DNA of 34,098 nucleotides, from assembly GCA_007695095.1 (NCBI GenBank), contig REEL01000136.1, positions 1-34,098 of the forward strand, written 5' to 3'. This document shows, in pieces, positions 1 to 34,098 of the stretch. The notes below the pieces were generated by a model. It saw nothing but the letters and a program-made list of their open reading frames with translations. It was not told the origin of the DNA and did not search any database. How positions within the stretch are numbered: position 1 is the first letter of the stretch; each line of letters begins with the position of its first letter. A program made the translations under genes and the position numbers. This DNA comes from Chitinophagaceae bacterium (lineage in GTDB: Bacteria > Bacteroidota > Bacteroidia > Chitinophagales > REEL01).

Positions 1-7
1 AGGATAA

Positions 8-156
8 AAGCCTCAAGAGACCAAAACCCAAGAAGGCCAAATTCCAAAAATTCAATGGCAGCATTTTTATTCGCCAGCTTATAAAAGGAAAAACCTTACA
101 ATATTTTCGTCCTTAAATTTTTGAGTTCTTGGCTCTTGGTCTCCTTGGGTCTTAAA
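8..156. repeat. Imperfect inverted repeat at the left edge
   Basis: Two purine-rich arms, about 9-50 and 112-154, face each other across some 60 bp. Read on its own strand, each arm carries the same iterated pattern of AAG and CC triplets (AAG.CC.CAAG.AGACCAA.A.CCAAGAA, then AAAAATT). The match is imperfect, with small insertions. It lies beyond the 3' end of the receiver gene at 162-608. It could be a degenerate interspersed repeat or a fold in the mRNA tail. There is no clear T-tract, so I do not call it a terminator. Confidence 0.5.
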
Positions 157-161
157 ACACC

Positions 162-608
162 CTACACCCTCAACAAAAAATTCTCTTTTTTGAAACTCTT
201 ATCCTGAAACAAGTAAGCTACTTTAACAGCTTTTTCTAAAACTTTTAGGAGCTCGAAATAATCATTTGGTTTATTGACATATACATTTGCTCCATTCAAA
301 AATGTTTCTTCTATATCCTTCTCAGACGAGGAAGTCGAATATATGGCAATTGAAATATCCTTAATTTTTTCATTATTTCTGATTTCTTTCAAACACTCCA
401 GACCATTTTTGCGGGGCATATTCAAATCGAGAAAAAGCAAATCAGGCAATGTATTGGCATCGTTGAGTAAATAATTCATAAGCTCTACACCGTCAAAAAC
501 AGTTTCTACTTTAGTTTCAATTTTTAATTCATTGAATGCTTCTTTAAAAAGTAAGCGATCTGCTGAGTCATCATCAGCCAATAATATGTTAAGTATTTTT
601 TTTGTCAT
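162..608 (-). CDS. Stand-alone response regulator receiver protein (CheY/Rcp1-like)
   Basis: A 148-residue single REC domain with no output domain. The acidic pocket is D12-D13, the phospho-acceptor is D61 in the FLDLNMPRKNG stretch, the conserved hydroxyl residue is about T92, and the conserved lysine is K113 in VNKP. The long beta4-alpha4 region and the KPNDYFELL ending resemble the Rcp1-like regulators that commonly pair with phytochrome-type or hybrid kinases. It starts 12 nt after the stop of the CheB-CheR-kinase gene on the same strand, so the two are almost certainly co-transcribed and this is the likely phosphate acceptor (inference). Output is probably by protein-protein interaction, since no DNA-binding domain is present. 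Confidence 0.93.
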   Translation of the reverse strand: MTKKILNILLADDDSADRLLFKEAFNELKIETKVETVFDGVELMNYLLNDANTLPDLLFLDLNMPRKNGLECLKEIRNNEKIKDISIAIYSTSSSEKDIEETFLNGANVYVNKPNDYFELLKVLEKAVKVAYLFQDKSFKKENFLLRV

Positions 609-620
609 AGTTGGTTAATC

Positions 621-3600
621 TTAATTAGGAATGTAAATATCAAAGGTAGTTCCTACATTTAATTCACTTTTGACAGTAACTATACCGTTATGATTTTCTA
701 TTATTTTTTTTACTATTGCCAAACCAATTCCGGAGCCGGGATAAACATCTTTGCTGTGTAATTTTTTAAAAGCTGTAAAAATTTTATTCGTATATTCTTT
801 ATCAATACCAATACCGTTATCTGTAACAGCAATATGACAATATTTTTTCTGTGGTACAAGATTTAAATCATTTGATTTACCGGTTTTCATGCTTTTACAT
901 TTCACACTTATCACCGGTGGAATTCCTTTACGCGCAAACTTTAAGGAATTACTAATCAGGTTATAAAAGATTTGGCGAAACTGGAATGGTATGATTTTAA
1001 TTTTACACTCACTATCTACTACTATTACAGCTTTTGATTCTTTTATTCGATCATTTAACTCTGATAGAACATCTACAACTATAGGTTTAACATCCGTGCT
1101 AATAAAGTTTTTTTCTGATGTAGATATCAAGGAAAAGGCCAGTAAATCTTTAATAAGTCGCTGCATTCTAACTGCAGAAAGATCAATGAACTGAAAATAA
1201 CTTTTACCATCCTCCGAGAGATTTTTATATTCTTTTTCGCGTATTCTCCCGATAAAAATTTGAATTTTTCGTAAAGGTTCTTGTAAATCATGACTTGAAA
1301 TATAGGTAAAAGCTTCAAGCTCTCTATTTGTATTTTCTAGTTTAGTAGAGTGTTTTTCCAAAGATTCATTTGCCTGCTTCAATTTTTTTGTTCTTTCATA
1401 CACTGCTCTTTCAAGCTTTTTATTATCTAATTGTGATGTTTTATAATCAGCTTCCAATTTTTCTTTTTCTTTTTGTCTAATCAGGGTGATTTCTGTAATA
1501 TCATTAAAAGAAAGTAGTATGAGTTCTTCTCCATGAATTTTTTGAATAATCTTGTTAGCGTTCAGTAAAAATATTTTTTCTCCCATACCCGGGAAAGTGT
1601 GCTTAATTTCAAAATCCTGTATAGAAGTATTCTTCGGCAGTATGTCTTCAAGCAATTCCTTTAGTTGAGGTATATTTAATTGTTTTTTTGATAAATCGTA
1701 TAAAGACTCCCCTTCAGCATCTTTCTCTGAAATATTAAAGGTTTTATAAAAAGTTTTATTTGCCTTTTTTATGCACAAATATTTATCTAACACAATCAAA
1801 GGCTCATGTAAAGTTGAAACAACAGCCTCCGCATAATCATAAGATTCATTTAACAAATCATTTCGGGTTTGTAATTCCTGATTGGTGGTAATCAGCTCTT
1901 CATTTGAAGATTCAATTTCTTCTTTTGATGTTTCTAACTCTTCATTTACTGTTTGCATTTCTTCATTACTGGAAACCACTTCCTCATTGGCACTCTGTAA
2001 CTCTTCAATAATGGTTTCAAGCTCATCAGAATATTCAAGTGCATCTGCATGTGTAGCGGCTAACTCCTCCTCTAATTTTTTAATTCTTCGGTCTTTAGAT
2101 TGAGCGGTATTTCTTTTTGCTTTTGTTTGTTCAATTTCCTTTTCATCCAGTTTACTTTTATTAAAAAGTACGAGCATTAAAGGTTCTCCCCATTTTTCAT
2201 TTAAAGGAACGACTTCAAAACTAACAGAATATGTAAAAGTATCTACGACTAATTCCAAATCACTTTTCTGCTCACGTTTCTTTGATTTTATTACTCTGGA
2301 AATGCTGTTTCTCAGGGGAAATGCAATTTCAGGACGAACCATTTTCAATACATTTAAGGTTGCACGCCCGGGAGCATTTTTGAGAAAGAAATCAGTAGCT
2401 CCACGAAACTGAAGAATCTCCATTTGGTGATTAATAACCACTCCTGCCGGCATAAAATCTGAAAGTAGTATATCATCAATTACATGATCAAGGTTTTGTA
2501 CATTTTTTTGAGTCTTTAGTTTTTGTTTTCCGGGATAAATTGTATTTATAAAATTGGCGGGTCTTGGGCTATTTCCATTCGATGTTCTTGGAGCAAAAGA
2601 CGGCATTAATTTTGTTCCGGACACTCTTGTGCGAGAATATATTTTTAATTTTTTCTCAGTTATAGTAAATAGTTGGGCAGCAGAACTTATAGCCTCTGAC
2701 TTTCCCAGCATTAAAAAACCGTCTTCATTTAGTGAATAATGGAAAGTTGAAAGCACTCTTTTTTGAGTTCTTACATCAAGATATATAAAAAGATTCCGGC
2801 AGCTGATTAAATCCAATTTGGAAAAAGGAGGATCCGCTAAAATATTATGCTGGGCAAAAATGCACATTTCTCTTACATACTTACTAATGCGATATTTTCC
2901 TTCACTTTTAGTAAAAAATCGTTGTATACGACTTGGAGAAACAGATTCCAGTTCATTTACAGCATATAATCCGATACGTGCTTTTATAATAGCCTTATCA
3001 CTCAAATCAGTAGCGAAAATTTGAACAGGTATGACTGTAGCATTTTTTTGCTGTATTTCAAGCAATATCATAGCAATTGAGTAAACTTCTTCACCCGTTG
3101 AACAAGCCGGAATCCAAATCCTTAAAGGCTCACTTTTCGATTTACTTTTTAAAATTTTCGGAAGAATTGTAGACTTTAAATATTTGTATGTATCAGAATC
3201 TCTGAAAAAACTGGTGACATTAATGAGAAAATCCTGGTATAAAATGGCAGATTCTTCTTTTTTTGTACATACAATCTTAGCATATTCTTCAATTGACTTC
3301 AATTTATAAAGCAACATTCTTCGCAAAATGCGTCTTTTAATAGTTTGCAATCGATATGATTTAAAGTCAACCCCGGTTGTTTTTTGTAAATGCTCTAAAA
3401 TTTTCATTAAACTCGGACTGGTGTCTTCTATCAAATCTTCTTTAACGGATTTTAGTCCTGAACTAATCACAAACGGATGATCCGAGAGGCGTGCTAATTC
3501 ATTTGCTATTTCTTTTGGAGGTAAAATGAAATCAATTACTCCGGCAGCAATAGCAGATTTGGGCATACTATCAAATTTTGCTGTTTCATCCTGAGCAAAA

Positions 3601-4091
3601 GTCAGCCCTCCGGCATTTTTAATAGCTTTTACACCCTCAGTACCATCATTTGCACTACCACTTAATATAATACCAATTAAGCTGCCTTTATGTGTTTTTG
3701 CCAGTGAAGTGAATAAAATATTGATGGGTAAATTATATTTAGGAGTATCAGGTCGTTGTGTAAGTATAATATGCCCATTAACTACTTCTATTTCTTTGTC
3801 CGGAGGTATTACGTACAAATGATTCTGTTCAATCAAAACTTTATCTTCTACCTCCTCTACTTTCATGGAAGTAGACTTTGCCAGTATAGAAGATAACATG
3901 CTTTTGTGGTCAGGGCTCAAGTGTTGTACATATATAAATGCCATACCTGTTTTTGGAGGCAAGCTCTCTAATAGCTCAATAAACGCAGCCAAGCCACCGG
4001 CAGAGGCACCAATGGCAACAATTGGAAATGAGATATCAACATTTTCACTATTTCCTGTTTCATTTTTGGCTTTACTAGTTTTTTTTATCAT
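621..4091 (-). CDS. CheB-CheR-PAS-histidine kinase fusion protein
   Basis: A soluble 1156-residue multidomain sensor. Residues 22-205 form a CheB methylesterase-like domain with the triad S30 (GASAGG), H57 (QHLSP) and D149 (SANDG). Residues 225-485 form a CheR methyltransferase domain with its SAM-binding motif PACSTGEE at 328-335. A PAS-like domain follows (about 545-645), then a Glu/Asn/Ser-rich coiled coil (665-750), a second PAS (755-875) and another coiled coil. The HisKA domain has the phospho-accepting H934 in SSHDLQEPL, and an HATPase domain follows with N-box NLISNSLKFA, DNGIGID and GSGIGLAI. No membrane segment is seen. Both Che catalytic sets look intact although no receptor, CheA or CheW gene is nearby. 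Similar fusions are common in Bacteroidota, but their stimulus is mostly unknown. It is followed by its likely partner receiver gene. Confidence 0.95.
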   Translation of the reverse strand: MIKKTSKAKNETGNSENVDISFPIVAIGASAGGLAAFIELLESLPPKTGMAFIYVQHLSPDHKSMLSSILAKSTSMKVEEVEDKVLIEQNHLYVIPPDKEIEVVNGHIILTQRPDTPKYNLPINILFTSLAKTHKGSLIGIILSGSANDGTEGVKAIKNAGGLTFAQDETAKFDSMPKSAIAAGVIDFILPPKEIANELARLSDHPFVISSGLKSVKEDLIEDTSPSLMKILEHLQKTTGVDFKSYRLQTIKRRILRRMLLYKLKSIEEYAKIVCTKKEESAILYQDFLINVTSFFRDSDTYKYLKSTILPKILKSKSKSEPLRIWIPACSTGEEVYSIAMILLEIQQKNATVIPVQIFATDLSDKAIIKARIGLYAVNELESVSPSRIQRFFTKSEGKYRISKYVREMCIFAQHNILADPPFSKLDLISCRNLFIYLDVRTQKRVLSTFHYSLNEDGFLMLGKSEAISSAAQLFTITEKKLKIYSRTRVSGTKLMPSFAPRTSNGNSPRPANFINTIYPGKQKLKTQKNVQNLDHVIDDILLSDFMPAGVVINHQMEILQFRGATDFFLKNAPGRATLNVLKMVRPEIAFPLRNSISRVIKSKKREQKSDLELVVDTFTYSVSFEVVPLNEKWGEPLMLVLFNKSKLDEKEIEQTKAKRNTAQSKDRRIKKLEEELAATHADALEYSDELETIIEELQSANEEVVSSNEEMQTVNEELETSKEEIESSNEELITTNQELQTRNDLLNESYDYAEAVVSTLHEPLIVLDKYLCIKKANKTFYKTFNISEKDAEGESLYDLSKKQLNIPQLKELLEDILPKNTSIQDFEIKHTFPGMGEKIFLLNANKIIQKIHGEELILLSFNDITEITLIRQKEKEKLEADYKTSQLDNKKLERAVYERTKKLKQANESLEKHSTKLENTNRELEAFTYISSHDLQEPLRKIQIFIGRIREKEYKNLSEDGKSYFQFIDLSAVRMQRLIKDLLAFSLISTSEKNFISTDVKPIVVDVLSELNDRIKESKAVIVVDSECKIKIIPFQFRQIFYNLISNSLKFARKGIPPVISVKCKSMKTGKSNDLNLVPQKKYCHIAVTDNGIGIDKEYTNKIFTAFKKLHSKDVYPGSGIGLAIVKKIIENHNGIVTVKSELNVGTTFDIYIPN

Positions 4092-4327
4092 ATTTTATCC
4101 GGGAATTTGCTATTAATCTAAATCTTAAAATTAATAAGTACCCTTCTAAAGATACAATAATAGAAGCATCTTTTTACTATAAATTATATTTATATTTATG
4201 TTTATGTTTATTACAAAGTTTTTTTATTCAAAATAATTTTCCTGATATAATTTCTTTTAGCACAACAAGCATTCGATGATAGGCTTACAGCTAAAGCAAA
4301 TTATATGTTTTCAAAATAATTAATGAA

Positions 4328-5554
4328 TTAATCATCTGCCAGTTTAAATTGGAATGGAACGGTATATTTTACGTTTACGTACTCACCGTTATGTCTGCCC
4401 GCTTTAGTCCATTCCGGCATATTGCTTATGTGAGAATAGGCTGCATCATCCAATAGCTCATTCATACTACTTCGAACAATTTCAACATTCCCGATACGGC
4501 CTTGCTTGTCTACTACAAATTGTACAAAAACGCTTCCTTCTATTTCAGCATCTTTAACTTCATCGGGGTAATTTACTTTTTGCAGATAAGCCATTAGTGC
4601 CTCTTGTCCACCTTCATATTCAGGCATTTCTTCTACTATAGTGTAAATTTCCCCTTCAACAATATAGGGTTTGTCTTCTGTTTTATTTACACAGGATTGA
4701 GAAAACATCAAAGCAAACATTAGCGGCCAAAAAAGCAAATGAGCTAAGGAAAAACCTTTTTTCTTTTCTTCGGAAAGAAAATGAAGTCGACGGCTGAGTA
4801 TATTTGGTTTTGAAAAATGACTAAAAAAAGAAAAAGCTTTTACATCAAATGCCTGCTCAAGTAAACAGTTTGCATAATGCAGCTTGTCAGCTTGCTCCAA
4901 AACCAAGCTGTCAGCCTCATATTCATGCAGAGCTTTCAATTGGTTCTGATACCATTTGGCAAAAGGTAAAAACCAAAAAACTGCTCCAAAAATAAACATC
5001 AGTATCAAATCATAATGATGCTTTAACTCTACATGCGCCTTTTCATGCATTATGATTAAAGGATTGCACTCCTCTTCAATTTTTGAAGGAAGTATAATAA
5101 AATTGAAAAAAGTAAAAGGAAACTTTGCTTTTGATTTGGCAAAAACTAAAGTGTATCCATCTTTTTTAGCTTTCGGTGAACGATTGATTATTTGCAATAC
5201 ACCCGCTAAAGGATAAAGTGTTATAAAAACATAAATCATCAAACCTAAGATGTAAATAGCACTTAAAATTTGCATTAAAGTGATTGCATTGCCGGTATTA
5301 TTATCTGTTGCAAATGAATATGACAAGCCGCTGTTAACTCCTGCTGCAATTTCGGGCAGAACAATAATAGCACTTGTGCTCGCTTGAAAAAATGAAAACT
5401 GCATGAATGGTACACAAAATGCAGCTAATATACCCGTTAAAAGATAAATCCTGTTTAATCTTGGCCGATTCTGGTGTTTCATAAACAAAACGTAAAATGT
5501 ATAAATAACGATGATAACAAAGCCGGCTGTCAGTAAAAATTTAAATAATTCCAT
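4328..5554 (-). CDS. BlaR1-type M56 metallopeptidase with C-terminal TonB domain
   Basis: 408 residues. Transmembrane helices lie near 5-25, 37-55, 92-118 and 183-197. The zinc protease motif HEKAH (H170, E171, H174) is followed by EYEAD at 211-215, the M56 signature. A last TM helix (about 267-285) leads to a periplasmic TonB C-terminal-like domain (about 312-408, starting PEYEGGQEALMAYL and ending YTVPFQFKL). There is no penicillin-binding sensor domain as in staphylococcal BlaR1. It sits 35 nt downstream of the BlaI-type repressor gene on the same strand. By analogy with BlaR1, the protease would inactivate the repressor after an envelope signal; that the TonB domain is the sensor or an energy-coupling part is inference. 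Confidence 0.9.
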   Translation of the reverse strand: MELFKFLLTAGFVIIVIYTFYVLFMKHQNRPRLNRIYLLTGILAAFCVPFMQFSFFQASTSAIIVLPEIAAGVNSGLSYSFATDNNTGNAITLMQILSAIYILGLMIYVFITLYPLAGVLQIINRSPKAKKDGYTLVFAKSKAKFPFTFFNFIILPSKIEEECNPLIIMHEKAHVELKHHYDLILMFIFGAVFWFLPFAKWYQNQLKALHEYEADSLVLEQADKLHYANCLLEQAFDVKAFSFFSHFSKPNILSRRLHFLSEEKKKGFSLAHLLFWPLMFALMFSQSCVNKTEDKPYIVEGEIYTIVEEMPEYEGGQEALMAYLQKVNYPDEVKDAEIEGSVFVQFVVDKQGRIGNVEIVRSSMNELLDDAAYSHISNMPEWTKAGRHNGEYVNVKYTVPFQFKLADD

Positions 5555-5589
5555 GGTAAATTGATTTAAGTGATAAAAGCAGTATTTAG

Positions 5590-5961
5590 TTATTTCTTTT
5601 GTTTAAGTTTTTTCAATATTTCATCCAGTTCTTTTATATCCAAATTTTCCTCTTTCACGAAAAATGAAAGCATTTTTTCAGCTGAATTCTCAAAATAATC
5701 CTGCATTAGCTTTTTTGTTGAAAACTTGGCATATTCATCTTTTGAAATGAGTGGATAATAGCGATGCGATTTTCCAAACTGTTCATGAGATACAAAACCT
5801 TTTGTCTCTAATATTCTTACAATGGTCGAAACAGTATTGTAGGCCGGTTTCGGTTCCGGCAAAAATGATATTATTTCTTTTACAAAAGCTTTTTCCTTTT
5901 CCCAGAGAACTTGCATGATCTCCTCCTCTGCTTTTGTCAGTCGTTTAAATTGTTTTTGCAT
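5590..5961 (-). CDS. BlaI/MecI-family transcriptional repressor
   Basis: A 123-residue winged-helix protein of the usual family length. The N-terminal half (LTKAEEEIMQVLW, then YNTVSTIVRILETKGFV) is the typical BlaI DNA-binding unit, with TVSTIVRILETKG as recognition helix. The C-terminal half (about 80-123) is the helical dimerisation region ending in a Lys-rich tail. It precedes the M56 protease gene, forming the standard repressor-protease pair. Two AACTAA-N4-TTAGTT dyads just upstream of its start overlap a good Bacteroidota promoter, so autoregulation is likely. The controlled targets cannot be deduced, and no beta-lactamase gene is present here. Confidence 0.93.
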   Translation of the reverse strand: MQKQFKRLTKAEEEIMQVLWEKEKAFVKEIISFLPEPKPAYNTVSTIVRILETKGFVSHEQFGKSHRYYPLISKDEYAKFSTKKLMQDYFENSAEKMLSFFVKEENLDIKELDEILKKLKQKK

Positions 5962-5982
5962 GGCTTAGATTATTATTTTAAT

Positions 5983-6013
5983 CAAATTTAAAACTAAATT
6001 TTTAGTTTTACAA
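5983..6013 (-). promoter_or_regulatory. Promoter of the BlaI-M56 operon
   Basis: On the minus strand, TTG at 6013-6011 is followed after exactly 20 nt by TAAATTTG at 5990-5983. This matches the Bacteroidota -33/-7 consensus (TTG, then TANNTTTG). Transcription would start near 5978, about 17 nt before the BlaI start codon. Confidence 0.6.
5991..6008. promoter_or_regulatory. Operator dyad 1, putative BlaI site
   Basis: A perfect dyad AAACTAA-N4-TTAGTTT fills most of the spacer between the -33 and -7 boxes of the BlaI promoter. Bound protein here would block RNA polymerase. Assignment to the adjacent BlaI protein is inference from position and from the family's habit of autoregulation. Confidence 0.65.
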
Positions 6014-6027
6014 CTAATTTCTTAGTT
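6012..6027. promoter_or_regulatory. Operator dyad 2, putative BlaI site
   Basis: A second dyad, AACTAA-N4-TTAGTT, is centred 20 bp (two helical turns) from dyad 1 and overlaps the -33 box. Two equivalent dyads on the same DNA face suggest cooperative binding of two repressor dimers. Confidence 0.65.
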
Positions 6028-6141
6028 TTTTAAACAAAGAGATTGAAAATCGGGAGTAAAACATAAGCTGACTTCATAAAATCATCAAAATTTAAAGTAA
6101 AGAAAAGAGTTGACTGTAGTGTTTTACCCAAAATCTCAGTC

Positions 6142-6149
6142 TATATTTG
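6142..6149 (+). promoter_or_regulatory. Possible -7 box (TATATTTG) before the rhomboid gene
   Basis: It matches TANNTTTG, but no good TTG stands about 20 nt upstream. The box overlaps the TTG codon at 6147 that would otherwise serve as the rhomboid start. If it is the promoter, translation must begin downstream, for example at GTG 6183. Confidence 0.35.
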
Positions 6150-6947
6150 AACCAAAACACATTAAATTATATTATAGAAGTTGTGAAAGAAGACTTTAGA
6201 AAGAAATTAATTACCAGCATCACCATTCCATTGTTTTTTATCTTCTCAATTTGGTTTGTCAGGATATTGGAATGGTACTTTGAAACAGATATTAACTATT
6301 TGGGTATTTTGCCGCAAAGTATCAAAGGGATACCGGGTATTTTCACTTCTCCTTTCATTCATGCGGACTTTGCTCACATTATTTCCAATTCCTTTTCAGC
6401 GTTCCTGTTAATGACTGCTGTATTTTATTTTTATCCCAGAGTTGCCGTCAAAGTATTAATAGGTGTTTACATAATTACCGGATTAGCTGTCTGGCTTTTT
6501 GGACGTGAAGTTTACCATGTTGGTGCCAGTGGTATCATCTATGGACTTGCTTTTTTCCTCTTTTTTAGCGGGGTTTTCAGAAAAGACAATAAAGCATTGG
6601 CATTGGCTCTGTTAGTCATATTCTTTTATGGAGGATTGGTTTGGGGTATTTTCCCATTAGTGCCGGGGGTTTCCTGGGAAAGTCATTTTTTTGGCGGAGT
6701 CTCGGGAGTTATGATGGCTTTTGTATTTAGAAAGGTTGATTTGCCACCTCGCATCCCGCCATCATGGGAAATAGAAGAAGCTGAAGAAGAAGCCCAAAGA
6801 TTAAAAAGCTTAAATGGCTTTAAATACTGGCAAGAGGGCAAAGGAGATTCATTTAATCACACTATACAGGAAAAGAATACTCCCATAATTTTCTATGACT
6901 TCAAAGCAAAAAAGCCCAAAGATGAATCAGAGCAAGAAGAAAAGTAA
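6147..6947 (+). CDS. Rhomboid-family intramembrane serine protease
   Basis: 266 residues, about six TM helices between residues 22 and 195 and a charged cytoplasmic tail. Rhomboid landmarks are present: HxxxN (H77, N81) in the first core helix, the catalytic serine S128 in GASG, and the catalytic histidine H180 in SHFFGGVSG. The catalytic dyad therefore looks complete. The tail (200-266) is Glu/Lys-rich and ends EQEEK. The longest frame begins with TTG at 6147, which lies inside a promoter-like TATATTTG. GTG at 6183 (residue 13) is an alternative start and would not lose any motif. The next in-frame ATG is at residue 89, too late. Substrate unknown. Confidence 0.88.
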   Translation: MNQNTLNYIIEVVKEDFRKKLITSITIPLFFIFSIWFVRILEWYFETDINYLGILPQSIKGIPGIFTSPFIHADFAHIISNSFSAFLLMTAVFYFYPRVAVKVLIGVYIITGLAVWLFGREVYHVGASGIIYGLAFFLFFSGVFRKDNKALALALLVIFFYGGLVWGIFPLVPGVSWESHFFGGVSGVMMAFVFRKVDLPPRIPPSWEIEEAEEEAQRLKSLNGFKYWQEGKGDSFNHTIQEKNTPIIFYDFKAKKPKDESEQEEK

Positions 6948-6959
6948 TTTTAATTTATT

Positions 6960-9056
6960 CTATTCTTCTTCTTTTTTTTCTTCCGGGTCTTTAGGATACT
7001 GAATTCTGGAGTGATGAATGCTTTTTAACATCTTCTTAAAAATCTCCCGAATACGGCTTATATCTCTAAAAGTAATATCACAGGAATCAAATTGATTATT
7101 GGATATTTTATGCTGAATCAGCTTGTCTACTAGATTATCGATATCTTCCGGTGTAGGGTTTGGTAAACTTCTGGTTGCAGCCTCCACAGTGTCAGCCATC
7201 ATTACTATTGCTGTTTCTTTAGAATAGGGCTCCGGCCCGGGATAAGTAAATTTATCAATATCTGATTCTGCTCCCGGGTTTTCTTTCAGATATTTTCTGT
7301 AAAAATACTCTACCCGGGTTGTCCCGTGATGTGTTTTTATAAAATCAATTATTTGTGGTGGTAATCCGGCTTTTTCAGCTTTTTTGACTCCCTCAATAAC
7401 ATGGTTTACAATTATTTCAGCACTTTTTAAGGGTGTAGTTTTCCCATGCGGATTTTCAATCCCCTGTTGATTTTCAATAAAATACATAGGTTGCTCCATT
7501 TTTCCGATATCGTGATACAGGGAGCCTACCTTTACCAATAAATGGTTTGCATTAACTTCCAGAGCTGCAGCTTCTGACAAATTAGCTACTTGCAATGTAT
7601 GCTGAAAAGTGCCGGGAGCTTTTATGGACAATTCTTTTATTAAAGGCTTGTTAACATCGCTTAACTCAATCAGGGAAATATCAGAAACAAAGCCAAAAAT
7701 CCTCTCGACCACATTTACCAATGGATAAGCAACTAAAGTCAATAATACACTTAAAAACAGCCAGCCTACATTTAAGAAATTAACGTCATTTATACTTTCT
7801 TCATGAAAAAGAGAAATACCAACATATACCAAAACATAAGATGTTAATATGAAAATATTTGCCGTAAAAATTTGTGACCATAACCGATATCTGTGATTTG
7901 CAAAAATAGCAACTGTACCTGCTATCATCTGCAACAAAATAAACTCAAAGCCATATGGAATTATAAAGCTCGTCAGTGCAAGTATAAAGATATATACAAA
8001 AAATGCAGCCCCCATGCCAAACAGAGTACGATAAACGATAGGCACTATACAAAACGGAATGGCATACAAAATTGGCAATTCGGTAATTGCAATACCGCGC
8101 ACCATCAGATACATTGCCAAAATAGTTATTAAAATGAATAAAAACTTTGGAAACTCCCAAAACAAGGTACTATTAAAGTTTCTAAGGTAAAACCCAAGAA
8201 TTATAAATAGGATTATAATTACCAGTGCCTGTCCTACTATTATCCACCAAATTTTTTCAGGACCAATAATCACATCTCTGTACATTTCTTCCAAAGATTT
8301 CAGTTCCTGATATTTTTCTTCAGTAATCAGCGTGCCCCGATTAATAATAATCTGACCTTCCTGTATCAGCCCCCTGGTCATAGAAATGGAAGAAGTTAGT
8401 TCATCCCGTGCTCTTTCGTTCAGGCTATCATTATATACGACATTATACTTCAGTTTACTTTCTAATAAATCAGAAAGCCTGTCATTAAATTTAAGGTCAT
8501 TTCGACCTGCCACTCGCTGTTGTAAAAGTTCAAAAGCATCATTAAAGTCAAAAAGCTTATCTATTTTAACTTTCCTTGCAACATTTGATTCGAGTAAATA
8601 AATTTCATTGACATCACTTTGAATTTCCCCCAAACCGCTGACAAAACCATTTTCATAAATTCTGTTCAACACCTGAATGCCTGCATTAAAGTGCAATACT
8701 GAGTCTGCACGACTGGCAACATTGTCTTCATTCCAGGACGAAAATGCCTGACTGAACGCCTGACGATAATCTTGAACTACCGTTTCTGCAACTTCCGGTT
8801 TAAGATCAAAATAAGGGATGAAATTTGCAATAAGCTCTTTTTTCTCCTTTTCAATTTCAGCGTCTGATTTTTTTACTGAAAAACTAAAAGGAGCTATCAT
8901 ATCATCATATTGCCATGGCTTACCTATGTCATAATCATATTGAAAGCTACGCTCCCTAGGTAAAAGATAAATAATTATCACCGCTGTAAGCAATAGTAAA
9001 GAATATCTAAAAATACGCCGGTACCTGAAAAGAAAAATGTTGAATATTTTTTTCAT
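6960..9056 (-). CDS. 7TM-HD phosphohydrolase, PgpH-type cyclic-di-AMP phosphodiesterase
   Basis: 698 residues. One TM helix (about 16-32) leads to an extracytoplasmic 7TMR-HDED-type domain (about 40-265), followed by some seven TM helices (270-455) and a cytoplasmic HD domain (about 480-670). Metal ligands are visible: H486, H515-D516 in LYHDIGK, H552, H576-H577, and a downstream D in MMADTVEA. The architecture is that of PgpH, which hydrolyses c-di-AMP to pApA in Firmicutes; the same role here is expected from family knowledge. The tail is strongly acidic and ends EEKKEEE. It converges on the rhomboid gene with 12 bp between the stop codons. A -7 box and a 17-bp palindrome lie in its leader. 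Confidence 0.92.
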   Translation of the reverse strand: MKKIFNIFLFRYRRIFRYSLLLLTAVIIIYLLPRERSFQYDYDIGKPWQYDDMIAPFSFSVKKSDAEIEKEKKELIANFIPYFDLKPEVAETVVQDYRQAFSQAFSSWNEDNVASRADSVLHFNAGIQVLNRIYENGFVSGLGEIQSDVNEIYLLESNVARKVKIDKLFDFNDAFELLQQRVAGRNDLKFNDRLSDLLESKLKYNVVYNDSLNERARDELTSSISMTRGLIQEGQIIINRGTLITEEKYQELKSLEEMYRDVIIGPEKIWWIIVGQALVIIILFIILGFYLRNFNSTLFWEFPKFLFILITILAMYLMVRGIAITELPILYAIPFCIVPIVYRTLFGMGAAFFVYIFILALTSFIIPYGFEFILLQMIAGTVAIFANHRYRLWSQIFTANIFILTSYVLVYVGISLFHEESINDVNFLNVGWLFLSVLLTLVAYPLVNVVERIFGFVSDISLIELSDVNKPLIKELSIKAPGTFQHTLQVANLSEAAALEVNANHLLVKVGSLYHDIGKMEQPMYFIENQQGIENPHGKTTPLKSAEIIVNHVIEGVKKAEKAGLPPQIIDFIKTHHGTTRVEYFYRKYLKENPGAESDIDKFTYPGPEPYSKETAIVMMADTVEAATRSLPNPTPEDIDNLVDKLIQHKISNNQFDSCDITFRDISRIREIFKKMLKSIHHSRIQYPKDPEEKKEEE

Positions 9057-9073
9057 GTTATTTTTTCATTTCA

Positions 9074-9090
9074 ACATCTTTAAAAGATGT
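9074..9090. promoter_or_regulatory. 17-bp perfect palindrome in the PgpH gene leader
   Basis: ACATCTTT-A-AAAGATGT has 8-bp arms around a single base. It lies between the predicted -7 box (9108-9101, minus) and the PgpH start at 9056, a position suited to an operator or a short mRNA hairpin. No regulator is identified. Confidence 0.4.
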
Positions 9091-9100
9091 CTGTTTCAAG

Positions 9101-9108
9101 CAAAAGTA
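9101..9108 (-). promoter_or_regulatory. Candidate -7 box of the PgpH gene (TACTTTTG)
   Basis: It matches TANNTTTG on the minus strand about 45 nt before the start codon. The -33 position holds TTT rather than TTG, so the match is partial. Confidence 0.35.
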
Positions 9109-9118
9109 TACCATTTCA

Positions 9119-9149
9119 TTGGTGGATAAAAATAAGTCTATTAACTTTG
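9119..9149 (+). promoter_or_regulatory. Promoter candidate of the thiolase gene
   Basis: TTG at 9119-9121, exactly 20 nt, then TAACTTTG at 9142-9149, fitting the Bacteroidota consensus. The predicted leader before the ATG at 9242 is about 85 nt. It is divergent from, and very close to, the PgpH promoter candidate. Confidence 0.5.
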
Positions 9150-9241
9150 TTTGAACAATTATCCCATTAAAACTTTAAAGTAAAGGTAGTATTTTATGGA
9201 TAATTCATTTTTATTCTAAAAGTTTAAAATTAATAAACGTA

Positions 9242-10420
9242 ATGAGAGATGTATTTATAGTATCCGCAGGGCGGACACCAATTGGAAGTTTTGGAGGATC
9301 GCTTTCCAAATTAACGGCAGTAGACCTTGGCGCTATAGTTATCAAGGAAGCTGTTAAAAGAGCGGGCATTGAACCCGATTCGGTGCAGGAAGTTTTCATG
9401 GGCAATGTAATTAGCGCTAATGTGGGTCAGGCTCCTGCCAAGCAGGCTGCTTTAAAAGCAGGACTTTCTGTTAACACTCCCTGTACAACAATCAATAAAG
9501 TTTGTGCCTCGGGGATGAAAGCTATCATGCTGGCAGCACAAAGTGTGATGTTGGGAGATAATGACATAGTTGTAGCCGGTGGCATGGAAAGCATGTCGAA
9601 CATTCCTTATTATGCAGAAAACGCCCGCTGGGGTTTGCGATTAGGAAATGCCAATATGGTTGATGGATTGCTAAGAGACGGATTAATGGATCCTTATAAA
9701 GGATATCATATGGGTAATGCAGCTGAGATATGCGCTGTTGACTGCAATATTTCCAGAGAAGAACAGGATAAATATGCTGTAGAAGCCTATAAAAGAACGG
9801 CTGCAGCTTATGACGCAGGTTACTTTAATGATGAATTGGTAGAAGTGGAAGTTCCACAAAGAAAAGGCGATCCCATCATCGTAAAAGAAGATGAAGAGTA
9901 CAAAAAAGTAAACTTTGATAAAATTGGTTCTTTAAGACCGGCTTTCAAAAAAGATGGAACTGTTACGGCAGCAAATGCTTCAAAAATTAATGATGGCGCT
10001 GCAGCTGTTGTTTTGATGAGTAAGGAAATGGTCGAAAAAACAGGAGCAAAGCCTTTGGCAAAAATAATCAGCTATGCTGATGCTTCTCAAGACCCTGAAC
10101 AATTTACAACTACACCGGCAAAGGCAATGCCCAAAGCAATTGAGAAAGGAAAGTTAAATCAAAGTGACATCGATTATTTTGAAATTAATGAGGCATTCTC
10201 GGTAGTTTCTTTGGCTAATATTCAAAAAATGAAACTTGACCCTTCAAAAGTTAATGTTTTTGGTGGAGCTGTTTCAATTGGACACCCCATAGGTGTTTCC
10301 GGTGCCAGAATAATTATAACTTTAATCTCTGTCTTAAATCATAAAAACGGAAAATTAGGATGTGCCGGAATATGCAATGGCGGCGGCGGTGCTTCGGCTA
10401 TGGTTATTGAAAAAATCTGA
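9242..10420 (+). CDS. atoB: Acetyl-CoA C-acetyltransferase (thiolase)
   Basis: 392 residues, the normal length for a biosynthetic or degradative thiolase. It condenses two acetyl-CoA to acetoacetyl-CoA, or runs in reverse (EC 2.3.1.9). The nucleophile C88 lies in NKVCASG, H348 in GHPIG and the acid/base C378 in ICNGGGGAS, matching the spacing of the Zoogloea enzyme. The N terminus MRDVFIVSAGRTPIGSFGG is typical and supports the ATG at 9242. An AtoE-like short-chain fatty acid transporter gene lies about 3 kb downstream, which hints at acetoacetate or butyrate metabolism (inference). It is separated from cinA by a stem-loop and a promoter candidate. Confidence 0.95.
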   Translation: MRDVFIVSAGRTPIGSFGGSLSKLTAVDLGAIVIKEAVKRAGIEPDSVQEVFMGNVISANVGQAPAKQAALKAGLSVNTPCTTINKVCASGMKAIMLAAQSVMLGDNDIVVAGGMESMSNIPYYAENARWGLRLGNANMVDGLLRDGLMDPYKGYHMGNAAEICAVDCNISREEQDKYAVEAYKRTAAAYDAGYFNDELVEVEVPQRKGDPIIVKEDEEYKKVNFDKIGSLRPAFKKDGTVTAANASKINDGAAAVVLMSKEMVEKTGAKPLAKIISYADASQDPEQFTTTPAKAMPKAIEKGKLNQSDIDYFEINEAFSVVSLANIQKMKLDPSKVNVFGGAVSIGHPIGVSGARIIITLISVLNHKNGKLGCAGICNGGGGASAMVIEKI

Positions 10421-10432
10421 TAATTACTAATA

Positions 10433-10482
10433 AAAAGCTGTTTTAACGTACGTACTTATAAATGTATGTTTGAGCAGCTTTT
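10433..10482 (+). terminator. Stem-loop between thiolase and cinA
   Basis: AAAAGCTG (10433-10440) pairs with CAGCTTTT (10475-10482). A further inner stem of ACGTAC with GTATGT uses one G:U pair. It begins 12 nt after the thiolase stop and ends in TTTT, so it could be a weak terminator. Its 3' half overlaps the cinA promoter candidate. Confidence 0.4.
10465..10472 (+). promoter_or_regulatory. Candidate -7 box of cinA (TATGTTTG)
   Basis: It matches TANNTTTG; the -33 position 20 nt upstream is TTT. The predicted start point lies about 16 nt before the ATG at 10495. Confidence 0.4.
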
Positions 10483-10494
10483 CATACTATACAT

Positions 10495-11742
10495 ATGAAC
10501 GTATCTGTAATCACCATTGGTGATGAAATTCTTTATGGACAGACAGTAGATACAAACTCAGCCTGGATCGGTGAACAATGCTCACTACTGGGTTTAAATG
10601 TAATAAAAGTAGTTTCAATTGGTGATGACGAAGCGGAGATTAAGCATACTTTACAAGAATTGTTAAAAGTGTGTGAAATAGTATTCATTACCGGTGGCTT
10701 AGGACCAACCAATGATGATTTAACAAAAAAAACACTGGCTTCCTTTTTTGAAAGTGGTTGGAAAACAGACGAACAGGTTTTAAAAGATATAGAAGAGCGT
10801 TTTAAAAACCGCAGAGCTTCCATGCTTCAAAGCAATATTGATCAGGCAAATATTCCTGACAATGCCAAAGCAGTCAGAAATTTGTACGGAACAGCTCCGG
10901 GAATGTGGTTTGAGCTAAACGGAAAAGTTGTTATTTCTATGCCGGGCGTGCCCCATGAAATGAAACAGATGATGCAAAACAGCATTTTCCCGCAAATCAA
11001 AAAGAAATATAAGCTGCCATTAATTTTGCACAGGTATATACTAACAGCAGGTGTTGGTGAATCTATTATAGCTGAAAAGCTTATTGATTTCGAAAAGACC
11101 TTGCCCGCACATATAAGATTGGCTTATTTACCCGGAATTGCAAAAGTAAAGCTCAGACTAACTGCCAGAGGAAATGATTTTGATTCAATGGATAAGGAAC
11201 TGCAGCAACTGACCAAAAATCTGGATAAGTTATTGCACAAGCATATTTACGGTTATAATGAAGATACTCTTGAGGGCTCTGTTTTAAAGCTTTTTAAAGA
11301 AAAAAAACTGAAGTTAGCTGTTGCTGAATCATGCACAGGTGGTCAAGTTGCGGGGACATTAGTTTCGGTTGCCGGTTCTTCTGCTTATTTTGAAGGTGGC
11401 ATTATTGCGTATAACAATGAAGTTAAAAAAAACTTATTGGATGTTAAAAGCGATACTTTGGAAAAATATGGAGCTGTAAGTGAAGAAACTGTAATTGAAA
11501 TGGTAAAAGGAGTATGTAAAAAATTTAATGCCGATATAGGATTAGCTGTTTCCGGAATCGCAGGACCCAAAGGAGGCACACCGGAAAAACCGGTAGGCAC
11601 AGTATGGATTGCCTTTGGAAAAACTGACAATATTCAAACAAAAAAACTGAGTTTACCGGGCAACCGAAAACTAAATATTTTAGGAACAACCCTGATAAGT
11701 CTTAATGAGTTGAGGAAATATGTCAGTACTCAAATTGGATAA
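10495..11742 (+). CDS. cinA: CinA-like protein (nicotinamide mononucleotide deamidase / competence-damage family)
   Basis: 415 residues, full family length. The N-terminal molybdopterin-binding-like (MoCF) domain covers about 1-170, with GGLGPTNDD at 67-75 and the start SVITIGDEILYGQTVDTNS. After a linker, the C-terminal CinA/PncC amidohydrolase domain (about 258-412) carries ESCTGG at 278-283 and SGIAGPKGG near 353-361. The known activities of the family are NMN deamidation for pyridine-nucleotide salvage and ADP-ribose pyrophosphatase. The link with competence comes from genetics in other bacteria. It lies between thiolase and E2 with its own promoter candidate, so it is probably not part of a metabolic operon. 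Confidence 0.94.
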   Translation: MNVSVITIGDEILYGQTVDTNSAWIGEQCSLLGLNVIKVVSIGDDEAEIKHTLQELLKVCEIVFITGGLGPTNDDLTKKTLASFFESGWKTDEQVLKDIEERFKNRRASMLQSNIDQANIPDNAKAVRNLYGTAPGMWFELNGKVVISMPGVPHEMKQMMQNSIFPQIKKKYKLPLILHRYILTAGVGESIIAEKLIDFEKTLPAHIRLAYLPGIAKVKLRLTARGNDFDSMDKELQQLTKNLDKLLHKHIYGYNEDTLEGSVLKLFKEKKLKLAVAESCTGGQVAGTLVSVAGSSAYFEGGIIAYNNEVKKNLLDVKSDTLEKYGAVSEETVIEMVKGVCKKFNADIGLAVSGIAGPKGGTPEKPVGTVWIAFGKTDNIQTKKLSLPGNRKLNILGTTLISLNELRKYVSTQIG

Positions 11743-11765
11743 ATTCTAAAAATCAGCTAATTTTG
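11735..11765 (+). promoter_or_regulatory. Promoter candidate of the E2 acyltransferase gene
   Basis: TTG at 11735-11737, exactly 20 nt, then TAATTTTG at 11758-11765. The -33 box lies in the last codons of cinA. The predicted start point lies about 17 nt before the ATG at 11789, with an AGGTG just upstream of that ATG. Confidence 0.55.
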
Positions 11766-11788
11766 GCAAAACTTTAAAAAGGTGTGAT

Positions 11789-13141
11789 ATGGCTCAAGTG
11801 GAATTGATAATGCCCAAAATGGGTGAGAGTATAATGGAAGCGACTATTTTGAAATGGTTAAAAAAAGAAGGTGACCGTATTGAAGAAGAGGAGTCGGTTC
11901 TTGAAATAGCTACAGACAAAGTAGACTCCGAAGTACCGGCACCTACTGAGGGAGTTATTTCAAAAATATTATTTGAAGAAGGCGAAACTGTAGAAGTAGG
12001 AAAAGTGATTGCTATCATTCAAACTGAAGCAGATAGCGGATCACAAGCAGTTACTACCGACAGCCCAACAAAAAGCAAGTCTGAAAGTACAGCCACAGAG
12101 CCTGTTGCATCAGAAAAAGCAACTCCAACTAAAGAAACCTCTGTTGAAATAGATAAAAGTAAAGCCAGCAGATTCTATTCACCACTTGTTTTAAATATCG
12201 CTAAAACAGAAAATGTTTCTATGGACGAATTGGAATCCATTGAGGGAAGTGGTCTGAACAACAGAGTTACGAAAGCTGACATGCTGAACTATCTGGAAAA
12301 TCGCAAGGATTCACCTCAGCAAGCTGAAACTAAAACGCAAACAGCTAAAACTGAAACTGCTCCAACTCCTCAAAAATCTACATCTATTCAGGTTGAAGAA
12401 CATCGTTTGCCGGCCAGCATTTATAATGGAAATGTAGAAGTTATTGAAATGGACAGAATGCGTAAACTCATTTCAAAAAATATGGGTTTATCGAAAAGAA
12501 TATCTCCGCATGTAACTTCATTTGTTGAAGCTGATGTAACAAACATGGTTCTTTGGAGAAATAAGATAAAAAATTCATTTCAGGAAAAAGAAGGTGAAAA
12601 AATCACTTTTACTCCCCTATTCATTGAAGCAGTAATAAAAGCATTAAAAGATTTCCCTTTGGTCAACATTTCAGTTGACGGAGATAATATTATTCGTCAT
12701 AAAGATTTACATATCGGAATGGCAACAGCCCTCCCAAGTGGAAATTTGATTGTTCCTGTAATTAAAAATGCAGACCAAATGAATCTGGTAGGACTTACTA
12801 AAAAAGTGAATGATTTAGCTAACCGTGCCAGAACAAATAAATTAAAAGCTGACGAAATTGAAGGTGGAACTTTCACTATTACAAATGTCGGTACTTTTGG
12901 AAATGTGATGGGAACCCCAATTATTATGCAACCACAAGTTGCAATTCTTGCTACAGGTGCCATTCGCAAAAAACCGGTGGTTATGGAAACTGAAGCCGGA
13001 GATACAATTGCTATCAGACAAATGATGTATCTCTCTCTTTCTTATGACCACAGAGTTGTAGACGGGTTTTTAGGAGGATCTTTCCTGAGAAAAATTGCAG
13101 ATTATATGGAGGCTTTTGACTCAAAAAGAGAAGTTTATTAA
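11789..13141 (+). CDS. Dihydrolipoamide acyltransferase, E2 of a 2-oxo acid dehydrogenase complex
   Basis: 450 residues. The lipoyl domain (about 1-78) carries the lipoylated lysine K44 in ATDKVDSE. A Ser/Thr/Lys/Pro-rich linker follows, then the E1/E3-binding domain (about 125-170, ASRFYSPLVLNIAKTENV), a second flexible linker and the catalytic acyltransferase core (about 215-450) with HRVVDG (H421, D425) near the C terminus. The domain set suits the branched-chain or 2-oxoacid E2 type as well as a pyruvate E2, and the sequence alone does not fix the substrate. No E1 or E3 gene is adjacent, so it is a stand-alone E2 locus with its own promoter candidate. Confidence 0.94.
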   Translation: MAQVELIMPKMGESIMEATILKWLKKEGDRIEEEESVLEIATDKVDSEVPAPTEGVISKILFEEGETVEVGKVIAIIQTEADSGSQAVTTDSPTKSKSESTATEPVASEKATPTKETSVEIDKSKASRFYSPLVLNIAKTENVSMDELESIEGSGLNNRVTKADMLNYLENRKDSPQQAETKTQTAKTETAPTPQKSTSIQVEEHRLPASIYNGNVEVIEMDRMRKLISKNMGLSKRISPHVTSFVEADVTNMVLWRNKIKNSFQEKEGEKITFTPLFIEAVIKALKDFPLVNISVDGDNIIRHKDLHIGMATALPSGNLIVPVIKNADQMNLVGLTKKVNDLANRARTNKLKADEIEGGTFTITNVGTFGNVMGTPIIMQPQVAILATGAIRKKPVVMETEAGDTIAIRQMMYLSLSYDHRVVDGFLGGSFLRKIADYMEAFDSKREVY

Positions 13142-13330
13142 TATCTTTCTCTGCTACTATTAGTCCGTGAATTGGTGATGTATATTTAACCTTGGGTGAC
13201 AACCTGAATTATTTATGCTGTACCCGATACCTAATACAATTGATATAAAGTGTTCTGAATTTCAAAATGATATTTAGGTGAGTCACTAATACAAGCATTT
13301 TTCTGATAACTCCAACCAACATCAGCTATT

Positions 13331-14698
13331 CTAAAAAATCAATAAAGAAAGGATAAAAATTACGGTTCCAATAAGCATTGTCATCAAAGTATAGGGTAAT
13401 ATTTCCTGAACTTTTAAACCGGTAATCCCCAATAATGGCAGTGCCCAGATTGGCTGAATCATATTGGTTAACTGATCTCCATACACCAGAGCCATTATGG
13501 CTTTTGGCAGAGGAATCCCCAGACTCCCGGCAGCTTCAATAATAATTGGCCCTTGCACAGCCCACTGGCCTCCCCCACTGGGTACAAAGACATTTACAAT
13601 TCCTGCACTAAAAAGCGTAAAAATTGGAAACGTATATTCATTAGAAATGCTCACAAAAAATTCCGAGAAAATAATCATGAGACCGGAATATTTCATAATT
13701 CCCATAATCCCGGCATATAAAGGAAATTGAATCATAACTCCGGCACTACTTTTAATTGAATTTTCAGCTGCTTTTACAAAATTGAAAAAGTTACCATGAA
13801 AAAATATGCATAAACCAAACAGGGTAAAATTGATAAAATTAAAGTTTAAAAAGTCAAGACTCAATTGCTCCGGCAATATAAAAGCTTTATAAAAAGCAAA
13901 TAGGATAAACAGCAAGCCAAAGAAACGACCAAATACATAGGAAAAATCAATTTTTTCAGCATAAGCTGCATGTATTTTAGTGTCAGAAGCAGTTTTTGAT
14001 TCCGGTACTTTAAATTCTTTAGGAATTGAGCGTTTACCCAACAGAAAGTAAAATGCAGGAATGCACAATAGCAATAGAGCTGAAGAGAAAAGATTCATGC
14101 CCGAGAAAATCGTTTCAGACATTGACATTACACCCATTTGATCTACCAAAAAGTGATTAGCATCAGAAACAATTAAAGGTGCCGAACCGGAAAGTCCGCC
14201 ATGCCAAACCATAAAACCGGAATAAGCTGCAGCACCAACTACCGGATAGTAAAGCGGTATGTTATTTTGTCTGGCATGTTCACCGACTTTTTTTGCAAAA
14301 ACAGCTCCAAAAATCAGCCCTAAACCCCAATTAAACAAAGTAACTATAATAGTAAGAAATGCTACTAAAGCAGCTGCTAAAGATGTGGTTTTACAGTATT
14401 TTAGAAAAAAGGCAATCGCTTTATCTACGGCAGGTGTTAATGCAAGTACATGTCCTAAAACTAATACAAGCATCATTTGCATGGTAAATGCCAACAGTTC
14501 CCAAAATCCGGTTTCCCAATATGTGGCTACCTCAGGTATATATTGCAACACACTTACCGCATAAGATGTATTTCCGTTATCGGGAGTAGTTATTAGCAAT
14601 GCCAGAAAGAAAGTTAAAAAACTTAAAACAACGGCTATGCTAAAAGGCATTGGTAAAAAACGCCTGAATAAAGTTATGAAGGTATCTTTAAATCCCAT
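13331..14698 (-). CDS. AtoE-like short-chain fatty acid transporter (TIGR00366 type)
   Basis: 455 residues and almost entirely hydrophobic, with about twelve TM helices and a soluble loop near 220-245. The sequence features NWGLGLIFGAVFAKKVGEHARQ, AYSGFMVWHGGLSGSAPL and VNVFVPSGGGQWAVQGP are typical of the AtoE/short-chain fatty acid permease family. The Gly-rich PSGGGQW stretch near residues 374-380 is probably functionally important. The expected role is uptake of acetoacetate, butyrate or related acids, which fits the thiolase gene at 9242. It converges on the E2 gene across a 189-bp gap with no recognisable feature. Confidence 0.85.
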   Translation of the reverse strand: MGFKDTFITLFRRFLPMPFSIAVVLSFLTFFLALLITTPDNGNTSYAVSVLQYIPEVATYWETGFWELLAFTMQMMLVLVLGHVLALTPAVDKAIAFFLKYCKTTSLAAALVAFLTIIVTLFNWGLGLIFGAVFAKKVGEHARQNNIPLYYPVVGAAAYSGFMVWHGGLSGSAPLIVSDANHFLVDQMGVMSMSETIFSGMNLFSSALLLLCIPAFYFLLGKRSIPKEFKVPESKTASDTKIHAAYAEKIDFSYVFGRFFGLLFILFAFYKAFILPEQLSLDFLNFNFINFTLFGLCIFFHGNFFNFVKAAENSIKSSAGVMIQFPLYAGIMGIMKYSGLMIIFSEFFVSISNEYTFPIFTLFSAGIVNVFVPSGGGQWAVQGPIIIEAAGSLGIPLPKAIMALVYGDQLTNMIQPIWALPLLGITGLKVQEILPYTLMTMLIGTVIFILSLLIF

Positions 14699-14770
14699 AA
14701 ATATTTATACCGGATAAAAGTATAAAATTGTTATTTGAATATGGGAATATTGAAAGAAAAAAGTTTTAGG

Positions 14771-15649
14771 TTATCTTCTGATACTTATGCGATTGGTATG
14801 TCTGAAATCTGCTGATTTAACTTCAAAAATATACATACCGTTTGAAAGGTGATTCGGGATATCAATGCTAATTTCTTTATTACCTCTCTCAACCTGAGGA
14901 ATCGTTTGCTGATAAACCCGTGTGCCTAAAACATCATACAGATTAATTTCAAAGCTTGTAGTTCTATCTGTTTCTACTAAAATAAAGAATCGGTTAGTAA
15001 CAGGATTGGGGCCGGCTCTTACAACTCTTTTCTGTAAATTCTTTGAAGCAATATCACGTGCAGAAACAGCCGTATAGTCCAAAGAAACATAATCAATATG
15101 AATTTCGCCCTCTGTAAACTGATTGTAAATAGTGCTTATGGCAACCACAACTATTGAATCCGGAGTTCCCTCCTCTGTATAGCTAATAACGGCCTCAAAA
15201 GGAGCAAATGACTGAGTAGTACCTCCAAATAAAGCAGCACCTTCACCTATGAGTACATTGTTTTTATAAGCAGAAATCCCAACCGCTGCCGAATCTCCGG
15301 GAAGTAAGTTTGTCTGAACAGAACCTCTTAAAACATGTGGTTTTTGAGAAACAGACATTCCTTTTTGTATAAATGCCGGATAATTACCCTCCGCTCCATC
15401 AATATCAGTACGATTAAATGTCACTAACTGAACAGAGTAATCTCCCTGATTAGCCATAGTACTTTTATTTACCCCAAAAGGACCATTAGGTGTAAATGCA
15501 TGTATATAAAAATCGCTATTTTCCCAGGCTATTGGTTCGTCAAATCCTCTGTCGTCTGTCCATTGTGAAAAATCGGAGTTAGGCAACTGAACAGCATATA
15601 GAAAAGTAATTGTTAAAAAGGAAAAGAGAGTAAGTAGAATTGCTTTCAT
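14771..15649 (-). CDS. Secreted protein with T9SS type A sorting domain
   Basis: 292 residues. A Sec signal peptide (about 1-19) is followed by a beta-sandwich-like region (20-195) whose opening (LPNSDFSQWTDDRGFDEPIAWENSD) resembles carbohydrate-binding-like or PCMD-type jelly-roll domains. The last 80 residues form a T9SS C-terminal domain: RAGPNPVTNRFFI, INLYDVLGTRVYQQ, LSNGMYIFEVKS and a final SIRR. The sorting domain directs outer-membrane translocation and surface attachment or release. No catalytic motif is seen, so the passenger function is unknown. It lies 72 nt upstream of the AtoE-like gene on the same strand. Confidence 0.85.
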   Translation of the reverse strand: MKAILLTLFSFLTITFLYAVQLPNSDFSQWTDDRGFDEPIAWENSDFYIHAFTPNGPFGVNKSTMANQGDYSVQLVTFNRTDIDGAEGNYPAFIQKGMSVSQKPHVLRGSVQTNLLPGDSAAVGISAYKNNVLIGEGAALFGGTTQSFAPFEAVISYTEEGTPDSIVVVAISTIYNQFTEGEIHIDYVSLDYTAVSARDIASKNLQKRVVRAGPNPVTNRFFILVETDRTTSFEINLYDVLGTRVYQQTIPQVERGNKEISIDIPNHLSNGMYIFEVKSADFRHTNRISIRR

Positions 15650-15743
15650 TTTATAATCATTTTTTTAACCGTATTAAATAATACTTCTGCGACTTAAAAT
15701 ATAGCAAAAATTAAGCCACAAAACGATTCAAATAAAATATACT

Positions 15744-16352
15744 CTAATTATCGGATAAATATGGCAACATCTCCCGAACACTTGTTCTCTGTCGGTAATC
15801 TGTATCATAATGAGCAAAAACAATCTCACCATTTGAATTTATAATGTAAGTAGCCGGAACCGGTAAAAAAACCTCATCATTATCATGAGCGATTTGAAAA
15901 TTAGCATCCAATCGTTTGTTATACATATCCTGCTCTTCACTATCAGGAGAATAAACAACTTTATAAGCTTTCATCATAGAGTAATCTCTATCATACAATA
16001 ATGGATAGGATGCGCCTGATTTTTGGGAGCTTTTTTGAAGATATTCTTGTTTTTCCGGTGAAATACCTATAACAAATGCCCCATTCTGTGTAAGCAACTC
16101 AAGGCTGTCCTGAACTGCTTTTAAATGACGGTTACAAATTGGACACCATTGTCCTCTATAAAACACAAGTATAACATCTCCCTCTGCAAGTAAGTCTTTT
16201 AGCGTGACTTTATTTCCTTCCTGATCATGTGCGGAGAAATGGGGCGCTTTATCACCAACATTTAAACCTCCTGAATTAGCATAGAGATTAGAAGTTAAAG
16301 TAAGTACAAATACAAACATGAGACTTGTAAGTAAGGCAGATTTAATTTTCAT
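15744..16352 (-). CDS. Periplasmic peroxiredoxin-like protein (AhpC/TSA family)
   Basis: 202 residues with a signal peptide (about 1-25, ending YANS) and a thioredoxin-fold AhpC/TSA domain. The active site is RGQWCPICNRH with C70 and C73, a CxxC arrangement as in Bcp/PrxQ-like and some thiol-disulfide proteins. GDKAPHFSAHDQEG before it and PATYIINSNGEIVFAHYDTDY after it are family features. The likely role is reduction of hydroperoxides in the periplasm, although a thiol-disulfide exchange role cannot be excluded. A -7 box candidate lies at 16378-16385. Confidence 0.88.
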   Translation of the reverse strand: MKIKSALLTSLMFVFVLTLTSNLYANSGGLNVGDKAPHFSAHDQEGNKVTLKDLLAEGDVILVFYRGQWCPICNRHLKAVQDSLELLTQNGAFVIGISPEKQEYLQKSSQKSGASYPLLYDRDYSMMKAYKVVYSPDSEEQDMYNKRLDANFQIAHDNDEVFLPVPATYIINSNGEIVFAHYDTDYRQRTSVREMLPYLSDN

Positions 16353-16377
16353 AGAAGTTTTTTTATACGGATTACAT

Positions 16378-16385
16378 CAAAGCTA
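16378..16385 (-). promoter_or_regulatory. Candidate -7 box of the peroxiredoxin gene (TAGCTTTG)
   Basis: It matches TANNTTTG on the minus strand and would give a leader of about 20 nt. The -33 position has TTC instead of TTG. Confidence 0.35.
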
Positions 16386-16418
16386 TTAAATTCAAAGGGA
16401 CTAATGAAATAACAGACC

Positions 16419-16700
16419 TCACTTTTCAATACTGACTCCCTTCCAAAAAGCAATACGACCTTCTATGTTTTTTGCGGCATCTTTAGTTTTAGGGTAATAC
16501 CAGGCGGCATCTTTATTTATTTCACCATTCACTTCAACCGAATAATAAGCAGCTTCACCTTTCCAAAAACAAGTAGTTTTAGTATCGGAAGGCTTTAAGT
16601 ACTCCGATTTCACAGAGTCTTTTGGAAAATAATGATTCCCCTCTATATTAATAGTATCATTACTTTCAGCAATCACTGTATTGTTCCAAATAGCTTTCAT
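16419..16700 (-). CDS. DUF427 domain protein
   Basis: 93 residues forming one DUF427 domain (PF04248). Recognisable parts are MKAIWNNTVIAES, HYFPKDSV, the TTCFWKGEAAYYSV core and AAWYYPKTKDAAKNIEGRIAFWKGV. It is a small soluble beta-rich protein of unknown biochemical function. It lies between the exonuclease and peroxiredoxin genes on the same strand with gaps of about 70 nt on each side, so co-transcription is possible but not shown. Confidence 0.88.
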   Translation of the reverse strand: MKAIWNNTVIAESNDTINIEGNHYFPKDSVKSEYLKPSDTKTTCFWKGEAAYYSVEVNGEINKDAAWYYPKTKDAAKNIEGRIAFWKGVSIEK

Positions 16701-16770
16701 TTTAATTTATTTATATGATTTAACATTATAACAATATCTAAGTATAATTGTTTGTAATTCAATTTTTAGC

Positions 16771-17796
16771 TTAAAAATTATTTGCAGTATCATCCGCGTC
16801 TAAATGTTCCCCTTCAAATAAAGTATCAAGCTCAAAAGCATCATATCCTTTATCTCTAAGCCATTTTGCAAAAATGCTTGAGTAGCCGTGTGTCAAAAAA
16901 ACTTTTTCAGCGGCTGTACTTTCCACAGCGTAATTTAAACCTTTCCAATCAGCATGATCTGAAATCACAAAACCTCTGTCAACTGAAATTCTTCTTTTAG
17001 CACCATTAAATGTCATCCATCCTGAGGCCATTGCTGTTTCAAATGGTTTCAATTTATTTAACCAGTTACTTTCATTTACAGCAGGAGGTGCAATAATCAA
17101 GGCTGCTTTTTCCGGTTTTGAATCCCGGTCCAAAGTAATCACATCACTTTTTTTCCAGGGGGTCTTTTCTATACATTCATTTATTTTTGCTATCGCAGGA
17201 TGCACCCAAACATCTCCTAACGAAAGATTAATTCCTGCCAGCAATCTTTGCGCTTTACCCAATGAATATGCATATAATACGGAATGAACTTTTTCATTCA
17301 TATTTTTTGTCCACCAATTTTCAATTTCCTGAAAAACAGTTTTTTGTTGCTCCCATTGAAAAACAGGTAAACCAAAAGTGCTTTCAGAGATAAATACGTC
17401 ACTTTTAACAATTTCACAAGGAATGGTAAATCCGTCATCTTCAATTTTATAATCACCCGAAACTAACACCTTAAAGCCTTTCCACTCCAGACTTATCATA
17501 GCCGATCCAATCACGTGACCGGCCGGGTGGAAAGTGCATTTTACTCCATTAATAAATATGGGTTTATTGTAAAGAGCAGCCTCTGTATGTATATCACTAC
17601 CTAATCGGTGTTTCATAAACGGTATGCTGTCTTTATGAGCCAGATAGAATTTGTTTCCCCATCTCGAATGATCAGCGTGTGCATGAGTTATCAGGGCATT
17701 TTTTACCGGCTTCCAGGGATCAATATAAAAATCACCGGGCAGGCAATAGAGCCCGTTTTTTCTCAATTCAATAAATGACTTAACTAATTTAGACAT
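16771..17796 (-). CDS. MBL-fold ligase-associated DNA exonuclease
   Basis: 341 residues. The metallo-beta-lactamase zinc motif THAHADH (H38, H40, D42, H43) is followed by HPAGHVIGSA, VSGDYK and a late SDHADW, as in the beta-CASP/SNM1-like group. Length and motifs fit the family called ligase-associated DNA damage response exonuclease (TIGR04122). In many bacteria it is encoded beside an ATP-dependent DNA ligase and a DExH helicase. Here its neighbours are the DUF5686 gene and DUF427, with neither partner in the window. It probably acts on DNA ends during repair (family inference). Confidence 0.87.
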   Translation of the reverse strand: MSKLVKSFIELRKNGLYCLPGDFYIDPWKPVKNALITHAHADHSRWGNKFYLAHKDSIPFMKHRLGSDIHTEAALYNKPIFINGVKCTFHPAGHVIGSAMISLEWKGFKVLVSGDYKIEDDGFTIPCEIVKSDVFISESTFGLPVFQWEQQKTVFQEIENWWTKNMNEKVHSVLYAYSLGKAQRLLAGINLSLGDVWVHPAIAKINECIEKTPWKKSDVITLDRDSKPEKAALIIAPPAVNESNWLNKLKPFETAMASGWMTFNGAKRRISVDRGFVISDHADWKGLNYAVESTAAEKVFLTHGYSSIFAKWLRDKGYDAFELDTLFEGEHLDADDTANNF

Positions 17797-17856
17797 CCTG
17801 ATAAATGAAACCTGAGTAAAGCAAAATCGTTCAAAACAGGCTTTAATGATAAAACT

Positions 17857-20349
17857 CTAAAAGCCTTGAGTTATCTGTAAACTTAAGCCATGCCGGCCTG
17901 TAGAACCTATAGTATGCCCATAGGTATAATTTACTCTAAATATCGAAAGAATATTTTTCATCCCAAATGAAAACTCATAGTATGCCGGCAAATCCTCTAC
18001 AAATAAAAACTTAATATCTGAAGTAAACGCCAGATCTGTTTGCTTTATTAATGGTATTTTATTTGCGATAAAGCCATCAAAAGAGTGTAAAAAATGAAAT
18101 TCCAGGTATGGGTCAAAAGTGCTGAACTTATAGTAGTCAAGCAGATAATAAGAAAATGGGTCTATTCTGGCAAAAATAGTTTGCTTACCATTAAAATGCA
18201 TTAAATCCATTGGTGCCGGTTCTCCTTGCCATTTCTGAAAAAGCCCGCCTCGCAAAAGGTATTTGGAATTTCCTATTAAACCTAGGCGTAAGTTATGTTC
18301 TATAGTAGATTGAAAATGTGTATACGTAAAGTCATCTATTTGATTACCAAAGCCTGTAAATGTTTTCTGACCTAAAGTCCATTGCGGACCTCTATATCCT
18401 GTTATAATCTTTCTATCCGGCCGGCTTATATATTTCTGTTGAAAGCGAATCCTGAAGTTAGTTTCTATACCGGCAGCATAATGGGGTTCCCAATCTTTAA
18501 AATCCTGACGATATTGTTTAATCTCATTACGGGTAAAGTTCTTATTCTCTGTTTTACGAAATGAAAAATCGGTGGTATTATCTAAAAGGCTTCTCTCTTC
18601 ACCTGATATAGTCAGTGTTAAACGAAGGCCATTTACAATTTCACTTTGCCAACCACCTTCCAAATAGCTTCGCTCATACATTTTTTTATAGTTTTCTCCC
18701 CAAAATAAAGTGTATGCTGTATTTACTACCGGGTGAATAGGGCTGCTAGTATTAAACTGTTGAGGGAAATGCCCGCCTTCTAAAAAAAAGCTTGAGGAAT
18801 TAAATGTATTATAAAAATAGCGGTAGCCTAATTTTGCATAAAAATCATTTGAACTAAAACCATATCTCATACTAGTATTAAACTGATGATATTTTCCATC
18901 TTCAGCTGATTTTCTAAAATTCAATTCAGGCTGAACAACAAAGCCTTCTATTGTATTAAATTGAAAAAGTGAAGTTATTGTCGGAATAACAAAACGCGTA
19001 CTCCTTTTGGAATTACGGTATCTGTAACCAAAAAGTAGATCCCATGGACTAAAGCGGTTGTATATTCTATCTATTGAATCTTTAAAGGCATCTGTATTTC
19101 TAATCTCAGCTATACTATCTTTCAGCTTATAATCTCTTTGCTCTTCGGAAGTTAAAGGGATTGGCCTAACCCTTGACCAATAAAGACTATCTCTTTTATC
19201 AGCGCCTTCCTCAACTTTCAATAATTCATTGGTAAAAAAACCTCTTTCAAAGTTTGGATTTAAGGTGTAATCGGTATAAATACCTGTAAAATAACCCTCT
19301 GCCTCAATCCCAAGAATATTAAAAACGAATTCAAAGTGCTGAGACATCGGCATCCAGACACTATCACTTATCGGAACATAAGATTGACTGATTTTAAGTG
19401 TATCCACCAAATTTAGTCCATTATTTTTATTCAACTCGACAGATAATTGACGGACATTCCACAGTTCATGATTTATCTGGATTAAGCCACTTACCACCGG
19501 ATCATTAGCTCTTTTCGGTATCACTTCAATATCATAAATTAATTGAGAACCGTCAAAAGCAGTATTCTTCAATTTAAAATCATAATAAAAAAAAGCATTA
19601 TCTGCTAAAGGAGATATTATTACCCTTTGAGTCAAAGCTTCCTGGTATATAGTGTTTTGATATACAGAAAATAAAAAATCAGAGGCCATATTCCAGCTAA
19701 AAGCAGAGAAGTCTCCACTTACTTTGGAAGAAATCATTACTTCCCGGATTTTGTCCGGTCTTTGAAAGTGAAATTCAGACTCTGATTCTGAAAGATAAAT
19801 AATACCTGTATTGTTTGAATCTAACAATCCAAAAGCTGTTAAATTAAAGCCAAAAATTTCATCCGGAGCTTTTGTTACCCGGTTTAAGCCTTTCAAATAA
19901 ACGTGACAGGAAAATCCTTCAACTGCCTTATAATGTTTATCTCTGTGATCGATTACCTGTCTCATAATCTCATAAGCCGGGTCTTCAGAACCCCGGACTA
20001 CAATTTCACCGATTGAATAGGAAGAAACTTTTAGATTTATATCAAATTTTCTGTTGGCATCTATAGTTATACTTCTCCTATATGTGCTGTATCCCACAGC
20101 TCTGGAGACTATAGTATGATTCCCGGCCGGAACTTGAAAAGAATACTCTCCAAATTCGTTTGCAACGGTTCCTCTGCTGCTGCCTTCCAGATAAATATGA
20201 GCAAAAGGAACAGCATCACCCTCAGACTTAATGGTGCCTGAAAGAGTATATGTATTATCTGTAACTGTCTGAGAAAAAAGAAACAAAGAGTTCAACAGCA
20301 AAAAAATAATACTGAAAACAAGTACGGGTATTTTAAAAGTGTTTTTCAT
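17857..20349 (-). CDS. DUF5686 / carboxypeptidase-regulatory-like outer-membrane protein
   Basis: 830 residues. The signal peptide (about 1-27) is followed by a carboxypeptidase-D regulatory-like beta-sandwich (about 36-115: LSGTIKSEGDAVPFAHIYLEGSSRGTVANEFGEY in part) and then the long DUF5686 region. The C-terminal half has many alternating aromatic strands and ends in a Phe (ITQGF), typical of outer-membrane beta-barrels. The overall layout resembles a TonB-dependent transporter without the plug, and transport is not demonstrated. Its start codon directly abuts the stop codon of the upstream AsmA-family gene with no gap, so the two are very likely translated from one mRNA and linked to envelope biogenesis. 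Confidence 0.87.
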   Translation of the reverse strand: MKNTFKIPVLVFSIIFLLLNSLFLFSQTVTDNTYTLSGTIKSEGDAVPFAHIYLEGSSRGTVANEFGEYSFQVPAGNHTIVSRAVGYSTYRRSITIDANRKFDINLKVSSYSIGEIVVRGSEDPAYEIMRQVIDHRDKHYKAVEGFSCHVYLKGLNRVTKAPDEIFGFNLTAFGLLDSNNTGIIYLSESESEFHFQRPDKIREVMISSKVSGDFSAFSWNMASDFLFSVYQNTIYQEALTQRVIISPLADNAFFYYDFKLKNTAFDGSQLIYDIEVIPKRANDPVVSGLIQINHELWNVRQLSVELNKNNGLNLVDTLKISQSYVPISDSVWMPMSQHFEFVFNILGIEAEGYFTGIYTDYTLNPNFERGFFTNELLKVEEGADKRDSLYWSRVRPIPLTSEEQRDYKLKDSIAEIRNTDAFKDSIDRIYNRFSPWDLLFGYRYRNSKRSTRFVIPTITSLFQFNTIEGFVVQPELNFRKSAEDGKYHQFNTSMRYGFSSNDFYAKLGYRYFYNTFNSSSFFLEGGHFPQQFNTSSPIHPVVNTAYTLFWGENYKKMYERSYLEGGWQSEIVNGLRLTLTISGEERSLLDNTTDFSFRKTENKNFTRNEIKQYRQDFKDWEPHYAAGIETNFRIRFQQKYISRPDRKIITGYRGPQWTLGQKTFTGFGNQIDDFTYTHFQSTIEHNLRLGLIGNSKYLLRGGLFQKWQGEPAPMDLMHFNGKQTIFARIDPFSYYLLDYYKFSTFDPYLEFHFLHSFDGFIANKIPLIKQTDLAFTSDIKFLFVEDLPAYYEFSFGMKNILSIFRVNYTYGHTIGSTGRHGLSLQITQGF

Positions 20350-23022
20350 TTATGGAAACCCTATCCGGTCTCTAAGTCCTTCTTTTTGTTTTTCAGCTTC
20401 TTTGCGCGCTCTTTCCTCTGCTTCTTTACGTATTCTATCAGCTTCAGCCTGAGCTTCTTTACGGGCTCTTTCTGCTTCTGCTTCGGCCTGAGCTCTGGCA
20501 CGATCAGCTTCTGCTCTGGCTTTCTGCTCCGCTTCCTTACGTAATCTTTCCGCCTCTGCTTCTGCTTCCGCTCTGGCACGATCAACCTGCTCCCCCACTT
20601 CTTCTCTTGCTCTGTCCACTAAAGGCCTTTTTGTCGTTGCCTCTCCTAGCGAAAGACTTATATTAGGATTATCAATAGTCCCTTTCATATTTACATTAAA
20701 TTGAACAACGTCCGGTAAAGCCGAAGCCAAGCCGGGAATTCCTGATTCTTCCGCTAAACTGCTTGCTAAGTCTGAAGCTCTTCCTAAACGGGCTCTGGGT
20801 ACATTTACTTTTAAAATATAATCTAATGACTGATCTAATCCATTACTTCCCGAAACGTTTACTAAAACGTCAGATAGCATCACATCAAATGGCTCTACAA
20901 TCAGTCGTCCGTTTTCAATTATAAAATCAATACGAAGGTTTGAAGCTGACCAATTTCGAAGAAAAGGCAACTGCATCTTATCAGCCAATTCCTGTAAAGG
21001 TTTGAAGTTATTGACTTTAATTTCGGGTATTCTAAGGTTTCCCCGTGCATTCAAACTATTCATATCCGGATACATGTCCGGGTTCAGGTTCGCATTCATA
21101 TTCATAACTGAACTAAATCGCCCCTCAACATAGCGGGCTACAGGAGCAAATGACTCAACCGTATTAAATGTTTCATAGGCTTCACGGATATCCATATTAT
21201 TTATATCATAATCCATGTTAAAAGTCGGATTATTTACATCTCTGGTGTTGTATTCTCCATTCATGCGTACGGTAGCATTGAGTGTTCGGGCATTTAGGTT
21301 ACTCAGATTTATTTTTTGATCTTTTATCTGAACTATGCCGGTTACATTTTCCATTTCAATATTATCATAAATGATTTTAGTGAAATCACCGGTCATTCGA
21401 ATATCCAGATTAGCAGGTACAGGTATAACACTCATTTCTGCTGTTTCGTCAGGTTCAGCCTCACCCGTCATCCATTCATTTACGTTTGTGAGGGTAGATT
21501 TATAAGCAAAGCTTCCTTTTAATATTCCATCATTAAACACATAAGGCAAAAGATTATCTAATCTACCTGACATATCAAAGTCTGTAGATCCAATTTTTCC
21601 TTTCATTGAACGTAAGTTTGCTGTGGCAGGACTGATTTGTAAATCAAAAATTGACATTTCTAACAGATAAGGTAAATCAGCATCTTTATAAGCAAAGTTA
21701 TTTAATTGTAAAAAGCCGCTTGCATGAAATTGATTATAACGTTGATGCTCTATAGCAGATAAGCGACCTTTTGCTTCTATAGAAGCTTCCAGATTTCCAC
21801 TGATGGTTTCCAGTCCGTCTATAGGGTAATAATTTGGAACTTTTGATAAGTTAAGCTTAGTAGACAAAGCCATATCAATATCCGGGTCTGTGTCCGGATT
21901 TCGCATCTTCAATCGCATATCAAAAGGCTCATTATCCAGTTTCATTGAAAGTTTTTTCAAATCAATCACCATCAGGTCATAAATTCCTCCCGGATGTGTT
22001 ATTTCCATATCTAAATCAACATTAGAAACTTTTGCAGGCAAGTCAGGATATTGAAAACTTCCATTATCAGCTTTCATTTTGATTTCAAAAGCAGGATAAA
22101 GTTCATCTTCATACAAGCCTTTTACAAAACCATTTAATGAAAAACTACCTCCCGCATTTATGTTTCGAAAATCATCTGTATACGCTGCAGGAATAATTGA
22201 TAAAAGCTGTTTAAATTCTGTATCCGGAGTTTTAAAATCCAAATCTAAATCAAAACCCGACTCCGGAAGTCCTATCATACCGGTCATCTGAACAAATAGT
22301 TCATTTAAAGTTAGGTCAAACTTGCTGAAAGTATAAGTTGAAGCATCCAGATTTATGTCCATATCTGCCAGTAATTCTCCTGAGACATTTCGAAACCAGC
22401 TAAATCCATCATAACTGACATTTATACTTTCTACCCTGGTGTCAGTACTTAACAGAAACTGAGACAAAGTAAAATCTCCTCTTCCGCTATGGTTCATTTT
22501 GGTTAGTGAAGCATACATTTTCTGAGGGATGTCATAATACCGTATATCAGCATTGCGCAGCTCGTAGGATCGGAGTGCAAATTTCAGTCCGCTCTCTTCA
22601 TCTGTAGGCTCAACCTCTTCATCAGATTCAGGCATAATATCCCAGTTAACATTCCCATCCTGATTTACTAATAGTTGAATTAAAGGCTCGTCCAGTCTTA
22701 TTCTTTTTAACTCTATTTCATCACCCCGAATAGCAGACATTAAATCTACTGTTAATCGAAAACTTTTTATATAAGCAAGCGTATCTCCTTCAAATTCTTT
22801 TTCTCCAACTACAGAAAAGTCCCGCATACTTAAAGTCAAATCCGGAAAATTCCTGAAAATAGAAATCCCCAAATCACTAAAATCTACTTTAGCTTCGACT
22901 TGTTTATTAATTTCTTCCTTTAACATAACCATCAAACGGTCTTTAAAAAGAAATGGCAATAGTATTGCCAACAATAGCAAAAAGCCAAAAATAGCACTGA
23001 TAATTATTATAGTCTTTTTCAT
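20350..23022 (-). CDS. AsmA-family envelope protein with a long charged helical tail
   Basis: 890 residues. An N-terminal TM anchor (about 5-24) precedes an AsmA N-terminal-like region (LKEEINKQVEAKVDFSDLGISIFRNFPDLTLSM in part) and a long repetitive beta-rich body, with an AsmA C-terminal module near 600-790. Proteins of this superfamily span the periplasm and are linked to lipid transport and outer-membrane assembly. The last 89 residues (802-890) are unusual: an Ala/Glu/Arg/Lys-only stretch with imperfect 8-14 residue repeats such as RARAEAEAEAERLRKEAE, predicted to be a continuous charged helix. The tail ends RDRIGFP. It is followed without a gap by the DUF5686 gene. Confidence 0.88.
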   Translation of the reverse strand: MKKTIIIISAIFGFLLLLAILLPFLFKDRLMVMLKEEINKQVEAKVDFSDLGISIFRNFPDLTLSMRDFSVVGEKEFEGDTLAYIKSFRLTVDLMSAIRGDEIELKRIRLDEPLIQLLVNQDGNVNWDIMPESDEEVEPTDEESGLKFALRSYELRNADIRYYDIPQKMYASLTKMNHSGRGDFTLSQFLLSTDTRVESINVSYDGFSWFRNVSGELLADMDINLDASTYTFSKFDLTLNELFVQMTGMIGLPESGFDLDLDFKTPDTEFKQLLSIIPAAYTDDFRNINAGGSFSLNGFVKGLYEDELYPAFEIKMKADNGSFQYPDLPAKVSNVDLDMEITHPGGIYDLMVIDLKKLSMKLDNEPFDMRLKMRNPDTDPDIDMALSTKLNLSKVPNYYPIDGLETISGNLEASIEAKGRLSAIEHQRYNQFHASGFLQLNNFAYKDADLPYLLEMSIFDLQISPATANLRSMKGKIGSTDFDMSGRLDNLLPYVFNDGILKGSFAYKSTLTNVNEWMTGEAEPDETAEMSVIPVPANLDIRMTGDFTKIIYDNIEMENVTGIVQIKDQKINLSNLNARTLNATVRMNGEYNTRDVNNPTFNMDYDINNMDIREAYETFNTVESFAPVARYVEGRFSSVMNMNANLNPDMYPDMNSLNARGNLRIPEIKVNNFKPLQELADKMQLPFLRNWSASNLRIDFIIENGRLIVEPFDVMLSDVLVNVSGSNGLDQSLDYILKVNVPRARLGRASDLASSLAEESGIPGLASALPDVVQFNVNMKGTIDNPNISLSLGEATTKRPLVDRAREEVGEQVDRARAEAEAEAERLRKEAEQKARAEADRARAQAEAEAERARKEAQAEADRIRKEAEERARKEAEKQKEGLRDRIGFP
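20365..20605. repeat. Imperfect tandem repeats encoding the AsmA Ala/Glu/Arg tail
   Basis: The DNA repeats variants of GCTTCTGCTCTGGCACGATC and GCTTCTTTACG over about 240 bp. This low-complexity repeat also keeps a second minus-strand frame open (20361-20585), which I treat as a by-product and not a gene. Confidence 0.7.
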
Positions 23023-23159
23023 ATTTTTTAAGTTAAATTTTATTTAAACGAATCATTCGGCTATTACACGTTAAAAAAAAGGTATCAAAAATGACTCGTC
23101 TTACATTGAACGTCAAAAAAGGAAATAATGTGCCTTTTATCTATAATTTAATAAATTAT

Positions 23160-25787
23160 TTATTCACAATGGTCTCTGACAAACAAAATAGCATTTTGAT
23201 AACCTTTTTCAAGAGCTGTATTAAAGTCTTTGCAAGCTTCTTCCTGATTACCAAGATTCAAATTTGCAATACCTCTGTTAATATACATATTTAAAGCGAC
23301 TTCATCTCCAAGTATTTCAATTCCTTTTGTAAGATCTTCAACACCTTTTTGAAAATTACCCATTTTTATATAAGCAGTTCCTCTATTGACGTAAGCATCT
23401 CCTAATGAATTATCTAAAGATAATGCTTTGTCAAAATTTTCAATAGCTGCAAATTCATTTCCTTCCAATCTAAGCAATGCCATAGCCTTATTTTGATAAG
23501 CTGACGCGTTTGCAGGGTCAAGTCTGATACTTTGGTTTAGTGCAGATAATGCGGCATCAACTTCACCCATGCGTTTATAAGTAAAACCCAGCCTTATATA
23601 TAGTTCAGGATTATCAGGCAATTCTGCTACCAATTGTTTATATATCTGATTGGCAGCAACCATATTTCCTTCCAATTCATAAGAAACTGCTAAATCAATT
23701 CTATTCTCAAAATCCGAGTCGATGGGAGCATCCTCTATTTTACTCAAATAAAAATTAGCGGTCTGTTTATCACCTGCTTCTTTATATATATTTGCCAAAC
23801 TTAGATATGGGCCTGTTTGGTTTGGGTTTAATTCAACAGATTTTTTATAGTTAATCTTTGCTCTTTCAAAATCATCATTCAATTCATATAAAAAACCTAA
23901 ATTATAATAGGATAAATAATAAGAAGGATTTAACTCAATTGATTTTAACAAATATGCTTCAGCAGCATGATCTTCGTCCATTTTGATATAAATATTACCG
24001 ATATTATTATACTCAATATAAGGATTTTCGTTTAAGTTCGCTGCAATTTTAAAGTAGTTGATTGCTTTTTCATACTTCATTAGCTCATCATATACTACTC
24101 CTAAGTTAAAGTTTGGCAAATGCAATTGTGCATTTATATCTAATGCCTTATTCAAATACACTATAGCCGAATCAAATTGCTCTGAATTTAAATAAATTGT
24201 ACCAATATTATTATAGGCAGATGAATAAAAGGGGTCTAATTCTATAGCCTTACGGTAAAGCTGAACAGCCAACTGATCATTATCTTGCATGGAAGCTATT
24301 TTCCCGAGATTAAAGTAAGGCAATGGGTATGTTGGACTAATTTCTATTGCTTTTTTGAGAAGTTCAGCTGCATTGTTAATTTGATTATTTAATACATACC
24401 AACTGGCCAAATTATTATAGCTAACAGCATAATCTGGTTCTTTTTCAATTAAGTCTGTAAATAATTCATAAGAATTTTCCCAAACAGGAATGCGGGCATG
24501 TGTTTGAAAAACAAAATAAACAGCAAAAACAGATAAGATAGCATAATATCTAAATCTGTATAGTTTTGAGTAGATCAAATGACTACTAAGTGAAAAAATA
24601 AATATCAACAATCCTACTTGCGGTAAATACATATACCTTTCTGCGATAACAACTCGCCCTCCGATAGGTAATACATGCAGCAATATTGACAAGCCGCTTA
24701 AAAAGAAAAACAAGCCAAACATTGCTGTCTTATTCTGCCAAATATTAAAGTACACTATTAAATAAACCGCTAAAGCAACTATGATTAATGATAAAAAAAA
24801 TAGAATATAATAGATACTCGAAAATTGCCCTTCACTAAGCTGAGGATAAGGATATATGAGCCTTAAATTTCTTGGAAACACATATTTTTCCAAATAACTT
24901 ACAAATGAGTACCCGCCTAAAATAATCTTATCCTTTAAAGTAAAATCATAATAATCAGTGATACCTTTAGCCGGAATGTCTTCAAACAATGGAGCTTCCA
25001 TTTCGCTTTGTTGCATATCAGCGCCACTTTCTTCGAAAACGACAGCAAAACTATTTATAGTTATGTATAAAGGCAGTATAAAAAAAGGCACCACTTCAGC
25101 AACTGTTTTCAGATAATCCTTTCTTTGCTTCCAAATTAAAGCAGCCGCCAGGATTACCAGTGGAAAAGTAACTGCCGAATACTTTGAATAAAAAGCACAA
25201 ACAAACAGTATAAAAGCAAGTAAATATTGCCACCAAATTCTTTTATCTAAAAAATGCAAGTACGCAAGTAAAGCCGTTAAAAAAAAGAAAGTGTATTGCA
25301 CTTCTTTACGAGCAGTTACCCAGGCTACGGATTCCACATTAAAAGGATGAATCGAAAAGAAAAAGGCAACAGCAAGGGAAGCAAACTCATTCAATCCCAA
25401 CTTTCTGGCTAAGTAAAAAACCAATATAATATTAGCCAAATGAAAAAGCATATTTAGTATATGATAAGAAGCCGGATTAAATTCACTTATACTATAATTG
25501 ATAGCCAGCGTAAAAACTGTAAGTGGTGGCTTAATCTCCTCGGGCTTATAAGGGTCAAAAAACATTTTATAAACCCCTGAAAATGATAAGTCACGAACGT
25601 CTTTATTATTTATTACATACGTTGGGTCATCATAATCTACAAAATCGAAATTGCGGGTTTGAAAGTATAACAGAAAATTCAAAAAAAGAATGCCACTCAT
25701 TATAAGGAAGACCTTCTTTTTTAAACCCTTCACTATATTTTCAAATCTATCCTGTTTATTTAGCTTTTTTTTATTCTTAGATGTCAT
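23160..25787 (-). CDS. TMTC-like GT-C membrane protein with C-terminal TPR repeats
   Basis: 875 residues. After a basic N terminus there are about 10-11 TM helices between 25 and 430. The first luminal or periplasmic loop has the acidic pair D53-D54 in VDYDDPTYV, and a later loop has HPFNVESVAWVTARKE (147-162). Both resemble the TMTC branch of the GT-C O-mannosyltransferase superfamily. The region from about 445 to 870 is a run of roughly a dozen tetratricopeptide repeats (LGKIASMQDNDQLAVQLYRKAIELDP type). A polyprenyl-phosphate sugar-dependent glycosyltransferase acting on secreted proteins or glycans is the best guess, but the acceptor is unknown. It is divergent from the glycosyltransferase operon. 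Confidence 0.8.
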   Translation of the reverse strand: MTSKNKKKLNKQDRFENIVKGLKKKVFLIMSGILFLNFLLYFQTRNFDFVDYDDPTYVINNKDVRDLSFSGVYKMFFDPYKPEEIKPPLTVFTLAINYSISEFNPASYHILNMLFHLANIILVFYLARKLGLNEFASLAVAFFFSIHPFNVESVAWVTARKEVQYTFFFLTALLAYLHFLDKRIWWQYLLAFILFVCAFYSKYSAVTFPLVILAAALIWKQRKDYLKTVAEVVPFFILPLYITINSFAVVFEESGADMQQSEMEAPLFEDIPAKGITDYYDFTLKDKIILGGYSFVSYLEKYVFPRNLRLIYPYPQLSEGQFSSIYYILFFLSLIIVALAVYLIVYFNIWQNKTAMFGLFFFLSGLSILLHVLPIGGRVVIAERYMYLPQVGLLIFIFSLSSHLIYSKLYRFRYYAILSVFAVYFVFQTHARIPVWENSYELFTDLIEKEPDYAVSYNNLASWYVLNNQINNAAELLKKAIEISPTYPLPYFNLGKIASMQDNDQLAVQLYRKAIELDPFYSSAYNNIGTIYLNSEQFDSAIVYLNKALDINAQLHLPNFNLGVVYDELMKYEKAINYFKIAANLNENPYIEYNNIGNIYIKMDEDHAAEAYLLKSIELNPSYYLSYYNLGFLYELNDDFERAKINYKKSVELNPNQTGPYLSLANIYKEAGDKQTANFYLSKIEDAPIDSDFENRIDLAVSYELEGNMVAANQIYKQLVAELPDNPELYIRLGFTYKRMGEVDAALSALNQSIRLDPANASAYQNKAMALLRLEGNEFAAIENFDKALSLDNSLGDAYVNRGTAYIKMGNFQKGVEDLTKGIEILGDEVALNMYINRGIANLNLGNQEEACKDFNTALEKGYQNAILFVRDHCE

Positions 25788-25825
25788 TATGCTTGTTAGA
25801 TAGCCTGAAATACTTTTTTTTAAGT

Positions 25826-25833
25826 CAAAAATA
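25826..25833 (-). promoter_or_regulatory. Candidate -7 box of the GT-C/TPR gene (TATTTTTG)
   Basis: It matches TANNTTTG on the minus strand about 40 nt before the start codon, but no TTG is found at the usual upstream distance. Confidence 0.28.
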
Positions 25834-25981
25834 GAGACTCAAATGAAACTGATGTAAGTTTTAACTAAATATCTTTTCAAAATTCGTAAACTTTTAAGCA
25901 ATCTTAAAAATAATAGAAAAAATACTAAAAAATAAGCTGAACAAGAGTTTCTAAGTAATTCAACTTTTAAAAATTAAATAG

Positions 25982-25989
25982 TAAATTTG
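25982..25989 (+). promoter_or_regulatory. Candidate -7 box upstream of the leader ORF (TAAATTTG)
   Basis: It matches TANNTTTG. A transcript from here would include the 36-codon leader frame at 25998 and the GT2 gene. The -33 region is weak. Confidence 0.35.
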
Positions 25990-25997
25990 CTTTAATA

Positions 25998-26108
25998 ATG
26001 AATTTCAAGGCTTTCGGAAATAAAGGAAAATATTATCTGCTGATAAACAAGAATTTCCCGGTTAGAAGTAAACGAACTATAACTATTATATTTGTCTCAA
26101 TAACATGA
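25998..26108 (+). CDS. Putative 36-residue leader ORF
   Basis: An ATG frame of 36 codons, rich in Lys, Ile and aromatic residues, with the C-terminal stretch RTITIIFVSIT. Its TGA at 26106-26108 overlaps the GT2 ATG as ATGA, the arrangement used for translational coupling. There is no recognisable homology or ribosome binding site. It may be chance in AT-rich DNA. Confidence 0.25.
   Translation: MNFKAFGNKGKYYLLINKNFPVRSKRTITIIFVSIT
26087..26094 (+). promoter_or_regulatory. Second candidate -7 box before GT2 (TATATTTG)
   Basis: It matches TANNTTTG and ends 10 nt before the GT2 ATG. It would give a nearly leaderless mRNA. The -33 box is weak, so the upstream candidate at 25982 may be used instead. 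Confidence 0.35.
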
Positions 26109-27049
26109 AAAAAGTAAGTATTTTATTACCGGTTTTTAATGAAGAAGACAATATAAATCAGATTTATAAAGCAATTAAGGAAAATATTCCGGCGAATTAT
26201 TTAACTGACTTTATTTTTATAGATGACGGAAGCAGTGATAACTCACTTAATGTTATTAAAGAACTGGCAATTGAAAACTCTGATGTAAGCTTTATTTCTT
26301 TAACCAGGAACTTTGGTCATCAGGCAGCTCTGATGGCCGGTCTTCAAATGGCAAAAGGAGATATAATAATTACTATGGATGCCGACTTTCAAGATCCACC
26401 TGACAAAATATCTGATTTTTTTGAACTGTATGAATCCGGAAAAAAAATTGTCTATGGCAAAAGAGTTAGCAGAAAAAATGATGGTTTTGTTAAAAGACTT
26501 ACAGCCAAATGGTATTATAAAATTCAAAAACTAAGCTCCGGATACGATATACTTGAAAATGTAGGCGATTTCAGACTCATGGATAAAGAAGTAGTCGATA
26601 ATCTTCTAAAAATGAATGAAAAGTCCATTTATTTGAGGGGTATGATTTCATGGATGGGCTTTCCTTATGGTCTGGTAGAATATGAAAGACCGGTCAGAAA
26701 AAGCGGTGAAACAAAATATTCCCTGATTAAAATGATTAGCCTTGCTATGAATGGAATTCTTAGTTTTTCATTTCTCCCACTTAAAATAGGTTTTTTTATA
26801 GGGATTCTCAGCATGGGTTTGGGTGCCTCTTTTTTAACATATATCATTTACGATGTACTTATTAACAATGAAGTCTACCCCCTTTTTAAATGGTTAGTCG
26901 TAATTTTATTCATTTTTGTAGGTTTTCTTTTTACCCTTTTATGGATTTTATCTGAATACATAGGGAAGATATACTATGAAAATCTAAACCGACCTATTTT
27001 TGTGGTGAATGAAACATCTGTTAATCAAAAAGGGGAAACGCAAAGCTGA
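26105..27049 (+). CDS. GT2 glycosyltransferase, polyprenyl-phosphate sugar synthase type
   Basis: 314 residues. The N-terminal GT-A domain (1-215) has ILLPVFNEEDNI, DDGSSD at 40-45, the metal-binding D92-A-D94 in MDADFQDPP, and RPVRKSGETKY near 230. Two C-terminal TM helices follow (about 228-258 and 262-290). This is the GtrB/ArnC/DPM1-like layout: transfer of a sugar from a nucleotide donor to undecaprenyl phosphate at the inner membrane. It is the first gene of a tight operon (5 nt to the next gene). Its product would be a natural donor for the divergent GT-C protein (inference). Which sugar is used cannot be told. Confidence 0.92.
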   Translation: MKKVSILLPVFNEEDNINQIYKAIKENIPANYLTDFIFIDDGSSDNSLNVIKELAIENSDVSFISLTRNFGHQAALMAGLQMAKGDIIITMDADFQDPPDKISDFFELYESGKKIVYGKRVSRKNDGFVKRLTAKWYYKIQKLSSGYDILENVGDFRLMDKEVVDNLLKMNEKSIYLRGMISWMGFPYGLVEYERPVRKSGETKYSLIKMISLAMNGILSFSFLPLKIGFFIGILSMGLGASFLTYIIYDVLINNEVYPLFKWLVVILFIFVGFLFTLLWILSEYIGKIYYENLNRPIFVVNETSVNQKGETQS

Positions 27050-27054
27050 TTTGC

Positions 27055-28218
27055 ATGCAAAAATTAAAAATCTTAATACTGAATTATGAATATCCCCCTT
27101 TAGGCGGCGGAGCAGGAATTATTAGTCGTTATCAGGCGGAAAAACTAGCTGAATTTGGTCACAAAGTTGACGTAATCACCTGTTCTGAAAAAAATAAATT
27201 CTATATAGATGACGTAAATTCTAATCTCAGAATTATTCGTTTAAATGCACACAGGCCTTACTATTTTAAATCCGGCATTAGAGAAAAAATTGATTGGATT
27301 TTAAAAGCTGAAAAATACACAGAAAATTTATCTGAAAATCAATACGACTTTTGCCTGGCACATTTCAGCATACCGGGAGGATATGTGGCTGAAAAATTGA
27401 AAAAAAGAATTAGTCTTAAATATGCGGTTATCTCTCATGCTCATGATATTCCCTGGTTTTGCATAGAAGAAATGTTTTGGTATCATCTTTTCAGCTATCC
27501 AATCATTAAGAAGGTCTGTAATAATGCTTCTTTGTTGTTTGTGCAGTCCAATGCTATGGAAGTTAATGCAAAAAACTTCCTTAAAAACCAGCAAGAAAAG
27601 CTGGTCAAAATTCCGAATGGCTCAGATGCTATGAGCTTTTTTAAACCGGAAAACAAAACAAAATCGGATAAAATAAAAATTGTCTTTGCAGGAAGACTTG
27701 TGAAACAAAAGCAACCCCTGTTTGCATTAGAAGTTGCGGCAACACTTAAAAAGCAAAATGTAAATTTTGAACTAATTTTCGCCGGTGATGGACCACTTCG
27801 AAAAAAAATTGAATATCGAATTCAAAAATTAAACTTAAACGATTGCGTAACAATAAAAGGCTGGATATCGAAAGCTGAAATTGTAGCGCTCTATCATCAA
27901 TCCGATATACTTCTGAGTACTTCTCAAAACGAAGGTATGTCAATTGCAATTCTGGAGGCTTTATTTTCGGGATTATATGTAATAACCACAGGTGTTAGCG
28001 GCAATCCGGAACTAATTAAACATCAAATAAACGGAGAAATCTGTATGACTGATCCATCGGCCTTTGCAAAAGCCATTAAATACTACATTTCAGATGTGGA
28101 AGAAAATCAGGAGAGGAAAGAGTTTTACAATAATTTTATAGAAAAATTTGAATGGACTAAGCTTGTAAAAGAATATGAAAGTGCAATTTTAAATTCTTTG
28201 AATGATGAAACTTTATGA
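27055..28218 (+). CDS. GT4-family glycosyltransferase (first)
   Basis: 387 residues with a GT-B fold. The N-terminal half has NYEYPPLGGGAGIISRYQAEKLAEFGHKV in part (9-37), and a His-rich acceptor region ISHAHD lies near 126-131. The C-terminal donor-binding half (about 205-375) contains FAGRLVKQKQP and the E293-x7-E301 motif in NEGMSIAILEAL, typical of retaining GT4 enzymes. No TM segment is seen, so it is probably peripheral at the inner membrane. The next gene overlaps by 4 nt (ATGA), indicating coupled translation. It probably adds a sugar to a lipid-linked glycan; substrates unknown. Confidence 0.92.
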   Translation: MQKLKILILNYEYPPLGGGAGIISRYQAEKLAEFGHKVDVITCSEKNKFYIDDVNSNLRIIRLNAHRPYYFKSGIREKIDWILKAEKYTENLSENQYDFCLAHFSIPGGYVAEKLKKRISLKYAVISHAHDIPWFCIEEMFWYHLFSYPIIKKVCNNASLLFVQSNAMEVNAKNFLKNQQEKLVKIPNGSDAMSFFKPENKTKSDKIKIVFAGRLVKQKQPLFALEVAATLKKQNVNFELIFAGDGPLRKKIEYRIQKLNLNDCVTIKGWISKAEIVALYHQSDILLSTSQNEGMSIAILEALFSGLYVITTGVSGNPELIKHQINGEICMTDPSAFAKAIKYYISDVEENQERKEFYNNFIEKFEWTKLVKEYESAILNSLNDETL

Positions 28219-29303
28219 GTAAAATACAAGTAAATACCTTGCATATAATAGACAATCTTTGGTTGGGTGGAGCCCAAACTGTTGTTAAAGGGATATTTGA
28301 AAAATACAGTCAAAATGAGAACTTTCATCTTTTTGTATTAAGAGATACGGATGAAAAAATGTCAGTTGAAAACAAAAATGTTACCGTTTATCATTCATCA
28401 TCAAGATTTCACTTCCGTGCTACGATAAGACAAATTCAAAAAATTATAAAAAAAGAAAACATTGAATTACTGCATTGTCATTTGCCGAGAAGTCAGTATA
28501 CCGGAATAATTATAAAACTAATACACAAAAAAATAAAACTGGTATTTCATGAACAAGGAGATGTTATAGACCCTTTTCCTTTAAATTTACCGGCTTATAA
28601 ATTTTTCGGTAACCTAATCGAACATGTAATTTGCTGCTCAGATTTTGTCAAAAACACACTGGAAAAGAAAAGTAGATTTCCCGGAGAGAAAATTTCAGTT
28701 CTATACAATTTTGTTGACAGAGATGTTTTTACGGCAAGCGATAGGGTACCCGGTAAAAAAATCAATATAGGTTTTGCCGGCAGACTTACACAACATAAAG
28801 GTTGGCGAGATTTTTTAGAAGCTACGGCTAAACTTTCACAAAAACGACCGAATATTTGTATTCATATTGCAGGTACGGGAAAAGATAAAAGAAAAATGCT
28901 GGATACAGCGAAATCTCTCTTTCCTGATTCTCAATTTATGTACCATGGTTTTGTAAAAAAAATGGATGATTTCTACCGGGAAATGGATTTCATCTGCATG
29001 CCCTCCCATCGGGAACCTGTCGGAATGGTTCATATAGAAGCGATGGCAAGTGGTAAAATCGTAATTGCATCAGATGTTCCCGGAATGAATGAACTTCTTA
29101 TTCATAATAAAAATGCATATTTATTTGAGGCTGGTAATATTAATGATTTGCAAATCAAATTATCAAAAGCTTTAGATAATTCAGAAAAAAACAGCTTTTT
29201 ATTAAAAAATGCAGAAAAGCTGCTCACTAAAGTTAGCTTTTCTGCATTTGATGAAAATCTTCAAAAGATATATCAGAATAAAATCTTAGCGCCTGATAAT
29301 TAG
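28215..29303 (+). CDS. GT4-family glycosyltransferase (second)
   Basis: 362 residues with a GT-B fold. The N terminus is LHIIDNLWLGGAQTVVKGI (9-27), the donor domain starts INIGFAGRLTQHKGW (184-197), and the catalytic-type glutamates are E267-x7-E275 in EPVGMVHIEAM. The first five residues follow the ATGA overlap with the preceding GT4. It is the last gene of the GT operon. Its 3' end overlaps the convergent T9SS gene by 18 nt and contains that gene's terminator hairpin, which here encodes the stretch around KNAEKLLTKVSFSAFDE. Together with the GT2 and the first GT4 it suggests assembly of a short glycan. Confidence 0.92.
   Translation: MSKIQVNTLHIIDNLWLGGAQTVVKGIFEKYSQNENFHLFVLRDTDEKMSVENKNVTVYHSSSRFHFRATIRQIQKIIKKENIELLHCHLPRSQYTGIIIKLIHKKIKLVFHEQGDVIDPFPLNLPAYKFFGNLIEHVICCSDFVKNTLEKKSRFPGEKISVLYNFVDRDVFTASDRVPGKKINIGFAGRLTQHKGWRDFLEATAKLSQKRPNICIHIAGTGKDKRKMLDTAKSLFPDSQFMYHGFVKKMDDFYREMDFICMPSHREPVGMVHIEAMASGKIVIASDVPGMNELLIHNKNAYLFEAGNINDLQIKLSKALDNSEKNSFLLKNAEKLLTKVSFSAFDENLQKIYQNKILAPDN
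29204..29249 (-). terminator. Rho-independent terminator of the T9SS gene, inside the GT4 coding region
   Basis: On the minus strand, a perfect 15-bp stem (arms 29249-29235 and 29221-29207, core GCAGAAAAGCT/AGCTTTTCTGC) with a 13-nt loop is followed by a T run (six T counting the last bases of the arm). It begins 37 nt after the stop codon of the gene ending at 29286. It lies within the last 100 nt of the convergent glycosyltransferase gene. On the plus strand the hairpin is preceded by A6 but has only a short T run after it. Confidence 0.75.
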
Positions 29304-30989
29304 TTTTGATACCTGAAGCTTTCCTGAACTTTCAGTAATAACAAAGTATTCACCCGGTGCTAAATGGTTCACCTGAATTGTATGTTCAGTAAAGTAATTA
29401 TTTAATGCAAAGCTTTCGATAACACGGCCTTTAATATCCGAAATATAAATATTTTTGATACTTTCTCCTGAGTTTTCCTCTATAATAAAATAATCAGAAG
29501 CCGGATTCGGATAGATTTTTAGTTCACTCTCAGAAAAATCAGCTTCACCAATAAAAGTGCAGTTATCCACTACTATACGAATAGTATCTCTTGAAAAGCA
29601 ATCATTGGTTAATGATTGAACAGTATAAATTACCTGATACTCACCAGGACCGGTAAAAGAAGGATTAAAGTTATTGCTCGTAACCCCAAAGCCTTGGTAA
29701 ATCCCACCTATAGGTGTAACCAATTGATTCAGATTAAAAACAGGATCATCATCACAAAAGCTTTCTTCCGGTTGGTTAACGGTTAACTCCGGTTTTTCTT
29801 TTATCAATAGATTTATAGAATCTGTAGCAGAGCAATTAAATTCATTAGTCACAACGACAGTATAAACATTTGATTCGGTAGCTTCCAGTATTTGTGAGTT
29901 GCTGCCATCAGACCACATAAAGTCAGCACCTTCATTTGCGGCATCTACAAATACAGGGCCTCCGCAAATTTCAATATCAGCACCCAAATCTACCACCGGA
30001 ACAGGATTCACTGTAACATCTATAGTATCCCGGGAAATGCACCCGTATACATTTTCGGCTAATACAGTAACTAATTGAGAGGTATTTACCTCAAATAAAC
30101 TATCTGTAATTTGGTCATTCCAGATAACTACATCCTTATCAGAACCCGCTTGAAAAACAATTCCTCCACAAACAGTTGTATCGGCACTTGTTATATTCGT
30201 TTCAGGAAAAGGGCTAACAATTATTTCCGCTTCTACCGGATCTGTTTGACAGTTTTGTATGTAATTAATTTTGCCACTCCATCTGCGGGGAGAAAGGGGA
30301 TTTGTAAATGGATACTGATTACCGGTTGCTTCTAATAATTGTATATTATCATCCTGTACATGTATATTTCCAAGACCGGTTCCACTAGTATAACGCTGAA
30401 CATTACCGGATGTAGAAGTCAAATAAAATGAGTAATTATCACCGGCAGGAATAGATACATTTACATCAATAGGTACAGGCGTTAAAATATCTTGTGGGTT
30501 TGCCGTAACAAATGCAGATCCGACTAAAGTCCAGGCAGATGGAGTTTGTTCAAATCCCTGAAAACTTCCTTGCTTGTAATAAATTTCGTAGTTGGTACTT
30601 GTAGTTAAATAAACTTCAAAGCTTAAAATTTCAACGTTTTCCAGAGCGACAATTTCAATCATATTACCGGGAAAAGTTGATCCAAATAAAGCCGGAGTTT
30701 CTAGATCTGTTTCTTCACTACCTCCTAATGTAACAAAATAAGATGTGGTCTCTGTTAAAACCGGTGTTACAAATATATTTCCGGTGTCTAATAAATTGCC
30801 TCCTGTTTCCATATCAAACCAGCTAACTTCAGAACCTTGTACTTCCAAAGTTACACTTCCGGAGCCACAAATCGTATCACCGGATAATTCAGGTGGCTGC
30901 TGAGCAGTACATTGAGCACTCAGTTTGCTTGTTGTAAACGTCAATAAAAGCAGAAAAACAAAAAAATAAGTAAATTTTAGCAGTTTCAT
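29286..30989 (-). CDS. Secreted Ig-like repeat protein with T9SS type A sorting domain
   Basis: 567 residues. A signal peptide (about 1-25) is followed by an Ig-like module (CGSGSVTLEVQGSEVSWFDMETGG, about 42-70), a beta-rich middle part with a possible lectin-like domain (90-250), and three PKD/Ig-like modules with recurrent IDVTVNPVPVVDLGADIEICGG-type segments (250-470). A T9SS C-terminal domain ends it (LKIYPNPASDYFII, ISDIKGRVIE, LAPGEYFVIT, KLIIRR). The paired cysteines in each module suggest disulfides. The likely role is a surface adhesin or structural protein; no enzyme motif is seen. Confidence 0.87.
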   Translation of the reverse strand: MKLLKFTYFFVFLLLLTFTTSKLSAQCTAQQPPELSGDTICGSGSVTLEVQGSEVSWFDMETGGNLLDTGNIFVTPVLTETTSYFVTLGGSEETDLETPALFGSTFPGNMIEIVALENVEILSFEVYLTTSTNYEIYYKQGSFQGFEQTPSAWTLVGSAFVTANPQDILTPVPIDVNVSIPAGDNYSFYLTSTSGNVQRYTSGTGLGNIHVQDDNIQLLEATGNQYPFTNPLSPRRWSGKINYIQNCQTDPVEAEIIVSPFPETNITSADTTVCGGIVFQAGSDKDVVIWNDQITDSLFEVNTSQLVTVLAENVYGCISRDTIDVTVNPVPVVDLGADIEICGGPVFVDAANEGADFMWSDGSNSQILEATESNVYTVVVTNEFNCSATDSINLLIKEKPELTVNQPEESFCDDDPVFNLNQLVTPIGGIYQGFGVTSNNFNPSFTGPGEYQVIYTVQSLTNDCFSRDTIRIVVDNCTFIGEADFSESELKIYPNPASDYFIIEENSGESIKNIYISDIKGRVIESFALNNYFTEHTIQVNHLAPGEYFVITESSGKLQVSKLIIRR

Positions 30990-31192
30990 GTTAATTAATT
31001 TTTAGTGTTGTACATTAACTTAGGTAACGTAAATATATTAAAAAACATCAAATAAAAAGTCGTTTACAATAAAAAATATTTGTTAAAAAACTTATTGTTT
31101 ACTGTTTATAATCAACTCTTAACAAGACTTTACTTGCTAATAAAATGTATAAATAACAGATAAGCAGTTCATAAATTTTAATCTTCACTGAT

Positions 31193-31909
31193 TTAACGCA
31201 AAACATGTATTTTTTCAATACACTCACCTTCATTAGTCTTTAAAAATAAAAAATAGGTGCCGTTTGCTAAATCCGCGAGATTTAATATCTGTTTATTTTT
31301 TTCCCAATAAACTAAACTACCTCTCACATCAAAAATTTTCACTTCGTTTTCTGAATTAAAATCAGAATTAATCGAAGAATTAAAGATCCTCAAATTATCT
31401 TCAACCAAAGGGTTAGGGTGGAAATTACAAGCAGCTTTAACCTTAGACTCTTGAACATTCGTAGAAGATTTTTTGATATTAACCGTATAAGTAACATTAA
31501 AGGTGTCTGCCGGGGCATTTACATCCCACAACTTAAAACTAAAATTAGCCAATCCGGCTTTATGATTTGGATATACCTGAGCAATAAAAACAGGTATATA
31601 ATCTAAATCCTGCTCTCTGTGCAAAACATAAATGCTACTTTCAGGAACACTATCTTCAAAAAAGACATCTCCTACTTCCATGGTGAATCCCCATTCTTCC
31701 GGGAAATTTTTCTTCAAATCACGTTTCCAGGCTATCTCCACGCTATCCTGAGTTAGGTTTGTAAAAAAACTCACCTGATATACGACATGTTCTGTATCAA
31801 AATCCTCTATATAAAAATTAGTTGGTTGTAAATCAAATCCCGGCTGTCCATTGCAAAAAGGAATAAGAAGAAAATAGCTCAAAAAAAGAGAGACAAGATA
31901 GTTTTGCAT
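31193..31909 (-). CDS. Secreted protein with T9SS type A-like sorting domain
   Basis: 238 residues from the ATG at 31909. A signal peptide (MQNYLVSLFLSYFLLIPFCNG) is followed by a beta-sandwich region (about 20-140) that resembles a transport-associated or Ig-like fold with no clear family. The C-terminal sorting domain is CNFHPNPLVEDNLRIF, VKIFDVRGSLVYW, LADLANGTYFLFLKT, ending HVLR. A frame extension to TTG at 31939 exists, but that TTG is part of a TAATTTTG promoter-like box, so the ATG is preferred. It lies about 200 nt upstream of the Ig-like T9SS gene on the same strand. Confidence 0.82.
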   Translation of the reverse strand: MQNYLVSLFLSYFLLIPFCNGQPGFDLQPTNFYIEDFDTEHVVYQVSFFTNLTQDSVEIAWKRDLKKNFPEEWGFTMEVGDVFFEDSVPESSIYVLHREQDLDYIPVFIAQVYPNHKAGLANFSFKLWDVNAPADTFNVTYTVNIKKSSTNVQESKVKAACNFHPNPLVEDNLRIFNSSINSDFNSENEVKIFDVRGSLVYWEKNKQILNLADLANGTYFLFLKTNEGECIEKIHVLR

Positions 31910-31936
31910 GATTATTTTTTTTAGAAAACTAAAATA

Positions 31937-31944
31937 CAAAATTA
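31937..31944 (-). promoter_or_regulatory. Candidate -7 box (TAATTTTG) of the T9SS gene at 31193
   Basis: It matches TANNTTTG on the minus strand 27 nt before the preferred ATG at 31909. The -33 box is not clear. Confidence 0.35.
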
Positions 31945-32096
31945 CTAATGAGAATTTCGAATTATATTTTTTTAGTATCTGTTTTACTCGTCTTTCGAGT
32001 GGATTTTAATAAAAAATATAGCCTCACTTTATGCGTCTAAAGCCGGAAGAAGAATGGAAAAATTATGATGGAAAATCTGCTTCGCAAGTCTTTCTT

Positions 32097-32121
32097 GTCC
32101 GGTAGCGGGGGCGCTACGGAC
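32097..32121. repeat. GC-rich hairpin with GGGG loop
   Basis: GTCC-G-GTAGCG pairs with CGCTACGGAC (10 bp, one bulged G) around GGGG. It ends 6 nt before the left copy of the 108-bp direct repeat. No T-tract follows on either strand. Confidence 0.6.
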
Positions 32122-32127
32122 AGCTGG

Positions 32128-32236
32128 GAATGTAATTTTATTCTAATAAATTAAAATCGTTAGAAAACTTCTTCAACTCACTTTAAACCTCAATTTAAAT
32201 CGAAAATATATCCTTTTTCTCTTTTATCTTTTTTCT
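32128..32236. repeat. 108-bp direct repeat, left copy
   Basis: Identical to 33959-34066 apart from one extra T near position 32138; the last 96 bp (32141-32236) are an exact match. It is AT-rich and non-coding. The right boundary of the match falls inside the loop of the hairpin at 32225-32250. Confidence 0.95.
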
Positions 32237-32250
32237 TGATAAAAAAGATA
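32225..32250. repeat. Perfect 10-bp hairpin at the edge of the direct repeat
   Basis: TATCTTTTTT and AAAAAAGATA flank the 6-nt loop CTTGAT. Only the 5' arm is shared with the right repeat copy, which diverges in the loop. Confidence 0.8.
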
Positions 32251-32256
32251 GAAAAA

Positions 32257-32435
32257 AATCAAGGGCTGTGAGACCTTGTCCTAATAAAAACTACGAAAAC
32301 CTACACTATCACGACAAAACTCGCTACGCTATTCGCTGAAAATTTTCCAAATTTTCAGATAGCTGTGCTTCAGACAGTTGTCGTGATCGCGTTCCGGTTT
32401 TCTTGTTTTATTGGACAATCCCTCAAGGCCCGATT
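32257..32435. repeat. Imperfect palindrome of about 180 bp
   Basis: Nested complementary blocks in order: AATC/GATT at the ends, TTGTCC (32276-32281) with GGACAA (32413-32418), AATAAAA (32283-32289) with TTTTATT (32406-32412), GAAAACC (32295-32301) with GGTTTTC (32396-32402), ATCACGACAA (32308-32317) with TTGTCGTGAT (32378-32387), GCTAT (32328-32332) with ATAGC (32359-32363), and CTGAAAATTT (32336-32345) with AAATTTTCAG (32349-32358) around the loop TCC. One long hairpin or cruciform is possible. Confidence 0.85.
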
Positions 32436-32517
32436 AACGGCACATAAGGCTTTTATATCGATATAGATGATAAACTCTTTGCAGAAAGAACATAATGAAA
32501 CTCCCTCACAGAAGGAA

Positions 32518-32647
32518 TGCGGCCTTTATTCCGGACTTGGGGGACCCGCTGCTTGAATCTTGCGTGAAAAATTTTACTGTCTGACGCCAGGAGTTTAAAA
32601 TTTTTAGCAAGTGAAAGCACAGCAGGCCAAGGAGGAATTCAGACGCG
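32518..32647. repeat. Second imperfect palindrome of about 130 bp
   Basis: Complementary blocks: ATTCC (32528-32532) with GGAAT (32634-32638), CTTGG (32536-32540) with CCAAG (32627-32631), GCTG (32548-32551) with CAGC (32620-32623), TTGC (32560-32563) with GCAA (32607-32610), and AAAAATTTTA (32567-32576) with TAAAATTTTT (32596-32605). The apical loop is 19 nt. Confidence 0.75.
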
Positions 32648-32686
32648 ATTTTTTTTTAATAATGAAAAATAAATTTCAAACTATCG

Positions 32687-32719
32687 TTTCACAGGCGGAT
32701 GTCTGCGATAGAGTGAATT
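32687..32719 (+). repeat. REP-like short repeat, copy 1
   Basis: TTCAC and GTGAA flank a core GGCGGATGTCTGCGATAG. Its CGATAG also pairs with CTATCG at 32681-32686. It is related to the copies at 33040-33088 (minus) and 33240-33274. Confidence 0.65.
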
Positions 32720-32742
32720 GCCCTACTCCTTAAATATACTCC

Positions 32743-32763
32743 TGCGTAGTTACAAACTACGCA
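32743..32763. terminator. 8-bp perfect hairpin downstream of the small two-TM gene
   Basis: TGCGTAGT and ACTACGCA flank TACAA, 17 nt past the stop codon at 32781 on the minus strand. There is no T-tract, so it may only stabilise the 3' end of the mRNA. Confidence 0.4.
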
Positions 32764-32780
32764 TAGCCCAGACTGTATCA

Positions 32781-33008
32781 TTAAGGTGAAAAAGGTGCAA
32801 TAACAGGATGCCCTTGCTCTACAACTTCAAAAATTTCACGGAGTAATATAACTATGCCAAGTAAAATCAATGAAATGCTAAACAAATATCCTCTAAATTC
32901 ACCAGCATTGTAATCTGGCTTAGGTAATGGGTTTTTATACAAGAAATATAAATTCCAAAATCCAAAAAGAATACAAGCCACTGCTATTATAAACAACAAC
33001 AATTTCAT
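32781..33008 (-). CDS. Small two-helix membrane protein, unknown function
   Basis: 75 residues with two hydrophobic segments (about 3-22 and 41-58) separated by a short loop with KNPLPKPDYNAGEFRGY, and a hydrophilic C terminus ending APFSP. ATG start, no recognised family. It is flanked on both sides by REP-like repeats and lies within the segment bounded by the 108-bp direct repeats. The codon pattern and membrane topology look real, but there is no independent support. Confidence 0.6.
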   Translation of the reverse strand: MKLLLFIIAVACILFGFWNLYFLYKNPLPKPDYNAGEFRGYLFSISLILLGIVILLREIFEVVEQGHPVIAPFSP

Positions 33009-33039
33009 AACAAATCTATTCTGAATTTAATATTTCTTC

Positions 33040-33077
33040 CCATCTATCGCAAGCGTCCCCATCTATCGCAAGCGTCC
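33040..33077 (-). repeat. 19-bp tandem duplication of a REP-like half-site, copy 2
   Basis: The 19-bp unit CCATCTATCGCAAGCGTCC occurs twice back to back (33040-33058 and 33059-33077). The second unit continues into GCTTGTGATACGG, completing a REP-like sequence that on the minus strand reads TCACAAGCGGACGCTTGCG. Confidence 0.85.
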
Positions 33078-33239
33078 GCTTGTGATACGGCTGATACAAC
33101 TTCTTTGTATAAAAATATTCCATCTCATCAATTAACATGTAAATCTAATCCTTTTAAATTAATTGTTCAAAAAACTACTACTACAATTCAATTTCAATAT
33201 TTCATTATCTACATGCATAATCACCGGAACTAAATACTT

Positions 33240-33274
33240 GTCACAGACGGACGCCTGCGGTATAGTGAGAATTT
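33240..33274 (+). repeat. REP-like short repeat, copy 3
   Basis: GTCAC at 33240-33244 and GTGAG near 33265-33269 flank GACGGACGCCTGCGGTATA. It is the same family as copies 1 and 2. Confidence 0.65.
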
Positions 33275-33299
33275 AAACTTCAAAAAAAATGCAACGCAA

Positions 33300-33647
33300 T
33301 TATTTAATTTTTTTAAATTCAGAATCTGATGTAAAAAGAGGAATTTGATTTAATAATGCAGATGATGCGATGATTGCATCAGGAATCTTGATTTTGTATT
33401 TCTTTCTTAGTAAAATTGCTTTACTTTCAATTTCATCTGTATATCCGTGTTTTTTATGAAAGGATAATAATTCTTTGATAACAGATTCAGCTTTTTCATC
33501 AACATGTGGATTGCCCAGAAGTTCTATTTTTGTAATAAATGAAAAATGAATGTCCTTATTTAATAGGGCTTCAGCAGCATAATTATTGCCTTCAAGTAAA
33601 TAAATGAACATATTTGTATCGACAAATATACTTCCTTTACCATTCAT
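33300..33647 (-). CDS. PIN-domain toxin (VapC type)
   Basis: 115 residues. The four PIN-domain acidic positions are present: D10 in FVDTN, E42 in TKIELLG, D90 in IPDAIIA and D108 in TSDSEF. Toxins of this type are metal-dependent ribonucleases. The protein stops only seven residues after the last acidic residue, somewhat shorter than many VapC proteins, yet all catalytic residues are kept. Its start overlaps the end of the upstream antitoxin-like frame by 11 nt, the usual translational coupling of toxin-antitoxin pairs. Just downstream lies a REP-like repeat. I infer an active or recently active TA module. Confidence 0.85.
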   Translation of the reverse strand: MNGKGSIFVDTNMFIYLLEGNNYAAEALLNKDIHFSFITKIELLGNPHVDEKAESVIKELLSFHKKHGYTDEIESKAILLRKKYKIKIPDAIIASSALLNQIPLFTSDSEFKKIK

Positions 33648-33831
33648 CCCTGAGCTTTTTTTGGTACTTTAATCCATCTCCAAAAACACCTTTCAACTTA
33701 CCTAAATATTTATGTGGATTGAATGTCCTTTTTGCATTAGATTTTTGCATATTACGTAAAACCGTTGCAATTTTTTCATTCATTTCCTGTATAGTATCTG
33801 ACTTTTTAATTGTAACCGACATTAGATTCAT
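33637..33831 (-). CDS. Putative antitoxin partner of the PIN toxin
   Basis: 64 residues, basic, upstream of and overlapping the PIN-toxin gene by 11 nt. The N-terminal part (1-30, SVTIKKSDTIQEMNEKIATVL) could form a small dimerisation or DNA-binding element. The C-terminal part (KRTFNPHKYLGKLKGVFGDGL, then YQKKLRDEW) looks like a toxin-neutralising segment. I do not recognise a named DNA-binding family. A second ATG three codons in (33822) is an equally good start. No promoter matching TANNTTTG was seen directly upstream. Confidence 0.7.
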   Translation of the reverse strand: MNLMSVTIKKSDTIQEMNEKIATVLRNMQKSNAKRTFNPHKYLGKLKGVFGDGLKYQKKLRDEW

Positions 33832-33958
33832 TTTTAAAGTTAAACGGATTTTTAGGATTTTTGGTTTCGACTTGAATGTTTGTTAATTGATTAGTTTATT
33901 TAACCCTCCTGATATTTGTCTCACTTTTATTCAATAAAACTAAAGTATTTTGAACAAA

Positions 33959-34066
33959 GAATGTAATTATTTCTAATAAATTAAAATCGTTAGAAAACTT
34001 CTTCAACTCACTTTAAACCTCAATTTAAATCGAAAATATATCCTTTTTCTCTTTTATCTTTTTTCT
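33959..34066. repeat. 108-bp direct repeat, right copy
   Basis: Same orientation as the copy at 32128-32236, with one single-base indel. After 34066 it diverges into ACTATATAACAAATC and lacks the hairpin and palindromes that follow the left copy. The two copies enclose the small membrane protein and the PIN toxin-antitoxin pair. Confidence 0.95.
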
Positions 34067-34098
34067 ACTATATAACAAATCATAAGACACTGTAAATC

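Follow-up and report, generated by a model that had tools for sequence, protein, structure and literature searches.

An intrinsic (Rho-independent) terminator is a stable stem-loop that lies a few tens of nucleotides past a stop codon and is followed straight away by a U-tract. Ju et al. in 2019 reportedly described bidirectional terminators of convergent genes in E. coli. Both intrinsic and bidirectional terminators at convergent genes are treated as standard in the available portions of two papers (PMC7566282, PMC12207403), and the bidirectional terminators of Zymomonas mobilis serve, in the portion of that paper available to us, a gene that meets its neighbor tail to tail (PMC7566282). Excludons and other overlapping convergent 3' ends lead to antisense overlap of two transcripts (PMC7154746, PMC7821165, each available in part). 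In Bacillus cereus, the available part of one study mentions three convergent cases with the terminator inside the second gene (PMC5381666), a topology apparently identical to that of the gene pair considered here. These cases were excluded from that analysis and are mentioned in its methods without description, and the part available makes no link to secretion cargo; they suggest that gene-internal terminators of this kind have been met before. TransTermHP gives scores to gene-internal structures, and for tail-to-tail regions of less than 500 nt its search covers 500 nt beyond the stop codon (PMC1852404, in the part available).

Of 12 transcripts analyzed at convergent pairs in Rickettsia prowazekii, 11 terminated diffusely or read through into the opposing gene (PMC3027695, as given in an excerpt), so predicting a terminator does not establish termination. 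Antisense RNA in Flavobacterium psychrophilum is attributed, in the available part of the study, mostly to imperfect termination and non-canonical starts (PMC9723704). The portions available of three further papers (PMC9239193, PMC6131387, PMC10994844) yielded nothing on gene-internal terminators, and none of the titles or abstract openings among the matches listed connects T9SS cargo genes with terminators that are strong or lie inside genes.

Here we describe a hairpin that is very probably a one-way intrinsic (Rho-independent) terminator of a T9SS cargo gene, embedded in the codons of a convergent GT4-type glycosyltransferase gene. Unlike the intrinsic terminators outlined above, it lies wholly in the coding sequence of the convergent gene and has an A/T-rich stem and a 13-nt loop. 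It differs from bidirectional terminators in being one-way, with no U-tract on the plus strand, and in not being intergenic. It differs from excludons in that the T9SS transcript would enter the GT4 gene by only ~100 nt. A terminator inside a convergent neighbor is thus of a known kind, the GT4/T9SS instance is new, and we regard the association with T9SS genes as a lead.

Results

The T9SS cargo gene and the GT4 gene overlap tail to tail

The window, meaning the whole stretch of DNA that was analyzed, comprises 34,098 nt of the forward strand of contig REEL01000136.1 from a Chitinophagaceae bacterium (assembly GCA_007695095.1). All genes in this study are simple ORF calls from a custom script. 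The GT4 gene is the final member of a GT2-GT4-GT4 run on the plus strand (26105-29303), and the Pfam glycosyltransferase match covers residues 174-335 of its protein. The gene facing it encodes a T9SS cargo protein with a C-terminal sorting domain that is matched by PF18962 (1.1e-13, residues 492-565) and also by TIGR04183 (Table 1). The preliminary description gave the tail-to-tail overlap of the two genes as 18 nt, with the T9SS stop at 29286, and the ORF coordinates bear this out.

Table 1. Features of the T9SS/GT4 locus, and other genes of the same genome with a strong hairpin inside a close convergent neighbor (recoding values uncorrected for the selection of sites that hold a hairpin)
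Feature	Coordinates	Strand	Description
GT4-type glycosyltransferase gene	28215-29303	+	362 aa; PF00534 5.6e-35
T9SS cargo gene	29286-30989	-	567 aa; Ig_7 domain and C-terminal Por_Secre_tail sorting domain
Putative terminator stem, 5' arm (minus-strand sense)	29235-29249	-	Starts 36 nt past the T9SS stop codon
Loop, 13 nt	29222-29234	-	Small 3-bp inner stem predicted
Putative terminator stem, 3' arm	29207-29221	-	Perfect complement of the 5' arm
U6 tract (T6 in the minus strand)	29204-29209	-	29207-29209 also paired in the stem; then AAUAAAAA
T9SS gene	C132:28187-29890		Hairpin C132:29922-29962, inside a diphthamide-synthase-like gene (PF01902); recodings at observed energy 0/3000
T9SS gene	C148:43192-45051		Hairpin C148:45085-45117, inside a Mur-ligase-family gene (PF02875 and PF08245); recodings at observed energy 0/3000
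T9SS gene	C140:6921-11771		Hairpin C140:11801-11836, inside an AI-2E transporter-like gene (PF01594); recodings at observed energy 70/3000
Non-T9SS gene	C112:34621-35490		Hairpin C112:34557-34593, inside a shikimate-kinase-like gene (PF01202); recodings at observed energy 1/3000

No good plus-strand intrinsic terminator follows the GT2-GT4-GT4 run within 500 nt of its stop codon, the best candidate being a -7.2 structure at 29768-29792. Its transcript could therefore go antisense into the T9SS gene; it may also end by collision or by Rho, for which a gene is encoded in the same genome. Two more T9SS-sorted genes of the window, 31193-31939 and 14771-15649 (both minus strand), have no terminator-like hairpin at a threshold of -8 within 130 nt. 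We also note a strong hairpin (-20.7) that begins 13 nt 3' of the stop codon of the plus-strand gene at 9242-10420 and is followed by a poor T-run.

A perfect hairpin with a one-sided U-tract lies within GT4 codons

The preliminary description placed a perfect 15-bp hairpin and a T run inside the GT4 reading frame and took them for the terminator of the T9SS gene. As shown in Table 1, the two arms are 100% complementary and separated by a 13-nt spacer, and the hairpin is located entirely within GT4 codons 331-345 of 362. Read on the minus strand, which is the transcribed sense of the T9SS gene, it folds with -20.5 kcal/mol and its 3' arm passes into six T (GCATTTTTTAATAAA). The first three of these pair with AAA, leaving three unpaired U of the U6 tract right after the stem. 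Its start 36 nt past the stop codon and its U6, present on the minus strand only, give the structure the position and orientation expected of a T9SS gene terminator. On the plus strand the stem closes in three T and continues with GATGAAAA, so that the sequence at and after the stem end reads UUUGAUGAAAA. With only UUUG after the stem and no U-run, the hairpin is unlike a terminator for GT4, and it does not have the U-tracts on both strands that would make it bidirectional.

The 126-nt context of the hairpin folds with a z-score of -2.8 on the minus strand and of -4.7 (-33.8 kcal/mol) on the plus strand. Two features of the hairpin itself speak against a terminator: only 5 of the 15 stem pairs are G-C, and the loop measures 13 nt. 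A generic terminator scanner limited to loops of at most 8 nt did not return it. The further statement that this is the only terminator of the T9SS gene holds for strong terminators but needs qualifying, since a next distinct minus-strand candidate within 600 nt past the stop codon is found in a weak (-10.0) structure at 28888-28922.

The stem is not expected by chance or from family-typical residues

One alternative is a coincidence of GT4 coding, in which the self-complementarity of the motif N-A-E-K-L ... S-F-S-A-F is accidental and the hairpin has no role. The hairpin is the single one in the window with perfect arms of at least 11 bp (loop 3-25). Among 100 first-order Markov windows the mean number per window was 0.55 for arms of at least 11 bp and 0.01 for at least 14 bp, and arms of at least 15 bp did not occur. 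In 828 kb of this genome, a total that includes the window, 31 perfect hairpins have arms of at least 12 bp, of which 26 are intergenic, two are partly genic and three lie within genes. At arms of at least 15 bp, 12 of 13 hairpins are intergenic and the one embedded in GT4 stands alone in coding sequence. Among the 22 intergenic hairpins listed with arms of at least 13 bp, 16 began 20-39 nt past a stop codon (hand count).

Synonymous recoding of the 15 GT4 residues according to genome codon usage gave a mean energy of -7.9, which indicates that the GT4 protein sequence itself favors a stem. Stems of at least 15 bp arose in 58 of 20000 recodings and the observed energy was reached in 3 of 3000, values that are uncorrected for the selection of sites holding a hairpin; the peptide is thus permissive, and the stem is not forced by it. 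Although the residues at the stem are partly family-typical (KNA..., FS...), sampling residues from 36 GT4 homologues produced no stem above 11 bp in 50000 trials and never reached -20.5 in 5000 (lowest -19.3). At the aligned place in the homologues themselves, the longest stem is 9 bp and the lowest energy is -15.8. This set consists of 38 loci less two, namely L004, which is the GT4 gene itself again, and L021, for which the alignment is too short. The stem also uses some little-used synonymous codons, with AAG accounting for 22% of Lys, AGC for 13% of Ser and CTG for 12% of Leu in the genome. Since the Pfam match ends partway through the hairpin, protein constraint there may be modest. Taken together, the hairpin is not expected by chance or from family-typical GT4 residues. 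These results, the terminator-like features of the hairpin (a U-tract, the right strand, a suitable spacing from the T9SS stop codon), and the recurrence of the same arrangement at three other T9SS genes (see below) make coincidence an unlikely explanation.

A second alternative is that the hairpin acts mainly on the GT4 mRNA, as a shield of the 3' end, as a ribosome pause near the stop codon, or through pairing with the T9SS RNA to form an RNase III substrate. The plus strand does fold well, with the more negative z-score given above, and the stretch shared by the two transcripts would amount to at least about 100 nt. Against this, perfect stems of at least 12 bp are rarely found within genes in this genome (the 3 of 31 mentioned above), nothing ties the hairpin to GT4 function, and the stem is absent from the 36 GT4 homologues. 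We consider a principal role on the GT4 mRNA very unlikely; a lesser effect, such as the slowing of GT4 transcription or translation suggested in the preliminary description, may exist, as the stem forms in that mRNA too.

That the hairpin is a dispersed palindrome or a pair of uptake signals inserted into GT4 is scarcely credible: although uptake-signal pairs in Neisseria are argued to terminate transcription between convergent genes (PMC1852404, in the part available), the exact hairpin is present once in the genome and 8- to 10-mers of its arms occur at ~0.8 to 1.5 times expectation in 1.2 Mb, which largely refutes a repeat. Arm 12-mers are over-represented 3 to 6 times, for example TGCAGAAAAGCT with 4 against 0.7 expected, but these counts are tiny (3 to 8) and the two arms of the hairpin itself are among them; over-representation of the kind that marks an uptake signal was not found.

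Predicted strong terminators inside facing genes recur at other T9SS genes of the genome

We searched for a hairpin with a U-tract within 100 nt of the stop codon, calling it strong at E<=-12, in 1.206 Mb of the same genome (91 segments that amount to roughly one third of it). The sample is non-random, being made up of large contigs and the flanks of T9SS genes; in it, the 3' flank could be read for 139 T9SS genes and 823 others. The T9SS set derives from 150 scored candidates out of 213, two of the 150 falling below the family cut-off; four of the 150 places had no usable gene call and seven of the 146 placed genes had no 110-nt 3' flank in the sample. Strong terminators follow 39 of 139 T9SS genes versus 56 of 823 others, some of which may themselves be T9SS genes, and are thus about four times as frequent after T9SS genes (P 1e-11). 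Sense-strand control windows inside genes gave 0 at this threshold for T9SS genes and 8 for other genes. The 39 strong T9SS terminators begin 10-47 nt past the stop codon (median 24), a range that includes the 36 nt at the GT4 locus.

We then considered close convergent genes, defined by a tail-to-tail gap of less than 30 nt and at least 150 aa in both genes. Of these, 4 of 15 T9SS genes and 1 of 125 others have a strong terminator within their neighbor's coding sequence (Table 1). The arrangement seen at GT4 is therefore not unique, as it recurs at three other T9SS genes of the genome. Control windows shifted 120-480 nt deeper into the same neighbors gave 4 of 543 overall and 1 of 59 for T9SS neighbors alone; relative to the 4 of 543, the T9SS genes are enriched (P 2e-5) and the non-T9SS genes show no excess. 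Leaving out the case that faces GT4, the count is 3 of 14 (P 0.003 versus others). The 150-aa filter reduces the T9SS set from 19 to 15 and the others from 153 to 125, and the unfiltered sets give 5 of 19 and 2 of 153. The two strong-terminator cases among the genes removed are the T9SS gene C88:104114 and the non-T9SS gene C88:69116; the ORFs opposite them, 92 and 95 aa long, respectively, look spurious. Five convergent genes with a strong terminator only partly in the facing ORF (three T9SS, two other) were not counted. The Mur-ligase-family host is read as folC on the basis of its sequence. The AI-2E transporter-like host is the weakest case, as 70 of 3000 of its recodings reach the observed energy.

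Eleven of the 15 T9SS genes with a close convergent neighbor have no strong terminator inside it, which counts against reading the GT4 hairpin as a terminator. The T9SS association was moreover noticed in the same data used to test it; resting on small numbers from one genome, it is a lead.

Comparison with relatives

A search of 58 other genomes of the same order, the genome itself and a genome contig collection gave no GT4 orthologues usable for a codon alignment. The matches listed are distant: none exceeds 33% identity, and the similarity covers part of the protein.

From each of three other genomes (G046, G019 and G017) we sampled 400 kb and found only 4, 0 and 4 T9SS-like genes, respectively, too few to bear on the T9SS link, and strong terminators at 1/32, 1/78 and 0/44 close convergent genes, which is the control level (1, 2 and 1). 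Two sets of T9SS loci were also assembled, one of 30 loci from a single relative (G018) and one of single loci from each of 29 genomes, with locus L244 common to both. Strong terminators follow T9SS genes more often than other genes in both sets (21/32 versus 6/37 in G018; 14/32 versus 4/36 in the 29 genomes). None was found inside the close convergent neighbor of a T9SS gene (0/2 in G018 and 0/3 across the 29 genomes). Among close convergent non-T9SS genes, 1/10 in G018 and 1/9 in the 29 genomes have a terminator inside the neighbor, the facing ORFs being 134 and 97 aa long. In these small sets, the link between T9SS genes and gene-internal terminators is not reproduced.

For folC, taken as a stand-in for GT4, we read the antisense strand of the last 130 nt in 29 relatives, out of 54 other genomes with a match, for structures with E<=-12 and a T-tail. 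Such terminator-like structures are present in two of the 29, L272 (neighbor convergent at 146 nt) and L298 (neighbor co-directional), and in none of the ten relatives with a convergent gene at <30 nt (hand count). These relatives thus do not conserve the folC site, and structures of this type occur there without a tight convergent gene.

Discussion

We believe that the hairpin in the GT4 gene serves as a terminator of the T9SS gene, and the sequence points to how this could have come about. The usual place of terminators in this genome is ~20-35 nt past the stop codon, and as the T9SS gene overlaps the convergent GT4 gene, that place falls within the GT4 reading frame. A stem and U-tract would have settled in GT4 codons close to the C-terminal end of the protein, and we infer that these codons were shaped by selection on the ends of T9SS transcripts. 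In vivo, a minus-strand RNA polymerase would pass the T9SS stop codon, the 15-bp stem would form, and U6 would release the transcript near 29204, ~80 nt past the stop. A transcript ended there reaches ~100 nt into GT4. The GT4 mRNA has the same stem without the U-run, for which reason we propose that no termination takes place on that strand. The read-through described in Rickettsia prowazekii (PMC3027695, excerpt) is a reminder that predicted terminators at convergent pairs can fail.

A broader reading is that T9SS cargo genes of this lineage depend on unusually strong terminators, and that where such genes collide tail to tail with a neighbor, selection wrote the terminator into the neighbor's codons, including those of widespread folC-like and diphthamide-synthase-like genes. 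We offer this tentatively, as a possibility we rather doubt. If it is true, synonymous codon choice at those 3' ends is set by the transcription of the neighbor and not by the host gene. The FolC-like, diphthamide-synthase-like and AI-2E-transporter-like hosts are places for testing neighbor-driven selection on synonymous sites. Gene-internal terminators of this sort will be overlooked by predictors that scan only intergenic DNA or allow only short loops. The GT4/T9SS pair offers a clean case in which the same stretch of DNA holds a protein sequence on one strand and an apparent terminator on the other. A terminator inside the facing gene is an unusual but precedented economy, one that recurs at a few similar pairs in this genome.

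Follow-up and report, generated by a model that had tools for sequence, protein, structure and literature searches.

The question raised by this locus is what to make of a large nested palindrome at positions 32257-32435 of the window, which is the whole stretch of 34,098 nucleotides that was analysed and corresponds to contig C136 in a draft genome of 3.49 Mb and 186 contigs, whose relatives place it with the Bacteroidota. The initial annotation, made from the letters only, had offered three readings of it, namely a non-autonomous mobile element, a structured non-coding RNA, or a DNA cruciform acting as a protein target. We found that the palindrome is one copy of a repeated non-coding DNA element of Bacteroidota and of some other bacteria. 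Its shape, a small pseudoknot and then a long hairpin, is conserved while its letters change, and this suggests mobile DNA that is recognised by its fold. The element is apparently undescribed, as searches of the open-access literature found no description of the family and none of six of its motif strings in full text. It would belong to a kind already known, the palindromic, non-autonomous bacterial repeats.

The palindrome and its parts in the window

RNA folding of both strands, the check that the initial annotation had proposed, gave a strong fold on each. Over 32240-32450 the free energy was -64 kcal/mol on the + strand (z -6.98, reached by 0 of 200 shuffles) and -68.2 kcal/mol on the - strand (z -4.62), and folding of 32257-32435 with DNA parameters gave -35.9 kcal/mol (z -6.92). 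The large nested palindrome is thus real. Its limits were nearly right, as the ends of the long hairpin proper, P1 in Table 1, differ from them by no more than about 6 nt. The nested order of pairing stood as well, whereas the count of six blocks gave way to 51 pairs in 8 nested helices in a consensus of eight copies. The perfect 10-bp stem with its 3-nt loop at the tip was found exactly as claimed, and it is helix 8 of the consensus, in which two pairs have changed on both sides.

Table 1. Features of the element and of its surroundings in the window (coordinates of the window)
Feature	Position	Strand	Evidence or remark
Small GTAG-type REP hairpin	32097-32122	+	Also found on both sides of the RAYT gene at G000:C101
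Left extension, part of the "108-bp repeat"	32128-32224	+	Second copy at 33959-34066, 98%
S1 hairpin of the 5' module	32225-32250	+	TATCTTTTTT / AAAAAAGATA stem, CTTGAT loop; read in the sequence
S2 5' strand CTTGAT, within the S1 loop	32235-32240	+	Can pair with 32258-32263
S2 3' strand ATCAAG, at the foot of P1	32258-32263	+	S2 covariation across modules
P1, long nested hairpin	32263-32431	+	Folding, consensus pairs, double-changed cells
P1 tip, perfect 10-bp stem with 3-nt loop	32336-32358	+	CTGAAAATTT at 32336-32345, TCC, AAATTTTCAG at 32349-32358
Right-hand module (P1 3' arm, spacer and P2)	32389-32659	+	Recurs with another left neighbour
Spacer between the inverted hairpins	32432-32518	+	Aligned copies
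P2, second family member, inverse, tail to tail with P1	32519-32647	-	Folded copies
Truncated copy of the left extension, stops inside S1	33959-34066	+	98% to the copy beside P1

The hairpin S1 stands just before P1, and the letters in its loop can pair with those at the foot of P1, an arrangement predicted to have the geometry of an H-type pseudoknot. That this neighbouring hairpin and the palindrome might be one unit had been suggested before, and S1 does belong with P1, since a second genome (G048, below) conserves the two together. The 108-bp repeat reported on the left is also real, 32141-32236 and 33971-34066 being identical over 96 nt, and partial copies of the left extension precede the hairpin in C80, C160, C119, C24 and C177. 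Copies of the right-hand module begin at the same base in C128, C176, C65, C148, C76, C15 and C83 and at contig edges, and since this 271-bp stretch recurs with a different left neighbour the elements are mosaics. The small GTAG-type hairpin further to the left is probably outside the element, and no terminal inverted repeats were found around the window element.

On the - strand, folded copies of P2 show the signature of the family, with GCTAAA opposite TTTTTCACGC, an apical AAACTC...GTCAGACAG and a GGGT-ACCCC bulge; intact copies of P2 keep a leading hairpin of their own (TAACCCTTTTTTTTAAAAAAAAGGGTTA), and nine T residues follow P2 on the + strand at 32649-32657. From these letters, P1 and P2 may be read as a tail-to-tail dimer of roughly 430 bp. 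The S2 pairing is not recognisable in P2 and the claim of a pseudoknot is therefore limited to P1. The initial annotation had recognised the palindrome and had missed the pseudoknot geometry, the inverted member, the mosaic make-up and the phylum-wide family.

Copies in other genomes and the conserved fold

Besides the window copy, 40 places in the host genome, many of which are the ends of contigs, match parts of 32120-32800. The first relative, found by DNA search, was a genome of the same order and another family (G048), in which a covariance model of the core detected five copies. All five have the leading hairpin with other paired letters (GTACTTTTTT/AAAAAAGTAC), and S2 is altered there in concert to CTTGAA/TTCAAG. 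When these five sequences and three from another genome were aligned, the 51 pairs of the consensus held in 99.5% of cells, and 9 pairs had both sides changed in a total of 27 cells, which are not independent events because two genomes contributed all the sequences, one of them five and the other three; the wider comparison given below is thus weightier. Not one of 500 shuffles equalled the alignment in paired percentage, in double-changed cells or in covariation score, and when the structures were slid by 1-3 columns the double-changed pairs numbered 0 or 1. Chance, which had been considered an unlikely explanation, is ruled out by the shuffles together with the independent homologous copies; the palindrome was to count as an isolated oddity if related genomes had neither copies nor compensatory changes and it was not transcribed, and related genomes do have copies with compensatory changes.

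An exact scan of 84,980 species with the 3' arm of P1 found no match. The 5' module (TTTTTTCTTGATNAAAAAGNNGCAAAAAATCAAG) occurred in 39 stretches in 84,980 species, all of them Bacteroidota except for one MAG labelled Nomurabacteria, which is probably mis-binned. Of 199 genomes from the order, 42 matched a looser pattern of the module, with as many as 68 copies in G128 and 29 in G164, and none matched the reversed pattern; in 296 genomes sampled from the phylum the looser pattern matched 18, some of them probably by chance because the reversed pattern gave five single matches there. The module pattern was absent from 2.9 million viral contigs, and the element was intergenic in 63 of 67 cases.

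Among 55 distinct modules, 512 of the 550 S1 cells were Watson-Crick pairs, with 11 G-T, 11 A-C and 16 other combinations. The S2 position that the search pattern had left free (after CTTGA and before TCAAG) was Watson-Crick in 51 of the 55, with three pair types. A search by geometry only returned divergent S2 pairs, CTTGACC/GGTCAAG at L100 and CCAAAGC/GCTTTGG at L112; its composition-shuffled control gave 1 match, and many of its non-canonical matches were unrelated hairpins. The letters of the long hairpin that follows the module differ wholesale from genome to genome. Folding with z < -5, on rough values from 10 mono-shuffles each, was found behind 23 of 67 distinct modules as against 0 of 59 flanks, and many copies are therefore degraded or without a strong hairpin. 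The internal-loop motif CTAAA opposite TTCTTAACG was present in 16 of 68 clusters compared to 0.96 in shuffles, and the apical motif AACTCGC..GCTCAGACA in 14 of 68 compared to 0; the loop and tip motifs are thus far above shuffles and yet confined to about one quarter of the clusters. Six modules, at L100, L112, L114, L120 and L130 (the pair at L130 being counted from both sides), had a tail-to-tail partner at 275-301 nt, and these loci span several genera. The same partner search gave no head-to-head pairs, its shuffled control gave no pairs at all, and two further partner matches, at L087 and L180, look like chance.

Outside the Bacteroidota, plasmids were searched with a related module. The search led to Ilyobacter polytropus (Fusobacteriota), where a wider stretch occurs at 18 places, and this stretch as a query returned two Pseudoalteromonas records. 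In both genera an S1 hairpin and an S2 of 4 bp (TGCC/GGCA) accompany a long nested hairpin with z -5.5 in Ilyobacter and -9.0 in Pseudoalteromonas (mono-shuffles), and the Ilyobacter hairpin also has a CCTAAAAT / ATTTCTTAACGG loop. Ilyobacter and Pseudoalteromonas thus show the same architecture, a likeness of fold that need not mean common descent.

Proposed mobility, the level of the fold and rival readings

The non-autonomous mobile element was the best supported of the three readings first offered, as the copies are dispersed, multi-copy, non-coding, nearly always intergenic and present in several genomes. Mobility is deduced because near-identical copies occupy unrelated sites. We tentatively favour the view, to which we give nearly even weight, that P1 makes up the left-hand half of a mobile repeat, non-coding and non-autonomous, which is defined by its fold and moved by an enzyme acting in trans. 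Each half would comprise a T-rich/A-rich hairpin whose loop can pair downstream, followed by a long nested hairpin whose letters may vary freely as long as the pairing persists, and two halves could sit tail to tail. The structure would form in single-stranded DNA, for example behind the replication fork, where a recombinase or transposase that is strand-specific and provided in trans would read the shape, and by this recognition the element would spread. When flanks were compared by eye, no target duplication recurred from copy to copy; the one possible duplication, of 9 bp, was at L179. An all-against-all comparison of open frames at 39 named loci gave no recurring neighbour gene; all that recurred were the element's own ghost frames and the neighbours that related Mucilaginibacter loci have in common.

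Whether the fold is kept in DNA or in RNA can be judged from the pairs that depart from Watson-Crick. An RNA under selection would tolerate G-U above A-C on the transcribed strand. The long hairpins of 12 groups, with pairs selected by a strand-symmetric rule, gave 2,026 cells, of which 1,954 were Watson-Crick, 15 G-T, 23 A-C and 34 other, and 29 pairs were doubly changed. There was no excess of G-U over A-C on either strand in these hairpins (15 and 23), in S1 (11 and 11) or in an earlier count of departures (10 G-T and 15 A-C). The fold is probably kept in DNA and not in RNA because G-T departures are no commoner than A-C departures, although their numbers are modest. A search of Rfam 15 gave no match at or above the gathering score. 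Of the initial readings, then, DNA structure is favoured over RNA, and the structured non-coding RNA was left with neither positive support, nor an Rfam match, nor a wobble bias. The element does resemble Rfam structured RNAs in having covarying helices and pseudoknot geometry, and differs from them in just these two respects, the Rfam match and a G-U preference.

It is nevertheless conceivable, though we consider it rather unlikely, that the element acts as RNA, whether as a terminator, an insulator or another structured RNA, the chief functional rival being a terminator that works in both directions. CTTGATTTTTTG comes after the long hairpin on the - strand and the nine T residues come after P2 on the + strand, so that the dimer would stop transcription both ways. 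In addition, right-hand neighbour genes point at the element in 37 cases and away from it in 21, and in 8 of 9 groups it is the - strand that gives the more stable consensus fold. Against this, besides the missing wobble asymmetry, many copies are sited upstream of genes or in the gap between divergent ones, a terminator requires neither 170 nt nor a pseudoknot, and a terminator scan, which permits short stems only, does not report these hairpins.

It is also unlikely, in our judgement, that the element is an ordinary double-stranded MITE, or the passenger of one, moved by a DDE transposase, its long hairpin being two old inverted repeats that template switching between the arms has kept alike. 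Bacterial MITEs, such as BrickBuilt of Porphyromonas (PMC4596501) and other small mobile repeats that have been reviewed (PMC2229807), are likewise non-autonomous, non-coding, dispersed and found in mosaics, and the element is indeed non-coding, dispersed and multi-copy. Moreover, the core lies inside larger repeats, in G164 inside two different ones with ends of their own (a terminal inverted repeat GGGTGCGGCTCC in one) while in G128 a single one, whose inverted ends are GAGTGTGTCAAG, encloses it, and this speaks for a MITE; the core may therefore hitch-hike instead of moving alone, and hitch-hiking on other elements is a live alternative. Correction of quasi-palindromes is also able to mimic compensatory change. 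However, the mismatched internal loops (CTAAA/TTCTTAACG and AACTCGC..GCTCAGACA) persist uncorrected over great distances, and S2 covaries even though it lies outside the long palindrome. Neither a terminal inverted repeat nor a target duplication was found for the window element. Unlike in MITEs, its stems are conserved as pairs and not as sequence, and one core is found inside different MITEs.

A tie to RAYT transposases, as in repeats of the REP/REPIN kind, is very unlikely. REP, REPIN and BIME sequences with their RAYTs are likewise short, non-coding, intergenic and multi-copy, form hairpins and sometimes inverted pairs, and are thought to act as single-stranded DNA; the element shares the high copy number, the intergenic position and the inverted pairs, and its inverted dimers resemble REPINs. 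RAYTs are present in the host genome and, across the order, in 163 of 199 genomes, and one Mucilaginibacter copy (L116) is about 1 kb from a RAYT. The element may also overlap with RAYT subclass 2.6 of Bacteroidetes, which is reported to have "atypical secondary structures" (PMC6006769), yet these are described as weaker hairpins. In seven genomes that carry the element, not one of 30 RAYT loci has a copy in its flanks, two element-bearing genomes that are at least 94% complete (G004 and G025) gave no RAYT match, nor did two less complete ones (G122 and G154), and the small GTAG hairpin on either side of the RAYT at C101 is a different one. The hairpins of the element are also 130-200 nt long and those of REP 20-40, and the element has an additional module that would form the pseudoknot, is not located beside RAYT genes and lacks the conserved GT[AG]G foot, the foot of the module being GATA, GTAC, GAAG, GAAC or GTAG and the hairpin about 170 nt. 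Finally, an attC-like integron recombination site, which the element recalls as a long imperfect palindrome that folds as single-stranded DNA with conserved unpaired positions near a toxin-antitoxin-like pair, was rejected as extremely improbable, as the draft genome (1-2% missing) has no integron integrase (TIGR02249) over the cut-off but only XerC/D-level scores, the R'' RYYYAAC and R' GTTRRRY boxes were absent at the hairpin foot when read in the sequence, and the copies are scattered without cassette arrays.

A wider form of the favoured reading, that the element belongs to a new class of mobile DNA in several phyla whose identity is not its sequence but a single-stranded fold, made of long hairpins and of a DNA pseudoknot at one end or at both, and which is moved by an as yet unknown single-strand recombinase, is possible but doubtful. 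Should the DNA-level reading prove true, the element would clearly exemplify natural covariation under selection in DNA, and it would indicate that an enzyme able to read a DNA pseudoknot is still to be discovered. Sequence-based repeat finders see the copies as unrelated, so that a family recognisable by its fold alone goes uncounted in Bacteroidota genomes. The element also breaks assemblies, many contigs of the host genome ending inside it, and where its T-rich module falls in an open frame it gives rise to "ghost" hypothetical proteins of the ...FFLDKKVAKNQ... type.

Ghost frames, neighbouring repeats and genes

At L110, L114, L116 and other loci of Mucilaginibacter, Dysgonomonas and Pedobacter, open frames that run through the 5' module yield recurring ghost peptides, of which YYFFLDKKVAKNQ is an example, and these are likely to be mis-annotated as hypothetical proteins. 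In G164 (L168-L184) there are two MITE-like families with different ends that share one pseudoknot-hairpin core; the ends are GGGTGCGGCTCC in one and TAGGCGATTTG...CCACCCCTA in the other, and at L173 the module is joined directly to another hairpin.

Roughly half of the loci with repeats in this genome also contain a match, at 87-100%, to a 24-mer of the window (AATGGAAAAATTATGATGGAAAAT, 32053-32076), often beside truncated elements, and the 24-mer is a further mosaic component. Separate small hairpin repeats of the TATCGCAAGCGTCCGCTTGTGATA type are located at 32685-32712, 33043-33058, 33062-33089 and 33240-33268, one of them within a 19-bp tandem duplication at 33039-33076. The frame at 33300-33647 on the - strand encodes a PIN-domain protein (PF01850, E 6.7e-16), and a small frame upstream of it at 33643-33822, also on the - strand, has no Pfam match; from their sequences they are likely a VapC-type toxin and a candidate antitoxin, and the pair sits between the two 108-bp repeats. 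Elsewhere in the host genome, at G000:C149:19673-20441 (L041), a tyrosine recombinase frame runs off the contig end, because of which the gene may itself be repeated.

Two RAYT loci have hairpins or repeats of their own. At G000:C101:3084-3691 (L067) the RAYT gene (NF047646) has GTAG-type REP hairpins, GTCCGTAGCG...CGCTACGGAC, on both sides. At the RAYT locus of G012 (L193), CGTTGTTTGTGTCCTCACAAACAACG occurs twice beside the RAYT gene, at 2119 and 2418, 299 bp apart, and this pair is a candidate "atypical" REP of the kind ascribed to the RAYTs of Bacteroidota.
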